Shown one piece after another: positions 1 through 64,000 of a DNA stretch of 64,000 nt. The translations under genes were made by a program, and so were the position numbers. The notes beneath the pieces were generated by a model. The model was not told the origin of the DNA. It ran no database searches and saw only the letters and a program-made list of their open reading frames with translations. Origin of the DNA: Anaerolineae bacterium. GTDB taxonomy: Bacteria > Chloroflexota > Anaerolineae > Aggregatilineales > Phototrophicaceae. The DNA lies in NCBI GenBank assembly GCA_022842885.1, contig JALHOR010000012.1, positions 1 to 64,000 on the forward strand, in the 5' to 3' direction. Numbering within the stretch: the first letter of the stretch is position 1; each line of letters starts with the position of its first letter.

Positions 1-602
1 AAACGCGAATAGCCATCTATCATCGCCGCTTCTTCGTATTCCACCGGAATTTCATCAAAGAAGCCTTTCATCATCCACACGACAAAGGGCAGATTGCTGG
101 TGGTATACAAGATAATCAGCCCGACAAAACTATCATTCAATTTGAGGTCGCTGAATAACAAAAAAATGGGAATCAGCACCACAATCGGCGGTAACATGCG
201 CGTGCTGAGGATGAAAAACATCAAATCTGCTTCGCCGGGAATGCGAAAACGTGAGAAAGCATACGCTGATAATGTGCCTAAGCCGACCGCCAGCGTTGTC
301 GAAATCACTGCGGCAAACACGCTGTTGATGAGCCGGTCACGAAATTCACCGCGCCCACCTTGCGCCTGTACACCTGTTTCACTCTGCACGGTAGCGCCAG
401 TGAGGATTTCTTCGTAATTCAGCAGCGTGGGTTGAAAATCCACAAACGGAAAATAGGTCGGGGTTCGGGCGGTGACATCTGCCCGCGTTTTAAACGATGA
501 AATTAATATCCAATACAGCGGGAATGAAAAGAAAAAAACAACTATTCCCAACGCGACCCAAAAGCCAATGCGGGCTGCCAATGATGATTGTTCAGTTTTC
601 AT
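1..602 (-). CDS. Carbohydrate ABC transporter permease, MalG/UgpE type (3' part missing)
   Basis: Inner-membrane permease subunit of a sugar importer. Translating the minus strand from the ATG at 602 gives an open frame to the window edge with no stop. It starts MKTEQSSLAARIGFWVALG, has several hydrophobic segments, and reaches EEAAMIDGYSR, the conserved EAA loop that contacts the ATPase. The C-terminal part lies outside the window. Its ATG overlaps the stop of the upstream permease by four bases (ATGA), so the two are translationally coupled. Family assignment is firm; the sugar is unknown. Confidence 0.9.
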   Translation of the reverse strand, partial: MKTEQSSLAARIGFWVALGIVVFFFSFPLYWILISSFKTRADVTARTPTYFPFVDFQPTLLNYEEILTGATVQSETGVQAQGGRGEFRDRLINSVFAAVISTTLAVGLGTLSAYAFSRFRIPGEADLMFFILSTRMLPPIVVLIPIFLLFSDLKLNDSFVGLIILYTTSNLPFVVWMMKGFFDEIPVEYEEAAMIDGYSR

Positions 603-1570
603 TGTTGCCCCGCTTTCAAGCCATTCAAGACGCGGATAAACACATTTGCCAGCGCGATGATGACCACCAACATGATATACCCCAATGCCGACCCTTGCCC
701 GGTATCGAAGTTGGAGAACGCCACTTCGTAAACCCATAACGCCGCCGTTTGCCCGGCACGCCCAGGACCACCGCCTGCGCCCAACAAAACGAAGGCTTGG
801 TCAAACAATTTATAGGCGTCCATCGTGCGGAAAATGATGGCAATCAACAACAGCGGCATGACCATTGGTAGGGTAATGTGCCGGAAGCGAAACCATGCCC
901 CCGCCCGGTCTACAGCGGCGGCTTCATATAAATATTTAGGCACAGCAGAGAGTCCCGCCAGCGAAATCAACATCATGAACGGCGTCCACATCCACACATC
1001 CACAATCACCAGCGACCAAATCACCGTAAAACGGTCGGTCAGCCAGCCGACGGGTGCGGCGCCTAACAACGTCACATAAAAATTGAGAATACCTTCGCCT
1101 TGCATCATGAAGCGCCAGAATAGTGCCACCACCACAGGCGAAAGCATCATTGGCACAAGCAGCAAAATCATCAGCACGCCGCGCCCGGTAAAAGAGCGAT
1201 TCAGCAAAAAAGCCACGCCAAATCCCAATAATAATTCAATCGTGACCGCCGGAACTACAAATTGCCCGGTGACGACAAAGCGATCCCAAGTGCGGTTGCC
1301 AATGCGGGTATCGCTCAGGAGTTCAATATAATTTTCAGTACCAATGCCCACAGGTGGATTTTGAGCATCGCGGGTGACAGACCACTCGGTAAAACTGAGC
1401 GCCAATGACCACACCAACGGAAACACCGTCATAAACAGCAAGAGTAACAAAGTGGGTGCTAAAAACAACGTCGCAATCCAACGGTCACTCAACCACGCAA
1501 AACGCGGGCGGGCTTGCGCTGGCACGCTAGTCACGGGTTGAGACAGTTGGCTGGCATCTAAATTTGCCAT
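599..1570 (-). CDS. Carbohydrate ABC transporter permease, MalF/UgpA type
   Basis: Partner permease of the sugar importer, 323 residues. An N-terminal cytoplasmic stretch is followed by a first membrane segment (about residues 35-60) and further segments. The EAA loop reads YEAAAVDRAGAWFRFRHITL, typical of the family. I chose the ATG at 1570 (MANLDASQ) rather than the upstream TTG/GTG-type options because GGAG lies six bases before it. It follows the solute-binding gene after a 168-base gap that holds a repeat, and overlaps the next permease by four bases. The order binding protein, permease, permease is standard for CUT1 importers, whose ATPase is often encoded elsewhere. Confidence 0.92.
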   Translation of the reverse strand: MANLDASQLSQPVTSVPAQARPRFAWLSDRWIATLFLAPTLLLLLFMTVFPLVWSLALSFTEWSVTRDAQNPPVGIGTENYIELLSDTRIGNRTWDRFVVTGQFVVPAVTIELLLGFGVAFLLNRSFTGRGVLMILLLVPMMLSPVVVALFWRFMMQGEGILNFYVTLLGAAPVGWLTDRFTVIWSLVIVDVWMWTPFMMLISLAGLSAVPKYLYEAAAVDRAGAWFRFRHITLPMVMPLLLIAIIFRTMDAYKLFDQAFVLLGAGGGPGRAGQTAALWVYEVAFSNFDTGQGSALGYIMLVVIIALANVFIRVLNGLKAGQQ

Positions 1571-1602
1571 ATGGGACTCCACAGGAAGAATGAGCAAATG
1601 AA

Positions 1603-1730
1603 GCCCTCACCCCTAAATCCCCTCTCCCTAATGGCGAGGGGACTTTTATGTTGCATTGGGATGATGTCCCTTCTCAGTGATCCATTTATGCCAGAAAACT
1701 GAGAAAGGAACGCAAAGTGAGGGCGCTGTG
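1603..1730. repeat. Degenerate copy of the intergenic repeat family (CCCTCACC...)
   Basis: The gap between the binding-protein and permease genes contains GCCCTCACCCCTAAATCCCC, a short GAGGGGACTTT block and, near the far end, GTGAGGGC. This matches the better-preserved MITE-like copies at 21726, 26087, 31705 and 46977, but the GTAAC ends are not visible. It could form a hairpin that lowers permease expression relative to the binding protein; that is inference. Confidence 0.55.
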
Positions 1731-1738
1731 AGGTCTGA

Positions 1739-3019
1739 TTAATTCGATGGCGGTCCGTCAGGATAGGCTTCGTCCAGAATCGCTTGTTGTTCGGCAGCGA
1801 TTTCGTCCAGAGCTTCCTGTGCGTCCATCTGCCCACTGATTGCCAGATTCAAGAATTCGCCCTGCACGCTCAACATGGCGGCATATTCCGGCAGATTCCA
1901 GAAGTCTTTGACATATTGGAAGGCTTCGGCAAAGGTGGGGTTATACGGCGCGGCGTTCAAAAATTCTTCGCTCGCCAAAATGGACAAACGACCGGGGAAA
2001 CCGCCGCCTTGTACCCATTTGATTTGGGTTTCATCGGATTGCAGCCATTGCAGGAAGGCTTTGGCAGCATCTTGATTCTGCGAGAAGGCGCTGATGCTCA
2101 TACCCTGACCACCGAGGCTGATAAAATGTTCATCTTCGCCCGGCACCACAGCAAAGCCCAGATTATCGGCTTGGGCGCAGGTGGATGAATCAGTGAACGC
2201 GCCGCCGAAACCGTACCAAATTTCAATCATGGCAGTTGAACCGCTGCAAATGGCATCCACAACTTCGGTAAAACCGAATGCCGCTGCCCCTTCAGGCGCA
2301 GTCTGGAACAACATATTGGCAAAATTGACGGCTTCGACACCGATTTCGCTGTTCAACACGCCTTCAACGGTGTAGGTTTCAGAATCCCACAATTCGCCGC
2401 CGAAAGACCACAACACATGATTCCAAGCAGTCTGCACCAAGTCGCCATCGTTAATCCAGTGGCTGGCAAAACCATTATCGGCACCATCATCGGCATTGGC
2501 TTTGATAGCTTGCGCGGCAGCCAGTAAATCCGTCCAAGTGGCAGGTACTTCTAAGCCATTGGCTTCAAACACATCGGTGCGATAGACCAACATGCGTGTA
2601 TCGGTGATGACTGGCACTGAGAAATAGCTGCCACTGCCTAACGGTACTTCGGAATAGTAGGAAAGGGCAGTTTGATTGTAGTCATCAAAGGGCAGGTCGT
2701 TTTGCAGGAAGTCGGTCAAATCCATGATGAAGCCGCCTTTGACTGCTTCACCCATGAATTGGCTGTCCAGAATCGGCAGGTCAGCACCGCCCTGTGCCGC
2801 GAAATCGGCAAAAATCTGGTTGCGCCATTCGCCAATCGGCACGCAAGTGACGGTCACATTGGCATCGGGATAGTCTTTGACCAGTTCAGACAGCAAATCG
2901 CAAGGGGGCCAAGCGAACCAAATAATTGAAAGGGCGGGTTTATCTTGAGCAGTCGTAGGCATGATGACCAGCATCAAGACCACCAAAACAGAAAAGAAAA
3001 GACGGGTTTTGTTAAACAT
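1739..3019 (-). CDS. Extracellular sugar-binding protein of an ABC importer (UgpB/MalE-like)
   Basis: Periplasmic or surface substrate-binding protein, 426 residues. The N-terminus is a signal peptide (MFNKTRLFFSVLVVLMLV, cleavage probably near PTTAQ). The body matches the family-1 solute-binding fold, for example the segment VPVITDTRMLVYRTDVFEAN and the domain-swapping segment near VPATWTDLLAAAQAIKAN. The start at 3019 has GAGGG about eight bases upstream. It is first in the operon and is normally made in excess over the permeases. No lipobox cysteine is seen after the signal peptide. The sugar cannot be told from sequence. Confidence 0.92.
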   Translation of the reverse strand: MFNKTRLFFSVLVVLMLVIMPTTAQDKPALSIIWFAWPPCDLLSELVKDYPDANVTVTCVPIGEWRNQIFADFAAQGGADLPILDSQFMGEAVKGGFIMDLTDFLQNDLPFDDYNQTALSYYSEVPLGSGSYFSVPVITDTRMLVYRTDVFEANGLEVPATWTDLLAAAQAIKANADDGADNGFASHWINDGDLVQTAWNHVLWSFGGELWDSETYTVEGVLNSEIGVEAVNFANMLFQTAPEGAAAFGFTEVVDAICSGSTAMIEIWYGFGGAFTDSSTCAQADNLGFAVVPGEDEHFISLGGQGMSISAFSQNQDAAKAFLQWLQSDETQIKWVQGGGFPGRLSILASEEFLNAAPYNPTFAEAFQYVKDFWNLPEYAAMLSVQGEFLNLAISGQMDAQEALDEIAAEQQAILDEAYPDGPPSN

Positions 3020-3134
3020 GCTTTTTCCCTCGCAGGATGAATTAATAAGATGTATTTCGATAGAAAAGTGTGGCATAAACTGCGCTTATTTTTGTGCGTT
3101 CTCACCCCCTTTGTGACCATCAATTCAAGCGAAA

Positions 3135-3148
3135 GCATTTTAAAATGC
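3135..3148. promoter_or_regulatory. Perfect 14-base palindrome upstream of sugar transporter operon
   Basis: GCATTTTAAAATGC is a perfect dyad 116 bases upstream of the binding-protein start. It could be an operator for a LacI- or ROK-type sugar regulator, but no second copy was seen upstream of another gene, so its role is a guess. Confidence 0.3.
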
Positions 3149-3350
3149 GGGCTACAATGTCGTAAATTATGACGCTTTTATGTGCATATTGTATACAGTG
3201 CGGCGCAAATATGCCAGTTTTTTTAGTCCTTTTTGCCAGCAAAATGATAACTTGCGGCTTATCAAATTTTGTTCAATTCTATATCATCAAGGGCTGTTCA
3301 AGGCTGGTGTCATTTCATCGCTATAGATGAAAAATGCTGCGCTGCCCATA

Positions 3351-3377
3351 GTGACAACCTCAACTTGTGACTATAAT
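3351..3377 (+). promoter_or_regulatory. Possible tsaE promoter, perhaps leaderless
   Basis: GTGACA (3351-3356) and TATAAT (3372-3377) are separated by 15 bases, slightly short for a sigma-70 promoter. The -10 box ends seven bases before the ATG at 3385, so transcription would begin at or next to the start codon. No Shine-Dalgarno sequence is visible, which fits a leaderless message. Confidence 0.4.
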
Positions 3378-3384
3378 AAAGACC

Positions 3385-3918
3385 ATGATGAAAAAGCCAG
3401 TCGTAATCGGGGATGCTGTGCCAATCCTGCGCGAAGGTGAATTGGATATTATCAGCTATAATGCCGAGCAAACCGGACGGATGGGGTATCGTCTAGGGAC
3501 ACTGCTGGAGGCAGGGGATGTCATTTGCCTGACGGGCGATATGGGCGCGGGCAAAACCGTCTTTTCGTCTGGTATTGGACGCGGTTGGGGGTCACTGCAT
3601 CCCGTCACGAGTCCTACTTTTAATCTAGTACATCATCATGAGCGTGAAAAAGATCATGCCAAACTTTATCATCTGGATTGTTATCGGCTCAGTTCTAGTG
3701 CCGATGTCGAGACGATTGGATTTGATGATTTGCTGGAAAGCCAAGGCATCTTAATCATCGAATGGGCAGAGCGCATCAAAGAGGCATTGCCGCCAGAACG
3801 TTTGTGGATTTATTTACGGGTGATAGAAGATACCCGCCGTAACATGATTTTAGAAGCCACCGGCAAACGCTATCAAGACCTGATTGATAAATTTCGGTCA
3901 CTGACGTTTGGATTTTAG
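3385..3918 (+). CDS. tsaE: tRNA threonylcarbamoyladenosine biosynthesis ATPase TsaE
   Basis: Cytoplasmic ATPase that works with TsaB and TsaD to put threonylcarbamoyl on A37 of ANN-decoding tRNAs. The Walker A motif GDMGAGKT is at about residues 51-58, followed by SPTFNLV and the acidic motif IIEWAERI, all diagnostic of the TsaE/YjeE family. At 177 residues it is a little longer than usual at both ends. Two adjacent ATGs (3385, 3388) are possible starts; an in-frame GTG at 3367 is less likely because the probable -10 box lies between it and the ATG. tsaB and rimI follow after a 225-base repeat-bearing gap, an arrangement common in bacteria. Confidence 0.93.
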   Translation: MMKKPVVIGDAVPILREGELDIISYNAEQTGRMGYRLGTLLEAGDVICLTGDMGAGKTVFSSGIGRGWGSLHPVTSPTFNLVHHHEREKDHAKLYHLDCYRLSSSADVETIGFDDLLESQGILIIEWAERIKEALPPERLWIYLRVIEDTRRNMILEATGKRYQDLIDKFRSLTFGF

Positions 3919-3949
3919 TGCTGTATCCGATAAGTTTCTTAAAATACTG

Positions 3950-4015
3950 ACCTCACCCCCAACCCCCTCGCCTACAGGAGAGGGGGAGTCGCGGTCTGCG
4001 CGGCGGGGATGAGGT
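3950..4015. repeat. Short partial copy of the CCTCACCC intergenic repeat
   Basis: ACCTCACCCCCAACCCCCTC is followed by GGAGAGGGGGAG and ends in GGGGATGAGGT, giving complementary ends. It resembles the core of the MITE-like family but lacks the GTAAC termini. Confidence 0.55.
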
Positions 4016-4066
4016 TGAAAACGCAAAAATTAAAATATTTATCAGACGAAGAATTTAGTACCATTT

Positions 4067-4122
4067 TAACCACAGAGCGCACCGAGATTACAGAGACTAT
4101 CACAAAAATCTCTACGGCTTGG
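4067..4122. repeat. Dispersed repeat, 'AACCACAGAGCGCACCGAG' family
   Basis: AACCACAGAGCGCACCGAG followed by TTACAGAGA, and ending near CTCTACGGCTTGGTT. Related copies occur near 20038, 21614, 24194, 32701, 33337 and 45996. Copies at 32701 have complementary AACCAC/GTGGTT ends. Confidence 0.55.
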
Positions 4123-4143
4123 TTGAACTGCTGAATTGCGAAG

Positions 4144-4830
4144 ATGATGCTGCTTGCAATAGACACTGCAACCCAATGGATGAGTATCGCCCTGCATGAT
4201 GGGGATGCCTTAATTGCTGAACATAGTTGGCATTCAGGCAATCGCCATAACACCTTGTTGGCAGTGACTATCCAACAAATGTTCGCCGCTTGCAATGTCA
4301 CCCCCCAGGCGCTGACTGCTGTTGCCACGTCTACGGGTCCTGGGTCATATACTGGCTTGCGGATTGGTGTGTCATTGGCGAAAGGGATGGCTGCGGCGGG
4401 AAATTTGCCGCTGATTGGCGTGTCATCGTTGGATACGCTGGCGGTGGCGCAACCCTATCAAAATACGCGCCATAATTTAATTGCCGTGGTGAGTGCCGGA
4501 CGCAGCCGCATCATTGCCAACCTCTATCGCGTTAAAAAAGGACGTTGGCTTGCCGATGATTTGCCCAAACTGACAACTTGGGAAGCCTTGCTCAAAGAGT
4601 TGGATGGGTCATTTTATATCACGGGCGAAGTAGATGCTGCCGGACGCGAAGCGATTCAGGCGGCAAAAGCCAAAGACATTTCCGTGACACTCATGAGTGG
4701 CGCTTATCGGCTGCGGCGGGCAGGCTTCTTGGCAGAGGAGGCGTGGCGACGCTACCATGAAGGCACACCTGCTGATTTTCATCCTGCAAAATTACTCCCA
4801 GTCTATGTGAAAACAGACGATATCCCATGA
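4144..4830 (+). CDS. tsaB: tRNA threonylcarbamoyladenosine biosynthesis protein TsaB
   Basis: Non-catalytic ASKHA-fold partner of TsaD in t6A synthesis, 228 residues. It begins MMLLAIDTATQWMSIAL and carries the TsaB hallmark STGPGSYTGLRIGVSLAKG at about residues 61-80. The start is the first of two tandem ATGs; no strong Shine-Dalgarno sequence is seen. Its stop overlaps the ATG of rimI by four bases. TsaD itself is not in the window. Confidence 0.93.
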   Translation: MMLLAIDTATQWMSIALHDGDALIAEHSWHSGNRHNTLLAVTIQQMFAACNVTPQALTAVATSTGPGSYTGLRIGVSLAKGMAAAGNLPLIGVSSLDTLAVAQPYQNTRHNLIAVVSAGRSRIIANLYRVKKGRWLADDLPKLTTWEALLKELDGSFYITGEVDAAGREAIQAAKAKDISVTLMSGAYRLRRAGFLAEEAWRRYHEGTPADFHPAKLLPVYVKTDDIP

Positions 4831-5447
4831 CTTTAACCCTGCGCTATATGCACAATGCCGACATCCCAGAAGTGGTGAGTATTGAGCAGGCGTCGTTTCG
4901 ACCTGCTTGGTCTTCTGATTCGTATCGGTTTGAAATTAATCGTTCACAATGCAGTTATATGGTCGTGCTAGAAACCGCGATTGAACAGCCGACTACCGGA
5001 TTGCGCCGCCTGATAAACCGGGTGCGGGGCAAAGAAAATGGCACAGTCAAAAACGCGCTGCTGGGCTTTGGCGGCTTATGGAAAATCGAAGATGAGGCAC
5101 ATGTCAGCACCATTGCCAGCCATCCGGCGTATCGTGGCAAAAGTTATGGCGAAATTTTGCTAGCAGGCATGATTCGTCGTGCCATTGATTTGGAGGCGGG
5201 TTATATCGTGCTGGAAGTGCGCGTGAGCAATACCGTCGCCCAAAATCTGTACCACAAATATCATTTTGATATTGTGGATATTAAACGTGGCTACTATCAG
5301 AATGATAATGAAGATGCCTATGATATGCGTGTGGAACTAACGCCTGCCAATCGCCAAAAACTGCTCGGTTTATATGCCGCGATTCAGCAAAAAGTACCCT
5401 TTGTAGATAGCTATAGCATGGTAAAACACCCGCGTTTGAACCGATGA
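4827..5447 (+). CDS. rimI: RimI-like N-terminal acetyltransferase (GNAT)
   Basis: GNAT-family acetyltransferase, 206 residues, probably acting on a protein N-terminus such as ribosomal S18. The acetyl-CoA loop appears as SHPAYRGKSYGEILLAGMI (about residues 93-111) and the C-terminal beta strand as VLEVRVSNTVAQNLYHKYHF, typical of RimI. A proline/basic loop of roughly 25 residues (GLRRLINRVRGKENGTV) sits inside the fold and makes the protein longer than E. coli RimI (148 residues). Position after tsaB, with a four-base overlap, supports the RimI assignment over a generic GNAT. Confidence 0.85.
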   Translation: MTLTLRYMHNADIPEVVSIEQASFRPAWSSDSYRFEINRSQCSYMVVLETAIEQPTTGLRRLINRVRGKENGTVKNALLGFGGLWKIEDEAHVSTIASHPAYRGKSYGEILLAGMIRRAIDLEAGYIVLEVRVSNTVAQNLYHKYHFDIVDIKRGYYQNDNEDAYDMRVELTPANRQKLLGLYAAIQQKVPFVDSYSMVKHPRLNR

Positions 5448-6631
5448 AAATTCTATATTTGACCCCTCATGTACCGCGTGCCACTAAGGTTCGTTCTCAT
5501 GCCCACCTACAGGGTTTGTTAGCAGCCGGGCAAGAGGTCACAATTGGTACCCTACAACGCGGTGATGAGGATAAACACGCTATTCAAAAATTACGGGATA
5601 AGGGTATTCCGGTTATTGCCGGTACACTCTCGCGCCCACAATTGCTGCTGAATGCCTTACGCGCTTTGCCGACATCCCAACCGCTGCAAATGCGCTTGTT
5701 ATGGTCGCCGATTTTATTGGCACAACTGCAAGCCTTTATTCAGCAGACACCGCCGGATATTGTGCATGTGGAACATTTACGCATGGCGGCTTATGGTCTG
5801 GCTTTGCGGGCATATGCCCCAGTGATATGGGATGCCGTAGACAATCTTGAAGCATTATTTGCAGGTGCGGTGCAGCATAGCCCCAATGCTATTTGGCGTA
5901 TTTTGGCATTCTTGGAAAAACCACGTCTACACTATTATGAGAAAAAATTGACACCTGAATTTCCGATGACGCTACTTATTTCTGCGCGTGACCAAGCCTT
6001 GTTCCAGTCACAAAATCCTGTGGCAAATCGCATCCAAGTGGCGGCTTTTGGGGTGGATATTCAGCCATTGCAACCCCACGCACGCGCTGAAAATACACTT
6101 ATCCTGACTGGAACGATGGATTATCATCCGAATATCGCTGCCGCAGTTTATTTTGTCAAAGAAATTTTGCCCCTCATTCACCAGCAGCATCCCACTGTGA
6201 TGGTGCAGATTGTAGGGGCAAATCCTGCGCCCCAAGTTCAGCAACTCGCCTCACAGCACGTCACCGTAACGGGTCGTGTTGATTCTATTGCTGACTATTT
6301 GGCACAAGCGACAATCGCCTTGGCACCTGTAACTTATGGTTCTGGTATTCAAATTAAAGTTTTGGAGGCATTTCAAATGTCTACGCCGCTAGTGGCGACT
6401 TCAGCAGCACTCCGCAGTTTGGATGTGCGCGATGGCGAAGAGGTCTTAGTTGGGGATACGCCGCACACCTTTGCTGATGCTGTCAGCCATTTGCTGACGG
6501 ATGCAGCATTACGGGAACGCATTGGGCAGGCGGGGCGACGCTATGTAGAACAGCATCATAATTTACGCATGACCACGCAGCACTTGATGCGTTATTATGA
6601 GCAAGTTATCGCTGCCAGAAATATTCCCTAA
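5444..6631 (+). CDS. Glycosyltransferase, GT4-like
   Basis: Sugar-nucleotide-dependent glycosyltransferase of the GT-B fold, 395 residues. The N-terminal domain has DIVHVEHLRM (about residues 108-117) and the C-terminal Rossmann domain has LTGTMDYHPN, followed by APVTYGSGIQIKVLEAF, the conserved donor-binding segment with the E-x7-E-like pattern. It overlaps rimI by four bases, so it belongs to the same transcript, though a link to t6A synthesis is not implied. The acceptor is unknown; roles in glycolipid or exopolysaccharide synthesis are typical. Confidence 0.88.
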   Translation: MKILYLTPHVPRATKVRSHAHLQGLLAAGQEVTIGTLQRGDEDKHAIQKLRDKGIPVIAGTLSRPQLLLNALRALPTSQPLQMRLLWSPILLAQLQAFIQQTPPDIVHVEHLRMAAYGLALRAYAPVIWDAVDNLEALFAGAVQHSPNAIWRILAFLEKPRLHYYEKKLTPEFPMTLLISARDQALFQSQNPVANRIQVAAFGVDIQPLQPHARAENTLILTGTMDYHPNIAAAVYFVKEILPLIHQQHPTVMVQIVGANPAPQVQQLASQHVTVTGRVDSIADYLAQATIALAPVTYGSGIQIKVLEAFQMSTPLVATSAALRSLDVRDGEEVLVGDTPHTFADAVSHLLTDAALRERIGQAGRRYVEQHHNLRMTTQHLMRYYEQVIAARNIP

Positions 6632-6659
6632 CGGATAAAACAAAACACCCCCGCATTGT

Positions 6660-7019
6660 TTATTCATCTTTTTTGGGCAAGATGCCGCGCTGGCGGGCTT
6701 CCAGCAAAAAGAGAAATGCCGTCAATCCACCCGTGTAGGTCGCAAACAGCACCAACCATAAGCTACCCAAAAAGAGCCACGCAATACCCGTAGCGGGGAC
6801 TAGCACCATAAAACCGGTGGCGTACATGCGCCAATCGGCTTTTTCGACCAGCAGCGCATTAAAATAACCCGCGATTGCCAAGCCCACTGCCAGCGACACC
6901 AACAGCACAATCACCGGGCGCAAGATATTTTGCAGCAGCACGAATAAGACCGCGACCACAATCACGCACACCACAATCGCTATCATTTTGCCTTGTTCTG
7001 TCCAGTTCCAGCGCGACAT
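6660..7019 (-). CDS. Small membrane protein of unknown function
   Basis: A 119-residue protein with about four hydrophobic segments (roughly residues 11-29, 31-48, 63-81 and 83-103) and a charged C-terminal tail ending PKKDE. I do not recognise a family. GGAAGGA lies about nine bases before the ATG, and a TATAAT box sits about 40 bases upstream at 7058-7063 on the same strand. It converges with the glycosyltransferase gene, leaving only 28 bases between their ends. Confidence 0.7.
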   Translation of the reverse strand: MSRWNWTEQGKMIAIVVCVIVVAVLFVLLQNILRPVIVLLVSLAVGLAIAGYFNALLVEKADWRMYATGFMVLVPATGIAWLFLGSLWLVLFATYTGGLTAFLFLLEARQRGILPKKDE

Positions 7020-7057
7020 GATGTTGTTCCTTCCTCATCAAACCATGACATTTTTTC

Positions 7058-7063
7058 ATTATA
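7058..7063 (-). promoter_or_regulatory. TATAAT -10 box for the small membrane protein gene
   Basis: On the minus strand the sequence reads GGCTATAATG, a consensus -10 hexamer about 40 bases upstream of the start at 7019. No good -35 hexamer is visible at the usual spacing. Confidence 0.45.
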
Positions 7064-7109
7064 GCCTATACGATTTCATGGGGAATAGCGTCGCAAATTA
7101 CTCAGGCTG

Positions 7110-7150
7110 GCAAAAAATATAGAGGGGGAGGCAGATGATTATCCGCCTCC
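7110..7150 (-). terminator. Rho-independent terminator after the PASTA protein gene
   Basis: Downstream of the stop at 7163 the minus strand can form a stem GGAGGCGGAT / ATCTGCCTCC (7127-7150, one mismatched pair) followed, about ten bases on, by a run of six T residues (7112-7117). Confidence 0.6.
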
Positions 7151-7162
7151 TTGCCAACCGTT

Positions 7163-8233
7163 TTAGCGTGGCAAAATGCACAGGGTTAATTTGCCTGCTT
7201 GTGCTGCCGGGCATGACCGTGATTTGCCATCGGTGGCGCTGATAAAACTGAATCCGGTTTGCCAGAATAAATTTGCTGGCGTAGCAGTGGCAATCACATC
7301 GCAGGCTTCGGGTGCGGTGGCACTTCCCCCTGCCGTAAAATGCAAGCACTGATTCGGGGCGAGACGATTCAAATCATAAATGGCATCTACGGTGGTAGCT
7401 GCCAATAAACTCGGAATCGTGTCACTGATATTTTGCGTGTTGGTAATGGTTAAGTCTGCTAATGGCATCCACGCATTGTCAGCGCGATTGCGGATAAGCA
7501 AGCCATCGGTGTTATAGACAAAATAAAGATACTCTGTTACATCGCTATCGCTGGTGGCGACGGGCAGATACATGGCGCAGCGATACGGATTATCTTGGGT
7601 GCCGGGCGGGGCAGCATCACACACGGCGCGTTGAATGCCATTTTGCAGCACGGCAAATTTGGCAACCGCGTTGGTCGTCGTCCAAAAATGCACGCTGCGG
7701 TCATTGACCAACGCCAACCAATAAATCGATTCGCTGCATTCTGGTTGTTCTTTGGGGGCGTTGCGCTGCACTGACCATAACTGCCCACAATCATTATTTT
7801 CAAAACTGAAGAACCAGCGCGACCCGGCAAAGACCGCTGGACTGCCTTCCACCGCGCTAAAGGTGATGCTGTTCATGTCGAGTGCGCCACCTGTTTGATT
7901 GACAAATGTGATGTCGTTATCATCATAAATCAGCACAGCGTTCAAATTGCGGGGAATAGTCACATCAATCACTGTGCCGCGTTCTACGGTTTGTCCTGCC
8001 GCTACCGATTGACTGCCAATGGTATTCGGCGGCGTCACTGTGCCTTCCGTCCAGCCCACATTGGTTTCTGTGCCAAGTTTTAAGCCCGTTTTATTGAGGA
8101 TAGCCGCCGCTTGCGGCACATTTAGCCCGCTTAAATCCGGGACAGTGACGGGGTTTGATTGTGCTACGAGTGCCGAAAAACTAAAAAACAAGCAACATGC
8201 CACCATTATAAGGCGACTTAATTTTATTTGCAT
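7163..8233 (-). CDS. Secreted protein with one PASTA domain
   Basis: A 356-residue exported protein. The signal peptide (MQIKLSRLIMVACCLFFSF, cleaved near LVAQS) leads directly into a PASTA domain: TVPDLSGLNVPQAAAILNK up to VERGTVIDVTIP (about residues 29-95). PASTA modules bind peptidoglycan or beta-lactams and usually sit on PknB-type kinases, so this looks like a soluble or cell-wall-associated relative. The C-terminal two thirds, cysteine-containing (about eight Cys), is not recognised. I chose the ATG at 8233 over that at 8242 because AAAGG lies nine bases before it. It is divergent from the sigma-factor gene. Confidence 0.8.
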   Translation of the reverse strand: MQIKLSRLIMVACCLFFSFSALVAQSNPVTVPDLSGLNVPQAAAILNKTGLKLGTETNVGWTEGTVTPPNTIGSQSVAAGQTVERGTVIDVTIPRNLNAVLIYDDNDITFVNQTGGALDMNSITFSAVEGSPAVFAGSRWFFSFENNDCGQLWSVQRNAPKEQPECSESIYWLALVNDRSVHFWTTTNAVAKFAVLQNGIQRAVCDAAPPGTQDNPYRCAMYLPVATSDSDVTEYLYFVYNTDGLLIRNRADNAWMPLADLTITNTQNISDTIPSLLAATTVDAIYDLNRLAPNQCLHFTAGGSATAPEACDVIATATPANLFWQTGFSFISATDGKSRSCPAAQAGKLTLCILPR

Positions 8234-8301
8234 GGAGCGCATCCTTTCACCCGAATATCCTCTCAGTGTATAGTCTCTTTACCACACCGCTGAGTTGCTT
8301 T

Positions 8302-8328
8302 GAATGTCGCAGCAAAATTGCGACATTC
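8302..8328. promoter_or_regulatory. Perfect 10-base inverted repeat in a divergent promoter region
   Basis: GAATGTCGCA (8302-8311) and TGCGACATTC (8319-8328) are perfect reverse complements with a 7-base loop. They sit between the leftward PASTA gene and the rightward sigma-factor gene, where an operator controlling either or both would be expected. No T-tract follows on either side, so it does not look like a terminator. Confidence 0.5.
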
Positions 8329-8375
8329 GGCTAATTGTGGCGGTTTCTAGTTAAGAATACAAACGGGGATACTGT

Positions 8376-8993
8376 ATGCTCCTGTGGTTTTCTGTTCCCA
8401 TAACACAAGAGACACCCCCTGTCACCGAGTTGCAGGGGGTAATTCAACGCGCCCAAAAACGCGATCAGGCGGCGGTAGGGGAGTTATACGAACTGTATGC
8501 TCAACGCATTTATCGGTATGTGGCATTTCGGATTCCCACGCTGGCAGATGCCGAAGACATTACGGGCAATGTATTTTTAAAAATGCTCGAAAGTTTACCA
8601 ACGTACCGTGAGCAAGGCGTGCCGTTTGAAGCGTGGTTGTACCGCATTGCGGCGGCAAAAATTGCGGATTTTTATCGTCGCCAGCGCCGCCGCCCGCAAG
8701 TGGAATTGACCGATACTCTGCGGCATGATGACCCTCTGCCGGAGGAAGCCGTAGAAGACCATCAGGAATTAGAGATGCTGCGGGCAGCACTGCGCGGCTT
8801 AACCGAAGAACAACAGTCTATTTTGATTTTGCGTTTTATTGAACATAAAAGCCATCAGGATGTGGCGCTGTTGGTGGGCAAGAGCGTTTCTGCCGTCAAA
8901 TCCATTCAACATCGGGCGCTGACTGAATTGGCATCTCGTTTAGGTTCAAAAGAAAAGGCGCGGCATTATCTGCGCGGGGGTGGCAATGACTAA
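8376..8993 (+). CDS. RNA polymerase sigma factor, ECF (sigma-70 family)
   Basis: Alternative sigma factor of 205 residues. Region 2 runs from about ELYELYAQRIYRYVAFRI to DAEDITGNVFLKMLESL, with the aromatic region-2.4 part near FEAWLYRIAAAKIADFYRR. Region 4 is LTEEQQSILILRFIEHKSHQ through SVSAVKSIQHRALTEL, a helix-turn-helix that reads the -35 element. There is no region 3 domain, as expected for ECF factors. GGGG lies about seven bases before the ATG. The next gene overlaps its 3' end by eight bases and encodes a single-span membrane protein, the usual arrangement for a sigma/anti-sigma pair. Confidence 0.9.
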   Translation: MLLWFSVPITQETPPVTELQGVIQRAQKRDQAAVGELYELYAQRIYRYVAFRIPTLADAEDITGNVFLKMLESLPTYREQGVPFEAWLYRIAAAKIADFYRRQRRRPQVELTDTLRHDDPLPEEAVEDHQELEMLRAALRGLTEEQQSILILRFIEHKSHQDVALLVGKSVSAVKSIQHRALTELASRLGSKEKARHYLRGGGND

Positions 8994-10122
8994 CCCAACG
9001 GCATTCACACCAGATGAACTAGCAGACCGTCTTAATAATTTGCTGGAAAATCCACAGCAACCGGTGGCTGACCCGTTGCTGCAAGCGGCATCGCGCCTGA
9101 TTAATGTCCGTCCGCCAGAATTGAGCGCCGCAGCCTTTGCCCGCATCCAACAGCAATTGTTAGACGCTGCCGCCCAACCGCCCTCGTTTACCACACGCTT
9201 GCGGCAATCGCCAGTTTTGTTGATAACCGTCATTCTAATTAGCATTGCTGCTGTGATTGTGATGTTGGTGTTGATTTTTTCTGTGCTGCAAAATCGAGAT
9301 GTGGTGCTTCCAGCGACAAGTTTGCCAGAAACACCTATCGTCACCGCCGCAAATCAGATGCTTTCGGGAACTGCTGTGCCTTCTGAAACAGCACTCCCTA
9401 CGGTAAGTTCAAGTCCAATTTTGTCGGTGACACCCAGAGCCACTGCGACAGCAGTTTTACCATCAGCGACAGCAACTCAGCCGATTTTGGCTGCGGCAAC
9501 TAGCACGCCGCTACCGCCGACGGTGACGCAACTTTTGCCATCTGCAACACCCATGCCTGCATTGGCAGAACCCTTTACACCAATCCCTGCAACGAGTATT
9601 CATGCTTCGGCAACTTCGATTGTGGTCAATACTCCATCGTCTCAAACTGACCAATCGGCGACACCGACAGCAACCCGCACCGCCGCGCCGCTAACCACCT
9701 TAGTAATTGAAGGTAAAATTGAGTCTATCAACCTGAATGAGATTGTTATTTTTGGGATGACCATCTTGCTTGACCCCAGTAATCCGCTGCTGGCAAGTTT
9801 GCGTGTGGGCGATGAAGTTCGCATCGAAGCGGTGGTCGTCAGAAGCGGCGGTCTGATAGTTATGTCGGCTGTCACCGTGCAAGTGACCAGCGTGGCAGTT
9901 TTCGTGGATGAAGCTACAGGCGCAGTTTTTCGTGATGATAGCGATTGCAGCAATCCTCCCCCGGCTTGGGCACCAGCAAATGGTTGGCGGGCGCGGTGCG
10001 AAAGTGGTGCTGCACCCGGTAATTCAGGCAATGCGCCGGGCAACAGCGGCAATGCCCCCGGACAATCGGGCGATAACCCCAGCAATAGTGGCGGAATGGG
10101 GATGGGAAATAATGACGATTAG
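8986..10122 (+). CDS. Probable membrane-anchored anti-sigma factor with extracellular DUF5666-like domain
   Basis: A 378-residue single-span protein. About 70 cytoplasmic residues contain two short helices; a transmembrane segment follows (VLLITVILISIAAVIVMLVL, about 76-95), then roughly 140 residues rich in Thr, Ser, Pro and Ala (a surface linker), then a beta-rich module starting LVIEGKIESINLNEIVIFG that resembles DUF5666. The tail is low-complexity, with repeats of GNAPGNSG. The N-terminal anti-sigma role is inferred from overlap with the ECF sigma gene; no ZAS zinc motif (HxxxCxxC) is present. The ATG at 8986 is preferred to the GTG at 8980. Confidence 0.7.
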   Translation: MTNPTAFTPDELADRLNNLLENPQQPVADPLLQAASRLINVRPPELSAAAFARIQQQLLDAAAQPPSFTTRLRQSPVLLITVILISIAAVIVMLVLIFSVLQNRDVVLPATSLPETPIVTAANQMLSGTAVPSETALPTVSSSPILSVTPRATATAVLPSATATQPILAAATSTPLPPTVTQLLPSATPMPALAEPFTPIPATSIHASATSIVVNTPSSQTDQSATPTATRTAAPLTTLVIEGKIESINLNEIVIFGMTILLDPSNPLLASLRVGDEVRIEAVVVRSGGLIVMSAVTVQVTSVAVFVDEATGAVFRDDSDCSNPPPAWAPANGWRARCESGAAPGNSGNAPGNSGNAPGQSGDNPSNSGGMGMGNNDD

Positions 10123-10148
10123 TAAAAGTTTAAACACGGTTTGAATTG

Positions 10149-10176
10149 TTGCAGCAAACGTTACGGACGTTATAAT
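10149..10176 (+). promoter_or_regulatory. Promoter for mscL
   Basis: A consensus TATAAT lies at 10171-10176, with a poor -35 match TTGCAG at 10149-10154 (16-base spacer). The start codon is 70 bases downstream. Confidence 0.5.
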
Positions 10177-10245
10177 TGCTCCTAAGTTGAGACATCCTCA
10201 CCTTAATATCTTAATAGATTACGATGAATCGATAGGAGCAAGGCG

Positions 10246-10689
10246 ATGTTAAAAGAATTTCAAAAATTCATCATGCGGGGCAACGTCTTAGACCTTGCCG
10301 TTGGGATTATCATTGGGGCAGCGTTTACCGCCATTGTTAATTCGCTGGTGGCTGACCTTATTATGCCTTTGGTGGGGATTTTTACAGGCGGGGTAGATTT
10401 TTCCAATATCATCATCCCCTTAGATGGCAACACCTATGCCACCCTAGCTGCCGCGCAAGAAGCCGGTGCCGCTACCATCAATATCGGTTTGTTCATCAAT
10501 GCTGTGATTAATTTCCTGATTGTTGCCTTCGCCGTGTTCTTGATTGTGCGGGCAGTTAATAATATGATGGAGCGCATGAAGAAAAAAGAAGAAGCGGCTC
10601 CAGCAGCACCTGCTGGTCCCACGACCGAAGAAAAATTGGTGACGGCGCTTGACCGTTTGAACACGCTCATTGACCAGAAACTCAAATAA
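10246..10689 (+). CDS. mscL: Large-conductance mechanosensitive channel MscL
   Basis: Homopentameric inner-membrane channel that opens under membrane tension to release solutes on osmotic downshock. The N-terminus [20 protein letters not shown] is near-diagnostic, TM1 is about residues 16-45, TM2 about 80-105, and the C-terminal cytoplasmic helix ([20 protein letters not shown]) closes the 147-residue protein. Length is normal. AGGAG with good spacing precedes the ATG, and a TATAAT box lies 70 bases upstream. Confidence 0.96.
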
Positions 10690-10719
10690 TCATCATGACA
10701 CCGGGAGGTTGGGGCTATT

Positions 10720-12240
10720 TTGCTGCGACGGATGTGGTTGTTGATTGTCATCGTCGTGCTGACGCTGCTGATGTTGATTCAAAGTCAGCGAATGCAAGAA
10801 GACGCCATGACTTCGGCTGTCATCCTCACTGTGGTTATGCCGCCAACTTCCACTCCCGTGCTGGCATTTGCTCTTTCGGCAACCCCTTTCCCAACGAATA
10901 CGCTGCCGCCTTTGCCTGTGGTGATTTCGGCAACATCCTTACCTCCCACTCCGTTACCTTCGCTGACATCTGCGCCCGTGTTGCCCACCGTTACGCCTTT
11001 TGTACCAACCATGACAGCCACCGTTACGGAAGCACCGCTGCCCACCGCAACACTTGAATCACCCACGTTGACCACAACGGAAGCACCAACACTGATACCC
11101 GTTTTTCCAACTGCCACGCTTGAACCAACGGCTGAAATGCCCGCTGTGACGGTAGTGGCTTTAGCGGCATTTTCGCCCACGCCAGCAGCACCACCCACCA
11201 CAACCTCGCCAACAATAGATGTGCCGACTACGACCTACACCGTGCAGCGCGGCGATACGCTGTATCAGATTGCGCTTAAATATGGTGTCACCGTTGAAAC
11301 GTTAGCGGCGATGAACAATATTGCCGATACATCGCAAATTTTTGTGGGACAAACGTTGCTGATTTCGGGCGCGGGATTGCCTATCGCCACTTCGACACTG
11401 ATTCCAGCGCGGGCAACCGGGCGCGATATGTTGGTGGTTTCGGCGGCAAATGATGGTGCTTTGCCGCTGCCTGCTGTTATTCCATCGGATATTAGCGTCA
11501 ACAATCTTACCTTAGCCGATTTTTTGGTGCTGCCGCCGCAGGTGGTCGAAAATATTCAGGCGGTGTATGAATATGGCAAAATTTTGAATCGTAATCCCCG
11601 TGCTTTTTCCAAATTAGGCGATAGCACGATTGAGAATCCGCACTTTCTGACGCGCTTTGACGAAACAGCCTATAACTTGGGGACTTATGATTATTTGCAG
11701 CCTGTGATTGATTATTATCAAGGTTCGTTTGGCAGGCAAAGCCGCGCCGTGATTCGTGGGTTGCACACATGGTCAGTGCTAGACCCGATGTGGGCAGGTG
11801 GGTGTTTGCCGGGCGAAAATATGCTGGCGTGTGAATTTCGGCTGCATAATCCGGCGTTGATTTTTGTGCGCTTGGGGTCTAATGATAAAGGGGTTCCTGC
11901 CTCTACCGAAAAACACCTACGTGAGATTATTAATTATTGTCTTGGGAACGGTGTTATCCCCATTATGGGGACGAAAGCAGATCGTTTTGATGGCGCGGAT
12001 AATATCAATAATCAGATTATCCGGCGCATTGCGACTGACCTGAAAGTGCCACTCTGGGATTTTGACCTGCTTGCTGGCACAATTCCGGGGCGTGGCTTAG
12101 GCGGCGATAATGTCCACATGACAACTTTTTTTGCCCATGACTGGACTCTGCCAGAAGCGTATACCACTGGCAACGGGGTTCACAGCATTACGGCGCTGAT
12201 GGTCTTGGATGCGGTGTGGCGGATTTTGCCACATAATTAA
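10720..12240 (+). CDS. Membrane-anchored LysM protein with SGNH-like C-terminal domain
   Basis: A 506-residue exported protein. An N-terminal hydrophobic anchor (WLLIVIVVLTLLMLI) is followed by a Thr/Pro-rich linker of about 150 residues, a LysM domain (YTVQRGDTLYQIALKYGVTV to FVGQTLLIS, about residues 173-217), and a C-terminal domain with SGNH-hydrolase features: RLGSNDKG (block III) and GGDNVHMT (block V D-x-x-H). The usual GDS block I is not obvious, so activity is uncertain. It probably binds peptidoglycan and acts on a surface glycan. The start is taken as TTG at 10720, behind GGGAGG; an ATG at 10732 is the alternative. Confidence 0.75.
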   Translation: MLRRMWLLIVIVVLTLLMLIQSQRMQEDAMTSAVILTVVMPPTSTPVLAFALSATPFPTNTLPPLPVVISATSLPPTPLPSLTSAPVLPTVTPFVPTMTATVTEAPLPTATLESPTLTTTEAPTLIPVFPTATLEPTAEMPAVTVVALAAFSPTPAAPPTTTSPTIDVPTTTYTVQRGDTLYQIALKYGVTVETLAAMNNIADTSQIFVGQTLLISGAGLPIATSTLIPARATGRDMLVVSAANDGALPLPAVIPSDISVNNLTLADFLVLPPQVVENIQAVYEYGKILNRNPRAFSKLGDSTIENPHFLTRFDETAYNLGTYDYLQPVIDYYQGSFGRQSRAVIRGLHTWSVLDPMWAGGCLPGENMLACEFRLHNPALIFVRLGSNDKGVPASTEKHLREIINYCLGNGVIPIMGTKADRFDGADNINNQIIRRIATDLKVPLWDFDLLAGTIPGRGLGGDNVHMTTFFAHDWTLPEAYTTGNGVHSITALMVLDAVWRILPHN

Positions 12241-12249
12241 ACACAGGGA

Positions 12250-12648
12250 ATGGATAGAACCAAGATGCAAAAAATCATGCTTATCGGGCTGCTCATCGTG
12301 GTATTGACGGCGTGTGGCGGGAATGCTGCCCAAACTGCCAATCAACATCCGGCGGTAACAGCGGCAGAAAGTTATTTGCGGGCAAAAGTTGCAGCAGATA
12401 AAGAGGCACTGCGCGGGTGGCTATGTGCTGATATGGAAGCGGATTTAGACCGTGAGGCACTCTCGTTTAGTGGGGTAGAGGCGAGCATCCCACAAATGAC
12501 CTGCACTTTTGATGCTGCCAATAATACGGTTGCCTGCGATGGCGCGATTGCGGCGGTTTACAATGGTGAAAGCCGCGAAATTCCATTGGGCGTTTATCAA
12601 GTGGTCGAAGAAGATGGCGTCTGGAAGTGGTGTGGCGAAGCGGGCTAA
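12250..12648 (+). CDS. Small lipoprotein of unknown function
   Basis: A 132-residue protein with a type II signal peptide; the lipobox LTAC is at about residues 19-22, just before GGNAAQTAN. The mature part of about 110 residues contains paired cysteines and resembles the NTF2-like or DUF4878 lipoproteins in layout (a helix, then a curved beta sheet), but this is only a structural impression. It starts ten bases after the LysM gene ends, so the two are probably co-transcribed. An internal ATG at 12265 is a possible alternative start. Confidence 0.65.
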   Translation: MDRTKMQKIMLIGLLIVVLTACGGNAAQTANQHPAVTAAESYLRAKVAADKEALRGWLCADMEADLDREALSFSGVEASIPQMTCTFDAANNTVACDGAIAAVYNGESREIPLGVYQVVEEDGVWKWCGEAG

Positions 12649-12702
12649 TGGTCTTAACCAGCGGGCAAAGACCAGCGTACCATCACCAGTCGGCATTTAT
12701 CA

Positions 12703-12733
12703 TTGTCCCGCATTTTAGATGCAATGTTATAAT
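12703..12733 (+). promoter_or_regulatory. Extended -10 promoter
   Basis: TGTTATAAT (12725-12733) is an extended -10 element. TTGTCC at 12703-12708 is a partial -35 with a 19-base spacer. It lies 46 bases upstream of the ATG at 12779. Confidence 0.5.
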
Positions 12734-12778
12734 GAGCCGCATAAAACAGTCATGATTTTTGGCGAAGGGTATTTTTTC

Positions 12779-14515
12779 ATGAAGCGATGGACTGGTTTTG
12801 TGCTGCTGGCAGCAGTTGCCATCTGGTTGCTGGTGAGCAGCGTCCTGGCACAGCAAACCCCTTTTCAAACATTTTTAGGCGATTTACGCAATGACATGGA
12901 ATTATTGGCTGACCGCGTGTACGGCGCTCGGATTCGCCCTGAGGCGAATGAGACTGCCCAAGGGTGGACGGGCAATAGTGATGTTGCCAGTTTGACCATT
13001 GTGGCGGATGTTTGGTATGACAACGAACAACTTGCCGATGCTATTTTTGGTGCGGGGCAGCGTCCGGCAGAATGGTTAGGGGCAACCAGCGGCAACCCGG
13101 CATTGGTTGCCCGCAACGTGCGCCACGATTTGGAATTGGCGGCGAATACATTTATTGGTGTGGATTTGCGCCCGGATGGCTGGCGTGGGGCGGCATTGTT
13201 CCACACCTGCAACCGTACTATCCTGAATTTGTTATATCTGCTCAATACTGTCTATAACAAGCAGCCCACCACCTCCGAATCCGCCGCTGATTATTGCCGA
13301 GCGTTGGGTGCTGAAATTGAGAACGAATTGGCGGTATTGACCTTCAACGAAGAGGCATTAGCGGGTGTGCCATCGTTGGTGTTGGCAGTGCGTGGCGATT
13401 TGGAACGCTTGGCAGATGAAGAACTCGGTTTGAATACGCGCCCAGAAGGTTGGATTGGCAATAAAGATGTCAATTCGCCCACATTGGCTGATGATAATTT
13501 TTCCGACTTGGAACGCCTTGCCGATGCACTTTTGGGCTTAGACCAGCGTCCAGACGGTTGGCTGGGGGCGCTGTCGGCTTCTCCGGTCAATTCCTTCCGT
13601 AATTTGCGGCACGACCTAGAAAAGTTAGCGGATGTGCGGCTTGGTGTTGGCGAGCGCCCACGCGGTTGGCAAGGGACAGATGCGTTGCTCAATTGCAAGA
13701 CATTGGTGCAAAGTTTGGTTTTGGTAGTGCAGCAAAATTATGAATTTACGGTAGGGGATGCTGGCACTGACATCGTGGCATATTGCGCCAGTATCGAAAC
13801 TTCCGCCAATAACCTGATTGAAAATCCACCGCCGCCGCCCGTTGTGGATGAAGTTGAAGAAGATGAACGCTATCGTGGCGAAGCACAATACTCCTTCGCT
13901 TATTTTGATGCCGCTGCCACCCAATTTTATGGCATCATGCCTGCTGGCACTGAATTTCGGGCGTGGTATCGCAATTTCAGTGGTTCTTCCATGATGTTTG
14001 TCAGTGGCGATAATTTTGCGGTGTTTATTGACCGCCGCTGGACGACGATGGAGCAGGAAATTTTTGACCAATTGCCCACATTAGAAGGCGTGCGTCCGTT
14101 GGCGTTTTGCGATGCCAATTGGTGCAACGGTCCCGGACCGACGCCGACCCCCACCGGTGGACCCATCTTTGATATTATCTTCGGCGTGACCCCGCCAGCA
14201 ACGCCGGGTCCTGGTGATGGCAGGCAAAATGCGGTCAATTGGAATCATATCCGTGTAACGTATGTCTTGCAGCGCCCCGAAACGCGCACGGCGCAAGTGA
14301 CACTGGAAATTTGCCAAGAAGTCCAGCAAATCAATTGTGAAGCAGTGGCTTCGATTTTTAACAATGCGACGGGGCTGCCGCTGCCAGCGGTGTCGCAGTT
14401 GAATGGCAATAACGTTTATGAATTACCCTATGGCTATACCGATAATTTGGTCATCAGCAGCAGCACGCTCATCTCATATGATGTGTGGCTGAATGACCCA
14501 TCGGTATCTAGTTAA
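12779..14515 (+). CDS. Secreted protein with six copies of an LAD/RP-GW repeat; family not recognised
   Basis: A 578-residue exported protein with a signal peptide (MKRWTGFVLLAAVAIWLLV, cleavage near VLAQQ). Six repeat units start at about residues 39, 81, 117, 207, 243 and 279; the pattern is roughly D-[LMN]-E-x-LA-[DN]-x3-G-x3-RP-x-GW-x-G. Units fall into two triplets, each followed by a Cys-containing helical stretch of about 60 residues, so the protein contains a tandem duplication of about 165 residues. A later Pro-rich segment and a C-terminal beta-rich half follow. AAGGG nine bases before the ATG decides the start. The next gene begins immediately after the stop. Function unknown. Confidence 0.75.
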   Translation: MKRWTGFVLLAAVAIWLLVSSVLAQQTPFQTFLGDLRNDMELLADRVYGARIRPEANETAQGWTGNSDVASLTIVADVWYDNEQLADAIFGAGQRPAEWLGATSGNPALVARNVRHDLELAANTFIGVDLRPDGWRGAALFHTCNRTILNLLYLLNTVYNKQPTTSESAADYCRALGAEIENELAVLTFNEEALAGVPSLVLAVRGDLERLADEELGLNTRPEGWIGNKDVNSPTLADDNFSDLERLADALLGLDQRPDGWLGALSASPVNSFRNLRHDLEKLADVRLGVGERPRGWQGTDALLNCKTLVQSLVLVVQQNYEFTVGDAGTDIVAYCASIETSANNLIENPPPPPVVDEVEEDERYRGEAQYSFAYFDAAATQFYGIMPAGTEFRAWYRNFSGSSMMFVSGDNFAVFIDRRWTTMEQEIFDQLPTLEGVRPLAFCDANWCNGPGPTPTPTGGPIFDIIFGVTPPATPGPGDGRQNAVNWNHIRVTYVLQRPETRTAQVTLEICQEVQQINCEAVASIFNNATGLPLPAVSQLNGNNVYELPYGYTDNLVISSSTLISYDVWLNDPSVSS

Positions 14516-15526
14516 ATGCGCTTGCGTGATTTAGGCATATTCCCCGGCACGCTTCCCGCCGGGGAATACAATGCTATCACGGATGTACCGGGCGTGCGGG
14601 TAGGGCATACGACGCTGATGCAAGGCGCATCTATCCGCACAGGTGTTACGGTGGTGCTGCCGCATGAGGACAATGTGTTTCAGCACAAAGTTCCGGCGGC
14701 AGTCTATACCCTTAATGGCTATGGCAAAGCCTGCGGCTTCGAGCAAATCCGGGAATTAGGGCGCATAGAAACGCCTATCGCGCTCACTAATACGCTGAAT
14801 GTAGCGCGGGTTGCTGATGCCCTTATCACCTATACCTTGCAGCATAACCCCGATGTTCACTCGGTCAATCCGCTAGTGGGTGAGTGCAACGATAGTTTTT
14901 TGAACGATATTCATGCTCGTGCTGTTACCACCGAAGATGTTTTAGCGGCAATTGCTTCCGCAGCATCCGGCAATGTAGCAGAGGGGAATGTGGGTGCTGG
15001 CACGGGGACGATGTGTTATTGGTTTAAAGGCGGCATTGGCACAGCTTCGCGCTTGACGGGTGGTTATACGGTGGGCGCATTGGTGCAAACCAATTTTGGC
15101 AAACGCGACGAATTGACGATTTTGGGTGCCCCGATTGGCAAACACTATGCCGATATATTATTGCCCACCAAGCGCACGCTAGATGGCTCTATCATGCTGA
15201 TTCTAGCGACGGATGCGCCACTGGAATATCAACTGCTGCGTTTGGCAAAGCGTGCCGTTTTTGGATTGGCACGGACTGGCACAGTGGGGCATCATGGCAG
15301 TGGTGATTTTGTCATTATTTTTAGCACACAAAATCGGTATACCATAGCATCAGCAGAGCCAGAGACTTTCATCAAGCGAGTTGCCGATTCGATATTGGAT
15401 GATTTATTTGCTGCCGTTGTCGAAAGTACCGAAGAAGCCATCTATAATTCACTTATCGCCGCCGAAACGCTCACCGGCAGAAACGGGCATACGGTGTATG
15501 CGCTGCCGCATGATTTTTCAAATTAA
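14516..15526 (+). CDS. P1-family (S58, DmpA-like) peptidase
   Basis: Self-processing aminopeptidase-like Ntn enzyme of 336 residues. The N-terminus MRLRDLGIFPGTLPAGEYNA with ITDVPGVRVGHTTL is the family signature. The expected autocleavage site, a Gly-Ser bond, is present in GHHGSGDF with Ser at residue 262, which becomes the N-terminal nucleophile of the beta chain. Family members are beta-peptidyl or D-amino-acid aminopeptidases; the substrate here is unknown. No signal peptide is visible, so it should be cytoplasmic. The ATG abuts the preceding TAA with no gap, suggesting coupled translation with the secreted repeat protein. Confidence 0.88.
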   Translation: MRLRDLGIFPGTLPAGEYNAITDVPGVRVGHTTLMQGASIRTGVTVVLPHEDNVFQHKVPAAVYTLNGYGKACGFEQIRELGRIETPIALTNTLNVARVADALITYTLQHNPDVHSVNPLVGECNDSFLNDIHARAVTTEDVLAAIASAASGNVAEGNVGAGTGTMCYWFKGGIGTASRLTGGYTVGALVQTNFGKRDELTILGAPIGKHYADILLPTKRTLDGSIMLILATDAPLEYQLLRLAKRAVFGLARTGTVGHHGSGDFVIIFSTQNRYTIASAEPETFIKRVADSILDDLFAAVVESTEEAIYNSLIAAETLTGRNGHTVYALPHDFSN

Positions 15527-15603
15527 ACGACGCAAGTTAAAACCAATAGTTAATGCCTAATCGCTAATTCGCTAGTACATTAGTCCCAATTCGGTGTAAA
15601 TTG

Positions 15604-15631
15604 TTGTAAAATTACGCAATATTGCTATACT
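15604..15631 (+). promoter_or_regulatory. Sigma-70-type promoter
   Basis: TTGTAA (15604-15609), a 16-base spacer and TATACT (15626-15631) preceded by TGC. It lies 33 bases upstream of the ATG at 15664. Confidence 0.6.
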
Positions 15632-15663
15632 AGAAACATACCGAAACATAACGGAACGGTAAC

Positions 15664-16029
15664 ATGGTCAATGAGCTACTGCGCCCTTTGAACCAAATCA
15701 TCCAAAATGCCGATGATTTGCTCACAAACACGACACTCAATGAATTGCAACGCAAATTTATACATGCCATTTTTACAGTGTCGAGCGAATTACGCGATTT
15801 GGTGATTAGCATCCCAGATTTAACATGGAAAAAAGCGCAGGACATCCTGAACTATGAATCCCGGCTGCATTTGGCATCTATCATTGGGTATGCCGAAGTG
15901 CTGTTGGATGAAAATGAGGGCGAGCTATCGGCACACCAGCGCGAGCGCGTTCACGAAATCCGTTCCAGCGGTAAACAATTACTCAGCCGCCTTGCTAGCC
16001 TTGCTGATGGGGGTGCTGATGACGAATGA
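15664..16029 (+). CDS. DHp-like protein lacking kinase domain, phospho-acceptor His replaced by Tyr
   Basis: A 121-residue all-helical protein. Residues 63-110 resemble the dimerisation/phosphotransfer (HisKA) hairpin of histidine kinases: NYESRLHLASIIGYAEVLL aligns with the usual SHELRTPLTSIIGYAELL, but Tyr64 occupies the His position. Residues 1-45 look like a first, more degenerate copy. There is no ATP-binding domain, receiver or membrane segment. It is followed immediately by a similar gene that keeps the His. Related proteins are encoded at 35495, 38256 and 39089. A role as a scaffold or dimerisation partner of true kinases is inference. Confidence 0.65.
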   Translation: MVNELLRPLNQIIQNADDLLTNTTLNELQRKFIHAIFTVSSELRDLVISIPDLTWKKAQDILNYESRLHLASIIGYAEVLLDENEGELSAHQRERVHEIRSSGKQLLSRLASLADGGADDE

Positions 16030-16048
16030 TGCCGAAGGGGACACCACC

Positions 16049-16423
16049 ATGCTTACAACTAAATACCAAGAAATTCATGAAAACGCTGTTTATCTGGTCA
16101 ATTATTGCAATGCGCTTTTTAACGAGAGCAATCCGCGCCTTTCGCCAAGCCACCGTAATGATTTGGAAACCATCCAATCAGCGGCTCGTAAATTCCACCA
16201 CATGTTAGATGATAATCGTCAAATGTTGACGCAATCTGCCGAAAATGGGTTGCTCCAACAAATGCGCCATGACCTCAAAAATACATTGAATTTGGTGATT
16301 GGCTTTACTTCGCTGCTGCTGCGCGAATCGCAATCGCCGCTGACACCCTTACAATATGCCACGGTGCAATCCATTTTTAACACCGGAAAAACGCTGCTCA
16401 TCGCAGTTGAAAAATTGCGTTAA
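16049..16423 (+). CDS. DHp-like protein lacking kinase domain, His retained
   Basis: A 124-residue helical protein, paralogous to the preceding gene product. The second half has MRHDLKNTLNLVIGFTSLLL, an H-box with His74, then a second helix with LTPLQYATVQ. The first half (NYCNALFNESNPRLSPSHR) appears to be a degenerate duplicate of the same hairpin. No ATPase domain follows. GAAGGGG eight bases before the ATG at 16049 favours this start; an ATG at 16019 overlapping the previous gene by 11 bases is possible. With His74 it could act as a phosphotransfer protein for a separate kinase, which is inference. Confidence 0.65.
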   Translation: MLTTKYQEIHENAVYLVNYCNALFNESNPRLSPSHRNDLETIQSAARKFHHMLDDNRQMLTQSAENGLLQQMRHDLKNTLNLVIGFTSLLLRESQSPLTPLQYATVQSIFNTGKTLLIAVEKLR

Positions 16424-16451
16424 AATTCCCACATCAACATAACTTATCATC

Positions 16452-16473
16452 GGGACACGGCGCACCGTGTCTC
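16452..16473. repeat. Short intergenic palindrome (GGGACACGG...)
   Basis: GGGACACGG and CCGTGTCTC flank a four-base loop. It belongs to the same loose family as the palindromes at 45935 and 55630. Confidence 0.6.
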
Positions 16474-16503
16474 TATTCGCATATTCTCAGGAAGTGGTTT
16501 TTT

Positions 16504-17286
16504 ATGGCTGGCACACTGCTGAATATTATGACCGTGTTTATCGGCAGTCTGATAGGGCTGTTGGTAGGTAATCGCCTTTCGGCAAAGATGCAGGAATCCG
16601 TTGTAACCGGCTTGGGTTTAGTCACATTTGTGGTGGGAATGCAAAATGCCGGGGAAACGGGCAATATCATCATCCCATTATTGGCGCTGGTGATCGGCGT
16701 GATTATTGGCGAAATTTTGGATGTGGATGCGGCACTCAAACGCTTGGCGGCGTGGTTACAACGGCGCTTTGCCGGCAATGCCGCCGAAGAAATCGCGCAG
16801 TCTGAAACGGCTATGACGCCGCGTGAAAAATTTATCACGGGTTTTGTGACGGCAAGTTTGGTTTTTTGCGTGGGTCCACTGACGATTGTTGGCTCAATTC
16901 AGGATGGTATGGGGTTAGCGGCGGGCTTTCAATTTTTGGCGATTAAGAGTGTGTTAGATGGCTTCGCGGCGGCGGCGTTTGCCGCGAGTTTTGGCATCGG
17001 CGTCATGTTTACGATGGTCACGATTTTGCTGGTGCAGGGCGGTTTGGCACTGTTGGGGAGTGGCTTAATCACCTTGATGAGCGACCCTAGAGCGATTGAT
17101 GCCCTGGGCAGCAGCCCCATGGTGGCGGAAATGACGGCTGTCGGTGGCTTGTTGTTGATGGGCTTATCGTTAATTTTGCTGGACATCAAAAAACCACGAG
17201 TCGCCAATTTTTTGCCAGCACTCATCATTGCGCCTGTGATGGTGGCAGTGGGGCAAGCGTTAGGAATCCCGCTATACCCGCTATGA
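16504..17286 (+). CDS. DUF554 family membrane protein
   Basis: Polytopic membrane protein of 260 residues with about seven hydrophobic segments. It begins MAGTLLNIMTVFIGSLIGLL, with the Asn near the N-terminus and the segment VGPLTIVGSIQDGM (about residues 125-138) that are characteristic of DUF554 (YdfK/YqgA). The biochemical role of the family is unknown. The preceding 80 bases contain a palindromic repeat; a partial Shine-Dalgarno sequence (CAGGAAG) precedes the ATG. Confidence 0.85.
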   Translation: MAGTLLNIMTVFIGSLIGLLVGNRLSAKMQESVVTGLGLVTFVVGMQNAGETGNIIIPLLALVIGVIIGEILDVDAALKRLAAWLQRRFAGNAAEEIAQSETAMTPREKFITGFVTASLVFCVGPLTIVGSIQDGMGLAAGFQFLAIKSVLDGFAAAAFAASFGIGVMFTMVTILLVQGGLALLGSGLITLMSDPRAIDALGSSPMVAEMTAVGGLLLMGLSLILLDIKKPRVANFLPALIIAPVMVAVGQALGIPLYPL

Positions 17287-17399
17287 ATTTGCCAAGTAAA
17301 TCGTTTTATCTCAGACATACTCATCTTGTATTCATGTAGTTGGGTTTATCCTGCGCTAATATACAGTTAATCTTTTACTCAAAAACCCGGAACTGCATC

Positions 17400-18434
17400 A
17401 TGACAACCATAAAGGACGTAGCAGACCAAGCCGGGGTCTCCATCGCCACTGTATCGCGGGTGTTAAACCAAAACCGCTATGTCAGCCCAGAACTGAATGA
17501 GCGTGTCCGCAAGGCAATCGCAGACCTCCACTATGAACAGAATGCTCTTGCTCGTAATTTGCGCCGCAGTGAGAGTCTCACTTTAGGGATTATCATTCCT
17601 GATAGTACCAACCCCTTTTTTGCTGAGGTAGCTCGTGGTATTGAAGAAGTGTGTTTTGAGAATGGGTATTTGGTGATTTTATGTAATACCAGCGAAGACC
17701 CCGAAAAAGCCGCTGCTTATCTTACCGCTTTGCGCCAAAATCGGGTGGCGGGTGTCATTATCGTGAGTCCGGGTGAATTACAAGCAGAATTGCGCCAGCC
17801 GTTGCGTGCCAAATATCCGATTGTTGTGGCAGACCGCCTGTTACCGGGATTGCAAGTGGATAGCGTGATTTCTGATAATTATGTTGGGGCAGAACAAGCG
17901 ATACAACATTTGTTGATGTTAGGGCATCGGCGTGTTGGGGTGGTGGTGGGCAATCACTTAGAGACGCGCCAAACCATAAAAGACCGCTTAGATGGGGTGC
18001 TAATGACGTTGAGTGCTGCCGGGTTGCCCATAGATGAAGCGTTGATTGATACCGAGAGCGATTACACGCCCGAAGGTGGTTATGAGGCGGCGTGTGTGTT
18101 GTTGGATCGTCCGAATCCGCCGACGGCAATTTTTGCATTTAATGATTTAATTGGTTTTGGCGTGATGTCGTATGCGTATCAACATGGCATTCGCGTTCCA
18201 CAAGATTTATCCGTGATTGGCTTTGATGATATTAAACTGGCAGCATTTATGAATCCTGCCTTAACCACGATTGCCCAACCCAAATATGAATTAGGGCGCA
18301 AAGCCGCCGAAATTTTACTAGAACGCATTCATGGGGAGGTTTGCCCGCCCCAGACGATGATATTACCGACCCGCTTGGTGGTGCGGCAATCCACCGCACA
18401 GGTGTGTTATGCGCCAGCACTTAATGGGCATTGA
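17400..18434 (+). CDS. LacI-family transcriptional regulator
   Basis: A 344-residue DNA-binding repressor. The N-terminal helix-turn-helix is textbook (MTTIKDVADQAGVSIATVSR, then VLNQNRYVS), followed by the hinge helix (ALARNLRRSES) and a periplasmic-binding-protein-like effector domain beginning LTLGIIIPDSTNPFFAEVAR. The start matches the family; an upstream in-frame start at 17340 would add 20 unrelated residues. It overlaps the 5' end of the xylulokinase gene by 26 bases, so it probably responds to a pentose and controls this operon. Confidence 0.93.
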   Translation: MTTIKDVADQAGVSIATVSRVLNQNRYVSPELNERVRKAIADLHYEQNALARNLRRSESLTLGIIIPDSTNPFFAEVARGIEEVCFENGYLVILCNTSEDPEKAAAYLTALRQNRVAGVIIVSPGELQAELRQPLRAKYPIVVADRLLPGLQVDSVISDNYVGAEQAIQHLLMLGHRRVGVVVGNHLETRQTIKDRLDGVLMTLSAAGLPIDEALIDTESDYTPEGGYEAACVLLDRPNPPTAIFAFNDLIGFGVMSYAYQHGIRVPQDLSVIGFDDIKLAAFMNPALTTIAQPKYELGRKAAEILLERIHGEVCPPQTMILPTRLVVRQSTAQVCYAPALNGH

Positions 18435-19899
18435 TTTAGGCACGTCGAGCGTTAAAGCGGTCATTATTGATACTGATGGGCAGGTTGTAGCGCGGGCAGG
18501 TGCAGAATATCCGATTCATACGCCGCAGCCGGGCTATGCTGAACAAAATCCACGAGAGTGGTGGCAAGCGGCAGTTCAGGCGGTGCGGGCTGCCTTGCCG
18601 CAAGTCACCGATGTTAATATTCAAGCGATTGGTTTGTGCGGGCAAATGCACGGCGTTACGCTCATAGATGCAGTGGGCGATGTAGTGCGCCCTTCGATTA
18701 TTTGGGCAGACCAACGCACCGTACAGCAAGTTCAACACATGCAAGATAGCATCGGTGCAGAAACATTATCCCGCATTGCGGGTACTCTGCCCGCCGCCGG
18801 GTTCATGGGACCAACGTTGTTATGGCTGGCGCAGCATGAACCCGCATCACTCCAACGCACTCATGCCGTTTTACTCCCCAAAGATTATTTGCAGCTATGT
18901 TTAACGGGCAGCATCGCCACCGACGCGACCGATGCTTCGGCAACGGCGATTTTTGACATCACGCGCCGTACTTGGTCAGCGGATATTTTAGCGGCATTAA
19001 ATCTACCGACACATTTTTTGCCGCCCGTCTACGAATCCACCCACATTGTCGGTAAATTGACCGAAAAAGCCGCCGCTGCCTTGGGTTTGCCTGCGGGGAT
19101 TCCGGTTGTTGCGGGCTGCGCTGACCAATCGGCGCAAGCGGTGGGCAATCGTTTGACGACACCCGGCACAATTTCGGTCACGCTAGGCACGGGTGGGCAA
19201 GTGTTCGCGCCCTTAACACAGCCGATTACCGATGCCAGTTTGCATACGTTTTGCCATGCTGTGCCGGGCGGCTGGTATATGCTCGGCGCGATGCTCTCCG
19301 CTGGTTTATCGCTGCGTTGGCTGCGCGATACGTTGGGGCTAGAAGCGAGTACTAATAGTTATGAACTGTTAGCGCGTCTGGCTGCCGAAGTGCCGCCGGG
19401 GGCAGATGGCTTGTTGTTTTTGCCGTATCTGATTGGGGAACGCGCCCCGTTAATGGATGCGCGTGCCAGCGGCGTGTTTGTGGGCTTATCGCTGCGGCAT
19501 GGGCGCGGGCATTTGGCGCGTGCCATTATGGAAGGTGTTGGCTTTGCGCTGCGACACATTATCGAGACGATGATGACCGCTGGCGTTCCGGTGAATCAGG
19601 TTTTGGCGGCGGGCAATGGTTTGGCGAGTCCGGTTTGGCGGCAAATCGTGGCGAACATTTTGAATCGTCCGCTGCACCTAAGCGAACAGAGCGAACACAC
19701 GGGCAGCGGCGCGGCACTTATCGCGGGTATTGGTGCCGGCATTTATCCCGATTTTACATCGCTGCCACCCATACCCGCCGCATCAGCTATTACACCACCC
19801 GATGCCACCCAAGCAGCATTTTATGATCAGCGTTATCGCCTCTTTTTGCAGGTGTATCCCGCCTTAAAACCCGTGATGCACGCGCTGAAGGATTATTAG
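18409..19899 (+). CDS. xylB: Xylulokinase (FGGY carbohydrate kinase)
   Basis: Cytoplasmic kinase that phosphorylates D-xylulose to xylulose 5-phosphate, 496 residues. The N-terminal ATPase motif MGIDLGTSSVKAVIIDTDG, the substrate motif QMHGVTLIDA, the IIWADQR segment and the C-terminal VLAAGNGLASPVWRQIVA all match XylB. Length is normal. The ATG at 18409 has AGGTG six bases upstream; an ATG at 18424 is an alternative. Overlap with the LacI-type gene suggests a regulator-kinase pair. No xylose isomerase is visible in the window. Confidence 0.9.
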   Translation: MRQHLMGIDLGTSSVKAVIIDTDGQVVARAGAEYPIHTPQPGYAEQNPREWWQAAVQAVRAALPQVTDVNIQAIGLCGQMHGVTLIDAVGDVVRPSIIWADQRTVQQVQHMQDSIGAETLSRIAGTLPAAGFMGPTLLWLAQHEPASLQRTHAVLLPKDYLQLCLTGSIATDATDASATAIFDITRRTWSADILAALNLPTHFLPPVYESTHIVGKLTEKAAAALGLPAGIPVVAGCADQSAQAVGNRLTTPGTISVTLGTGGQVFAPLTQPITDASLHTFCHAVPGGWYMLGAMLSAGLSLRWLRDTLGLEASTNSYELLARLAAEVPPGADGLLFLPYLIGERAPLMDARASGVFVGLSLRHGRGHLARAIMEGVGFALRHIIETMMTAGVPVNQVLAAGNGLASPVWRQIVANILNRPLHLSEQSEHTGSGAALIAGIGAGIYPDFTSLPPIPAASAITPPDATQAAFYDQRYRLFLQVYPALKPVMHALKDY

Positions 19900-19953
19900 C
19901 TTTAAAGCTATCAGCGGTCAGCTTTTGGTGCTTTGATGGTTTATGGTATTTTT

Positions 19954-20016
19954 GGGGTTTGGTACGCCAAACCCCTACAAAAACGGCGTTGTGTAGGGGC
20001 AGGATACATCCTGCCC
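19954..20016. repeat. Two adjacent intergenic palindromes
   Basis: GGGGTTTGG-TACG-CCAAACCCC (19954-19975) and GGGCAGGATA-CATCCTGCCC (about 19997-20016) lie in tandem, joined by CTACAAAAACGGCG. They belong to the dispersed palindromes also seen at 45935, 46939, 51429 and 55630. Confidence 0.65.
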
Positions 20017-20037
20017 AATTTTGAAGAGAATTGGTGA

Positions 20038-20064
20038 TTATTTTCTTCGCGCTCTTCGCGGTTA
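20038..20064. repeat. Dispersed repeat fragment (CTTCGCGCTCTTCGCGGTT)
   Basis: TTCTTCGCGCTCTTCGCGGT matches in spirit the AACCACAGAGCGCACC family in reverse orientation. It ends 12 bases before the stop codon of the M23 peptidase gene. Confidence 0.45.
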
Positions 20065-20075
20065 GAAAAATCTCG

Positions 20076-21683
20076 TTACGTTGAACATGCCTGAATAAAA
20101 CGCGCCCAATTTATGCCGAGCATCTGGTCAGCGATATTGAGGCGCAGAGTGCCATCATTGCCCAAAGTGCGCCACTGTTGCGAAACCGGCACACCATACA
20201 TTTGCAAGCGATTACACACGCGCCCACCATCATTAATCGCCACCATTTGCCCGTCAGTGCCAGTTAAGACCAACGTGGTATCGTACAGCGCCAATTCCGT
20301 TGTGCCAGCAAAAGCGCCGATGGGAGTTTCCCACAGCAACGTGAGGGTGGCATCGTAAGCATACAATGTTGTGCCATCAAACAAAAAACGTCGCCCGCCC
20401 GAAGTCGTGATAATGCTGCTGTGCTGCCCGCCATTGGGCAAATTTTCATCTATTAATGCCCATTCGCCCGTGACAGCCACGCGCCACAAGCCGCCCCGTG
20501 AATAGACCAGCAAAGCGCCATCCACATCGCTGCCCAAACTGGCGGTTTCGCTCAGTGGCTTGCGGTCAATCAATGCGCCACTGCCCGAAAGTGCAATCAA
20601 TTCATGCTCAGTCGTGATGAGTCCTATCACAAAATTGACTCTATCCCCGGCAATATGCCAGCGTGTGAAAGAGGGGATATTCTCCAGTCGCCATAAAATC
20701 GTGCGGCGGTCTTCAGCAATAGCAACTAAACCATTATCCGGCGTGGGGAAAATCAGCCAATCAAACGCCAAAATCGGCGCTCCAGCAAATTGCGCTTCTA
20801 CGCGCCATGTTTCACTCAGTCTGCCGCGCTCTATATCGGTAATTTCTGCCATACGCCCATCAGCAAAAGCAATATATGATTTGCCCTGATAGCCACTCAG
20901 ACTCACTGCCGGGTCAATTTGCACGCGCCACAATACGCGCCCATCTTCTGTTGCCCGCCGCAAAATTGTTCCGGTGGCATCCAGAAATAGTAGGCTGTTA
21001 TCGTTTAAAATCAGCGGGGGATTCGTAAGCCCACGTTCTGAACGCGCATCGCCTTCGCCCGTGAAGAAGTGCCATTCATAGGCGGGATGCAGCCACATCT
21101 GCCAATTCTGGATAAATTTAGAGGCTTTGCGCCAACCACCCGCATAGGGGTCTTCGCGCAGATAACCGGGTCCCGGAATATCAGGATTGTTCACACGCAC
21201 TTCAAAATGCAAATGTGGCGCAGGGCGCACATCAGCAATTGTGCCAATAATTTGCCCGGCAGTCACACACACTAAACGTTCTGGAAAGGGCATAGACGGC
21301 GTAGCAATGATATGCCCGTACATGGTGTAGGCACTGCTCTCATCCGGGAATTGGTGTTCGATGATGACCACACCGCCATCTGACCCCCACGCACTTTCGC
21401 TGGCGAAGGTCACGCGCCCGGTGGCAGCGGCACGAACAGGTTGTCCGACGCTGGTATCGCGCCCGCCATACCAATCTTCGCCCAAATGAAAACGCCCCTG
21501 ATGCCGATAACTTGGCACGCCAAAATCTTGCACCAGCGTGAAGGTATTCGGGTCAACGGGCATATTCATCACATCCACCACGCCACAATCCGTCTGTGCG
21601 ATGAGCGATGATTGAGCCGCAAAGACGCAAAGGGCGCAGAGAAAAATGGCGATAAAAAATGCAAAATGGCGTTTTGAATTCAT
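20076..21683 (-). CDS. Secreted M23 (LytM-like) metallopeptidase with beta-propeller-like C-terminus
   Basis: A 535-residue exported protein. After the signal peptide (residues 1-30) comes an M23 domain: H66 and D70 in HLGED, YGH124, and H157-x-H159 in PHLHFEV are the expected zinc and catalytic residues, so a peptidoglycan endopeptidase activity is likely. The remaining 340 residues contain repeated short beta-strand units (SLLFLDATGTILRRATEDGR, LLWETPIGAF) like a PQQ-type propeller. The signal-peptide core IFLCALCVFAAQ is encoded by a dispersed DNA repeat (21614-21645). The start at 21683 lacks a good Shine-Dalgarno sequence; an in-frame start at 21722 would spoil the signal peptide. Confidence 0.85.
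   Translation of the reverse strand: MNSKRHFAFFIAIFLCALCVFAAQSSLIAQTDCGVVDVMNMPVDPNTFTLVQDFGVPSYRHQGRFHLGEDWYGGRDTSVGQPVRAAATGRVTFASESAWGSDGGVVIIEHQFPDESSAYTMYGHIIATPSMPFPERLVCVTAGQIIGTIADVRPAPHLHFEVRVNNPDIPGPGYLREDPYAGGWRKASKFIQNWQMWLHPAYEWHFFTGEGDARSERGLTNPPLILNDNSLLFLDATGTILRRATEDGRVLWRVQIDPAVSLSGYQGKSYIAFADGRMAEITDIERGRLSETWRVEAQFAGAPILAFDWLIFPTPDNGLVAIAEDRRTILWRLENIPSFTRWHIAGDRVNFVIGLITTEHELIALSGSGALIDRKPLSETASLGSDVDGALLVYSRGGLWRVAVTGEWALIDENLPNGGQHSSIITTSGGRRFLFDGTTLYAYDATLTLLWETPIGAFAGTTELALYDTTLVLTGTDGQMVAINDGGRVCNRLQMYGVPVSQQWRTLGNDGTLRLNIADQMLGINWARFIQACST
21614..21645. repeat. Dispersed repeat (CGCAAAGACGCAAAGGGCGC) inside a signal peptide
   Basis: GAGCCGCAAAGACGCAAAGG followed by GCGCAGAGAAA matches a type of sequence found mostly between genes (compare 45872-45900). 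Here it is inside the coding region and read on the minus strand as residues 13-24 of the M23 peptidase. Confidence 0.55.
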
Positions 21684-21725
21684 GAAGTGGTTTGCCTGAG
21701 ATGGTTGGATAAATAGCGCCAATTA

Positions 21726-21859
21726 GTAACTACTCAGGTTGCCTTTAGCCCTCACCCTAAATCCCTCTCCCGTAGGAGAGGGACTTTAACCACCACGTTG
21801 GTTCTTATCTCCCCTTCTCCTTTGGGAGAAGGGGCGGGGGATGAGGGCTGAGTAGTTAC
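21726..21859. mobile_element. MITE-like element, copy A, with 12-base terminal inverted repeats
   Basis: A 134-base element with perfect terminal inverted repeats GTAACTACTCAG (21726-21737) and CTGAGTAGTTAC (21848-21859). Flanking bases GCCAATTA (21718-21725) and GCCAATGA (21860-21867) are an 8-base direct repeat with one mismatch, consistent with a target-site duplication. The interior is a pair of imperfect palindromes and encodes nothing. Nearly identical copies lie at 26087, 31705 (inverted) and 46977. Confidence 0.8.
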
Positions 21860-22068
21860 GCCAATGATATAATAAACCAAATCAAAGAGGTGATGTGAGA
21901 TGAAGACGATGCGCGATGTGGAAATTGTGATTACGTGATGATGTTTGCGCGGGATTGACTATCTGCAAACAGATAAAAATCACGACAACTATAGCGAGTC
22001 ACACCCCTATACGAGACATTTCAATGTTATAATGCTCATGGTAACAATTCTAGCAGGGGGTTCAACAA
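21860..22068. other. Intergenic remainder with possible gene remnant
   Basis: With copy A of the MITE this completes a 385-base gap. An ATG at 21900 behind AGAGGTGATGTGAG opens MKTMRDVEIVIT and stops at once; further on another frame reads LRGIDYLQTDKNHDN. This could be the eroded remains of a small gene, but I cannot name it. The right end carries the promoter for the next gene. Confidence 0.3.
22025..22033 (+). promoter_or_regulatory. Extended -10 promoter for the DUF6159 gene
   Basis: TGTTATAAT at 22025-22033, identical to the element at 12725-12733, lies 36 bases upstream of the ATG. No clear -35 box. Confidence 0.5.
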
Positions 22069-22965
22069 ATGTTTGACAAATTGAACAATAGCTGGCAGCT
22101 TGTGAAAGCCAGTTGGGCAGTGCTGCAAGCGGATAAAGAATTGCTGTTATTCCCGGTGATGTCATCTATCGTGATGATTATCACATTCATTGTGTTTTTG
22201 CTGCCCGTCGGCGCGATTTTTGGCATTTTTGCTGTCGCTACCGAAGCGACTGCCGGCTCAGAAAGTGTCGCGGCGAATGGCATGGAAATCATCGGTATTG
22301 TGCTGACCTTCATCTTTTATGTCATCACTTACACGGTGAGCCTTTTCTTCAACGTGGCATTGGTGGGCGCGGCATTGATTCGCTTAGATGGTGGCGACCC
22401 CACCGTAGCCGATGGCATTAAAATTGCGCGGGAACGGCTCGGTAAAATTGTGCAATATGCGGTGATGTCAGCAACCATCGGGTTAGTGCTGCAATGGCTG
22501 CGTGACCGGGGCTTCATCGGGCAGATTGTCGCTTCGATTACAGAATTTGCGTGGAATGTGGCGACCTTCTTGGTTGTGCCGATTCTAATTGTGAAAGACA
22601 TTAGCCCGTGGGAAGCCGTCAAAGAAAGCACCGGACTCCTCAAGAAAACATGGGGCGAACAATTGGTGGCGAACTTTGGGATTGGCACCGTGTTTGGGCT
22701 AATTTTCTTCTTGGTGATTTTTGGCGGCGGCGCCTTGGTGGTTGGGCTGGCAAGTTTGCTCAATTCCGGCGCGATTTTGGTGATTGGTATCATCGCCTTG
22801 ATTGTGATTTGTATGGTGCTAGGCACGATTTCCGGCGCGTTGGGCGGCATTTATCAGGCGATGTTGTATCGCTTTGCCGAAGCGGGTACTGCTCCCTCCG
22901 ATGTAGATATTAATCTGATTCGTGGCGCTTTCGTGGAAAAATCGAAACGCAAGGGCATTTTTTAA
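22069..22965 (+). CDS. DUF6159 family polytopic membrane protein
   Basis: A 298-residue protein with about six hydrophobic segments. It begins MFDKLNNSWQLVKASWAVLQ with DKELLLFPVMSSI, the layout of DUF6159 proteins, and has amphipathic loops such as SPWEAVKESTGLLKKTWGEQ between the membrane segments. Function is unknown; some relatives resemble glycerophosphodiester phosphodiesterase membrane domains. AGGGGG lies about ten bases before the ATG. It appears to be a single-gene unit. Confidence 0.8.
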   Translation: MFDKLNNSWQLVKASWAVLQADKELLLFPVMSSIVMIITFIVFLLPVGAIFGIFAVATEATAGSESVAANGMEIIGIVLTFIFYVITYTVSLFFNVALVGAALIRLDGGDPTVADGIKIARERLGKIVQYAVMSATIGLVLQWLRDRGFIGQIVASITEFAWNVATFLVVPILIVKDISPWEAVKESTGLLKKTWGEQLVANFGIGTVFGLIFFLVIFGGGALVVGLASLLNSGAILVIGIIALIVICMVLGTISGALGGIYQAMLYRFAEAGTAPSDVDINLIRGAFVEKSKRKGIF

Positions 22966-22971
22966 TCATCA

Positions 22972-23018
22972 AGTGCTGAGTGCTGAGAACGACGTGCTGA
23001 GTGCGTCGTCCTCAGTGT
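22972..23018. repeat. GTGCTGAGTGCTGAG-type intergenic repeat
   Basis: AAGTGCTGAGTGCTGAGAAC followed by GACGTGCTGAGTGCGTCGTC. Copies are also present at 26010 and 45812. Confidence 0.6.
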
Positions 23019-23209
23019 GCTTGTTTTGATACCACCCTCATTATGGTAGATGAATCGCTGTTGGTGACGGCGTTATAGCTTGTTAGCAGTTCAGTTGATA
23101 CCCTCCTCTTTTCCCTATCCATTGATATTCCCCTGCAAAATCCGTATAGAATTTGTCGGATGCCTTCATATTGTTTTCGCTATGATAGGGTTGAAAGGTG
23201 TTCATAGAT

Positions 23210-24079
23210 ATGGAACCGCTAAAACAACTTAACTTGGCAATGCAGTACATCGAATCCCATTTAGATGACGAAATTGATTTCCAGAAAGTATCTCAGCTTG
23301 CCTGCTGTTCGGAATATCATTTTCGTAGGATGTTTTCATTCTTAAGTGGTATGACCTTGAGTGAATACATTCGTCTAAGACGGTTATCGCAAGCCGCGTT
23401 GGAACTGCGGCACAACAACGCCAAAGTGATTGACTTGTCTTTAAAGTATGGGTACGAGTCGCCAGACGCTTTCTCAAGAGCATTTCAGAGTTTACATGGT
23501 TTAACGCCAACTGAAGCCAGAACAGATGGCGTTTTCCTGAAAGCAGTTCCACCTATGACATTTCAACTTACTATCCAAGGAGGGAGCGAAATGGAATATC
23601 GTATCATCGAAAAAGAGGCATTTTATATCATTGGCATCCGTCGAACAGTCTCTTTGATTTATAGGGGCATTAACCCTGAAATTGCGGCGATGTGGGAAAG
23701 TCTTACCGAGGATGATATTGAGGAATTGAGTGCTTTGTCCGATGTAGAACCGCAAGGAATTTTGAATGCGTCTTTCAACTTTACCGAAGGTCGGGCAGAA
23801 GGGAGTACACTAGAACACTGCATCGGGGTAGCCACAACACAATCTGATTCTGCCAAGTGGCAAGTTCTTGCCGTGAAAGCCTCGACATGGGGGGTGTTTA
23901 CAACACGCGGCAAATTTCCTGATGAATTGCAAAATGTTTGGGGCAGAATCTACTCAGAATGGTTTCCTATCTCCGGTTACGAAACCAGTGATGGTCCAGA
24001 AATTCTTTGGACTGGCAGCAAAGACTTCGATTTGCCGGATTTCCACAATGAAATCTGGATACCCATCGTAAAAAAATAA
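23210..24079 (+). CDS. AraC-family regulator with GyrI-like effector domain
   Basis: A 289-residue transcription factor. Two helix-turn-helix motifs are at the N-terminus (residues 5-105: [20 protein letters not shown] and [20 protein letters not shown]), followed by a C-terminal GyrI-like/BmrR effector-binding domain from about residue 128 ([20 protein letters not shown]). Such proteins sense small hydrophobic or cationic compounds and regulate efflux or stress genes. AAAGG eleven bases before the ATG at 23210 sets the start. A strong internal Shine-Dalgarno sequence precedes Met128. Composition is more AT-rich than most neighbours, so recent acquisition is possible. Confidence 0.9.
23577..23593 (+). 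promoter_or_regulatory. Internal Shine-Dalgarno and in-frame ATG in the AraC gene
   Basis: AAGGAGG is followed by seven bases and an in-frame ATG at 23591 (codon 128). It could direct separate translation of the 162-residue effector domain. The site is stronger than the gene's own ribosome-binding site. Confidence 0.4.
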
Positions 24080-24111
24080 GGCTCATATTCAGATAGCGTG
24101 AAAAATGCGTC

Positions 24112-24145
24112 GTTGTAGTGGTGAGGCAGGTCTTGCCACTACAAC
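24112..24145. repeat. Intergenic palindrome GTTGTAGTGG...CCACTACAAC
   Basis: Ten-base perfectly complementary arms with a 14-base loop (TGAGGCAGGTCTTG), another member of the dispersed palindromes. It may also act as a transcriptional barrier after the AraC gene. Confidence 0.6.
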
Positions 24146-24193
24146 CCCTTGATTTTCACCGCTTCCAAAACTTGTTCAATGGTTGCAAAAACT

Positions 24194-24225
24194 AACTCTG
24201 TGTTCTCAGTGCGCTCTGTGGTTAG
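24194..24225. repeat. Dispersed repeat (CTCAGTGCGCTCTGTGGTT)
   Basis: CTCTGTGTTCTCAGTGCGCT CTGTGGTTA is the reverse-orientation form of the repeat at 4067. Confidence 0.5.
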
Positions 24226-24263
24226 ATTATGGGCATCATTGATGGTTTAGTAATCGGTTGACC

Positions 24264-25457
24264 ATGAGCGCACCTCAATCTGAAAATCGTCCTACTCCCC
24301 TCTGGCAAAAATTATTGTTGATAGCAGGTGGCACAGCGTTTGCAATTGGGCTGCTCGTGCTGCTGCTGACGTTGTTTCCGGGATTAATCCCCGGTTTTGA
24401 TTTTGATGAGCGCAAATATGCGGGCGTTACGCTGGAAGTACAGTTCCGCGTGATGGATGGGGATATGTTTGCCGAAGCCGGGCGGGTGCGTCCGGTAGAA
24501 GATAATGCCGTTCTGGAAGCCTTCACGATTGCTTGGGATAATGATGGTTTTCGTGTACCAGCGCGACTTGCTGAAAACTATCCGATTGCGATTTTGGGCG
24601 ATTCATTTACCGAAGGAGCCAATGTGCCGCGCCCCTATGCCGATGTGCTGGCAGAAATGCTGGATACTCCGGTGCAGAATTTGGGTTATCGCAATTACGG
24701 ACCCAGCGAAATTGCCCGCACTGCCCGCGAATTTTTGCCCAAAAGTGAGCGCCAATGGGTGTTATATGGGCATTTTGGCAATGATTTTGGCGATGCTATC
24801 CGTACTGAGCAGCAAGCGGTTACAGAACGCTCTGCTGGATATTTGCTGCCTTGGATTTTAGAACGTGCTGCCGACAATATCCCCGTACCCGATAGCAGCA
24901 TCAATTATACCTATCCCATGCCTGTGATTATTGGCGGCAATTATTATGAGATGGGCTATCACGAATATTTGTTGTGGTGGCAGTTAGCGCCGGAAACCGG
25001 TTTTGAGAATAGCAAAAGTTACGAAACCATTGCCAGCGCGTTAGACGCCGTGACCGAAAGTGTCGCGCCGGAAACGTGCCGAGCATTGATTTTTATCCCC
25101 ACCAAGGAGCAGTTGTATTATCCGTATACTATGTGGCAAGCGCGAAAATTTTTGTTGTATGTTGCCATGCGTCCCGGTTTGCTGCCGGACGGCTTTTTGC
25201 AATTGCAAGCCGCGCCCCTCACCGATGCTGATGACGAAGCGTTTATCCGCCGTTTGGATGGTCAACGAGATGCGATGCGCGATTTGGCAGCGGCGAAAAA
25301 TTGGCATTTTATAGACTTGCTGGACGTTTTTAAAACGCATGTGGCACAGGGGGAACTGCTCTATTATCCCTACGATGGGCATTGGAATCAGGCAGGTCAC
25401 ACCCTCGCCGCGCAAACTATCGCGGACACGATGCAGGGTGTGAGCGCGTGCGATTAA
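24264..25457 (+). CDS. Membrane-anchored SGNH/AlgX-like hydrolase
   Basis: A 397-residue single-span protein with an N-terminal anchor (LLLIAGGTAFAIGLLVLLLT). The extracellular domain has block I, ILGDSFTEGANV (nucleophile Ser), and a C-terminal YPYDGHWNQAGH that supplies the Asp-His of block V, as in AlgX/AlgJ and other SGNH O-acyltransferase-like proteins. It may edit acyl groups on a surface polysaccharide. The ATG at 24264 is preferred to a TTG at 24258. The 3' end overlaps the convergent DinB gene by four bases. Confidence 0.8.
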   Translation: MSAPQSENRPTPLWQKLLLIAGGTAFAIGLLVLLLTLFPGLIPGFDFDERKYAGVTLEVQFRVMDGDMFAEAGRVRPVEDNAVLEAFTIAWDNDGFRVPARLAENYPIAILGDSFTEGANVPRPYADVLAEMLDTPVQNLGYRNYGPSEIARTAREFLPKSERQWVLYGHFGNDFGDAIRTEQQAVTERSAGYLLPWILERAADNIPVPDSSINYTYPMPVIIGGNYYEMGYHEYLLWWQLAPETGFENSKSYETIASALDAVTESVAPETCRALIFIPTKEQLYYPYTMWQARKFLLYVAMRPGLLPDGFLQLQAAPLTDADDEAFIRRLDGQRDAMRDLAAAKNWHFIDLLDVFKTHVAQGELLYYPYDGHWNQAGHTLAAQTIADTMQGVSACD

Positions 25458-25990
25458 TCCAAACTATTGACTTTGCTTTTATCGGCAAGGTGCGTCGCAA
25501 AATAGGGCATCCACGGACCCACTTGGGCAATATACGGCTGCATGAGTGCTTGCTGCGCTTGAACGGTATGCATCATATCGTGCGCCGCCCATTCTGCTAA
25601 TTGTGTTTCCATTGCTACCCAACCGAATTGTAAATGCTGCCCCTGCTTGCTCAAATCTGCCGGAGTCAGCGTATCGAACAGTTGGATATTTTCTGTGCGT
25701 AATGCCATAAATTCGGCGGCAAGGTCAACCGCTGCAACATCGGATAACGGCGTGCTTTGGGTAGACGGCAAAAACGGCGGGAAACTTTCGCCTGCCAAAA
25801 TCGCTTTAACGCGCACAGGCAGCACACTCTGATCCATCTGCACCAAATGTTGCAAACACTCTAATGCCGACCATTCGCCGGGCAACGGTTGGCGACGTAA
25901 CAAATCTTCTGGGAAATATTGGGTGATATGCTGCCAATACAGCGGTGTGGTTATCAAAACGCTTCTCACATCGGTCAACAGGTCTGCCAT
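25454..25990 (-). CDS. DinB-family metal-binding protein
   Basis: A 178-residue four-helix-bundle protein of the DinB/DUF664 superfamily. The three histidines expected to bind a divalent metal are present: H48 (CLQHLVQMD), H137 and H141 (WAAHDMMH). Known relatives include bacillithiol or mycothiol transferases and many proteins of unknown role, so the substrate is open. AAGGAG lies well placed before the ATG. It is transcribed toward the SGNH gene. Confidence 0.85.
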   Translation of the reverse strand: MADLLTDVRSVLITTPLYWQHITQYFPEDLLRRQPLPGEWSALECLQHLVQMDQSVLPVRVKAILAGESFPPFLPSTQSTPLSDVAAVDLAAEFMALRTENIQLFDTLTPADLSKQGQHLQFGWVAMETQLAEWAAHDMMHTVQAQQALMQPYIAQVGPWMPYFATHLADKSKVNSLD

Positions 25991-26009
25991 AATAATGCTC
26001 CTTGAAAAT

Positions 26010-26042
26010 AGTGCTGAGTGCTGAGGACTAAGTGCTGAGTCA
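26010..26042. repeat. GTGCTGAGTGCTGAG-type intergenic repeat
   Basis: GTGCTGAGTGCTGAGGACTA AGTGCTGAGTC, almost the same as the copy at 45812. Confidence 0.65.
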
Positions 26043-26086
26043 AAAGCAAAAACCGATTGGTTTATCTATCTGATAATTGATTTTGG

Positions 26087-26240
26087 GTAACTACTCAGGT
26101 TGCCTTTAGCCCTCACCCTAGCCCACCTTGCGACGGGGCTTCATCCCTCTCCCGTAGGAGAGGGACTTTAACCACCACGTTGGTTCTTATCTCCCCTTCT
26201 CCTTGGGGAGAAGGGGGCGGGGGATGAGGGCTGAAGTTAC
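26087..26240. mobile_element. MITE-like element, copy B
   Basis: A 154-base copy with left end GTAACTACTCAG and a right end CTGAAGTTAC that has lost two bases. A roughly 20-base insertion (CCCACCTTGCGACGGGGC) interrupts the left half. No target duplication is visible, so it is probably an old copy. Confidence 0.75.
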
Positions 26241-26385
26241 CTTCTTACGCAATGAGAGTTAGCTCATAGACATTTCCTTGGTGCGCTAATCTAATATCAT
26301 GCAGGATATAGAAATGAGCATAGAACGTTTGTGTCTATTTTACCATACCGTTTTTTTGTGAAGATATTATCGCGTTTTTGTGGCG

Positions 26386-27366
26386 TTAGTCATACACGAT
26401 TAGATTAACGCAGTGGGGCAATTTTTCATCCCAGATGCCTGCCAGCAAATTTTGGACTGCCATTGCACCCATGCGTTCACGAGTGGCATGGGTTGAACTG
26501 CCGATGTGTGGCACGATAAGACAATTGGGCAGCGTCAAAAGCGGGTCAGTCAATGGAATAGGTTCAGGGTCGGTCACATCTAGCGCGGCGGCGGCGATTG
26601 TGCCATTTTTTAGCGCGGCATACAATGCGCCCGGATGCACTACTGCGCCGCGTGCGGTATTAATCAAAATCGCTGTCGGTTTCATCAACGCTAATTCGCG
26701 CTGGTTAATCAGGTAGCGCGTTTCTGGTTTGAGTGGCACATGCACGCTGATAAAATCGCTCTCGCGCAGCAGGTCATCCAAAGCCATGTTGTGCGCGTAT
26801 AAATTTTTTGCCGCGTTGTCATCGCTGCCACCGGAATAAAGAATCCGCATCCCAAAGCCGTGCGCCCGGCGTGCCACTGCTTGCCCAATGCGCCCCAAAC
26901 CAATAATGCCCAAGGTCGCGCCATACACATCATAGCCCGGCAACTGAATTGGATTCCAAGTGCGCCATTCGCCATGCTGGATGTAGGTTTCGCCTTCGCT
27001 TAAACGCCGCGCTGCTGCCAATAACAGCGCAAATGCCAAATCTGCTGTGCATTCGGTGAGGACGCCGGGTGTATTACCCACTGGAATTTTTCGCAGCGTT
27101 GCCGCAGGCACATCAATATTGTCGTAACCTACCGCAAAATTGCTGATGACTTTTAAACGTGGCGCAGCGGCAATCGCTTCTGTGTCCATTTTTTCTGTGA
27201 GCATGGTCAACACACCATCCGCTTGTGCGATTTCTGCCAAAAAATTTTCGCGTGATGGGGGCATATCCCCTTCATGAACACGGATTTCAATATCGCTTGC
27301 GGCGTGCAGCAGCGCCAAACTGCGCGGCGGAATCGTGCGGGTGACATAAACGCGGGGCAGACTCAT
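26386..27366 (-). CDS. D-isomer-specific 2-hydroxyacid dehydrogenase (glyoxylate/hydroxypyruvate reductase-like)
   Basis: NAD(P)-dependent dehydrogenase of 326 residues. The Rossmann motif is LGIIGLGRIGQAVARRA, the catalytic Arg is in NTARGAVV, the Glu in DVTDPEPIP and the His in IVPHIGSSTHAT. FAVGYDNIDV is also typical. Glyoxylate or hydroxypyruvate reductase is the closest guess; the exact 2-oxo acid is not fixed by sequence. GAGG five bases before the ATG at 27366 selects this start over the longer frame from 27426. Confidence 0.9.
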   Translation of the reverse strand: MSLPRVYVTRTIPPRSLALLHAASDIEIRVHEGDMPPSRENFLAEIAQADGVLTMLTEKMDTEAIAAAPRLKVISNFAVGYDNIDVPAATLRKIPVGNTPGVLTECTADLAFALLLAAARRLSEGETYIQHGEWRTWNPIQLPGYDVYGATLGIIGLGRIGQAVARRAHGFGMRILYSGGSDDNAAKNLYAHNMALDDLLRESDFISVHVPLKPETRYLINQRELALMKPTAILINTARGAVVHPGALYAALKNGTIAAAALDVTDPEPIPLTDPLLTLPNCLIVPHIGSSTHATRERMGAMAVQNLLAGIWDEKLPHCVNLIVYD

Positions 27367-27473
27367 CGTGACCTCAACGGAGTGCATGTTATTTACATGA
27401 TAAATGTTATGAAGTGATTTTAACATTTTTGAATAGAATCAAAATAGAAGAGACAGGAAGAAAGTGTAACACA

Positions 27474-28127
27474 ATGTCAGACATCACACTGCAAGAAATT
27501 ATGAATAATGTTTATGGGGCAGCAGCGATTGGCTTGGGTTTAGTCACACCCATGCTGCGTCCTTGGCGGACTCGTTGGGGGGCGACTGCCGAAGAAGCCA
27601 CGCGCCCATTGCCGGGCGATCATTATGTGCCAACCCCCAAATGGCACTATACCCACGCCATTACCATTAATGCGCCTGTTCTCACCGTCTGGGAATGGCT
27701 GATTCAGATTGGGCAAGAACGCGCAGGCTTATATTCGTATGAATTGTTGGAGAATTTGGCGGGCTGCCAGATGCACAATGCTGAACAAATCGTCGCCAAA
27801 TGGCGCTTGCAAGTCGGGGATGGCGTCAAACTTCATCCCAAAATGCCGCCGCTGCCCGTAACAGCCGTCGAACCGCGAAAATGGCTCATTTTGAATGCGG
27901 CAGATGATAAAACGAGTGTACAGGTGAGTTGGGTGTTTTACTTGGAAGCCATCAGCGAAAATCAGACGCGCTTAATTTCGCGCTGGCGGGCAGATTACAC
28001 CCCAACCCGCGCGAACCAATTGGGCTATGGACCCGTGCTGATGGAGCCAATTGGGTGTGTGATGGATATGGAGATGCTGCGTGGCATCAAACATCGTGCC
28101 GAGCGCCATATCATCTATCATCAATAA
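27474..28127 (+). CDS. SRPBCC (START/Bet v1-like) family protein
   Basis: A 217-residue protein whose central part, THAITINAPVLTVWEWLIQI followed by GQERAGLYSYELLENLAGC, matches the start of SRPBCC ligand-binding folds, and whose C-terminus (GIKHRAE) fits the long terminal helix. A short N-terminal hydrophobic stretch (AAAIGLGLVTPML) may anchor it. Ligand and role are unknown. The start at 27474 has only a weak ribosome-binding site. It converges on the SDR gene, with 14 bases between the stops. Confidence 0.75.
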   Translation: MSDITLQEIMNNVYGAAAIGLGLVTPMLRPWRTRWGATAEEATRPLPGDHYVPTPKWHYTHAITINAPVLTVWEWLIQIGQERAGLYSYELLENLAGCQMHNAEQIVAKWRLQVGDGVKLHPKMPPLPVTAVEPRKWLILNAADDKTSVQVSWVFYLEAISENQTRLISRWRADYTPTRANQLGYGPVLMEPIGCVMDMEMLRGIKHRAERHIIYHQ

Positions 28128-28141
28128 GTTGCCAGCGGCGG

Positions 28142-28870
28142 TTATTCGCCGCCGCCATCTACAATCAGGGCTTGCCCGGTCATAAAGCGCGAGGCATCGC
28201 TGCATAAAAACAGCGCCACATCGGCGACTTCTTCTGGCAGCCCCATGCGGGCAAGCGCATTGTTGGGCATGGGAATTTCCGGCATATCCGATTCCATGAT
28301 ATTGCCGGGGCAAATGACATTGATACGAATATTGTCCTGTGCCAGTTCACGGGCGGCTTGCCGCGTGAAGGCGACAATACCAGCTTTGCTGGCGATGTAA
28401 CCCGCACCTTCGGCTAAGGTGCGGTTATAGGCGGCGCTGGCAATGTTGACGATGATGCCGCCGCCTTCATCTGCCATCACACGCCCAATAAGTTGCGTAC
28501 AGAAAAACGTGCCAGTCAGATTCACATCCAGATGCCGCCGCCAATCCCATTCGTCTATACGGGTGAGGGGTTCCGGCTTATAAACACCCGCAGCATTGAC
28601 GAGAATATGAATTTGTCCGTAAATATCGCGGGCAGTTTCGATGAGTGCCGCTGCTTGGAAGCGGTTGCATACATCCCCCTGAAACGACATGGCATTCCCG
28701 CCCATCGCCACAATCTGATTAGCAATGGCTTCAGCCGCATCTGGGTTGATGTCGTTCACCATCACACTGGCACCCATATTCGCCAATGCCAGTGCTGTTG
28801 CCGCGCCAATGCCCGCCCCCGCCCCGGTGACGATGGCAGCTTTGCCGGCTAAGTAGCGGCTGGTGAACAT
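28142..28870 (-). CDS. Short-chain dehydrogenase/reductase (classical SDR)
   Basis: NAD(P)-dependent oxidoreductase of 242 residues. TGAGAGIG (15-22) is the cofactor motif, NAAG (92-95) follows, and the catalytic tetrad is N117, S145, Y158 and K162 (YIASK). The end, MTGQALIVDGGG, is typical of classical SDRs. Substrate unknown. The ATG at 28870 is chosen; a TTG at 28885 would add five residues. Its start overlaps the end of the alpha/beta-hydrolase gene by 22 bases, so the two are co-transcribed. Confidence 0.9.
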   Translation of the reverse strand: MFTSRYLAGKAAIVTGAGAGIGAATALALANMGASVMVNDINPDAAEAIANQIVAMGGNAMSFQGDVCNRFQAAALIETARDIYGQIHILVNAAGVYKPEPLTRIDEWDWRRHLDVNLTGTFFCTQLIGRVMADEGGGIIVNIASAAYNRTLAEGAGYIASKAGIVAFTRQAARELAQDNIRINVICPGNIMESDMPEIPMPNNALARMGLPEEVADVALFLCSDASRFMTGQALIVDGGGE

Positions 28871-29556
28871 ATTTTGACCACCCAATTCTGAATGATTTGT
28901 GCGGCTTCACGGTGAAAAGTACCCCCATTTTCATACATCAAACGGCGGTTGGTATTCGGGGCAACATAAAAATCCGAATTCATGCGATGTGTTTTGTTAT
29001 GCGCTTTGACGGCGGCTTCGGCGTAGATTTGCCAAGCATTCCAATCATTTTTGCTGACGATGGCTAACACTGGGGCTTTGATGGCAAGAATCTGTTTTTC
29101 GTCAAGCATGTTCCCCAACAGCACAACCCCCGCCGGATTTTGAACAGCGGCAAATGCTTCATAGGCTTCGCCGAACAGCAGCGTACCCTCATTTTGGGCA
29201 ATAACAAATGTTTTGTCAGCATCAATCATGCGTTGTGCCAACGCGGTTTTATAAGCGGCGATGGTATCTTCTGTGACGGAACCGCCGCCGCCAGCACCAC
29301 TGCTGCCGGTGCCGCGCTTATCCCAGCGGAAGACCGCCAACCCCATTTCTGTTCCCACACGGGTGATATGCTCATAGCCCGTGCGCGAATTGCATGTCGC
29401 ATGTTGAATGGTGAAGATAACTGGATAGCCATACTCCAGCGGCAAAATTTCCGGGTAATCCATCTGCCCGGCAAGTTGCACGCGGTCTCCGGCGAAAAAT
29501 ACATAATCTGATACCGCCACTGACGGCAGTTTAACTTCTAACCGTTCTGTTGCCAT
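28849..29556 (-). CDS. Alpha/beta-hydrolase-fold protein with substituted nucleophile elbow
   Basis: A 235-residue protein with the alpha/beta hydrolase layout: VFRWDKRGTGSS resembles the region after strand 4, VLAIVSKNDWNAW supplies the acid region and GTFHREAAQIIQNWV the His region. The nucleophile elbow, normally G-x-S-x-G, reads AQNEG, with Asn where Ser is expected. Either the protein is inactive as a hydrolase, or it uses another mechanism. It is followed by an SDR gene in the same transcript. Confidence 0.7.
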   Translation of the reverse strand: MATERLEVKLPSVAVSDYVFFAGDRVQLAGQMDYPEILPLEYGYPVIFTIQHATCNSRTGYEHITRVGTEMGLAVFRWDKRGTGSSGAGGGGSVTEDTIAAYKTALAQRMIDADKTFVIAQNEGTLLFGEAYEAFAAVQNPAGVVLLGNMLDEKQILAIKAPVLAIVSKNDWNAWQIYAEAAVKAHNKTHRMNSDFYVAPNTNRRLMYENGGTFHREAAQIIQNWVVKICSPAAT

Positions 29557-29831
29557 CTTGGTTTACCCTGACTGCTGCCCATATAGGTGGGAGATTGGGA
29601 TTGGGTTGTTAAGGCAAAAAACGACATCTTTAATCTATGAGAGGTTGTTTAACTTACGCTACATTATGGCACAATCCCCTGTTTTTTTTAAGTGTTATTC
29701 ATCCTGTTTCGGGTTTGTATTAAGTTTTCATGAAATTTTTGTGATGATAAGTCCTTTTCCTGCTTGACGTGACCGAACACCCGTGCTACGCTACATTACA
29801 ATGGTTGGAAATTTGTTCAAAGAGCATTGTT

Positions 29832-31097
29832 GTGACGCTGGAATTTAACCGAGTTGTAGAGCAGGTGTATAAATTGGGGGCAATGCTAACCCAATTGGAT
29901 TTTGACCTGAGCGATGCGATGACCATTGCCCGGCAGCGTTTTGAAGACTGTTCGGATTTGGCGGCGGTGTGGGAACGGATTGAATGGGTACGGTCTTCGG
30001 AAATTAGTGGCTATCGTGGTGCTGCTCCGATAGATTTGCCCAATGCCGAACCGATTAATGCCATTATCCCCGAACCCCCTTGTCCCCCATATGCCACCCT
30101 GATTGCTGCTGATGGCAGCCAAGTTTATCCCGATGAGCAAGCCCCGGTGCATTATTACCTCATCAATATTGGGCTATTCATTTTTCATCATGGGATAGAG
30201 CGCACACCAGAGCAGTTTACGCTGCCGTATTTGAAATATCACAAGAGCGATGTGCATGACCGTTATGGGCGCGTCATTCGTAACCGCACGGTAGATGACC
30301 GCCGCACCGTTGAAGAAATGCGCCATCTGGCAAATGCCGCTTGGGAACGCCGCACTCCTGATACGCCGCTGGTGACGATTTATGATAATCGGCTGATGTT
30401 TTTACCCGGCAATGATGCCCACGATAGCGACCAACTGCTCAAAGATTACATTGCGGCGCTGGTGCATCTGCAAGATGCCAATGCCATTTTGGGCGGGTAT
30501 ATTGATAATCCGCATCGCAGCAAACGCTTCATGCAATTGTTGTTTTTGATGGGTGTGGAGACAGAAGAAGAACTCAAACGTCGCCAACCGCAAATTACCA
30601 ATGCGGGCGAACTGGAAGGACTGCGTGATGAGCAGTTCTTTAACTTGATTCTCAACAACGGGGAACGCTCGGCGATTATGGTGCAAAATTCGCCGCAGAA
30701 CAAAGCCTTCCGTGACCGTGGCGTAAATTACGAAATCGCCTTCTTTTACCTCAAGGTTTACAACCAATATCAATCGCGGGTGGTACGCGTGGATTTGCCG
30801 GTGTGGGTTGCCCGCGATACCCAAAAAGTAGCGGCGCTTCATGCTTTATTGGTGTACCAATGCAAATTACAGGGGCGCAATCCGTATCCGTATGTGATTA
30901 CCCGCGCTGATGAACTGGCATGGATTGGCACGAAAGACCGCGCCAAACTGGAAGAACTGATTAAAGTGCAGGTGCGGCGCGTGCGCGAAGAACTGACGGG
31001 CAGCACGTTAAGCGCCAAATCACGCGGCAAAGAATTGGCGCGGAGTACCAAACGCTATCATGATATGTGGGGCGAGGACATCATAGATGACAAATAA
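29832..31097 (+). CDS. nurA: NurA-domain nuclease
   Basis: Probable 5'-3' nuclease of the NurA family, which partners the HerA helicase in DNA end processing; 421 residues from the GTG at 29832. The first catalytic acidic motif is IAADGSQVYPD (Asp at about residue 94), and a second, VTIYDNRLMFLPG, follows at about 182-194. The C-terminal half carries the AIMVQNSPQNKAFRD and ITRADELAWIG segments. The start is uncertain: no Shine-Dalgarno sequence is seen at the GTG, an upstream GTG (29769) or the internal ATG (29883). It overlaps the HAS-barrel gene by 11 bases, and herA lies 2.6 kb downstream. Confidence 0.85.
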   Translation: MTLEFNRVVEQVYKLGAMLTQLDFDLSDAMTIARQRFEDCSDLAAVWERIEWVRSSEISGYRGAAPIDLPNAEPINAIIPEPPCPPYATLIAADGSQVYPDEQAPVHYYLINIGLFIFHHGIERTPEQFTLPYLKYHKSDVHDRYGRVIRNRTVDDRRTVEEMRHLANAAWERRTPDTPLVTIYDNRLMFLPGNDAHDSDQLLKDYIAALVHLQDANAILGGYIDNPHRSKRFMQLLFLMGVETEEELKRRQPQITNAGELEGLRDEQFFNLILNNGERSAIMVQNSPQNKAFRDRGVNYEIAFFYLKVYNQYQSRVVRVDLPVWVARDTQKVAALHALLVYQCKLQGRNPYPYVITRADELAWIGTKDRAKLEELIKVQVRRVREELTGSTLSAKSRGKELARSTKRYHDMWGEDIIDDK

Positions 31098-31704
31098 CGG
31101 TACGAACAATGGGATTGTGGGGCGGGTGCTGCGTGCCAGCACGCGCGGCTTTGATTGTGGCGCACACAGCCGCAATATTGGCGAAAATCATGATTTTGGT
31201 GCCTTTGTGAAAGCGCCCATTGCCAATAATGATTCGATTGATGCGATTGGGCTAATTTACAAAGTCGAAATCAAAGACGATCAATTGATTGCTGAATTGG
31301 TCTTGGGGGATGCTGTGCCAGAAACGATTCTGCGTGACCAGCGCGAAAATCGTATGATTCCGGTCGAAGTCAAAGTGTTGAATGTCGGCTTCATCACCAA
31401 TGGGCAGATTGTTCATAGTTTGCCGCCGCGTCCACCGATGAGTCTTTCCGATGTGGTGTTGTGTAGTCAGGATGAAGTGTATAACTTTACGCTGCGCCAC
31501 GATTTTTTCCGGTTGATTTTGGGCGCTTCGGAAGTGCCTTCGGATGATTTGGTGGCGGCGACGATTCGCTATGCATCTAATGTCTACAATGGCAACGAAG
31601 AGATGCGGCGGGCATTCTTGGTCTCGTGTGGGCGGCAGTTAGCACGCGATTTATCCAACGATTTAAAACGCCTTGCGTATATTTTGACGTTGATTAAACC
31701 ATGA
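31087..31704 (+). CDS. HAS-barrel-like protein of the NurA-HerA locus
   Basis: A 205-residue protein whose N-terminal half (GIVGRVLRASTRGFDCGA, FGAFVKAPIANNDSIDAIGL) looks like the small beta-barrel (HAS-barrel) found at the front of HerA and ATP-synthase-type ATPases. The C-terminal half is helical (MRRAFLVSCGRQLARDLSND). It overlaps nurA by 11 bases, so translation is coupled. It may be an accessory subunit that docks on the HerA hexamer; that is inference. A MITE-like element starts directly at its stop codon. Confidence 0.7.
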   Translation: MTNNGTNNGIVGRVLRASTRGFDCGAHSRNIGENHDFGAFVKAPIANNDSIDAIGLIYKVEIKDDQLIAELVLGDAVPETILRDQRENRMIPVEVKVLNVGFITNGQIVHSLPPRPPMSLSDVVLCSQDEVYNFTLRHDFFRLILGASEVPSDDLVAATIRYASNVYNGNEEMRRAFLVSCGRQLARDLSNDLKRLAYILTLIKP

Positions 31705-31874
31705 GATAACTCATCAGCCCTCATCCCGCGACCCTTCTTCACAAAGTAACCTCACCCCCCAACCCCCTCTCCAAACACGGAGAGGGGGAGATAAGACCCA
31801 ATGTGGGGGTGAAAGTCCCTCTCTCGAAGGAGAGAGATTTAGGGTGAGGGCAGAAATACAACCTGAGTAGTTAC
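31705..31874. mobile_element. MITE-like element, copy C (inverted)
   Basis: A 170-base copy in the opposite orientation to copies A, B and D. The right end CCTGAGTAGTTAC is intact; the left end reads ATAACTCATCAG with several changes. It begins immediately after the stop of the HAS-barrel gene. No target duplication was found. Confidence 0.7.
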
Positions 31875-31932
31875 AAAGGTGATTAGTTAATTTCATATAG
31901 GCAATCATCAAACCGCAAAAGGAGTAAATGCC

Positions 31933-32253
31933 ATGCCCCAATATCTCTATCGCATTCAGCCAGTGCGCCCGGCAATGTTGACCGAAGGACCCACGCCTGA
32001 AGAAGCCCAGCGCGTCAGCGAACATTTTGCTTATTTAAAAGACCTGACCGAAAAAGGCATTGTTCTCTTGGCAGGGCGCACCACCAATACAGATTACAGC
32101 AGTTTTGGCATTGCCATTTTTCTGGCAGAGTCCGACGACGCAATGCGCGAACTGGCAGCGAATGACCCCGCAGTAAAAAATCGCGTGATGCGGGCAGAAT
32201 GGTATCCGTATCGGATTGCGCTGATTTCCAAATCCATACTAGAATCATCTTAA
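31933..32253 (+). CDS. YCII-related domain protein
   Basis: A 106-residue small alpha/beta protein of the YciI-like superfamily. The sequence HFAYLKDLTEKGIVLLAGRT is the characteristic core, and a conserved His (about residue 33) begins it. Members are dimeric ferredoxin-like proteins of varied or unknown function, some with dehydrochlorinase-like activity. AGGAG nine bases before the ATG is a strong site. It sits between the nurA-side genes and the zinc-ribbon array and may be only a bystander. Confidence 0.85.
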   Translation: MPQYLYRIQPVRPAMLTEGPTPEEAQRVSEHFAYLKDLTEKGIVLLAGRTTNTDYSSFGIAIFLAESDDAMRELAANDPAVKNRVMRAEWYPYRIALISKSILESS

Positions 32254-32302
32254 AGAGACATTGCATTCAGCAGTGGGTTCATAGTGGGAATGGGAAAATT
32301 TC

Positions 32303-32623
32303 ATGAAAAATGGCATTTGTCGTAATTGTCGCAAGCAAAGCGTTTTCCGCAAAAAAGCGGACCAAGATTACACCATCCCCATTCGTTCTTTTTCAGTGGC
32401 GGCGGTGTATCATTTTGTGTGCGCCAATTGTGGTTATATCGAAAATTATATTTTGGATGATGGCAAGCTGCGCCAGATTGCCAACAATTGGGAATATGTG
32501 CTGCCCTATGATGAACCTTCGCCTTATGAGGATGATGAAGGGAGTGCTTGGACACCCCCACCACCGGAACCAGACGACGTGCGCCGCGAAGATGAAACCG
32601 ATGAGCATGAGCAAATTCCGTGA
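32303..32623 (+). CDS. Double-CxxC zinc-ribbon protein, paralogue 1
   Basis: A 106-residue protein with C6-x2-C9 and C40-x2-C43, suggesting one zinc ribbon. The second knuckle sits in FVCANCGYIENYIL. It is the first of four tandem paralogues (next at 32836, 33065 and 33410), all beginning M-[KR]-N-G-[IV]-C or close to it and sharing C-x2-C-G-Y-x-E-x-Y-I. This copy has a long acidic, Pro-rich tail (residues 68-106). GGGAA precedes the ATG at suitable spacing. Function not known; a nucleic-acid or protein-binding role is plausible. Confidence 0.75.
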   Translation: MKNGICRNCRKQSVFRKKADQDYTIPIRSFSVAAVYHFVCANCGYIENYILDDGKLRQIANNWEYVLPYDEPSPYEDDEGSAWTPPPPEPDDVRREDETDEHEQIP

Positions 32624-32700
32624 AATAAGACAGAGGCTCGGCAATACCAATGCTTGAAAACTAAGAGCCTGTTTCGTGTTTGTAATTTACGTTTATTTTT

Positions 32701-32763
32701 AACCACAGAGCGCACCGAGAAATGCTGAAAAACCTTCGTGTTCTTTGTGTCTTCGTGGTTCAA
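32701..32763. repeat. Dispersed repeat with complementary AACCAC/GTGGTT ends
   Basis: AACCACAGAGCGCACCGAGA at one end and CTTTGTGTCTTCGTGGTT at the other, imperfectly complementary. It is the most complete copy of this family in the window and lies in the 212-base gap between zinc-ribbon paralogues 1 and 2. Confidence 0.55.
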
Positions 32764-32835
32764 AAATAATTTTTATAATGCACTATTGCATTTGCAAACA
32801 TGCTCTAATCACTTAACCACTGAAAGCTATTTTTC

Positions 32836-33078
32836 ATGCGAAATGGCATTTGTACCAAATGTGGGCGGGCGACGGTCTATTCTGGGCGTGATATGCCTGC
32901 CAAAGCCAGCACGGGTAACACCGTTCCCATTGATTTTCAGCACAGTGCCGCGCTGGATAATTATGTGTGTATTGGCTGTGGCTACGTAGAACGGTACATC
33001 AGCGACCCGCAAGCGTTAGAGCGCATCGGCAAACAATGGCGCGATGCCACGCGCAAACGTAAAAATGACGCCCGATAA
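32836..33078 (+). CDS. Double-CxxC zinc-ribbon protein, paralogue 2
   Basis: An 80-residue protein with C6-x2-C9 and C45-x2-C48. It starts MRNGICTKCGRATVYSG and has the shared core VPIDFQHSAALDNYVC. The C-terminus is basic (RDATRKRKNDAR), unlike the acidic tail of paralogue 1 and much like that of paralogue 4. Its 3' end overlaps the start of paralogue 3 by 14 bases. Confidence 0.75.
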   Translation: MRNGICTKCGRATVYSGRDMPAKASTGNTVPIDFQHSAALDNYVCIGCGYVERYISDPQALERIGKQWRDATRKRKNDAR

Positions 33079-33379
33079 TGATAATCTGCCCAGTTTGAAA
33101 GAGGGGGTTTGCCCGGTTTGCACCTCCACCAACATCAAATCCGGCACACATATCACCGAAAAAGAGGGGTTATTGGGCAGTAACCGCTTGCCCATCAATG
33201 CGGTTTTCGCCGCCCCGCTGGATAATTTTGTATGCCTCGACTGTGGCTATTTGGAGAGTTATATCCTAGATAGGGCAATTCTGAACCGCATTGAACGCGA
33301 GTGGCAAAAAGTGGCAGTGGTGAATACGGATAATGTGACCACCGAGAACACTGAGCACACTGAGAACGAAAAACTGTAA
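33065..33379 (+). CDS. Double-CxxC zinc-ribbon protein, paralogue 3
   Basis: A 104-residue protein with C16-x2-C19 and C57-x2-C60 and the core LPINAVFAAPLDNFVCLDCG. The N-terminus is about ten residues longer than in the other copies. The last dozen residues, VTTENTEHTENEKL, are encoded by a dispersed DNA repeat (33337-33367), so the repeat seems to have replaced or extended the native C-terminus. The ATG at 33065 overlaps paralogue 2; an upstream start at 33044 is less likely. Confidence 0.75.
   Translation: MTPDNDNLPSLKEGVCPVCTSTNIKSGTHITEKEGLLGSNRLPINAVFAAPLDNFVCLDCGYLESYILDRAILNRIEREWQKVAVVNTDNVTTENTEHTENEKL
33337..33367. repeat. Dispersed repeat inside the 3' end of zinc-ribbon gene 3
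   Basis: GACCACCGAGAACACTGAGC ACACTGAGAAC is a member of the AACCAC...GAGAACAC family and lies within the reading frame. Confidence 0.5.
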
Positions 33380-33409
33380 TATCGAAATACAATAGGAGCG
33401 TAAAAAATT

Positions 33410-33679
33410 ATGGCAATGCGTAATGGAGTATGCCCGATTTGTAACTCACCTGAAGTTTATGTAGGGACTACGCGCATGGCGAGTATACGCGCAGGTTCTT
33501 ATGGTGCAAACTCAATTCCTGTCAATTGGGCGATAACTGCCCCGCTGGAAAATTTTGTGTGTGCTGATTGCGGTTATGTGGAAAGTTATATTTTGGAACC
33601 CGAAAAACTTGAAAAAATCCGTGAACTGTGGGATCGCGCGGATGGTGAGCCGAACCACAAGCGCAAAAATGATGAATGA
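33410..33679 (+). CDS. Double-CxxC zinc-ribbon protein, paralogue 4
   Basis: An 89-residue protein with C8-x2-C11 and C51-x2-C54. The core IPVNWAITAPLENFVCADCG matches paralogue 3 most closely, and the basic end (PNHKRKNDE) matches paralogue 2. AGGAG eleven bases before the ATG at 33410 supports this start; the ATG at 33416 (MRNG) would match the other copies. herA begins 60 bases downstream. Confidence 0.75.
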   Translation: MAMRNGVCPICNSPEVYVGTTRMASIRAGSYGANSIPVNWAITAPLENFVCADCGYVESYILEPEKLEKIRELWDRADGEPNHKRKNDE

Positions 33680-33739
33680 TAAAGTATCTAAAATAATTGA
33701 GACAAAAGTTTAAGCTATGTTACATATTAAGGAAAAAGA

Positions 33740-35428
33740 ATGACCCACAACTCTGACCCCAATAATCTTGATAACTGGTTTGGACCTGAAGCGATTTTTG
33801 GCGTGAATGATGCCGACCATCCCAACAGCGTGAAGCGCCTCGGTGTGGTGGTGGGTGGCAGCCTCAGCAAAGGCATGTCGGTCAAACTCGACCCAATGGT
33901 CAGTGTCGAAGATTTGGCAGTGGGGCGGTATGTGGTGGTGCATGGCGATAACAAACGCTTTTTTTGTATGGTCAATGATATTAATCTAAACAGTACCAAC
34001 CCCGCGATTCAGAGTGACCCGCCGGACATCAGCGACCCGTTTTTAAAAGCCATTTATATGAGTACCGTTGCCTATAGCATCATTAATGTCACGCCGATGC
34101 TGATGATTGATGCTGAAAAAGGGCCCTTGCCTGTCAAAACGATTCCGGGGCATTTTACGTTGGCGTATACTGCCACTGAGGATGATGTGAACAGCGTTTT
34201 CGGCACAGAAGGCTTGACTAATTTTAACGTAGGCTCACCGCTGGAATTAGAGCATACCAACGTCAATCTGAATCTCAAACGCTTGGTAGAACGCTCGATT
34301 GGCGTCTTCGGCAAAAGCGGCACCGGCAAAAGTTTTCTCACCCGCGTGTTGATGGCAGGCATCATCAAAAGTGGCATTGGCGTCAGCCTGATTTTTGATA
34401 TGCACAACGATTACGGTTGGGAAATCGTCAGCGAAAATGGCAGCAGCGTCAAAGGCTTAAAACAACTTTTTGGTGAACGAGTTTCCATTTTGACACTGGA
34501 TGGCGAATCATCACGGCGGCGCAATGCGCGTTTTGATTTTGAAATCAAGCTCGGTTATGACGAAATTGAACCGGAAGACATCGCCAATCTGAAAGCCACC
34601 ATGGGCTTATCCGATACGATGATTGACGCAGCGTTTGGCTTACGGAAAATTTGGGGCAAGGATTGGGTGCGCCAGTTGATTAAAGGCAGTGCCGAAGATT
34701 TGGAATATATCAGCGAAAATACCAACATCGGCGGCGGCACATTGGCGGCGTTGCAGCGGCGCTTAGAACGGTTTGAACGCTGGCACTTTTTGGTCGAAGA
34801 AAATCCCGGTGATAGTGTGCAGCAAATTATCGAACTGCTGGTGAATCAGCAAAAAAGTGTCGTGCTGGAATTTGGGCGTTATGGCAATCAGTTAGAAGCC
34901 TATATGCTGGTGGCGAACTATATCACGCGCCGCATTCACCATCGCTATGTTGAACTCATCGAAAAATCGTTGGGCGATGGCACTATGGCACCGCCGCAAC
35001 TGCTCATCACGATTGAAGAAGCGCATAAATTTTTAGAGCCACAGGTAGCGCGGCAAACGACGTTTGGCATCATCGCCCGCGAAATGCGAAAATACAACGT
35101 GACGCTGCTCATCGTAGACCAGCGTCCTAGCGCCATAGACGAAGAAGTCATGAGCCAAATTGGCACGCGCGTCACGGCGTTACTCGATAATGAGCGCGAT
35201 ATTCATGCCGTATTGAATGGCATTAGCGGGGCAGGGGGCTTGCGCGAAGTGTTGGCACGCCTAGAAACCAAGCAGCAAGCGATTATCATGGGTCATGCTG
35301 TGCCGATGCCAGTGGTCATCAAACCGCGCAATTATGACACCGCATTTTACGACGCCATCACTGGCACGCCGGTAGATACCACCAGCGCCCGCAAAGCCCT
35401 GGGTAGCGGCGGCAAACGGCGGGTGTAA
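33740..35428 (+). CDS. herA: HerA-family hexameric ATPase (DUF87)
   Basis: A 562-residue FtsK/HerA-type ATPase. The N-terminal HAS barrel covers about residues 30-170; Walker A GKSGTGKS is at 191-198, Walker B LLITIEEAH near 424-432, and LLIVDQRPSAIDEEVMSQIG is the conserved sensor/arginine region. HerA translocates DNA and works with NurA in end resection; some standalone HerA proteins act in phage defence. AAGGA seven bases before the ATG. It is the last gene of the nurA-to-herA block. Confidence 0.92.
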   Translation: MTHNSDPNNLDNWFGPEAIFGVNDADHPNSVKRLGVVVGGSLSKGMSVKLDPMVSVEDLAVGRYVVVHGDNKRFFCMVNDINLNSTNPAIQSDPPDISDPFLKAIYMSTVAYSIINVTPMLMIDAEKGPLPVKTIPGHFTLAYTATEDDVNSVFGTEGLTNFNVGSPLELEHTNVNLNLKRLVERSIGVFGKSGTGKSFLTRVLMAGIIKSGIGVSLIFDMHNDYGWEIVSENGSSVKGLKQLFGERVSILTLDGESSRRRNARFDFEIKLGYDEIEPEDIANLKATMGLSDTMIDAAFGLRKIWGKDWVRQLIKGSAEDLEYISENTNIGGGTLAALQRRLERFERWHFLVEENPGDSVQQIIELLVNQQKSVVLEFGRYGNQLEAYMLVANYITRRIHHRYVELIEKSLGDGTMAPPQLLITIEEAHKFLEPQVARQTTFGIIAREMRKYNVTLLIVDQRPSAIDEEVMSQIGTRVTALLDNERDIHAVLNGISGAGGLREVLARLETKQQAIIMGHAVPMPVVIKPRNYDTAFYDAITGTPVDTTSARKALGSGGKRRV

Positions 35429-35494
35429 TCGCAGAAAAGAACTGTTAGGGATAGGCAGGTTGCCTGTTTTACATTAATTTGGGAGATCTGATTT

Positions 35495-35911
35495 ATGGAA
35501 GATAAGCGCCCTGAGTTTGAAACATTAGTTCAAATAATCTTCCATAATGTCTTGTTGTTAGAATATACTGATGCAATACCTCCGCTTGAGCATTATAAGA
35601 TGTTTGTTTCAGACATCGTTAATATTACAAATCGTTTACAAGAGGTGATTAAGGATGCACACAGATATGGAGCCACTTATGAAGATTTTGTAGTGTATTT
35701 GTCTTATGAAATTAGAGTCCCTATTACCTCTATCAATGCATATGTAAAACTAATTCAACTCACTTATGGACAACAGTTGAATCAAGACCAAACAGAAATT
35801 CTTCAAATCATTGAGCAATCAACTCTTAAACTGGAAGAACTGTGGAAGCATGACTTCCAGATCATCCGAAATCAACAGCAAAAGCGAAATATTTTGGATG
35901 ATGAACCATGA
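35495..35911 (+). CDS. DHp-like protein lacking kinase domain, His replaced by Tyr
   Basis: A 138-residue helical protein. VYLSYEIRVPITSINAYVKL (about residues 67-86) aligns with the H-box of histidine kinases, with Tyr71 at the His position; the second helix follows (LNQDQTEILQIIEQSTLKLE). The N-terminal half (FETLVQIIFHNVLLLEYTDA) appears to be a degenerate first copy, as in the other four members. No ATPase domain. The gene is clearly more AT-rich than herA upstream. GGGAG precedes the ATG. It may be transcribed with herA, 66 bases away. Confidence 0.65.
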   Translation: MEDKRPEFETLVQIIFHNVLLLEYTDAIPPLEHYKMFVSDIVNITNRLQEVIKDAHRYGATYEDFVVYLSYEIRVPITSINAYVKLIQLTYGQQLNQDQTEILQIIEQSTLKLEELWKHDFQIIRNQQQKRNILDDEP

Positions 35912-35997
35912 TACAGAAATAACTATTTGATAACCAAATTTGAATCAACTTAGAGCGAACTTTTTTTGCTTTTACGCTCATTTTCTTGTTATGCTAA

Positions 35998-36006
35998 TGT
36001 TATAAC
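35998..36006 (+). promoter_or_regulatory. Extended -10 promoter
   Basis: TGTTATAAC at 35998-36006 lies 28 bases upstream of the ATG at 36034. It is nearly identical to the elements at 12725 and 22025. Confidence 0.5.
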
Positions 36007-36033
36007 GTCATTAGTCGAGCAGGATAAAGCGCG

Positions 36034-36678
36034 ATGAATCCGCAACTGACCAAAGCCCGCGAATTAATCAAAACCAAACATTATCAAGAGGCACGGCAGC
36101 TACTCAAAACCATAGATGACCCGGCTGCCCTCCACTTGTTGCAAGCTCTTGATAGTGTTGTGCCAGAGCCGCCTGTGGTGGTAGTTCGGCGCTCTACTCA
36201 ACCCTTGCCGGAAAATGCTGCTCTGCCCCCCGCTGCACCACCAACGCCTAAAACCACTGCGCCTCTGCCTGAACCACCTTCTGAAAAGCACCCCTCATTA
36301 GCAATTTCTGATGCCACTATGTCGCGTTTCCCAGAAGGGAAAGATAAAATCCAGATGCTCAAAGCGGGTGAATTGATGAAAGCCGGACAATTTGCTGAAG
36401 CTCAATATCTCTTAGAAAAAATAGACCACCCCAAAGCCCGCGAATGGCAGCAGCGCATCGAGCAACACACCCATAAAAGAGCAACGTCTCAAGTCGCTGC
36501 CGCTGTTGTGGTTGATGGTGTCCCCATTGCGAAACCGCTGCCCGGCATGAAAAGCCGCCCCCTGCCCGAAACGCCGGAAGCGCATCGTCCGCGTATCGCA
36601 CTATTGATGATATTGCTGGTGCTGTTGATATTAAGCGGAGTAGGCTTTATGGTCATTTATAGTGCCTTCAGCGCCTGA
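36034..36678 (+). CDS. Protein with two TPR-like motifs and a C-terminal membrane anchor
   Basis: A 214-residue protein. Two copies of a helical hairpin, KARELIKTKHYQEARQLLKT (residues 6-25) and KAGELMKAGQFAEAQYLLEK (about 109-128), are separated by a Pro-rich linker; a single hydrophobic segment (about 191-210) ends it, so most of the protein faces the cytoplasm. It is a shortened paralogue of the next gene product, lacking the extracytoplasmic domain. Function unknown. Confidence 0.7.
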   Translation: MNPQLTKARELIKTKHYQEARQLLKTIDDPAALHLLQALDSVVPEPPVVVVRRSTQPLPENAALPPAAPPTPKTTAPLPEPPSEKHPSLAISDATMSRFPEGKDKIQMLKAGELMKAGQFAEAQYLLEKIDHPKAREWQQRIEQHTHKRATSQVAAAVVVDGVPIAKPLPGMKSRPLPETPEAHRPRIALLMILLVLLILSGVGFMVIYSAFSA

Positions 36679-36843
36679 ATCAAGCTGTGTGTTCGGGTAT
36701 CGTAAGGCGGTCTTTCGCTTGCCCAACTGAAAAATACCTAGTCCATACATATTTCGTATCATTTCAAACCCCTTTCTTTATTCTTATCGGCTCAATTTTG
36801 CGTTATCTTGAGAAGTATGAGTTTAAAGAACAGGGGAATCTTA

Positions 36844-38124
36844 ATGAATCCGCAACTCATTGAAGCCCGCGATTTAATTAAAGCAAAACGTTATGACGAG
36901 GCACGTCGTCTCCTCAAAAAGCTAGACCATCCAACAGCGACCAGTTGGTTACAAACGCTGGATACCATCGCGCCCGAAAATGCCAAGACATCGGCAAAAG
37001 CCGCGCCAACTGCAAAACCAATATCTACGACTTCGACATCGGTTTTCGCAAAATCGAAAGTTGCCCCAACCCCAACCGCCCAAGCTGCGCCTGCTGCCAC
37101 TTCTAAATTTCCAGAAGGCAAAGATAAAGTGCAGATGCTTAAGGCGGGCGAATTGATAAAAGCGGGCAAAATTACTGATGCGCGGCGCATCTTAGAAAAA
37201 ATTGACCATCCCAAAGCCCGTGAATGGCTGCAACAAATCGAAAAACGGACGATACCGGCTGCCAATAGTGTGAATAACACGGCTGATGCCGCCACAACGT
37301 CCATAGATGGCATCAATCTGCGAAAACCCTTGCCGGGCGTTGAATTTGGCGATGTCAAGCGCAAAGCCAAACCAAGCCAAAATACGACGCTGATTGTCTT
37401 GGTGGTCTCAGTTTTGGTGTTCTTTATTGGGTTTGCCGCATTAAGTGTGGCTAGCTCAACTTCTGTTGGCATGTTTCAACTTGTCGCTTTTGGCATTCCT
37501 ATGGTGTTAATAGGATTAGGGGCATTTGGCTTTACGTGGGTGTTCCGGGATTTTTTCGGGGCATGGATGTTATCGGGTTTAGGGCTGCGGTTGATTGTGT
37601 TAGTGGTTGTGGTGATATTCGCGGGCGTATCGGTGGTTATCAATTCTTTCCGGCGTATCCCGTTTGAAGATGCGGCGATTTCGCTGGAATATAGCGGTAA
37701 CTGGCAAACGGATTCCATCGCCAATGATGAAATATGCCAAACGAATCCGGCTGAACGGCGTTGTGTGCTGATTTTGTGGACAGGGGTTTACGGGGGTGTT
37801 GTTTACCTCGATATTGAAGAAGACACCTACAATTATGAGACAACGATTGAATGGGAGGAATCTGGTTTTTGGGAATGGGAACTGGAAAATCGTAGCCCAG
37901 AATTGTTTCATACGGAAAATATCACCATTGATGGCAAGCCGGCTGTCCTCCGTGAATTCTCTCTGACGGAAGAGGAGAAAACATGGTATCGGGTGCAGAT
38001 ATTGGTGATGCGCGATTCGCGGCATTTATTGTTGATTTACATGGATGCCCGTTCCCATGATGCACTTAAAGGAGCGATGGGCGATTTCCAGAATATTTAT
38101 AACAGTATTGATTTCCCCGATTGA
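36844..38124 (+). CDS. TPR-like membrane protein with extracytoplasmic PsbP/DUF1795-like domain
   Basis: A 426-residue paralogue of the preceding protein. It starts MNPQLIEARDLIKAKRYDEA, repeats the hairpin at about 95-130 (KAGELIKAGKITDARRILEK), then has about four hydrophobic segments (roughly 180-285), and a C-terminal domain (FEDAAISLEYSGNWQTDSIA to IYNSIDFPD) whose layout matches the C-terminus of the kinase at 60530. GGGG eight bases before the ATG at 36844 favours it over 36808. It may sense an extracellular condition and signal through the cytoplasmic hairpins; this is inference. Confidence 0.7.
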   Translation: MNPQLIEARDLIKAKRYDEARRLLKKLDHPTATSWLQTLDTIAPENAKTSAKAAPTAKPISTTSTSVFAKSKVAPTPTAQAAPAATSKFPEGKDKVQMLKAGELIKAGKITDARRILEKIDHPKAREWLQQIEKRTIPAANSVNNTADAATTSIDGINLRKPLPGVEFGDVKRKAKPSQNTTLIVLVVSVLVFFIGFAALSVASSTSVGMFQLVAFGIPMVLIGLGAFGFTWVFRDFFGAWMLSGLGLRLIVLVVVVIFAGVSVVINSFRRIPFEDAAISLEYSGNWQTDSIANDEICQTNPAERRCVLILWTGVYGGVVYLDIEEDTYNYETTIEWEESGFWEWELENRSPELFHTENITIDGKPAVLREFSLTEEEKTWYRVQILVMRDSRHLLLIYMDARSHDALKGAMGDFQNIYNSIDFPD

Positions 38125-38255
38125 GACTCTGTTTAGGCATTCTTGTGTATTTTCCACAAAAGACCTAGACAAAACCACAGCATTCTTATTGCCCCATACT
38201 GATAAGAACACGCTAAAATAGACATAGCAATAGCGTGTTTTTGTCAGGTGTGGCG

Positions 38256-39089
38256 ATGAACTACGATAAAGTGTTGGAACCTATCAGCGAAATTTGTGAA
38301 GCGTGTGAGGCGCTGCTCAGTGGCGATTATGGCAGACTGAGCAACGATGCCCGCGAGAGCATCAAAACCATCTACGGCGGGGCAGGCGGATTATTTGCCT
38401 TATTCACCGATATTATTACGTCGTTAGGGCTGGAAAATACTGCCAAACGGGCATTCTTGGCGGAAAAATTCAAAGAGCATTTGCGCCAAGTGATAGATAA
38501 CAGCCAAGCCTTATTGGCGGGTATGGATGGTGATTTGACCGAAGAACAAGCGGTGATGCTCTTGTTTATTCAGGAAACGGGCGAAAAACTGCTCCAACAT
38601 GTACACTCTATCTGGTTATATTCGCGCTTGCATTTAAATTTGGTGGCTTACCCGCAGACGTTAATTCATATTCCAGCCGTCTTAAAAACACTCCGTAAAC
38701 CCCCAGTTGAGACAGCCGTCAAGCCGACTTTTTTTAGCGATGACCCGCTGCCGCCTGTGGTAGGGGATGAACGTTTGCTGCGGCGCTGCGTGCAGGAATT
38801 GGTCAATAATGCGGCTAAATTTTCATCAGGCAATTTGGTGATTGTGCATTCATATCTGAACCGAGATACTTTGGCGATTGATGTGATAGATACGGGCAGC
38901 GGCATAGACCGCCGTTATTTGCCGCGCTTGTTTGAGCCGTTTTATCAGGAAGACCGAGGGGTAGAGGGCATTGGTTTGGGCTTAACGATTGCCGTGGCGA
39001 TTGCCCGTTTATTGGCTGGCAAAATTGAACTCACACGCACTCACATTGGCATTGGGTCTACTTTCTCGTTGTTATTACCGGCGGCATAA
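38256..39089 (+). CDS. Histidine-kinase-like protein with intact ATPase domain but no phospho-acceptor His
   Basis: A 277-residue soluble protein. Residues 1-60 and about 66-115 are two DHp-like hairpins. In the second, KFKEHLRQVIDNSQALL, the expected His position appears to be Lys71 (His75 is out of register). The HATPase_c domain is complete: N box QELVNNAAKFS, G1 DTGSGID, F box FEPFYQ and G2 GIGLGLTI. It overlaps the next kinase gene by one base. It may trans-phosphorylate the partner or act as a regulator; inference. The ATG at 38256 has AGGTG upstream; 38235 is the alternative. Confidence 0.75.
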   Translation: MNYDKVLEPISEICEACEALLSGDYGRLSNDARESIKTIYGGAGGLFALFTDIITSLGLENTAKRAFLAEKFKEHLRQVIDNSQALLAGMDGDLTEEQAVMLLFIQETGEKLLQHVHSIWLYSRLHLNLVAYPQTLIHIPAVLKTLRKPPVETAVKPTFFSDDPLPPVVGDERLLRRCVQELVNNAAKFSSGNLVIVHSYLNRDTLAIDVIDTGSGIDRRYLPRLFEPFYQEDRGVEGIGLGLTIAVAIARLLAGKIELTRTHIGIGSTFSLLLPAA

Positions 39090-39931
39090 TGGCAGAGCCT
39101 ATATTATTCGATCATCTGCTGCTGCCCATCGTCAATATGCTGGTCACATCAGAGGCATTGCTGCGTGAAGAATACGGCACACTCAGCGCCGAACAACGCG
39201 AAAATATTGAGATTGTGCATGATTGCGCTGTTGAAACCTATACGATTACTCGGAGTGTGCTGGAACGGTTGCATACCGCGCATGAAGTGGCACTCGAAAC
39301 CTTGACCCATGATTGGCTCACACCGTCCGCCAATATCATCAGTTATGCCGATTTTATGTTGGAAGGCATTACCGGGGACTTGCAACCTGACCAGAAACGC
39401 AAAGTCGAGCAAATTTTTTATCAGGCACATTTTTTGCGGCGGCAAACCTATAACTTGTTGGATTATGCCAAAATTGTCACCAAAGATTTGCGCCCTCTGA
39501 CCATCTTCCGGTTGCAGGAAATCCTCAAGCCGGATTTGGTGACGATGGCAAGCGATATTGAAATATTATGGGATGTGCCGCGTGATTTGCCCCCGGTGTA
39601 TAGCAGCAAATTATATGTTGCCCGCACGGTCAGTAATTTGTTGGCGAATGCGCTGCTGTTCACGCACATGGGCAATATTCAGCTTCGGGCGCTGGTCGTA
39701 GGACGTTATATCGAAATCAGCATTAGTGATACTGGCAGCGGCATTGCCCGCCGTTACTGGCACGATATTTTTAAACCCTTCTTCCAGATTGACCACCATA
39801 TGCCCGGCGTTGGTCTGGGTTTATATATAGCCCGTGAATTTGCTCGCTTGCAGCAGGGGAGTTTGGCGCTGGAAAGCACGCCGGGGCAGGGGTCGGTATT
39901 TGTGTTGACTGTGCCAACCGCCCGCGAATAA
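39089..39931 (+). CDS. Soluble histidine kinase with tandem DHp-like region
   Basis: A 280-residue kinase without membrane segments. The first DHp-like hairpin (residues 8-50, LVTSEALLREEYGTLSAEQR) is followed by a second with THDWLTPSANIISYADFML, His74 being the likely phospho-acceptor. The ATPase domain has VSNLLANALLF (N box, with the usual second Asn changed to Leu), DTGSGIA, FKPFFQ and GVGLGLYI. The gene starts in the TAATG overlap with its paralogue, so the two are almost certainly made together and may heterodimerise. No cognate response regulator is adjacent. Confidence 0.8.
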   Translation: MAEPILFDHLLLPIVNMLVTSEALLREEYGTLSAEQRENIEIVHDCAVETYTITRSVLERLHTAHEVALETLTHDWLTPSANIISYADFMLEGITGDLQPDQKRKVEQIFYQAHFLRRQTYNLLDYAKIVTKDLRPLTIFRLQEILKPDLVTMASDIEILWDVPRDLPPVYSSKLYVARTVSNLLANALLFTHMGNIQLRALVVGRYIEISISDTGSGIARRYWHDIFKPFFQIDHHMPGVGLGLYIAREFARLQQGSLALESTPGQGSVFVLTVPTARE

Positions 39932-40122
39932 ACCTCTTAGTATAACGTATCAGCATCTTTACGCCACCATTTTTGTTGATACTGCCTAAATACCTTTCCA
40001 AACGTGCTGCCCGGTCACCTAATTTCAGGTACAATCATGTTAAATTGTCTTTAAATATATGAATGCTTCTTAGGATAAATTTATGCCGTTGATGATGCCC
40101 ACACAGCAGGAATGGATATCCT

Positions 40123-40701
40123 ATGAGCCACACGATCACTGCCGAATTAGCCGCAATTACAATTCTTGAGAGTGAACGTCTTTTCCTGCGTAACATGACC
40201 CCGGATGATGTGACGTTACTGCTACAACATTTTGGCAACCCCGAAGTGACCAAGTTTATAGAGGCACAGCCCATCAAAACACTTGACCAAGCGAATGAAT
40301 GGTTGCGCTGGATGGGGGGCTTTTGGGCGGCGAAAGATGGTTTGCGGCGCAGCGCCATCCGCAAAGAAGATATGACCGTCATCGGGGTCGGCGGGTTTCA
40401 TCGTTGGAATCGAGAAGCCAACTACGCTGAAATCGGCTTTGATATTTTGCCGCCGTATCATAACCAAGGCTTTGCCACCGAAGTCGCCCAACTGCTCATA
40501 GACTTTGGTTGGCAGTATCTTAAACTCAATCGTATCGAAGCGGATGCCACGCAGGGCAATTTGGCGTTGATGCGCGTGTTAGATAAATTGGGTTTTAAAC
40601 AAGAAGGCGTTTTACGCCAGCGTCTGTTAAAAGGCGGCAAGTATTATGATGTGCATCGGTTCGCCTTGCTGCGCTGCGAATACGATGGTGATTGTAGCTA
40701 A
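40123..40701 (+). CDS. GNAT acetyltransferase, RimJ/RimL-like
   Basis: A 192-residue acetyltransferase. ILESERLFLRNMTPDDVTLL opens the fold, IGVGGFHRWN and AEIGFDILPPYHNQGFATEV form the acetyl-CoA binding region, and VLDKLGFKQEGVLRQRLLKG ends it, all typical of the RimJ/RimL group. The protein or small-molecule target is unknown. The upstream 190 bases contain a possible TACAAT -10 box near 40031 but nothing else notable. Confidence 0.88.
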   Translation: MSHTITAELAAITILESERLFLRNMTPDDVTLLLQHFGNPEVTKFIEAQPIKTLDQANEWLRWMGGFWAAKDGLRRSAIRKEDMTVIGVGGFHRWNREANYAEIGFDILPPYHNQGFATEVAQLLIDFGWQYLKLNRIEADATQGNLALMRVLDKLGFKQEGVLRQRLLKGGKYYDVHRFALLRCEYDGDCS

Positions 40702-40744
40702 AAATTTCCACATTAAGTTTTAACGTTTTTCACGCCCACATTTT

Positions 40745-40773
40745 TTGACATTCGCGCTATGCTGCGTTATAGT
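40745..40773 (+). promoter_or_regulatory. Strong sigma-70 promoter for the amino-acid transporter operon
   Basis: TTGACA (40745-40750), a 17-base spacer and TATAGT (40768-40773), the best match to consensus in the window. The first start codon is 81 bases further on. Confidence 0.75.
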
Positions 40774-40853
40774 CGTTTTGGTTGGCATGGTCTGGTTCTT
40801 GACAGACCTCCAAAACATTTTGTTTTTCCCTTGTTCAGAGGAGGACTTTCCTA

Positions 40854-41894
40854 ATGAAAAAAGTTTTGTTGTTGGTAGCAATTTTGGCTGTGCTGTCTGT
40901 ATCCGCCATTGTGGTGGCGCAGGATACAGTTGCCGTTACCGTGGGTCCGATTACGCAGCGTATCCTTGACCGGGGTATGTTGGTGTGCGGTGCGAACAAT
41001 GCCGTGCAAGGCTTTGGCTTCGTGAATGATGCTGGCGATTTTGAAGGCTTCGATATTGATATTTGCCGTGCAGTAGCGGCTGCCATTCTGGGCGATCCCG
41101 ATGCTGTTGAATATCGTTATTTGGCAGCAGCAGAACGCCAAGCCGCGATTCAAAGCGGTGAAATTGATATGATGTCGCGTAATACCACTTGGACACTCAG
41201 CCGCGACTCCCAATGGGGTGCCATCTTCGCGCCGCCCACCTTCTACGATGGTCAAGGCGTGTTGGTGCGTGCTGAAACCGGTATCACCGAAATTAGCGGC
41301 TTAGATGGCGGTTCTATCTGCGTCCAGACCGGTACTACCACTGAATTGAATATCACCGATTACATCAATCAAAACGGTCTGAATATCGAACTTCAGGTCT
41401 TTGCTGAAGCCAACCCCACTTGGGAAGCCTATGTTCAGGGACGTTGCGACGGTTTCACGACGGATAAAAGCGGTATCGCCGCCTTCCGTTCAACCGCAGA
41501 AGACCCCGGCGCTCATGTGATTTTGGCGGAAACCATCAGCAAAGAACCGTTGTCGCCACTTTCCCCGCAGTCTGACCCGCAATTTGCGGAAATCATCGCT
41601 TGGACGGTCTATGGCTTGATTCAAGCTGAAGAACTGGGCATCACCAGCGAAAATGTAGACACCTTCTTGACCAGCGAAGACCCGGTTGTGCAGCGCCTGT
41701 TGGGACAGAACAACAACAATTCCGGCGCATTCCTGGGTATCCCCAATGACTTCATGGTCACAGTTATCAAAGCCGTCGGCAACTATGGCGAAATTTATAC
41801 CCGCCACTTGGAACCGATTGGTCTGGTGCGTGAAGGCACTTTGAACGCCCTGTGGACTGAAGGCGGATTGATGTATTCGCCGCCGTTCCGTTAA
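40854..41894 (+). CDS. aapJ: General L-amino-acid ABC transporter substrate-binding protein
   Basis: Exported binding protein of 346 residues. Signal peptide MKKVLLLVAILAVLSVSAIV with likely cleavage near VVAQD. The mature part has RGMLVCGANNAVQGFGFVND and FEGFDIDICRAVAAAILGD, then GEIDMMSRNTTWTLSRDS, matching AapJ/BztA. These systems import a broad set of L-amino acids. GAGGAGG about nine bases before the ATG is a strong site. It is first in an operon with two permeases and, after a gap, the ATPase. Confidence 0.92.
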   Translation: MKKVLLLVAILAVLSVSAIVVAQDTVAVTVGPITQRILDRGMLVCGANNAVQGFGFVNDAGDFEGFDIDICRAVAAAILGDPDAVEYRYLAAAERQAAIQSGEIDMMSRNTTWTLSRDSQWGAIFAPPTFYDGQGVLVRAETGITEISGLDGGSICVQTGTTTELNITDYINQNGLNIELQVFAEANPTWEAYVQGRCDGFTTDKSGIAAFRSTAEDPGAHVILAETISKEPLSPLSPQSDPQFAEIIAWTVYGLIQAEELGITSENVDTFLTSEDPVVQRLLGQNNNNSGAFLGIPNDFMVTVIKAVGNYGEIYTRHLEPIGLVREGTLNALWTEGGLMYSPPFR

Positions 41895-41987
41895 ACCGCT
41901 GATTCAGTAAGCTAAATTGCTGCCGGGGCATGGGCTGATACCCATGCCCCGCAGTCTATTTGCCCGTCATGTTCGGAGCAATGGTCT

Positions 41988-43643
41988 ATGGGTGTTAAGT
42001 CAAAACATGTTGCCCGCCCGCGCCGGCTGGGCGATTATTTGCGCGACAGCCGCGTCTTGGCAGCAATCGCTCAAATTGTATTTATTGTGCTGTTGGTTGG
42101 CGGTCTTTCGTTGTTATGGGTGAATATTTTTAATTCGCTCGGTCAAAGAGGACTTTCGATTTATTTTGAAGTGCTGCTGCCCAAAGCCGGGTTTATCATT
42201 GGCGAAGCCCCTCCTTGGTATGATTCGACGAGTAGCAGTTTCGGGCAAGCCTTCGCCGCCGGAATTTTGAATACGCTGCGGGTGGTGATTCCGGGTTTAA
42301 TCAGCGCGACCGTGCTGGGGATTTTTGTGGGGATTTTCCTGCTCAGTTCCAATTGGCTCGTCCGCACGATTTCCCGTGTGTACGTGGAAATTCTACGAAA
42401 TACGCCCTTATTAGTCCAACTTTATTTTTGGTACTTTATTGTGTTTTTTGCCTTGCCTTCGTATCGAGATGCCTTGGCAGTCCCGGCAGAAGGCGTCAGT
42501 TTCATTCATTACCGTGTGCCAGTTTATATTATGCTGCTGATTGGCGTGTGGTGGTACAGCCAACGGGCGCATTACCCCGCCCGAATCACAGGTGGCGCGT
42601 TGGTAGCCATCGTATTCTTAGAAGTGGTACTGCGTTTATCTGCTGATTGGCGACCCGATTTACTGCTCGGTTTGGCGGGTATTTTTGTGGTGGGCTTGCT
42701 GATGGTCTTTGGCAAGCGCCAGTGGCAAGATTTCGCGCAGGGTTTTCTGGCGATTGTTGTCGGGCAAATTCTTCTCACGGGCTTATATCTTCAGTTGGCA
42801 TATTATCTGGGCATTTTGCCATCGGGAAATACCATCGCCGCCGAAGTCTATCCTTTCGCTTTTTTGAGCATCAAAGGCATGGCACTCCCCGAAATAACCC
42901 TGACTTCGCGTTTTGGCGAATGGGCGGCATTTACCGCAATTGGTGTTGTTTTGGCAGGCGTCTTGTGGTTATTTGGCGGGCATGTCAGCGAAACCACCGG
43001 GAGACCATTCCCCCGCGTGCAATATGGCATTTTGAGCATTCTGGGTTTGGCGTTAGTCGGTTGGATTATCGTCACAACGGAGCCACTGCCCGCCGTTATT
43101 CCCGGTACTGAAACAACTGAAGTTGCCGAAGCACCTCCCGCCTCACCAACCTGTATTCCCGCCGTATCGCAGCAGCCATTTGAACTGATTTTGCCGCGCC
43201 AAGGCAATTTGAATTATCAGTGTGGCACGGTGATTTCTCCCGAATATGCTGCGCTGCTGGTGGGTTTGGTCGTGTACACCTCCTCATTCATCGCTGAAAT
43301 TGTCCGGGCAGGCATTCAGGCAGTGCCATATGGACAAATTGAGGCGTCGCGGGCATTGGGCTTAAGTTATCCCCAAACGCTGAATTTAATTATTTTGCCG
43401 CAAGCCCTGCGCGTCATTATTCCGCCGTTGGGCAACCAATGGCTCAATCTGTCGAAGAATTCTTCGCTGGCAATTGCTATCGCCTTTGCGGATACCTACC
43501 AAGTGGGGCAGACGGTGATGAATACTTCTGGGCAATCGCTGGTGGGTTTCTCGATGGTCTTTTTGGTGTATATCACGATGAGTCTGCTTATCTCCTTCGG
43601 CATGAATATCGTGAACAGCCGTTTTCAGCTTGTGACGCGCTAG
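41988..43643 (+). CDS. aapQ: Amino-acid ABC transporter permease 1 (AapQ/BztB-like)
   Basis: Polytopic permease of 551 residues, longer than typical AapQ (about 400). The His/Glu-type permease core is split: YVEILRNTPLLVQLYFWYF lies in the N-terminal third and the EAA-like loop GQIEASRALGLSYPQTLNLI near the C-terminus, separated by extra membrane segments and a loop with two Cys. That split is known in AapQ/BztB, but here the middle part is larger. The gene is ten bases upstream of the second permease. Confidence 0.9.
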   Translation: MGVKSKHVARPRRLGDYLRDSRVLAAIAQIVFIVLLVGGLSLLWVNIFNSLGQRGLSIYFEVLLPKAGFIIGEAPPWYDSTSSSFGQAFAAGILNTLRVVIPGLISATVLGIFVGIFLLSSNWLVRTISRVYVEILRNTPLLVQLYFWYFIVFFALPSYRDALAVPAEGVSFIHYRVPVYIMLLIGVWWYSQRAHYPARITGGALVAIVFLEVVLRLSADWRPDLLLGLAGIFVVGLLMVFGKRQWQDFAQGFLAIVVGQILLTGLYLQLAYYLGILPSGNTIAAEVYPFAFLSIKGMALPEITLTSRFGEWAAFTAIGVVLAGVLWLFGGHVSETTGRPFPRVQYGILSILGLALVGWIIVTTEPLPAVIPGTETTEVAEAPPASPTCIPAVSQQPFELILPRQGNLNYQCGTVISPEYAALLVGLVVYTSSFIAEIVRAGIQAVPYGQIEASRALGLSYPQTLNLIILPQALRVIIPPLGNQWLNLSKNSSLAIAIAFADTYQVGQTVMNTSGQSLVGFSMVFLVYITMSLLISFGMNIVNSRFQLVTR

Positions 43644-43652
43644 GGGGAGAAT

Positions 43653-45803
43653 ATGAGCAACGACAATCATCATCAAGTCCAGATTAATTATACGGAACCA
43701 ACCGAAAAACCGGCACCGCTTTTAGAAGTGGGCATATTGGCATGGCTGCGAAAAAATCTGTTTGGGTCGCCTTTGGATGCTATCCTGACAGTGTTGGGCA
43801 TTTTTATTGTGGTGGCAGTCGTCATGAGTGCTATCGAATGGTGGGTGCAGGATGCCGATTGGTTTGCCATCAAATATAATCTGCGCCAGTTCATGGTTGG
43901 GCGCTTAGAAAACGAGTATGTGGGGCGCATCGCGTTTGCAGTCGTGTTTTCGATGGTGACTGCCGGGGCGCTCATCGCAGCGTATACGCGCCGTTCCACT
44001 GCCTTAACCATCACCGTTCTGACCATTATTGGCGTGTTTTTGCTACCCGCGTTGCTGATTCCGCCGCTGGCAAATGCCTTAGTGCCACTGCCGCCGTCGT
44101 ATTTGGTCGCAGGCAATATGGATGTTGTTTCGGGGACTTCGACCGAAGCGCCGATTCCGCAGTTGGCGTTTATCGCCCGTGCTGGCGAACAAATTACTAT
44201 TAGCCATCCAGCGTTTGTGACCAGCGATGAAGCAACGGCGCAGTTATATGGTTTTGTAGACCGGGCAACCAATACGCTCCGCAATGCGGCTATCAATCGT
44301 TTGAACGCCATTGCCCGCGTTGCCGAAATTAACCGCCTCTTTGCCGAAGATGCTGAATTACAAGCCGCCACCAATGGGCTGCAAAGACGTTTAACGGAAA
44401 CCCAACGCGCCGATTTGGAAACCGAATTAGGGCGTATTCAGTTTGTGCCAGCCGAAGATGCCGCAGCGCGAATTGCTGAAATTGATACGGCACTCCAAGA
44501 TGACACGTTATCGCCCGAAGCCCGCACGGCTTTAGAAACAGAATTGGCATCGTTGGCGCTGCCGCCGACGGTGGTCACAACGTATGCGCTCAATCAACAG
44601 CCCATCACGCTTCGTATTTTAGACGCCAATTTAGAGCCAATTCAGGATACCGCCATCCTTGAACCTGCTGGCGAACCCGTGATATTCACGATTCCAGCAG
44701 ATGGTTGGTACATCATCGAAAAAAGTATTGAGAGCGACACCAACAGCGCCGCGATTCTGGCGATATTGGGCATTTATCCGGTGTTCCCAAGTAGTGAACG
44801 TTTCATCCGCGTGACCGATGATTTTGAAGTGCAGGGTCCTCCGCCCAAAATTGGCGAAGACGAAGCACGGGCGATTGTATTGGTCGAAAATAAATATCGC
44901 GGTGAGCGCCCTTTCGGTGATTATGTGCGGATTTATTTGGGGTCATTTTTGCAGGATAGCAATGATCGCAAAGTGACGCAAGGCATCTTGTTCATGTCGC
45001 TGGCATTGGTTGCTGGGTATGGCATTACCCAATTTGTCGAGAATCAATTTGGGGGCAAGCAAGCGCGGCGCATGGCAAATTGGCTGCTGATTGCTAGCCC
45101 AATTGTGATTTTTGCGCTGATTAATGGCACGGGTGTCGGGCTGAGTTTCACCGATAGCGATAGATGGGGCGGGCTGCTGTTGGCATTGTTCATCACCATT
45201 TATGGCACGATTTTGGCATTTCCGTTAGGTGTTGGGCTGGCATTGGGTAGGCGCAGCACGCTTCCGGCAGTCAAATGGTTGTCCACGCTGGTGATTGAAT
45301 TGGTGCGCGGTACGCCGTTTATTGTGGTGTTATTCGCCGGGCAACTCCTCATCCCGTTGATTCATCCTTCGCTGGCGACTATTCCCAATGCGTATCGGGC
45401 GTTGGCTGCAACAGTCATTTTTATCGCGGCGTACTTGGCGGAAAATGTGCGCGGCGGGTTGCAGGCAATCCCCAGAGGGCAGGAAGAAGCTGGCAAAGCG
45501 ATTGGGTTGTCAAATTGGCAAGTCACATTGTTTATTACGCTGCCGCAAGCGTTACGGGCGGTGATTCCGGCGTTGGTGGGGCAGTTTATTTCGTTGTTCA
45601 AAGATACGTCGTTGTTGGTGATTGTCGGTTTGCTGGATTTGACCAATGCAGTGAATACGATGGTTGCCCAAGCGGAATTTAACGATGCCCGCCGCGAAGG
45701 GTTGATTTTTATCACCACCATCTATTTTGTGATTAGTTATGTGATGGGTTATGTCAGCCGCCGTCTGGAAGAAAGTGGTTCAGGTTCAGCACGACGGATT
45801 TAA
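43653..45803 (+). CDS. aapM: Amino-acid ABC transporter permease 2 (AapM/BztC-like) with large extracytoplasmic insert
   Basis: A 716-residue permease, against roughly 380-430 for usual AapM/BztC. The N-terminal part has three or four membrane segments; then comes an extracytoplasmic insert of about 250 residues (about 150-420) with a helical, coiled-coil-like part (RRLTETQRADLETELGRIQF) and a beta-rich part (FTIPADGWYIIEKS). The transport core follows: LVIELVRGTPFIVVLFAGQL and the EAA loop GQEEAGKAIGLSNWQVTLFI. The insert might dock the binding protein or a cell-envelope partner. It follows aapQ by nine bases. Confidence 0.88.
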   Translation: MSNDNHHQVQINYTEPTEKPAPLLEVGILAWLRKNLFGSPLDAILTVLGIFIVVAVVMSAIEWWVQDADWFAIKYNLRQFMVGRLENEYVGRIAFAVVFSMVTAGALIAAYTRRSTALTITVLTIIGVFLLPALLIPPLANALVPLPPSYLVAGNMDVVSGTSTEAPIPQLAFIARAGEQITISHPAFVTSDEATAQLYGFVDRATNTLRNAAINRLNAIARVAEINRLFAEDAELQAATNGLQRRLTETQRADLETELGRIQFVPAEDAAARIAEIDTALQDDTLSPEARTALETELASLALPPTVVTTYALNQQPITLRILDANLEPIQDTAILEPAGEPVIFTIPADGWYIIEKSIESDTNSAAILAILGIYPVFPSSERFIRVTDDFEVQGPPPKIGEDEARAIVLVENKYRGERPFGDYVRIYLGSFLQDSNDRKVTQGILFMSLALVAGYGITQFVENQFGGKQARRMANWLLIASPIVIFALINGTGVGLSFTDSDRWGGLLLALFITIYGTILAFPLGVGLALGRRSTLPAVKWLSTLVIELVRGTPFIVVLFAGQLLIPLIHPSLATIPNAYRALAATVIFIAAYLAENVRGGLQAIPRGQEEAGKAIGLSNWQVTLFITLPQALRAVIPALVGQFISLFKDTSLLVIVGLLDLTNAVNTMVAQAEFNDARREGLIFITTIYFVISYVMGYVSRRLEESGSGSARRI

Positions 45804-45811
45804 CTTAACGA

Positions 45812-45845
45812 AGTGCTGAGTGCTGAGGACGAAGTGCTGAGTCGA
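45812..45845. repeat. GTGCTGAGTGCTGAG-type intergenic repeat
   Basis: AAGTGCTGAGTGCTGAGGAC GAAGTGCTGAGTCG, nearly identical to the copy at 26010. Confidence 0.65.
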
Positions 45846-45934
45846 AAGTCCCTAGTCGCTAGTCAAATAGCTTTGAATCGCAAAGAACGCAAAGGATTTG
45901 GCTCATGTCCAGATTGCTTGAAAAGTGCGTACTT

Positions 45935-45962
45935 GTAGGGACACGGCATGCCGTGTCCCTAC
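45935..45962. repeat. Perfect 28-base palindrome
   Basis: The left half is GTAGGGACACGGCA and the right half is its exact reverse complement. It is the clearest member of the dispersed palindrome family in the window (others at 16452, 19954, 24112, 46939, 51429 and 55630). Confidence 0.75.
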
Positions 45963-45995
45963 GGAAAATCACCTTGTTTTGAATATGCGCCAAAG

Positions 45996-46024
45996 TTTTT
46001 TCTCGGTGCGCTCTGTGGCTCAAA
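45996..46024. repeat. Dispersed repeat (CTCGGTGCGCTCTGTGG)
   Basis: TTTTCTCGGTGCGCTCTGTGG is the reverse-orientation form of the repeat at 4067 and 32701. Confidence 0.5.
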
Positions 46025-46133
46025 ATAAATGTAAATTATAAATACACATTAGCAGTTAAAAGCTAGTGGCTAACAGCCAAAAGCTAACAGCCAATACCAT
46101 TCGATAAAAATCAGTTCAGCGGGAGAAAAGGCA

Positions 46134-46916
46134 ATGGCAGCAGCAGAACACGATGCCAAGAAAAAAGTAGACCAATACGAAGAACCGATGATTGTGTGCA
46201 AGAGTGTTCACAAGTGGTACGGTGAATTTCATGCGCTCAAAGATGTTTCGATGGATGTGGCACCGCAAGAAGTGGTCGTGATTATTGGGCCCTCTGGGTC
46301 GGGCAAATCCACGTTTATCCGCTGCATCAACCGCCTAGAAGAACATCAGGAAGGGTTGATTATGGTAGATGGCATCGAACTGAGCCATGATGTTCGCAAC
46401 ATTGCCGAAATTCGGCGTGAAACAGGCATGGTGTTCCAGCAGTTTAACTTGTTCCCGCATCTGACAGTGCTGGAAAATATTGTGCTGGCACCCATGAAAG
46501 TGCGCTACAAATCCCGCGATGAGGCAGAAGCCAAAGCCATGCAATTGTTAGAGCGTGTGGGCATCCCGGAACAAGCACGCAAATATCCGGGGCAGCTTTC
46601 CGGTGGGCAGCAGCAGCGCGTCGCTATTGCCCGTGCGTTGGCGATGGAACCGAAAATCATGCTGTTTGATGAACCGACATCGGCATTAGACCCAGAAATG
46701 ATTAAAGAAGTGCTGGATGTGATGAAAGAATTGGCTCGCAGTGGCATGACCATGATTGTCGTCACGCATGAGATGGGCTTTGCGCGGGAAGTTGCCGATA
46801 GAGTCATCTTCATGGATAAAGGGCGTATTGTGGAGCAGGGACCCACCGAGCATTTCTTCGCCAGAGGTGTTGAACATCACCCCCGCACGCAAGAATTTTT
46901 AGACCAGATTTTGTAA
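46134..46916 (+). CDS. aapP: Amino-acid ABC transporter ATP-binding protein (AapP/GlnQ-like)
   Basis: Cytoplasmic ATPase of 260 residues energising the amino-acid importer. Walker [10 protein letters not shown], signature [16 protein letters not shown], Walker [16 protein letters not shown] and the switch His in VVTHEMG are all present. About 17 extra residues ([17 protein letters not shown]) precede the usual start of the fold. The 330-base repeat-filled gap before it is unusual for this operon. AGGCA is a weak ribosome-binding site. Confidence 0.93.
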
Positions 46917-46938
46917 TATAAGCTATGTGATTTTTGGG

Positions 46939-46965
46939 GTAGGGCGCAATATATCTCGCCCTTAC
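46939..46965. repeat. Intergenic palindrome GTAGGGCG...CGCCCTTAC
   Basis: Imperfectly complementary arms GTAGGGCG and CGCCCTTAC with an AT-rich centre, just downstream of the ATPase gene. Confidence 0.55.
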
Positions 46966-46976
46966 AATCAAAATTA

Positions 46977-47112
46977 GTAACTACTCAGGTTATTTTTAGC
47001 CCTCACCCTAAATCCCTCTCCCACAGGAGAGGGACTTTAACTCCCCACGTTGGGGAGTATCTCCCCTTCTCCTTTGGGAGAAGGGGCAGGGGGATGAGGG
47101 CTGAGTCGTTAC
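46977..47112. mobile_element. MITE-like element, copy D, with perfect 8-base target duplication
   Basis: A 136-base element with ends GTAACTACTCAG (46977-46988) and CTGAGTCGTTAC (47101-47112, one mismatch). It is flanked by an exact direct repeat CAAAATTA at 46969-46976 and 47113-47120. This is the best evidence that the family moved by transposition. It lies between two convergent genes. Confidence 0.85.
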
Positions 47113-47131
47113 CAAAATTAAAAATATTGCT

Positions 47132-50100
47132 TTAGCGCGTGGCTAATTCGATGATGGCATTGGTACTGCCAGAAGTGTCTTCCACGATGATGCTGACCGC
47201 GCCATCATCCGGCACGACGAAGCCTAACACAGTGCCATCAGGAATGCTGGTGCTGGTATAGGTCATCAACACCACATCATTCTGATACACGCTGATGCTG
47301 ACTGAGCCAGTGCTGCCGCTGATAATGCTGACATCCAATAATACTTCGTCATTGCGGCTGCCATCCATCACCACAATATCGCTGGTTTGTTTGGGCGTGA
47401 CGGTAACATTTTGGGGTGTTTCGCCTAACTGCCGCGCAAATTCACGATTGACCACAATATCAACATTGCCCGTATCTTGGCGGGTGTAGGGCGCTAAAAT
47501 GATGGTATAGATGCCCGCGTAGCGCACGATGTAGCGGGCAACTTCGGGGTTAAAGCCCAAACCGCTGTCATCATCCTCAGTGACAATCGTACCAAACGGG
47601 TCAAGCAAGGTGAGCGATGTATCTAGCGTGTTGCCTGTGACGCCCACTGCCACAATATCACCAATTTCCGCGTCAAACGTGAAATATTGTGAGCCATTGT
47701 CCGCCGTAAATTCGACGCCTGTGGTTTCGCCAAAGGTCAAGGCTTGCAGGGTGGCAGTTTCGACTTCTAACGTGAAGCGCCCATTTACAAATTCGTCATT
47801 AAAGAGGGCATCGTAACTGGTAACGACGATGGTATATTCGCCAGTGTAGGGCAGGATATAGGGCCCAATCGCTGAGTCATAAACGCCCGCGTCAAAATCA
47901 ACATCATCATTGCTGATGAGTTCGGTTTCGGTATCATCTTGCAAAATCACATAGGTATCAAAATCGGGCGAAATCAGCGAGATAATCACAACATCGCCTT
48001 CATTGCCGCTGAAGCTATAGGTTTGCTGCGCTGCGCCATCTGCCAATGCATCTTCGATAAACAGCAGTTCATCGCCGCTGGCAGCCGGAATAGTCACACT
48101 GGTATCAGTCGCTTCACCACCCACCGTCAAATCGGCATTGGCAACTACATCGCCGCCACGCACCACCTGAACCGTATAAACGCCTTCGGCATCGCCTTCT
48201 TCTGTGACGAGATTGAAGGCAACAATGCCAGCGCGGTCAGCGGTTTTATCCGTGGTATAGACAATTTCGCCATCAAATAATACTTCCACTGTGATGGCTT
48301 CATTGGCATCCAAACCTTCGATACGAACCTCATGCGACGTGCCAATACCACCGCTATCCGGCGTGAGCGTTAATGCGAGTGTTGTTTCATCCGGCACTGT
48401 CGTTTCGGTAGTATCGGTTTCCAGCGCTTCAACTGCAAAAACGCTGCTGGCAATCACATCGCTGGCACGGATGATATTGACCGTGTAGTCACCGCTGGGG
48501 TCGCCTGCATCTGCTGCCAAATCGAGCGTGACAACACCGTTGTTATCGGCAGTTTTTTCGGTGGTATAGACGATTTCGTTATCGAATAAAACCTCTACCG
48601 TCACTGTTTCATTCGGTTCAAGATTGGTCACTTCCACGCGATGCACCGTGCCGGGGATGCCAGCATCCGGTGAAATCACGATATTGGCTTCAACAGCAGG
48701 TTCAACCGTCGTATCAGTTTCGGTTTCATCTGGCGCTAACACCGTGAGAACCGCTTCACCCGCAAGATCACCAGCGCGTTCTACACGCACGGTATAGTCA
48801 CCCGTGGGGTCGGTTGCTTCTGCCGACAAATTCAAGATGACTGCCCCGGCATTATCGGCGGTGCGATTGGTGTCATAGACCGATTCGTTATCAAAAAACA
48901 CTTCAACTCGGATGGGTTCGCCCGGATTCAAATTGCCAATGGTAATCGTATGCACTGTGCCAGCGATGCCGCTAACCGGATTAATTTGGATGGTGATGTC
49001 ATCCGTGGGGGGTTGGGGTTGTTCCGGTTGCACAGTATCCGTACCAATGGCAAATTCGGCGCTGGCAAGTTCTGTATCGCCACTCAGAATGACGATGCTG
49101 TACGTCCCGGGGGTATCGCCTTCTTCGCTATTTAAACTTAATGTCGCAATGCCGCTGTTATTGCTGGTACGTTCCGTTGCAAAAATCGTGCGTCCGTCCA
49201 ACTGAACAGCAATCGTGATGGTCTCATTGGAGTTTAAACCGGTGACGCGCACATTATAAACCGTGCCGATGGGTCCCGAGATGGGGTCAATGGCGACAGC
49301 AATGCCCGATTGGGAGGTGGGCGGTGTCGCTACAACTGCCGCTGGTTCAACCGCTACTGCGACTTCTGCCGCGATTCCGGCTGCCCGCCGTAGTGTAACC
49401 TGATATTCACCCGGTTCATCGCTGCCAAACGTGCTGATGCTGATGGCTAAAATGCCATTCACATCGGCAGTTTTCTCAAACCGTTCCAGAATTTCTCCAT
49501 TGCGGCTGATATTAAGCAGCACCGCTTCGCCCGCGGTTAAGCCTGTAATCGTGATAATGCGAAGTGTTCCGGCAGGGGCGGTGACAGGCGTTACCAACAT
49601 ATTGATATTCGCCGCCACGACAACCCCATCAGCAGTAAGGGTGAGTGTTCCAGCGGCAACTTGTATATCGCCTTCATTCACCGTGATTTGATAATCACCC
49701 GCCGGGGTATCGGCTTCTGGGGTAAATTCAACGCGGGCTGTGCCTTCAACAGTTGCCCGCAGCCGCGTGAAAAAGACTTCTTCGCCTTCAGCAGACGTAA
49801 TGGTCACACTTAAATCAGCAAAAGGTTTGAGTTCGGAAATATTCACCACATAAACGGCAGCATCATCTATAACAGTCGGTTCAATTTCGATGATGCCATT
49901 TCTGCCGATGGGTTCTTCAATCGTGAAGGTATCTTGTGCCAGTGCTGTATTGCTCGTATCAAACACAGTGACAGTGTAGAGTCCAGCAGGGCTGTCTTTT
50001 GACGTAAAAATATCTACCGTCAAACGCCCATTTTCGCTGGCTACGCGATCACGATTATAGACTTCTGTACCTGCTATATCCGTTACCACGAGGATAACAG

Positions 50101-50575
50101 TTTGTTCGGGCTGCAAGCCATTAATCATGACACTGTGGGTCGCCCCTGCCCCCGCTGAATCGGGGATAACGCGCAGTTCTACGCCCGTATTCGCTGGCGG
50201 CGGCGTGTTTTGCCCACCTTCGGACGGTGCATCGCCATTCAGGGTAAATTCATCGCTGGCAACCAACGTGCTGCCTTGACGAATTTCCACCCGATAAACG
50301 CCGGGTGGGTCAGAGGGTTCGCTGTTGATAGTGAATGTCAAGCCGCCATCAGCATCAGACCGCCGGGATGTGCTGAACACCGTAGCATTTGTCCCGGTAA
50401 AAATGAAATCGATCGTAAAATCACTGTTGGGCGTCAGATTGCTGGCAGTGATGGTAAACACTGTGCCAATGCCACCGCTATCCGGCGCAACGGTCAGTGT
50501 GGCAGATTGTGCTTGTGCGGTGATTGCCCCCCAAAGCAAGAGCAGTATCACGCTTAAAAGTCGTAATTGTTGCAT
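47132..50575 (-). CDS. Large secreted protein: eight Ig-like repeats plus PPC-like domains
   Basis: An exported protein of 1147 residues with signal peptide MQQLRLLSVILLLLWGAITA. About eight repeats of 85-95 residues follow, each running from a strand like VAPDSGGIGTVFTITASNL, through a central variable-NG/AG turn, to PGVYRVEIRQG-like strands; the last three are the most alike (TVEVLFDNEIVYTT). Two pre-peptidase-like beta domains (TYSFSGNEGDVVIISLISPD and YFTFDAEIGDIVAVGVTGNT) and a short C-terminal domain complete it. No sortase motif or membrane anchor is seen. Probably a surface or matrix protein. AGGA six bases before the ATG at 50575 sets the start. Confidence 0.8.
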   Translation of the reverse strand: MQQLRLLSVILLLLWGAITAQAQSATLTVAPDSGGIGTVFTITASNLTPNSDFTIDFIFTGTNATVFSTSRRSDADGGLTFTINSEPSDPPGVYRVEIRQGSTLVASDEFTLNGDAPSEGGQNTPPPANTGVELRVIPDSAGAGATHSVMINGLQPEQTVILVVTDIAGTEVYNRDRVASENGRLTVDIFTSKDSPAGLYTVTVFDTSNTALAQDTFTIEEPIGRNGIIEIEPTVIDDAAVYVVNISELKPFADLSVTITSAEGEEVFFTRLRATVEGTARVEFTPEADTPAGDYQITVNEGDIQVAAGTLTLTADGVVVAANINMLVTPVTAPAGTLRIITITGLTAGEAVLLNISRNGEILERFEKTADVNGILAISISTFGSDEPGEYQVTLRRAAGIAAEVAVAVEPAAVVATPPTSQSGIAVAIDPISGPIGTVYNVRVTGLNSNETITIAVQLDGRTIFATERTSNNSGIATLSLNSEEGDTPGTYSIVILSGDTELASAEFAIGTDTVQPEQPQPPTDDITIQINPVSGIAGTVHTITIGNLNPGEPIRVEVFFDNESVYDTNRTADNAGAVILNLSAEATDPTGDYTVRVERAGDLAGEAVLTVLAPDETETDTTVEPAVEANIVISPDAGIPGTVHRVEVTNLEPNETVTVEVLFDNEIVYTTEKTADNNGVVTLDLAADAGDPSGDYTVNIIRASDVIASSVFAVEALETDTTETTVPDETTLALTLTPDSGGIGTSHEVRIEGLDANEAITVEVLFDGEIVYTTDKTADRAGIVAFNLVTEEGDAEGVYTVQVVRGGDVVANADLTVGGEATDTSVTIPAASGDELLFIEDALADGAAQQTYSFSGNEGDVVIISLISPDFDTYVILQDDTETELISNDDVDFDAGVYDSAIGPYILPYTGEYTIVVTSYDALFNDEFVNGRFTLEVETATLQALTFGETTGVEFTADNGSQYFTFDAEIGDIVAVGVTGNTLDTSLTLLDPFGTIVTEDDDSGLGFNPEVARYIVRYAGIYTIILAPYTRQDTGNVDIVVNREFARQLGETPQNVTVTPKQTSDIVVMDGSRNDEVLLDVSIISGSTGSVSISVYQNDVVLMTYTSTSIPDGTVLGFVVPDDGAVSIIVEDTSGSTNAIIELATR

Positions 50576-50758
50576 AAAGCATCCTGATGAGACGCATATA
50601 TCGGTTTGCATTATTGTAAAGCACTTTGGATAAGATTGAAATGAAAAGCCTATTTGAATTACCGAACACTCACGAACGGGTTGCTAATGTGTTAATGCAA
50701 ATTTGATACGTTGGGCGCATAATGGGGAACATTGATGATAACAAGTAAAAGAGATTTT

Positions 50759-51310
50759 ATGATGGCATTTTTGGTGAAGCCGATAGCGCGGTTTACCCGC
50801 CCTTTGTTGCATTTTTCGTTCATTCGGCGTACCCGCCGCAATCATGCCTTGGAACACGCCACGATTCACATGCTCAATCGCCAACGGATGATGGCATCAG
50901 GACGCAGTTCGTTAGGGGGCTTTGTGTTGTGGGGGGATGTGCCAACAGAGCGCGTGGAACAAGCCGCCAAAGAAGGGCTGCGGCGCTTAAAAAAGGGCGA
51001 AAAACATTGGGCAGTGCATCCCAACTGTGGCACGAATCTGGTCACGGCGGGCTTGCTGACGACCACGATTGCGGCGTTAGGCTTTATGGGAACATCGCGG
51101 CGCAGCGCATGGGAACGTTACCCAGTGGTGATGCTCATGATGATGTTTGCCGTGTTATACGCGCAGCCGTTGGGTATGGTGCTGCAAGAGCATATTACCA
51201 CCGATGGCGACCCCGGCGACTTAGAATTAGTGAGTGTGGTGCGCCAAGAACGCGACATGCCCATCATTGGCAAAATGGTTGTGCATCATATTGTGACGCA
51301 GGGGGGATGA
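50759..51310 (+). CDS. DUF6391 family membrane protein
   Basis: A 183-residue protein. The N-terminal region contains RNHALEHATIHMLNRQ, the conserved core of DUF6391; HALEH (29-33) formally matches the HxxEH zinc-protease pattern, though activity is not established. Two hydrophobic segments (about 95-110 and 119-135) follow and the tail is cytoplasmic or extracytoplasmic. The start is uncertain: ATG 50759 is chosen from GAG spacing, with 50735 as an alternative. It is divergent from the giant secreted protein gene. Confidence 0.75.
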   Translation: MMAFLVKPIARFTRPLLHFSFIRRTRRNHALEHATIHMLNRQRMMASGRSSLGGFVLWGDVPTERVEQAAKEGLRRLKKGEKHWAVHPNCGTNLVTAGLLTTTIAALGFMGTSRRSAWERYPVVMLMMMFAVLYAQPLGMVLQEHITTDGDPGDLELVSVVRQERDMPIIGKMVVHHIVTQGG

Positions 51311-51428
51311 AGTTAGCGATTAGCTTTTGGCTGTTAGCTTTTAGCCGCTAGTGTTCTTCTGAAAATGGGGAAAGTTAAAAGATAAAAGTTAAAATTATAA
51401 GGCTCGTGTCCAAAGTGATTTTCTGTAG

Positions 51429-51448
51429 GGGCGCGATATATCGCGCCC
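51429..51448. repeat. Perfect 20-base palindrome (GGGCGCGATA...)
   Basis: GGGCGCGATA and TATCGCGCCC are exact reverse complements. It lies in a 234-base gap that also carries AGCTTTTGGCTGTTAGC-type repeats; nothing else is seen there. Confidence 0.65.
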
Positions 51449-51544
51449 ACCATTCGTGTTGATGGCTGCCCTTGCCATTTGCCGATTGAAAAATGGCTAG
51501 GCTATCAAATGGTTCAAACATAACCTCTGACAGCCAAAAGCACC

Positions 51545-52375
51545 TTACATCAGCCGCGCACTTTGCAACTGCACTTCGTCCATCGCTTCAATCGTATCTT
51601 GCAACCCAGCAACTTCATCCTGAATTTCTAAGCGCAGGCGTTGGGCGCGGGCGCTATCTACTTCTTTGGTGCCAAGCAGCGACATTTGCGCGTAAATCGT
51701 ACCGAGTGCCGATAACGTGCTTTCCAATTGAATCTCAGCGCGTTTGACACTGTTAATGGTCGCATCCAAATTGACGCGCTGCTGCTCAAGCTGGCGCAGT
51801 TGGCGCTCTAAATCAGATTTGACGCGCTCATCTTGTTCGCGCTGAATCCGAATTTGCACTTTTTCAATTTTTTGCGGCACTTCTTGGCGGTCACGTTTGA
51901 CAATTTCATTTTCTTCAAACGAATCAATGTGCTGCGCCAATTCGTACATATGCCCAATCCAGTCGTTGACATCATCCACCGTTTGGCGCAGGTGCATTCG
52001 CATTGCGCCCTGATGCCGTTTAACCAACTGCATCATATTCCGGCGGTATTCCAACGCAGATTTAAGACGTTCCCGTGAGACACGGTTACGCACATTGCCG
52101 AGGTCATATTGCGATTCAAACTCGCGCGACATCGCGGCTTGGGTTTCTTCCGGGTCGGTAATGGTCGAAACGACAAGCGCCGCTTCTGCCAAGCCACCCA
52201 AGACCAACCAGAACCACGGCTGCCAGTCTATGCCGGCAACGCTGATATTATTGACGAACAAAAATAAAATCGCCGTGACCAACAGTGTGACCAGGCTTTC
52301 CCAGCGCAGCAGGGCATTCATGACCAATGTGCCAAATATGCGCCGGCGGGTATCTTCTCTTTGACGGGATGCCAT
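51545..52375 (-). CDS. Membrane protein with long coiled coil, partner of PspA
   Basis: A 276-residue protein with two hydrophobic segments near the N-terminus (about 27-43 and 53-70) and a long C-terminal helical, coiled-coil region rich in Glu, Gln and Arg (IRIQREQDERVKSDLERQLR and others). I do not recognise a named family. It lies 100 bases downstream of the PspA/IM30 gene on the same strand, so it may anchor PspA at the membrane; that is inference from order and from the shared coiled-coil character. Confidence 0.65.
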   Translation of the reverse strand: MASRQREDTRRRIFGTLVMNALLRWESLVTLLVTAILFLFVNNISVAGIDWQPWFWLVLGGLAEAALVVSTITDPEETQAAMSREFESQYDLGNVRNRVSRERLKSALEYRRNMMQLVKRHQGAMRMHLRQTVDDVNDWIGHMYELAQHIDSFEENEIVKRDRQEVPQKIEKVQIRIQREQDERVKSDLERQLRQLEQQRVNLDATINSVKRAEIQLESTLSALGTIYAQMSLLGTKEVDSARAQRLRLEIQDEVAGLQDTIEAMDEVQLQSARLM

Positions 52376-52475
52376 GCCACATCATCCTTCAGGCTATGGG
52401 AACATCAAGTGGATTACTATAAGTACAAACAGGGTCGCCAGCGGCAGACCCCGTTCAAACCATGCTAATCAGGTG

Positions 52476-53159
52476 TTATTCTTCTTTACCGAGCAGACGG
52501 CGTTTGCGTTCTTCCAGTTGCAAATCTACTTCGCTCAGACCCACTGCCGATTCAATTTCTTCGGACACATTGCGGGTAGCGATTTCTAAGCGGGCATCTT
52601 CGCGGTCAATACGCGAGCGAATCTGCTCACCAATGCTACGGATTTCGGCGTCATCCACCATCGCAATTTTATCCATGCTAATGATGGTTTTGGTTGCCAT
52701 TTTCTTGGCTTCCATCAATTCCATGAGCGCCCGCAGTTTTTCGCGTTCTTGTTTGATGTTGGTCAAGCGGCTTTCCAATTTCAGGCGCATGTCGAGCATT
52801 TTTTTATATTGCCCTTCTTGCGACTGCCATTGTTCATAATATTCTTGTGCCAATTCTTGCTTGGTATTCAATTCAGCTTGTGCTGCTGCCGCCAAATCAT
52901 CCTTGCCCTTCAGGATGAGCGTATCAATATCGCGGTCTAATTTTTCCGCGGCGGAGGCAAATTCTTCATATTTACGTTTCAAAGTCCGCACGGTGCCACC
53001 GACGGTTGCCGCCGAATCTTCCAATGCTTCCAGATTGCGTTCTACCTGACGGATATATTCATCCATGACCTTAACAGAATTGGCTTCCAAGGCGCGGTCA
53101 ACTAACCCATGCATATTGGAACTAAGCAGGATTTGTACTTTTTGGATTAACGAAGTCAT
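52476..53159 (-). CDS. pspA: PspA/IM30-family protein
   Basis: Cytoplasmic protein of 227 residues, nearly all helical, that binds and remodels stressed membranes as ESCRT-III-like polymers. The N-terminus (SLIQKVQILLSSNMHGLVDR, ALEANSVKVMDEYIRQVERN) fits the amphipathic helix and first helix of the family; long coiled coils follow. No strong Shine-Dalgarno sequence is visible; the TGTTATACT-like sequence about 45 bases upstream on this strand may be its -10 element. Confidence 0.88.
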   Translation of the reverse strand: MTSLIQKVQILLSSNMHGLVDRALEANSVKVMDEYIRQVERNLEALEDSAATVGGTVRTLKRKYEEFASAAEKLDRDIDTLILKGKDDLAAAAQAELNTKQELAQEYYEQWQSQEGQYKKMLDMRLKLESRLTNIKQEREKLRALMELMEAKKMATKTIISMDKIAMVDDAEIRSIGEQIRSRIDREDARLEIATRNVSEEIESAVGLSEVDLQLEERKRRLLGKEE

Positions 53160-53271
53160 TTTTCGGCAGTCCCTCGTCTACGCTGTCTAAAACGGTTATT
53201 TACGCTCCGAGTATAACATGAAGCACCCACAAATGACAAAGCGCATTTACGCCATTGCTCGGATTGATGGT

Positions 53272-54444
53272 CTAATGTTGTCTATACGCAACCACAGGCT
53301 TTTCGGTTGCAGTCACAAGGGGCAACCGAATGATAAAGGTGCTGCCTGCGCCCGGCGTGGTGATGACTTCACGAGTGCCACCATGAATGCGAATTAACCC
53401 ATCCACCAATGCCAAACCCGACCCGGCGCCTTGGTCTTCAAATTCTTCGCGCTTAATCTGGTAGAAGGGCAGCCAAATTTTATCAAGTTCATCAGCAGGG
53501 ATGCCGCGCCCACTATCCTGAACAGTAATTTCCAGCCAATCTTTGACTGCTTGCACGTTGAGGGTGATGGTGCTGTGGTCTTTGGAGAATTTAGCGGCAT
53601 TATCCAGCAATTCCCGTAGCACAATGGTGATATACTGCACATCAAATGTCAGCACTGGCACATCGTCCGGGACATGACAAATAAAATGGCGTGGGCGTTG
53701 GTCAGGTTGAGCGATTTGCAGCCACGAATCCTGAATGACAGCGTTCAAATCTTCCACCTTGCGCTGCCGCCAACCTAATGTCTTTTCAGCATCACCGCTA
53801 TCCAGTTCCACCAGCGTAATAAAATTTTCAATTAAGCGGCGCAAACGGTCTGCACCCGAATTAATGCCATGTAAAAATGTAATGATGTCGTTGTCACTCA
53901 TAGAAGCCGGGTCAAAATCTTTGAGCATGTCGGCATATGCTACCACCAGCGTCAACGGTGTGCGAAATTCATGATTGAGAATCGTCAAAATTTTGCGTTT
54001 TAGTTCGCTTTCTTTGCCTTCATGCACGCGGTTAATTTGCCCATGTCGTTTGAGGCGCGATTGAATCGCCACGATTAAATCTTCAGGTTCAAACGGCTTG
54101 ATGATATACACATCCGCGCCCAACAGGCTGCCACGCCGCTGGTCATGTTTTTCGCCTTTGGCAGTCAAAAAGATAAACGGAATCGTCACCCAACGGTCTT
54201 GTTTGCGGACTTCTTCCAGAAAGCCGAAACCGTCTAATTGGGGCATCATAATATCCGACACAATAATGTCCGGTGGATTATCTATATGCTGCTGCAAGAC
54301 ATTTAAACCTTCACGCCCATTCGTGGCGGTTAAAACGTGATAGTCGGAAAGTTCTAGAATATCATGAATGCCCGAAAGCAAATGAATATCATCTTCCACG
54401 ACTAGCACAGTGGTCTTTTCTGCGAGAGTTGTTTCGGTGGACAT
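53272..54444 (-). CDS. Hybrid response regulator/histidine kinase
   Basis: A 390-residue soluble protein with an N-terminal receiver domain (TTVLVVEDDIHLL; phospho-acceptor Asp in DIIVSDIMMPQLDGFGFLEE; conserved Lys in FLTAKGEK) and a C-terminal histidine kinase. The H box is LTILNHEFRTPLTLVVAYAD, and the ATPase motifs are LLDNAAKFS, VQDSGRGIP and GAGSGLALV. This receiver-first order is seen in kinases fed by another kinase. AAGG five bases before the ATG at 54444 sets the start. It precedes nothing on its strand until the pspA gene, 110 bases beyond its stop. Confidence 0.92.
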   Translation of the reverse strand: MSTETTLAEKTTVLVVEDDIHLLSGIHDILELSDYHVLTATNGREGLNVLQQHIDNPPDIIVSDIMMPQLDGFGFLEEVRKQDRWVTIPFIFLTAKGEKHDQRRGSLLGADVYIIKPFEPEDLIVAIQSRLKRHGQINRVHEGKESELKRKILTILNHEFRTPLTLVVAYADMLKDFDPASMSDNDIITFLHGINSGADRLRRLIENFITLVELDSGDAEKTLGWRQRKVEDLNAVIQDSWLQIAQPDQRPRHFICHVPDDVPVLTFDVQYITIVLRELLDNAAKFSKDHSTITLNVQAVKDWLEITVQDSGRGIPADELDKIWLPFYQIKREEFEDQGAGSGLALVDGLIRIHGGTREVITTPGAGSTFIIRLPLVTATEKPVVAYRQH

Positions 54445-54520
54445 AGCGCCTTGCCCCAATTCATTGTTCACTTGATATAACAATATATATCAGTTTAAAT
54501 GGGTTTTGGCGCAGAAAGCG

Positions 54521-55546
54521 TTAGGGTTTTCTATCCTGACGTTGAATTGCCAGTAAATCTGCCAATAACGCGAATCCGGTTTGTAATCGCCCGGCACCGG
54601 CTCCCACTAGGGTAATATCGCCCATCAAATCCGTGTTGAACGTGATGGCATTGGTAGCACCGCTGACAATGGCTAAGGGATCCGTCATGGGGAGGCGCTG
54701 CGGCGCGACACTGCCGCCAGTGGGCGTGATTTTTGCAATCAGCTTGTAGCATTCCCCGGCGGCTTGGGCGGCTGCCACATCAGCAGCAGTAATGTCCGTG
54801 ATGCCTGTTACCGATAAATCGCTGAGGCGCATTTTTTGGTTGTAAAGTGCTGCTGCCAGAATCAAGACTTTGCCGGCGGCGTCCCAACCGCCCACATCGG
54901 CGGTCGGGTCAGCTTCGGCATAACCCAACGCCTGGGCTTGCGCGAGTGCCTGCGCGTAATCCATGCCCTGTGCCATCTGCGTCAAAATATAATTGGTCGT
55001 GCCGTTCAAAATGCCGCGAGCTTCATGGATAGTACAGCCCGCCAAGGCTTCCATCGCCAACATGAGTGACGGTGTGCCTGCCATGACAGTGCCTTCAAAG
55101 CGGACTTGTTTGCCCATTTGCCCGGCTTTTTCGCGCAATTCATGGTATGCCAGCGCAATGGGTCCCTTGTTGGCGAGAACGATGTGCTGCCCAGCATCCA
55201 GTGCCGCATGGCAATAATCTAAGGCGGGTTGTGCCGTATCCAAATTGGTGTGGGTCGCTTCGACCATCACTTCTGCGCCGCAAGTCCGAATTAAGGTCAA
55301 AACATCGTGTGTGCGTTCCAAACCGGATGTTTCGGGATAAGCTGTAAAATCGCCTTGCGCTAACGCCGTTAATAATGCTGCTGGGTCTAACCCTTGTGGA
55401 TGATGCAACGTCCCGCGTGAACGGGTGGCAATGCCCACAATTACAGGTTGAAAATGATATTTTTCACGCAAGTCGGCGGCTTTATCGCGCAGGATTTCTA
55501 ACAAACCTTGTCCCACAGTGCCAGCGCCAATCAGCAGAATTTTCAT
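54521..55546 (-). CDS. hom: Homoserine dehydrogenase
   Basis: NAD(P)-dependent enzyme reducing aspartate semialdehyde to homoserine, first step specific to Thr/Met synthesis; 341 residues. MKILLIGAGTVGQGLLEIL is the cofactor motif, IVLANKGPIALAY the catalytic Lys region, and GTVMAGTPSLMLAMEAL with ILNGTTNYILTQM the substrate-binding region. There is no C-terminal ACT domain, which many feedback-inhibited homologues have. The ATG at 55546 begins the Rossmann strand; 55570 would add eight residues. Confidence 0.9.
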   Translation of the reverse strand: MKILLIGAGTVGQGLLEILRDKAADLREKYHFQPVIVGIATRSRGTLHHPQGLDPAALLTALAQGDFTAYPETSGLERTHDVLTLIRTCGAEVMVEATHTNLDTAQPALDYCHAALDAGQHIVLANKGPIALAYHELREKAGQMGKQVRFEGTVMAGTPSLMLAMEALAGCTIHEARGILNGTTNYILTQMAQGMDYAQALAQAQALGYAEADPTADVGGWDAAGKVLILAAALYNQKMRLSDLSVTGITDITAADVAAAQAAGECYKLIAKITPTGGSVAPQRLPMTDPLAIVSGATNAITFNTDLMGDITLVGAGAGRLQTGFALLADLLAIQRQDRKP

Positions 55547-55629
55547 GAGGCTATATATCCTTTTTAGCAAGTCAGTGTGTCAGCAGTTTAGCTTTGTGCT
55601 TGGCTCATATTCAAAACGGATGATTTTCC

Positions 55630-55654
55630 GCAGGACATGCCATGCCGTGTCCTA
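55630..55654. repeat. Intergenic palindrome (CAGGACATG...CGTGTCCTAC)
   Basis: Near-perfect palindrome related to that at 45935, in the 176-base gap upstream of hom; the gap also has AACTTTTAACT-type simple repeats. Confidence 0.55.
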
Positions 55655-55722
55655 CAAATACGCGCTTTGCACTCATTTTGCACTTGAGCTTTGTACTTTT
55701 AACTTTTAACTCAGCACTATCT

Positions 55723-56556
55723 TTACAACAATTTCTCTAGCGCCTGTGCCAAGCGTTCCATGCCTGTTAAAACCGTCGCATTATTCGTAACTTGATTCAT
55801 CGCCCGCAAACCTGCCACAATGACCTGAACATCTTCAGCCGTTAGCACTTGCTCTAATGATTTGCCAGAGAGAGCGCGGGTTTGCGGTGTAACACTGCCG
55901 ATGCTGCTAGCACCGCCCATACTGCCACCACCACCCATGCTGCCTGAGCTTGCTGTGGGTTGTGCTTGCACGGGAGCAGCCGCCACGCCTAAAGTGGGAA
56001 CACTCGCGCCACCATAATCCCCGGCGACAGGTGTAAGGGTCAACTCATAAATATCCAAGTCGCACGAATTCCCGGCGTAAATTGAACGTGCCATAAAATA
56101 ATAATTGAGCGTGAGGGGGGCATTCACTTGGAAAACAAAATGCAATTCTTCTTGGTGTTTATATTCGCCTTTTTGCGTCATCTGCCAATCTTGTTCGGCA
56201 AGAGCGCCGCCGCCTTCCATCACGAAGCGCCATGTCACTGCATCGAGATACACATTAGCATCTGGGAAGGCAATATCTGGGCGAAAAACAGCGCGTGCTA
56301 AATAACGCCCCGGCTGTAGCGCGACATTGCGCTGCACATAACCCGCTTCCCATGAACGATACACAGCGGCAATCTCGAAACCGGGTTCGCGGTGCAAACT
56401 TTGCGGGATACGTTCTGGGTCTTCATGATGTTTGGGATAGGCGATAAATTCCCAATCGAGGGGATTTTCAATAGCGCCGACTCTGCCATCGGCTTCGGTA
56501 AAATACCGCCCTAAAGTAAAGCCTTGCAAAGTGGGATTTTTAAGAAGGTTGCTCAT
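55723..56556 (-). CDS. Protein of unknown function with beta-sandwich-like N-terminal half
   Basis: A 277-residue protein without signal peptide. Residues 1-175 have the look of a carbohydrate-binding beta-sandwich (NLLKNPTLQGFTLGRYFTEA, GYVQRNVALQPGRYLARAVF, YFMARSIYAGNSCDLDIYEL); a Gly/Ser-rich linker (SGSMGGGGSMGGASS) leads to a short helical C-terminal domain (LEQVLTAEDVQVIVAGLRAM). It resembles domains in some phage tail or surface proteins, but I cannot assign it. Start at 56556 is the first plausible in-frame ATG with the conserved-looking LLKNP sequence. Confidence 0.6.
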   Translation of the reverse strand: MSNLLKNPTLQGFTLGRYFTEADGRVGAIENPLDWEFIAYPKHHEDPERIPQSLHREPGFEIAAVYRSWEAGYVQRNVALQPGRYLARAVFRPDIAFPDANVYLDAVTWRFVMEGGGALAEQDWQMTQKGEYKHQEELHFVFQVNAPLTLNYYFMARSIYAGNSCDLDIYELTLTPVAGDYGGASVPTLGVAAAPVQAQPTASSGSMGGGGSMGGASSIGSVTPQTRALSGKSLEQVLTAEDVQVIVAGLRAMNQVTNNATVLTGMERLAQALEKLL

Positions 56557-56634
56557 GGCGCGTACTTTCTTCGTAAAGGCGAACACATGGCAAGAGTGTA
56601 CTCCTGATGCTTATTTTTCGCACGCGCCGGAGAC

Positions 56635-57294
56635 TTAACGCTCGCTTACCATCAGCTTCACTATCTCGACAATTTTGATAGGTCCCGGCAGTGGGTCTTG
56701 CCATAACAGCGTCGTATCTACCACAAAATCGGGCAGCAACGGCGTGGTATAACGCCCATCATCCGCGAGTTTGACCATTTGGTACAACCCAGCAGCATTA
56801 AGGCGATGAAAACGACATTCTTGACGTTGTGGGTCAAAAATCCAATATTCGCGCACACCTCCTGTTTCGTATTCTTCAAACTTTTCGCCATAATCGCGGC
56901 TGACACTTTCTGGCGAGACAATTTCAATGATGATGTCGGCGGCACCATCCACAAACGTCGGTTGAATTTGGGTGGCGCTGGTGTTAAGAACCAATACCAA
57001 ATCCGGTTCACGGCGGCGGTTGGGGAAGGCGGGATTTTTCATCATGAAACTGGCTTGTACAAACCGCGCAATGGGACGAAGTTCTAAATAGGTTGCTAAT
57101 AAAATAGAGAAAAAACGTAATAAAGCATCGTGTTCGATATTGCTGCTCATCTTAATTACATATCCTTCCACCCATTCGCAAAAATCCTCAGCATAATATT
57201 TCTCAAAATCTTCCAGTGAGACATGGTTGGCAATGATATTGCCAGCAATGGTTTCAGCATTTTGTGGCATCAATACAGGAATGGGAGTGGTCAT
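56635..57294 (-). CDS. Uma2 family (DUF820) putative endonuclease
   Basis: A 219-residue PD-(D/E)xK-fold protein of the Uma2 type, which is abundant in cyanobacteria and Chloroflexota. RRREPDLVLVLN carries the conserved Asp, and DGAADIIIEIVSPESVSRDY contains the E-x-x-S-P motif; a Tyr-Glu-x-GGV-x-EYW-x-FD segment (YETGGVREYWIFD) is diagnostic. The biological role is not established. The ATG at 57294 (MTTPIPV) is preferred over 57312. Confidence 0.88.
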   Translation of the reverse strand: MTTPIPVLMPQNAETIAGNIIANHVSLEDFEKYYAEDFCEWVEGYVIKMSSNIEHDALLRFFSILLATYLELRPIARFVQASFMMKNPAFPNRRREPDLVLVLNTSATQIQPTFVDGAADIIIEIVSPESVSRDYGEKFEEYETGGVREYWIFDPQRQECRFHRLNAAGLYQMVKLADDGRYTTPLLPDFVVDTTLLWQDPLPGPIKIVEIVKLMVSER

Positions 57295-57407
57295 GCGAAT
57301 GTATCCTATCACTTTACTTTACTATAGCAAACGCACCATTCGGCGGCAAATTGTAGCTTCTCAACAATTCCATGACAGGATTCATGCCCTGCGCCTTTTG
57401 CTGACAA

Positions 57408-57416
57408 TGCTATAAT
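57408..57416 (+). promoter_or_regulatory. Extended -10 promoter
   Basis: TGCTATAAT (57408-57416) lies 23 bases before the ATG at 57440; no clear -35 box. Confidence 0.5.
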
Positions 57417-57439
57417 CAACACTAGAGTCGTCAATCGCT

Positions 57440-59650
57440 ATGCATGGAATGGTTATGTGGCGCATAGGGTGGTGGTGGGTGATATGGGTTTTGGCAGTGC
57501 CAACGTTGGCGCAGTCCAATGTATTTCCTATTACACCCGGCAGTTACGAAGGCAATATCAATGCCACTGCGTTTAGCACCCGCTATGAATTTACGTTGCC
57601 CGCTGGACGCACCGCAACGATTGATATGCAAAGCACCTCCGGCGATTTAGACCCGTTTTTGCTGCTGTTCGATAGCAACGAGACGTTGTTATTAAACAAC
57701 GATGATTATGAAGAAGGCAATCGTAACGCTCGTATTGTTTACACTGCCGAAAATACCGGCACCTATATCATTGAAGCGACTCGCTTTGACCAAGAAAATG
57801 GCACGACTCGCGGCACATATCGCCTCAGTGTCGCCATTGCAGGTAGCGAAACCGAAACGCCGATTGACCCGTTAAGCATTGCACCTTCGTTTGGTGTCCC
57901 CTTTACCCGCTTGGATTACAACACGATTGGCACAAGCGAATTGACCGACCCGACGCAAAAAGCCTATTATGCGTTGGGTGGGCAGCAAGGTGATTTTGTG
58001 CGCCTCGTCATGACCGCGGTCACAGGCGATTTAGACCCGGCGGCGGCAATTTTGAACGCTGATTTGACGGTTATCAGCCGCATTGCCGATACTGCCCAAG
58101 GTGAAATCACGGTGTATGCTGCGCTGCCAGAAACAGGCTGGTATCTGATAGAAGCGGGCAGCAGCACAGGCATCGGCAGATTCACGTTGTATGCGACGCG
58201 CTTGGCGGGCGCAGTGATCACCCCCGGCGAAACGCTGACAGGCAGTTTTGGCGTTGATAACAATATTTTCTCGTATATTTTTAATGCCACTATCGGCGAT
58301 AGAATCTTTGCCAGCGTCACCGCTGATACCAATGGTCAAGAATTGGAATTGACGATTTTTGACCTGAGCTTAGGGGTTATCACAGCGCGGGTTGCTGATA
58401 CAAACCTCGTGCGTGTGCCATCGGTCATTATCCCGCGCTCTGCCCCTTATATTCTTCAGGTTCGCAGCACTGGCAGGGTACGGGGCAATTACAGTTTGAA
58501 TTTACGCACGATTCCGGTGGATGCCAGCAAATTGAATATCCAAACCGCTGCCTATAACAGCCGGACAACAGGCATCCTCAGCGATACCAGTTCGCTCAAT
58601 TATTATCGGATTTCTGGCAAAGCGGGCGAATTGGTTACGATTGCCATGAATACGCCGGATAACCAGCTTGACCCCTATTTAATTTTGCTGGATAACACGC
58701 TGACAGAACTGGCATTTAACGATAATGCGGGTGCGACGCGCAATGCCCGCATTGCTCAGTTTCGGCTGCCTGCGGATGGCGATTATTATATTTTGGCGAC
58801 GCGCAATGGCTTGAGTCGCGGCGATACTATTGGTGATTATGAACTGCTGCTGACCGTCGGTGAATTATCGCTGGCTACGGGTAGTCTCATGGTTACGCTT
58901 CGTTGGGAAGGCGATGCCGACTTAAATTTGTTCGTGCGTGACCCATCTGGGCAAATTGTCTCGTGGAGCAATCCCGCCATTGCCAGCGGGGGATTATTGC
59001 AGATTGATAGCAATACAGGCTGTGAAACCCTTTCGACGCAGCCTGTTGAGCATGTTTATTGGGTGAATCCCACGCCGATGGAAGGCGATTATACCGTTTG
59101 GGTGTGGTATCAAAATGTGTGTGTGCGCCCCGAACCCACGCTGTTTGCGCTTGAAATGCGGCTGAATGGGGACACTTTATTGAGTGTGGATAATCAAACA
59201 ATTGCCCCTGCCACCCGTTTTGAAGCTAGCGTGCGCGTCTTTGAAGGCGGCAGTGCTGTCGTGAATCGTGGCAGTGTGAGCAACCCATCAGCACAGCAAC
59301 AAGCCAGCCAAGGCGGCGATACCCTGATTTTGTATTCGCAAAGTATCACCGGAACGATTAATGGTGAAGTGTATGCCCGTTTTTACCAATTTCAGGGCAG
59401 TGCGGGCGATACGATTGCAATTAATGTGGAACGACTGACCGGCACACTGGACCCGATTGTGGTCTTGCGCGATGCCAATGACCGCAATTTGGTATTGAAT
59501 GACGACATCAATGCCCTAACGCAAAATTCGCGCTTAATTTATACGCTCCCCTACAATGGACAGTATGTGATTGCCGTGACCCGCTATGGCTTGCGCGATG
59601 GCACCACCACAGGGGATTTTCGGCTGAGGCTTGACCTCACAGAGGAATGA
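57440..59650 (+). CDS. Secreted multi-domain protein with repeated PPC-like domains and a YfaP-like domain
   Basis: An exported protein of 736 residues. A short signal peptide (MWRIGWWWVIWVLAVPTLAQ) is followed by four or five beta domains of about 110 residues of the pre-peptidase C-terminal type (YEFTLPAGRTATIDMQSTSG DLDPFLLLFD, DNQLDPYLILLDNTLTELAF, TGTLDPIVVLRDANDRN), and, between the last two, a DUF2135/YfaP-like segment (TLRWEGDADLNLFVRDPSGQ). PPC domains fold as small beta-sandwiches and are often on secreted enzymes; no catalytic domain is seen here. ATG 57455 is another possible start. Confidence 0.8.
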   Translation: MHGMVMWRIGWWWVIWVLAVPTLAQSNVFPITPGSYEGNINATAFSTRYEFTLPAGRTATIDMQSTSGDLDPFLLLFDSNETLLLNNDDYEEGNRNARIVYTAENTGTYIIEATRFDQENGTTRGTYRLSVAIAGSETETPIDPLSIAPSFGVPFTRLDYNTIGTSELTDPTQKAYYALGGQQGDFVRLVMTAVTGDLDPAAAILNADLTVISRIADTAQGEITVYAALPETGWYLIEAGSSTGIGRFTLYATRLAGAVITPGETLTGSFGVDNNIFSYIFNATIGDRIFASVTADTNGQELELTIFDLSLGVITARVADTNLVRVPSVIIPRSAPYILQVRSTGRVRGNYSLNLRTIPVDASKLNIQTAAYNSRTTGILSDTSSLNYYRISGKAGELVTIAMNTPDNQLDPYLILLDNTLTELAFNDNAGATRNARIAQFRLPADGDYYILATRNGLSRGDTIGDYELLLTVGELSLATGSLMVTLRWEGDADLNLFVRDPSGQIVSWSNPAIASGGLLQIDSNTGCETLSTQPVEHVYWVNPTPMEGDYTVWVWYQNVCVRPEPTLFALEMRLNGDTLLSVDNQTIAPATRFEASVRVFEGGSAVVNRGSVSNPSAQQQASQGGDTLILYSQSITGTINGEVYARFYQFQGSAGDTIAINVERLTGTLDPIVVLRDANDRNLVLNDDINALTQNSRLIYTLPYNGQYVIAVTRYGLRDGTTTGDFRLRLDLTEE

Positions 59651-59656
59651 GACACG

Positions 59657-60526
59657 ATGGCGCATAAAATCTTGCTGGATACGGATATTGGTTACGATAT
59701 TGATGATGCCTTTTGCTTGGCATATTTATTATCGCAACCGGAATGTGATTTGTTGGGGATTACGACGGTCACGGGACAAGCCGAAGAACGGGCGATGATT
59801 GCCAGCGCCATCTGCCAAGCTGCCGGGCGCGATATTCCGATTTTTCCGGGGGCAGATGAACCGTTGTTGATTCCGCAAGAACAGACCGTCGCACCACAAG
59901 CACAGGCACTCAGCCATTTGGCGCATCGTTTGTATTTCCCGCGTGGCGAAGCGATAGAATTTATGCGCCAAACGATACGGATGCATCCCGGCGAAGTCAC
60001 CTTATTGGCAATTGGGCCCTTAACCAATGTGGCGCTTTTATTTGCGATTGACCCGCAAATTCCGTTATTGCTCAAAAGCCTCGTGTTGATGTGTGGCGTC
60101 TTTAATCCGCGCACGCATTACGCTGAATGGAACGCCCGGCTTGACCCACACGCCACTGCTATGGTCTATCGGGCGCCCGTACCCGTACATCGCTCGGTTG
60201 GGCTGGATGTAACCGGGCAAGTGGTATTATCCGCCGCGCAAATACGCCAGCGTTTCCAGCATGGGTTTTTGCCCGCCGTGCTGCAATTTGCCGATGTTTA
60301 TTTCACGCACAAAGACCGCGCTGTTTTCCATGACCCGTTGGCAGCCGCTTGTATTTTTGATGAAAGCCTGTGTACATTTGAGCGCGGCAGCGTAGATATT
60401 GAATTGGACAATATGGATTTGCGCGGCAGGACACATTGGCAATCAGACCGTTTTGGCACGCATGAAGTCGCTTTTACTGTCAATTCTGACCACTTTTTTC
60501 AGCATTATTTTGAGATTTTGGGATAA
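59657..60526 (+). CDS. Inosine/uridine-preferring nucleoside hydrolase
   Basis: Cytoplasmic ribonucleoside hydrolase of 289 residues. The calcium-binding N-terminus is KILLDTDIGYDIDDAFCLAY (the usual DTDPGxDDA, with Ile-Gly-Tyr-Asp-Ile in the middle), TTVTGQAEERA follows, and LLAIGPLTNVALLFAIDPQI and DPLAAACIFDE (Asp and near-His region) match the family. It cleaves N-glycosidic bonds of nucleosides in salvage. It begins six bases after the secreted PPC protein gene and ends three bases before the kinase gene, so the three are co-transcribed. Confidence 0.9.
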   Translation: MAHKILLDTDIGYDIDDAFCLAYLLSQPECDLLGITTVTGQAEERAMIASAICQAAGRDIPIFPGADEPLLIPQEQTVAPQAQALSHLAHRLYFPRGEAIEFMRQTIRMHPGEVTLLAIGPLTNVALLFAIDPQIPLLLKSLVLMCGVFNPRTHYAEWNARLDPHATAMVYRAPVPVHRSVGLDVTGQVVLSAAQIRQRFQHGFLPAVLQFADVYFTHKDRAVFHDPLAAACIFDESLCTFERGSVDIELDNMDLRGRTHWQSDRFGTHEVAFTVNSDHFFQHYFEILG

Positions 60527-60529
60527 GGC

Positions 60530-62125
60530 ATGGATATACTCATTGGCAAGACCATCGGGCAGTATACGATTCTGGAAGAAATTGGGCGCGGCGGCATGGC
60601 AACGGTGTATAGTGCCATGCAGCTTTCCATGAATCGCAAAGTCGCCATCAAAATTTTGCCGCCACATTTTTTGCACGACCCTACTTTTTTAGACCGCTTT
60701 AAGCGCGAAGTCGAAGTCATTTCCAGCCTAGAACATCCGCATATTTTGCCCATTTTTGATTATGGCGAAGTGGACGGAATGCCGTTTATCGCCATGCGCT
60801 TTTTGGGTGGTGGCAGTTTGGCGCAGCATCTGCGGCGCACCGGGAAAATGCTGCTGGCAGAGATTGAAAAACCACTGACGCAAATTGCCCAAGCCTTAGA
60901 TTATGCTCATCAGCAAGGCATCGTGCATCGGGATTTAAAGCCGGGCAATATTTTATTAGATGAAAGTGGCAATGCCTATCTGAGCGATTTTGGCATCGCC
61001 CGCGTGATGGGCAGCAATTTAACGGGCAGCAATATCGTTGGCACGCCCGCGTATATGTCCCCAGAACAGGCGCATGGTTTGCCAATTGACGGGCGTTCTG
61101 ATGTCTATGCCTTGGGCGTGGTGCTGTTTGAACTCATCACCGGGCGCGAACCATTTTATGCCGAAACACCGATGGGCTTGCTGCTGCTGCACATCAATGA
61201 ACCGCTGCCGCCTGTATTGCAATTTGGCATTGAAGTGTCGAGCGCGGTTCAAAAAGTGATTGATAAAGCCACTGCCAAAGACCCGGATAAACGTTATCCA
61301 TCGGCGGGTGAATTGCTAAAAGCCTTTAATGCCGCACTGCGCGATGAAGTGCAACCCACAACGCCTGTGCGCGTGAAAACCCCCTTGGAAGCGCAAACGA
61401 TTCCCCCGGTGAAATTGGAGAATGTCGGTGGCACGATTGTCGCTGGTTCAAAACAGGATACGACTGCTAGAGAAGCCGCGACCATCCCGGCGCCCACCAT
61501 TGGGCATATGCACGATACCCCTATTCAGCCGATTAATCGCACGCCGTATTTAGCAGGTGGTTTTATCACCATCATGATTATTGCGATTTTGACCGCCTTG
61601 GGCGTGTTGAATGCTACGAATAATACGCCGTCTGTGCCACCCATGCCAACGCCGTTTCGCAGTGCCATCAGCATCACCACCGCCGACTATTCGTTGTCTA
61701 TGCCGCAGCGGTGGTTGCCAGAAAATGCCACTGAGCAGAATTTTACCGATGCTTCCGACATCAATCGGCTGCTGCACCTTTGGCAAGCTGAAGACAATAC
61801 GGCGTTTGTGACATTAGCAATCAGCGAAATGGCGTTAGAGGAGTACATCGCGCAGTATTATGTGCCGCAGGAGCATCTGCGTTTTATTGATGAAACCACT
61901 GCCGAAGATGGCACACTGCGCCGCAGTTATCGCTTGATACGCAACAGTGATGGGTTTGGTGCTGGGCAGATGGATGTGTTTTTCCAAGAGCGCGGCAGTG
62001 CATTGGTCGTTTTAGAACTATACACGGCGGATAGCCTCGCCACAGATGAAACCGCCCTAACAACACTGCAATTGATTCTCGACTCGCTGCGGGTGCAAGG
62101 GCTGGCAGCCCCGGCGAATGGCTAA
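60530..62125 (+). CDS. Membrane Ser/Thr protein kinase, PknB-like, with extracytoplasmic DUF1795/PsbP-like domain
   Basis: A single-span kinase of 531 residues. The kinase domain (residues 1-270) has the Gly-rich loop IGRGGMATVY, Lys41 in VAIKIL, HRDLKPGNILLD, DFGIA and GTPAYMSPEQAHG, all functional-looking. A linker leads to a transmembrane segment (ITIMIIAILTALGVL, about 350-365), then a C-terminal extracytoplasmic domain (ISITTADYSLSMPQRWLPEN to LQLILDSLRV) resembling that of the 36844 product. No PASTA repeats are present, unlike classical PknB. It follows the nucleoside hydrolase gene by three bases. Confidence 0.9.
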   Translation: MDILIGKTIGQYTILEEIGRGGMATVYSAMQLSMNRKVAIKILPPHFLHDPTFLDRFKREVEVISSLEHPHILPIFDYGEVDGMPFIAMRFLGGGSLAQHLRRTGKMLLAEIEKPLTQIAQALDYAHQQGIVHRDLKPGNILLDESGNAYLSDFGIARVMGSNLTGSNIVGTPAYMSPEQAHGLPIDGRSDVYALGVVLFELITGREPFYAETPMGLLLLHINEPLPPVLQFGIEVSSAVQKVIDKATAKDPDKRYPSAGELLKAFNAALRDEVQPTTPVRVKTPLEAQTIPPVKLENVGGTIVAGSKQDTTAREAATIPAPTIGHMHDTPIQPINRTPYLAGGFITIMIIAILTALGVLNATNNTPSVPPMPTPFRSAISITTADYSLSMPQRWLPENATEQNFTDASDINRLLHLWQAEDNTAFVTLAISEMALEEYIAQYYVPQEHLRFIDETTAEDGTLRRSYRLIRNSDGFGAGQMDVFFQERGSALVVLELYTADSLATDETALTTLQLILDSLRVQGLAAPANG

Positions 62126-62191
62126 AACACTTGCCACGTTAAATCTCCATAAGAAATTTTTAGCAATCGCCCAAGTTGGTTGCTAACTCTA

Positions 62192-62221
62192 TTGACTGTT
62201 TTCCCCCCTTTATGCTATATT
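62192..62221 (+). promoter_or_regulatory. groESL promoter
   Basis: TTGACT (62192-62197), an 18-base spacer and TATATT (62216-62221) with TGC in front of the -10. The predicted start of transcription is about seven bases upstream of the CIRCE-like element. Confidence 0.75.
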
Positions 62222-62234
62222 GTGCGCGGCTCAA

Positions 62235-62261
62235 TTAGCAGTCTCACATATAGACTGCTAA
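62235..62261. promoter_or_regulatory. CIRCE-type operator (HrcA site), variant
   Basis: TTAGCAGTC-N9-GACTGCTAA, a perfect 9-base inverted repeat with 9-base spacing, as in CIRCE (usual TTAGCACTC-N9-GAGTGCTAA). One base differs from consensus in each arm, and the changes compensate so that symmetry is kept. It lies just after the predicted transcription start, where HrcA binding would block groESL. Confidence 0.85.
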
Positions 62262-62353
62262 AAAGTCGCCAAATGATTTCAAATCACAAACTGTAATTGC
62301 AACGAATACCATTCGTATTCTATTTTGTATAAGCCAACGTGGAGGGATTACAC

Positions 62354-62647
62354 ATGGCAATCAGCATTCGTCCTCTCGGTGATCGCGTCGTCGTGGAACC
62401 GATTGAACAAGAAGAAGTGACCAGCAGCGGTCTGTATCTGCCGGAAACTGCCAAAGAAAAACCACAACAAGGTGTTGTCTTGGCGGCTGGTTTGGGTCGT
62501 CGTGATGACGATGGCAAACGCATTGATATGGATGTTAAAGTGGGCGACAAAATTCTGTTCGCCAAGTATGCCGGAACCGAAGTCAAGATGGACGGCAAGA
62601 AACTCCTCATCATGAAAGAAGCCGATATTCTCGGTGTGATTGACTAA
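62354..62647 (+). CDS. groES: Co-chaperonin GroES
   Basis: Ten-kilodalton co-chaperonin forming the heptameric lid of GroEL; 97 residues, normal length. It begins [20 protein letters not shown], with the mobile loop [16 protein letters not shown] (residues about 25-40) and ends [21 protein letters not shown] about eight bases before the ATG at 62354. An in-frame GTG at 62339 overlaps that Shine-Dalgarno sequence and is not the start. It is the first gene of the groESL operon under a CIRCE-like operator. Confidence 0.97.
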
Positions 62648-62695
62648 CCTTTTCCTCTCTATATCACTAGGTGAATCTGTAGGAGCATAAAAATC

Positions 62696-64000
62696 ATGGC
62701 GAAGCAACTCATTTTTAAAGACGAAGCCCGGCGTAAACTGCAAGCCGGTGTGGATAAAGTCGCCAATGCTGTCAGCACCACACTGGGTCCCAAGGGGCGC
62801 AATGTGGCGTTGGACAAGAAATTCGGCGCACCGACTGTTACCCACGATGGTGTGACGGTTGCCAAAGAAATCGAACTGGAAGACCCGTATGAAAATATGG
62901 GCGCCCAACTGCTGAAAGAAGCCGCCACCAAGACCAATGACATCGCTGGCGATGGTACGACCACCGCGACAGTGCTGGCGCAAGCCATTGTCACCGAAGG
63001 TCTGAAGAACGTGGCAGCCGGCGCGAACCCCATGCTGCTGAAAAAAGGCATCATGGCTGCCGCCGCTGAAATTGCTAAAAATATCCGCGAACAAGCCACC
63101 CCGATTGATACCAAAGAAGAAATTGCCAGCGTTGCCAGCGTCTCCGCGCAGGATACCGAAATCGGTAATCTGATTGCCGAAGTCATGGACAAAGTGGGCA
63201 AAGATGGTGTCGTCACGGTTGAAGAATCGCGTGGTCTAGAATTTGAGACCGAATATGTCGAAGGGATGCAGTTTGACCGCGGCTACATCAGCCCGTACTT
63301 CATCACTGCGCCCGACTCGATGGAAGCCATCATCAACGAACCCTATGTGTTGATTTACGAAAAGAAAATCAGCGCCGCCCAAGACATCGTGCCGATGCTG
63401 GAAAAATTGATGCAGATTGGCAAACGGGAATTGGTCATCATTTCCGAAGATGTAGACGGCGAAGCGTTGGCAACCCTCGTGTTGAACAAACTGCGCGGTA
63501 TCCTGAATGTACTGGCAATCAAAGCGCCGGGCTTTGGTGATCGCCGTAAGGCAATGCTGCGTGACATCGCTGTTCTGACGGGCGGCACGGTCATCAGCGA
63601 AGAAACCGGGCGCAAACTGGAAACCGTGACCATTCAGGATTTGGGTCGCGCTGGCAAAGTCATTTCCAGCAAAGATAACACCACTGTCGTAGATGGTGCC
63701 GGTGATGAAGCCGCCATTCATGGACGCATCAAAGAAATCCGTGCGGAAATTGATGCCAGCACCAGCGATTACGACCGTGAAAAACTGCAAGAACGTTTGG
63801 CGAAACTCAGCGGTGGCGTTGCCATTATCCGCGTGGGTGCTGCTACCGAAACCGAACTGAAAGAAAAGAAACATCGCGTGGAAGATGCCCTCAGCGCCAC
63901 TCGCGCCGCTGTTGAAGAAGGTATCGTGCCGGGCGGTGGTGTGGCATTAGTGAACGCCGTGTCTGCGCTGGATAAAATCAAGTTCGCGCATGAAGATGAA
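62696..64000 (+). CDS. groEL: Chaperonin GroEL (3' end outside window)
   Basis: Sixty-kilodalton chaperonin, truncated by the window edge at residue 435 of about 540. It begins [29 protein letters not shown] and [15 protein letters not shown] (with the catalytic Asp) form the ATP site; [20 protein letters not shown] and [12 protein letters not shown] are also family signatures. AGGAG lies eleven bases before the ATG, 48 bases after groES. No frameshift is seen. It is a bacterial group I chaperonin. Confidence 0.97.

Follow-up and report, generated by a model that had tools for sequence, protein, structure and literature searches.

A predicted stand-alone HAS-barrel protein encoded between nurA and herA in Chloroflexota, and a variable gene slot upstream of herA

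The window analysed here, a 64,000-nt stretch of a 6.0-Mb Anaerolineae assembly, carries nurA and herA on one strand and, between them, a gene that we call X, whose product is predicted to fold as a HAS barrel. With a probability of about 0.6, the locus is a Chloroflexota NurA–HerA DNA end-processing machine with a three-gene core, nurA-X-herA, in which X would couple pumping to cutting while the zinc-ribbon and YCII genes found beside it are lineage cargo. The NurA–HerA pair is already known; the apparently new elements are the stand-alone HAS-barrel partner and the ribbon- and TIR-bearing forms of the locus, which we did not find in the open literature. The features of the locus are as follows.

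29832–31097, + strand: nurA, nuclease subunit (PF09376, E 6e-14; alternative GTG start at 29769)
31087–31704, + strand: X, stand-alone HAS barrel plus C-terminal helical bundle (from predicted structure and linkage to nurA/herA)
31706–31932, strand not assigned: dispersed intergenic repeat, non-genic, in the X–YCII gap (45 matches in its own genome)
31933–32253, + strand: YCII-domain gene (PF03795, E 5.9e-9)
32303–32623, + strand: zinc ribbon 1, double CxxC (ortholog of the single ribbon of G478, a genome of the same genus)
32836–33078, + strand: zinc ribbon 2, double CxxC, C-terminal KRKND tag (probable ortholog of a ribbon of the relative G483)
33065–33379, + strand: zinc ribbon 3, double CxxC, overlapping ribbon 2 (longest open reading frame from 33044)
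33410–33679, + strand: zinc ribbon 4, double CxxC, C-terminal KRKND tag
33740–35428, + strand: herA, HAS barrel and RecA-like DNA translocase (PF01935 (DUF87), E 1.1e-27; PF09378, E 1.1e-5)

A sequence-only reading of this DNA had described nurA, a HAS-barrel-like gene, a YCII gene, four double-CxxC paralogues and herA on one strand, and open reading frames, Pfam matches and the predicted structure of X confirm every part of that description in the same order and orientation. X overlaps nurA by 11 nt, and ribbon 3 probably starts at the ATG at 33065, hence its overlap with ribbon 2. The gap of 228 nt between X and the YCII gene contains the dispersed repeat, so that the spacing seen in the window is partly due to repeat insertion. 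Promoter and terminator scans gave counts close to chance.

The window pair has the sequence hallmarks of NurA–HerA: a DGS-motif nuclease (D94, G95 and S96, conserved together with D266 across 65 relatives), an ATPase of the DUF87 family in which Walker A (starting at residue 191) and Walker B (starting at residue 425) are both intact, and genetic linkage. One set of 150 class genomes, searched with each of the three proteins in turn, yielded HerA in 107, NurA in 95, X in 95 and all three together in 84. Where nurA and herA share a contig they have the same orientation and are no more than 3 kb apart in 38 of 43 genomes, and a further 49 carry them on separate contigs. HerA is present in all or none of the genomes in 8 of 12 multi-genome genera, the remaining four each deviating by a single genome. 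In the archaeal and Deinococcus resection complexes, as here, a NurA nuclease is combined with a HerA HAS-barrel translocase encoded by a linked gene, and in D. radiodurans it is the HerA HAS ring that mediates NurA binding (PMC9960219); the same paper calls the role of bacterial NurA–HerA controversial. Known NurA–HerA complexes consist of two kinds of subunit, whereas the Chloroflexota locus encodes a separate HAS-barrel protein between them.

Searches with the window X protein returned no PF09378 match, nothing that passed the cut-offs of Pfam or NCBIfam, no worthwhile match in PADLOC or PHROGs and no sequence match in the PDB, and PF09378 matches 6 of 16 X relatives weakly (best E 0.0033). 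Alignment with hhalign covered only 28 columns of HerA at low probability and nothing of NurA. The AlphaFold2 model, for which 61 relatives were used, has high confidence (pLDDT 88.8, pTM 0.83) and predicts a HAS-barrel fold like the N-terminal domain of HerA; when it was compared with the PDB by Foldseek, the top 50 matches were all HerA-family chains, the first belonging to a HerA–NurA complex. The predicted fold resembles both the HerA HAS domain (PF09378) and the N-terminal barrel of ATP-synthase alpha/beta subunits, and HerA best, with a VIA-align Z of 13.4 to the HAS domain of one HerA chain compared with about 10 for the ATP-synthase barrels, and a Z of 13.2 and an rmsd of 2.0 over 103 residues for another, 9c1m_M, where the match is confined to residues 1–121. 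Unlike HerA and ATP synthase, X lacks an ATPase domain; the model instead shows the HAS barrel, with no motor attached, leading into a helical bundle at the C terminus. Two segments of X are conserved, LPPxPP and DQRxNRxxP. We found no description of X as a stand-alone HAS-barrel partner in the openly searchable literature, a search that leaves out most subscription papers and is thus compatible with an earlier mention.

X is tightly linked to both partners. Among the class genomes, NurA and X are neighbours (less than 3 kb apart, same strand, NurA first) in 71 of the 72 with both on one contig, and X likewise adjoins HerA in 51 of 53 such cases. Where the two partners are apart, X accompanies one or the other: nurA in G083, G055 and G107, herA in G146. 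In the 150-genome survey, eight genomes have NurA and HerA with no detected X and eight have X and HerA with no detected NurA; some of these absences may reflect assembly gaps or divergence. We collected 80 named loci by means of X, of which 53 read nurA-X-herA and most others end at a contig edge or have no herA in the vicinity. Spacings of −3 to +3 nt between the genes are frequent in these loci, with many 4-nt overlaps. All but one of the 80 are Chloroflexota records, and the exception, labelled 'Phycisphaerales', shares its sample with another match and is probably mis-binned. Across the phylum X occurs in 115 of 301 genomes, and by our own reading of 20 X loci outside the class NurA is nearby in 16 and HerA in 11, with 4-nt X–herA overlaps in several families. 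Plasmid and phage searches did not recover X. The conserved unit is nurA-X-herA, not the ribbon-bearing arrangement, and the earlier suggestion that the HAS-barrel protein is an accessory subunit is well supported, because X, a predicted stand-alone HAS barrel, keeps its linkage to nurA and herA phylum-wide.

Most likely, X is a third subunit at the HerA–NurA interface. A HerA hexamer would act as a double-stranded DNA pump whose N-terminal HAS ring docks a NurA dimer, and X, as an adaptor or collar, would bind where ring and nuclease meet and so couple pumping to cutting, the main job of the complex probably being resection of broken DNA ends. An interface role is the simplest inference for X because the HAS ring contacts NurA in D. 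radiodurans (PMC9960219). X is not required for a working pair everywhere, since in Thermus nurA overlaps herA (hepA) directly, with no gene between them (PMC5448004). A different possibility, which we consider rather improbable, is that X has an independent function, such as inhibiting NurA or chaperoning assembly, and is never part of the HerA ring. Many genomes have nurA-X with no herA nearby (G083, G055 and G107 have the pair without herA), so X is tied more tightly to nurA; speaking for a bond with HerA, however, are the 4-nt X–herA overlaps in several families and the locus of G146, which keeps X with herA while nurA lies elsewhere in the genome.

The zinc ribbons have a much narrower distribution. 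The four window ribbons share 16 invariant columns, including four cysteines, and are 26–38% identical to ribbon 1. A profile built from them finds exactly four matches in the 6.0-Mb genome, all at this locus, and the family is therefore not a chance match. Across 20 family sequences C6, C9, C40 and C43 (ribbon 1 numbering) are invariant, a general zinc-ribbon pattern with predicted metal binding. The ribbons resemble Zn_ribbon_13/DUF2082, TFIIB-type and Lar proteins in having two CxxC knuckles within about 70–110 amino acids, but they fall below the curated cut-offs of Zn_ribbon_13, Zn_Ribbon_TF and Lar and reach that of no Pfam family, the best being Zn_Ribbon_TF at 23.9 against 29 bits. Structure prediction from the four sequences is poor (pLDDT 63).

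With a profile of the 20 sequences, ribbons were found in 9 of the 150 class genomes, and when positions were compared none outside the window lies near nurA or herA; none occurs in any of the 80 named X loci. These absences rule out the ribbons as core subunits. Within the 98 genomes of the window's family, ribbons occur in 10, with 20 matches, and 14 of these, in five genomes including the window, lie just upstream of herA. The four relatives with this placement (G478, G483, G484 and G487) rule out an arrangement unique to the window genome. G478 has a tight operon of nurA, X, a single ribbon and herA, the successive junctions measuring −14, +6 and −4 nt. In G483 and G484, nurA-X is followed by a double ribbon and by a further ribbon that an acidic linker joins to a DUF4096 domain (IS4/5-type transposase); G483 additionally has an 89-amino-acid ribbon and a TIR gene before herA. 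In G487 two ribbons and herA lie together with nurA and X not adjacent; this genome may be a mixed bin, as it measures 8.5 Mb and the other 33 genomes of its genus have no detected herA. Three genomes carry ribbons away from herA (G019, G479 and G454), among them G019, where herA is preceded by a YCII gene and a transposase and the two ribbons lie elsewhere.

Ribbon 1 and its G478 ortholog are 70% identical in amino acids (dN 0.22) with saturated synonymous sites, and ribbon 2 is 62% identical over 68 amino acids to a ribbon of G483. Identities of 62–70% despite saturated synonymous sites indicate that the ribbons are selected genes under purifying selection. On the HerA tree the ribbon-bearing genomes group loosely, which neither supports nor contradicts a single gain. 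The ribbons at herA are a recent, lineage-specific addition confined to close relatives. The neighbourhood comparison proposed in the sequence-only reading thus gives a split answer: ribbons are rare in the class and never near nurA or herA there outside the window, yet four relatives share the arrangement. Its idea of the ribbons as accessory or specificity subunits likewise survives for this lineage and fails as a class-wide core role. That they are genuine subunits of NurA–HerA in the window's lineage, for example DNA-end sensors or HerA regulators, is unlikely in our estimate, even with the placement of 14 of 20 family matches at herA, the selection acting on the orthologs, and the tight spacing in G478, where 6 nt separate X from the ribbon, which in turn overlaps herA by 4 nt; against it stand their absence from herA in nearly every relative and elsewhere in the class, the occurrence of ribbons away from herA, and a copy number and architecture that vary from one to four units and include the DUF4096 fusion. 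Under the core-machine reading, the ribbons and the YCII gene would be lineage-specific cargo that entered the X–herA gap in the window's family, and the ribbons, which are under selection, may be small DNA- or protein-binding add-ons outside the core machine.

The X–herA gap is itself variable. In the 21 loci of the window's family with X and herA on one contig it spans 4 to 6252 nt (median 1711), and in 59 named loci its median is 148 nt. Its cargo in the window's family includes YCII genes, ribbons, TIR genes, a type IIG restriction enzyme and an AAA_21 gene, and other parts of the class have PDDEXK_3, nucleotidyltransferases, GIY-YIG and others; Y1 transposase and 23S IVP genes also occur in the slot. 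A YCII gene lies between X and herA in G434, G440, G464, G465 and G476 as well as in the window, and upstream of herA in G468 as in G019; it is family-level cargo of the slot. The description of the intervening genes as inserted accessory genes was accurate, the gap being a variable slot whose cargo differs between genera in the window's family. That the gap is simply insertion-tolerant, with the ribbons and YCII gene as passengers of unrelated functions, has close to an even chance: it accounts for the unrelated genes found there in different genomes and for the dispersed repeat in the window, but genomes of different genera carry ribbons and TIR genes of the same families there, on the same strand, and the G478 ribbon overlaps herA.

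One TIR family with a common N-terminal domain occupies the slot in six genomes of the window's family, and in OLB13 (G146/L098) a member of this family is encoded on the opposite strand, about 2 kb downstream of herA. The TIR profile has eight matches in 588 kb, six of them in slot sequence, which makes up 6.7% of that length; for such a concentration uniform placement gives a P of about 2e-6, a value uncorrected for shared ancestry that overstates the evidence because the matches share ancestry. Since HerA ATPases pair with NADases in known defence (PMC11559045), the locus could be viewed, by analogy with SIR2–HerA and DUF4297–HerA, as an anti-phage defence chassis of NurA, X and HerA with swappable effectors or sensors such as TIR, ribbons and type IIG enzymes. 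As in Nezha (SIR2–HerA) and DUF4297–HerA, a HerA ATPase is encoded beside a partner gene, and sister genomes carry TIR, a possible NADase, upstream of herA; unlike in those systems, nurA and X form the core, no SIR2 or DUF4297 domain is found among the window genes, and the window has no TIR gene. We regard such a chassis as quite unlikely: nurA-X-herA is phylum-wide, mostly single-copy and genus-uniform, has no plasmid or phage copies and in most loci comes with no effector gene, and PADLOC matches to HerA are at superfamily level only. Less likely still is a more specific version, in which X is a dedicated HAS-ring adaptor in a three-subunit chassis and TIR, tandem ribbons or type IIG enzymes plug in, in one family, converting a DNA-repair motor into a modular defence system. 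A core repair role is favoured over mobile defence because the unit is phylum-wide, genus-uniform and absent from plasmids and phages; the slot cargo keeps a link to defence open for the window's family. The sequence-only reading knew of no described system of this composition, in agreement with our literature search, which found neither ribbon-bearing nor TIR-bearing nurA-X-herA forms described in openly searchable sources.

NurA–HerA is known as a two-part machine, and a phylum-wide third subunit built on a HAS barrel would, if true, change the picture of how the pump is coupled to the nuclease. The variable slot, in turn, shows HerA-linked accessory genes coming and going, and bears on how repair motors could be recruited into defence.

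Zinc-ribbon genes lie just upstream of herA in the window and in a few relatives, and a C-terminal KRKND tag is common to window ribbons 2 and 4, one ribbon of genome G487 and both ribbons of genome G019, with synonymous codons for the tag differing among the ribbons that have it. A TPR-like protein encoded at another site in the genome (locus L197) also ends in KRKND.

window 33055-33069: KRKND of ribbon 2
window 33659-33673: KRKND of ribbon 4
L172 7535-7756: KRKND-tagged ribbon of G487
L047 7341-7601 and 7777-8013: the two KRKND-tagged ribbons of G019

The G487 assembly containing L172 measures 8.5 Mb, against mostly 3-5 Mb in the rest of its genus, where herA was not detected. G487 is possibly a mixed bin, and caution is therefore due on its ribbon-herA linkage at L172. 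At two further loci, the product of a gene upstream of herA combines a zinc ribbon with a transposase-type DUF4096 domain, and a long acidic linker connects the two.

L170 6902-8056: ribbon-DUF4096 fusion
L171 7862-9001: ribbon-DUF4096 fusion

A dispersed intergenic repeat has 45 matches across the window's own assembly, several of them inside the window.

window 21723-21846, 26087-26229, 31706-31932 and 46974-47099: dispersed repeat copies

Among the named Anaerolineae loci, the most frequent insert between herA and X, the stand-alone predicted HAS-barrel gene, is a PDDEXK_3 (GxxExxY-like) gene, and in G462 the two are separated by a type IIG (MmeI-like) restriction-modification gene. A TIR-domain family with an N-terminal domain in common and a conserved Glu occupies this gap in six relatives and lies near herA in a seventh.

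L127 7702-8103: PDDEXK_3 (GxxExxY-like) gene, one example among similar loci
L187 6569-9730: type IIG (MmeI-like) gene of G462
L170 8446-9240: TIR-family gene
L174 3724-4521: TIR-family gene
L051 8295-8999: TIR-family gene of the seventh relative, near herA
L178, L203, L206 and L207: TIR-family genes

Three members of the window's family, Phototrophicaceae, carry an AAA gene with a RecF/SMC-like N-terminus (L208, L228 and L176, the last being AAA_21), either in the X-herA gap or immediately upstream of herA, followed in two of the three by a second small gene.
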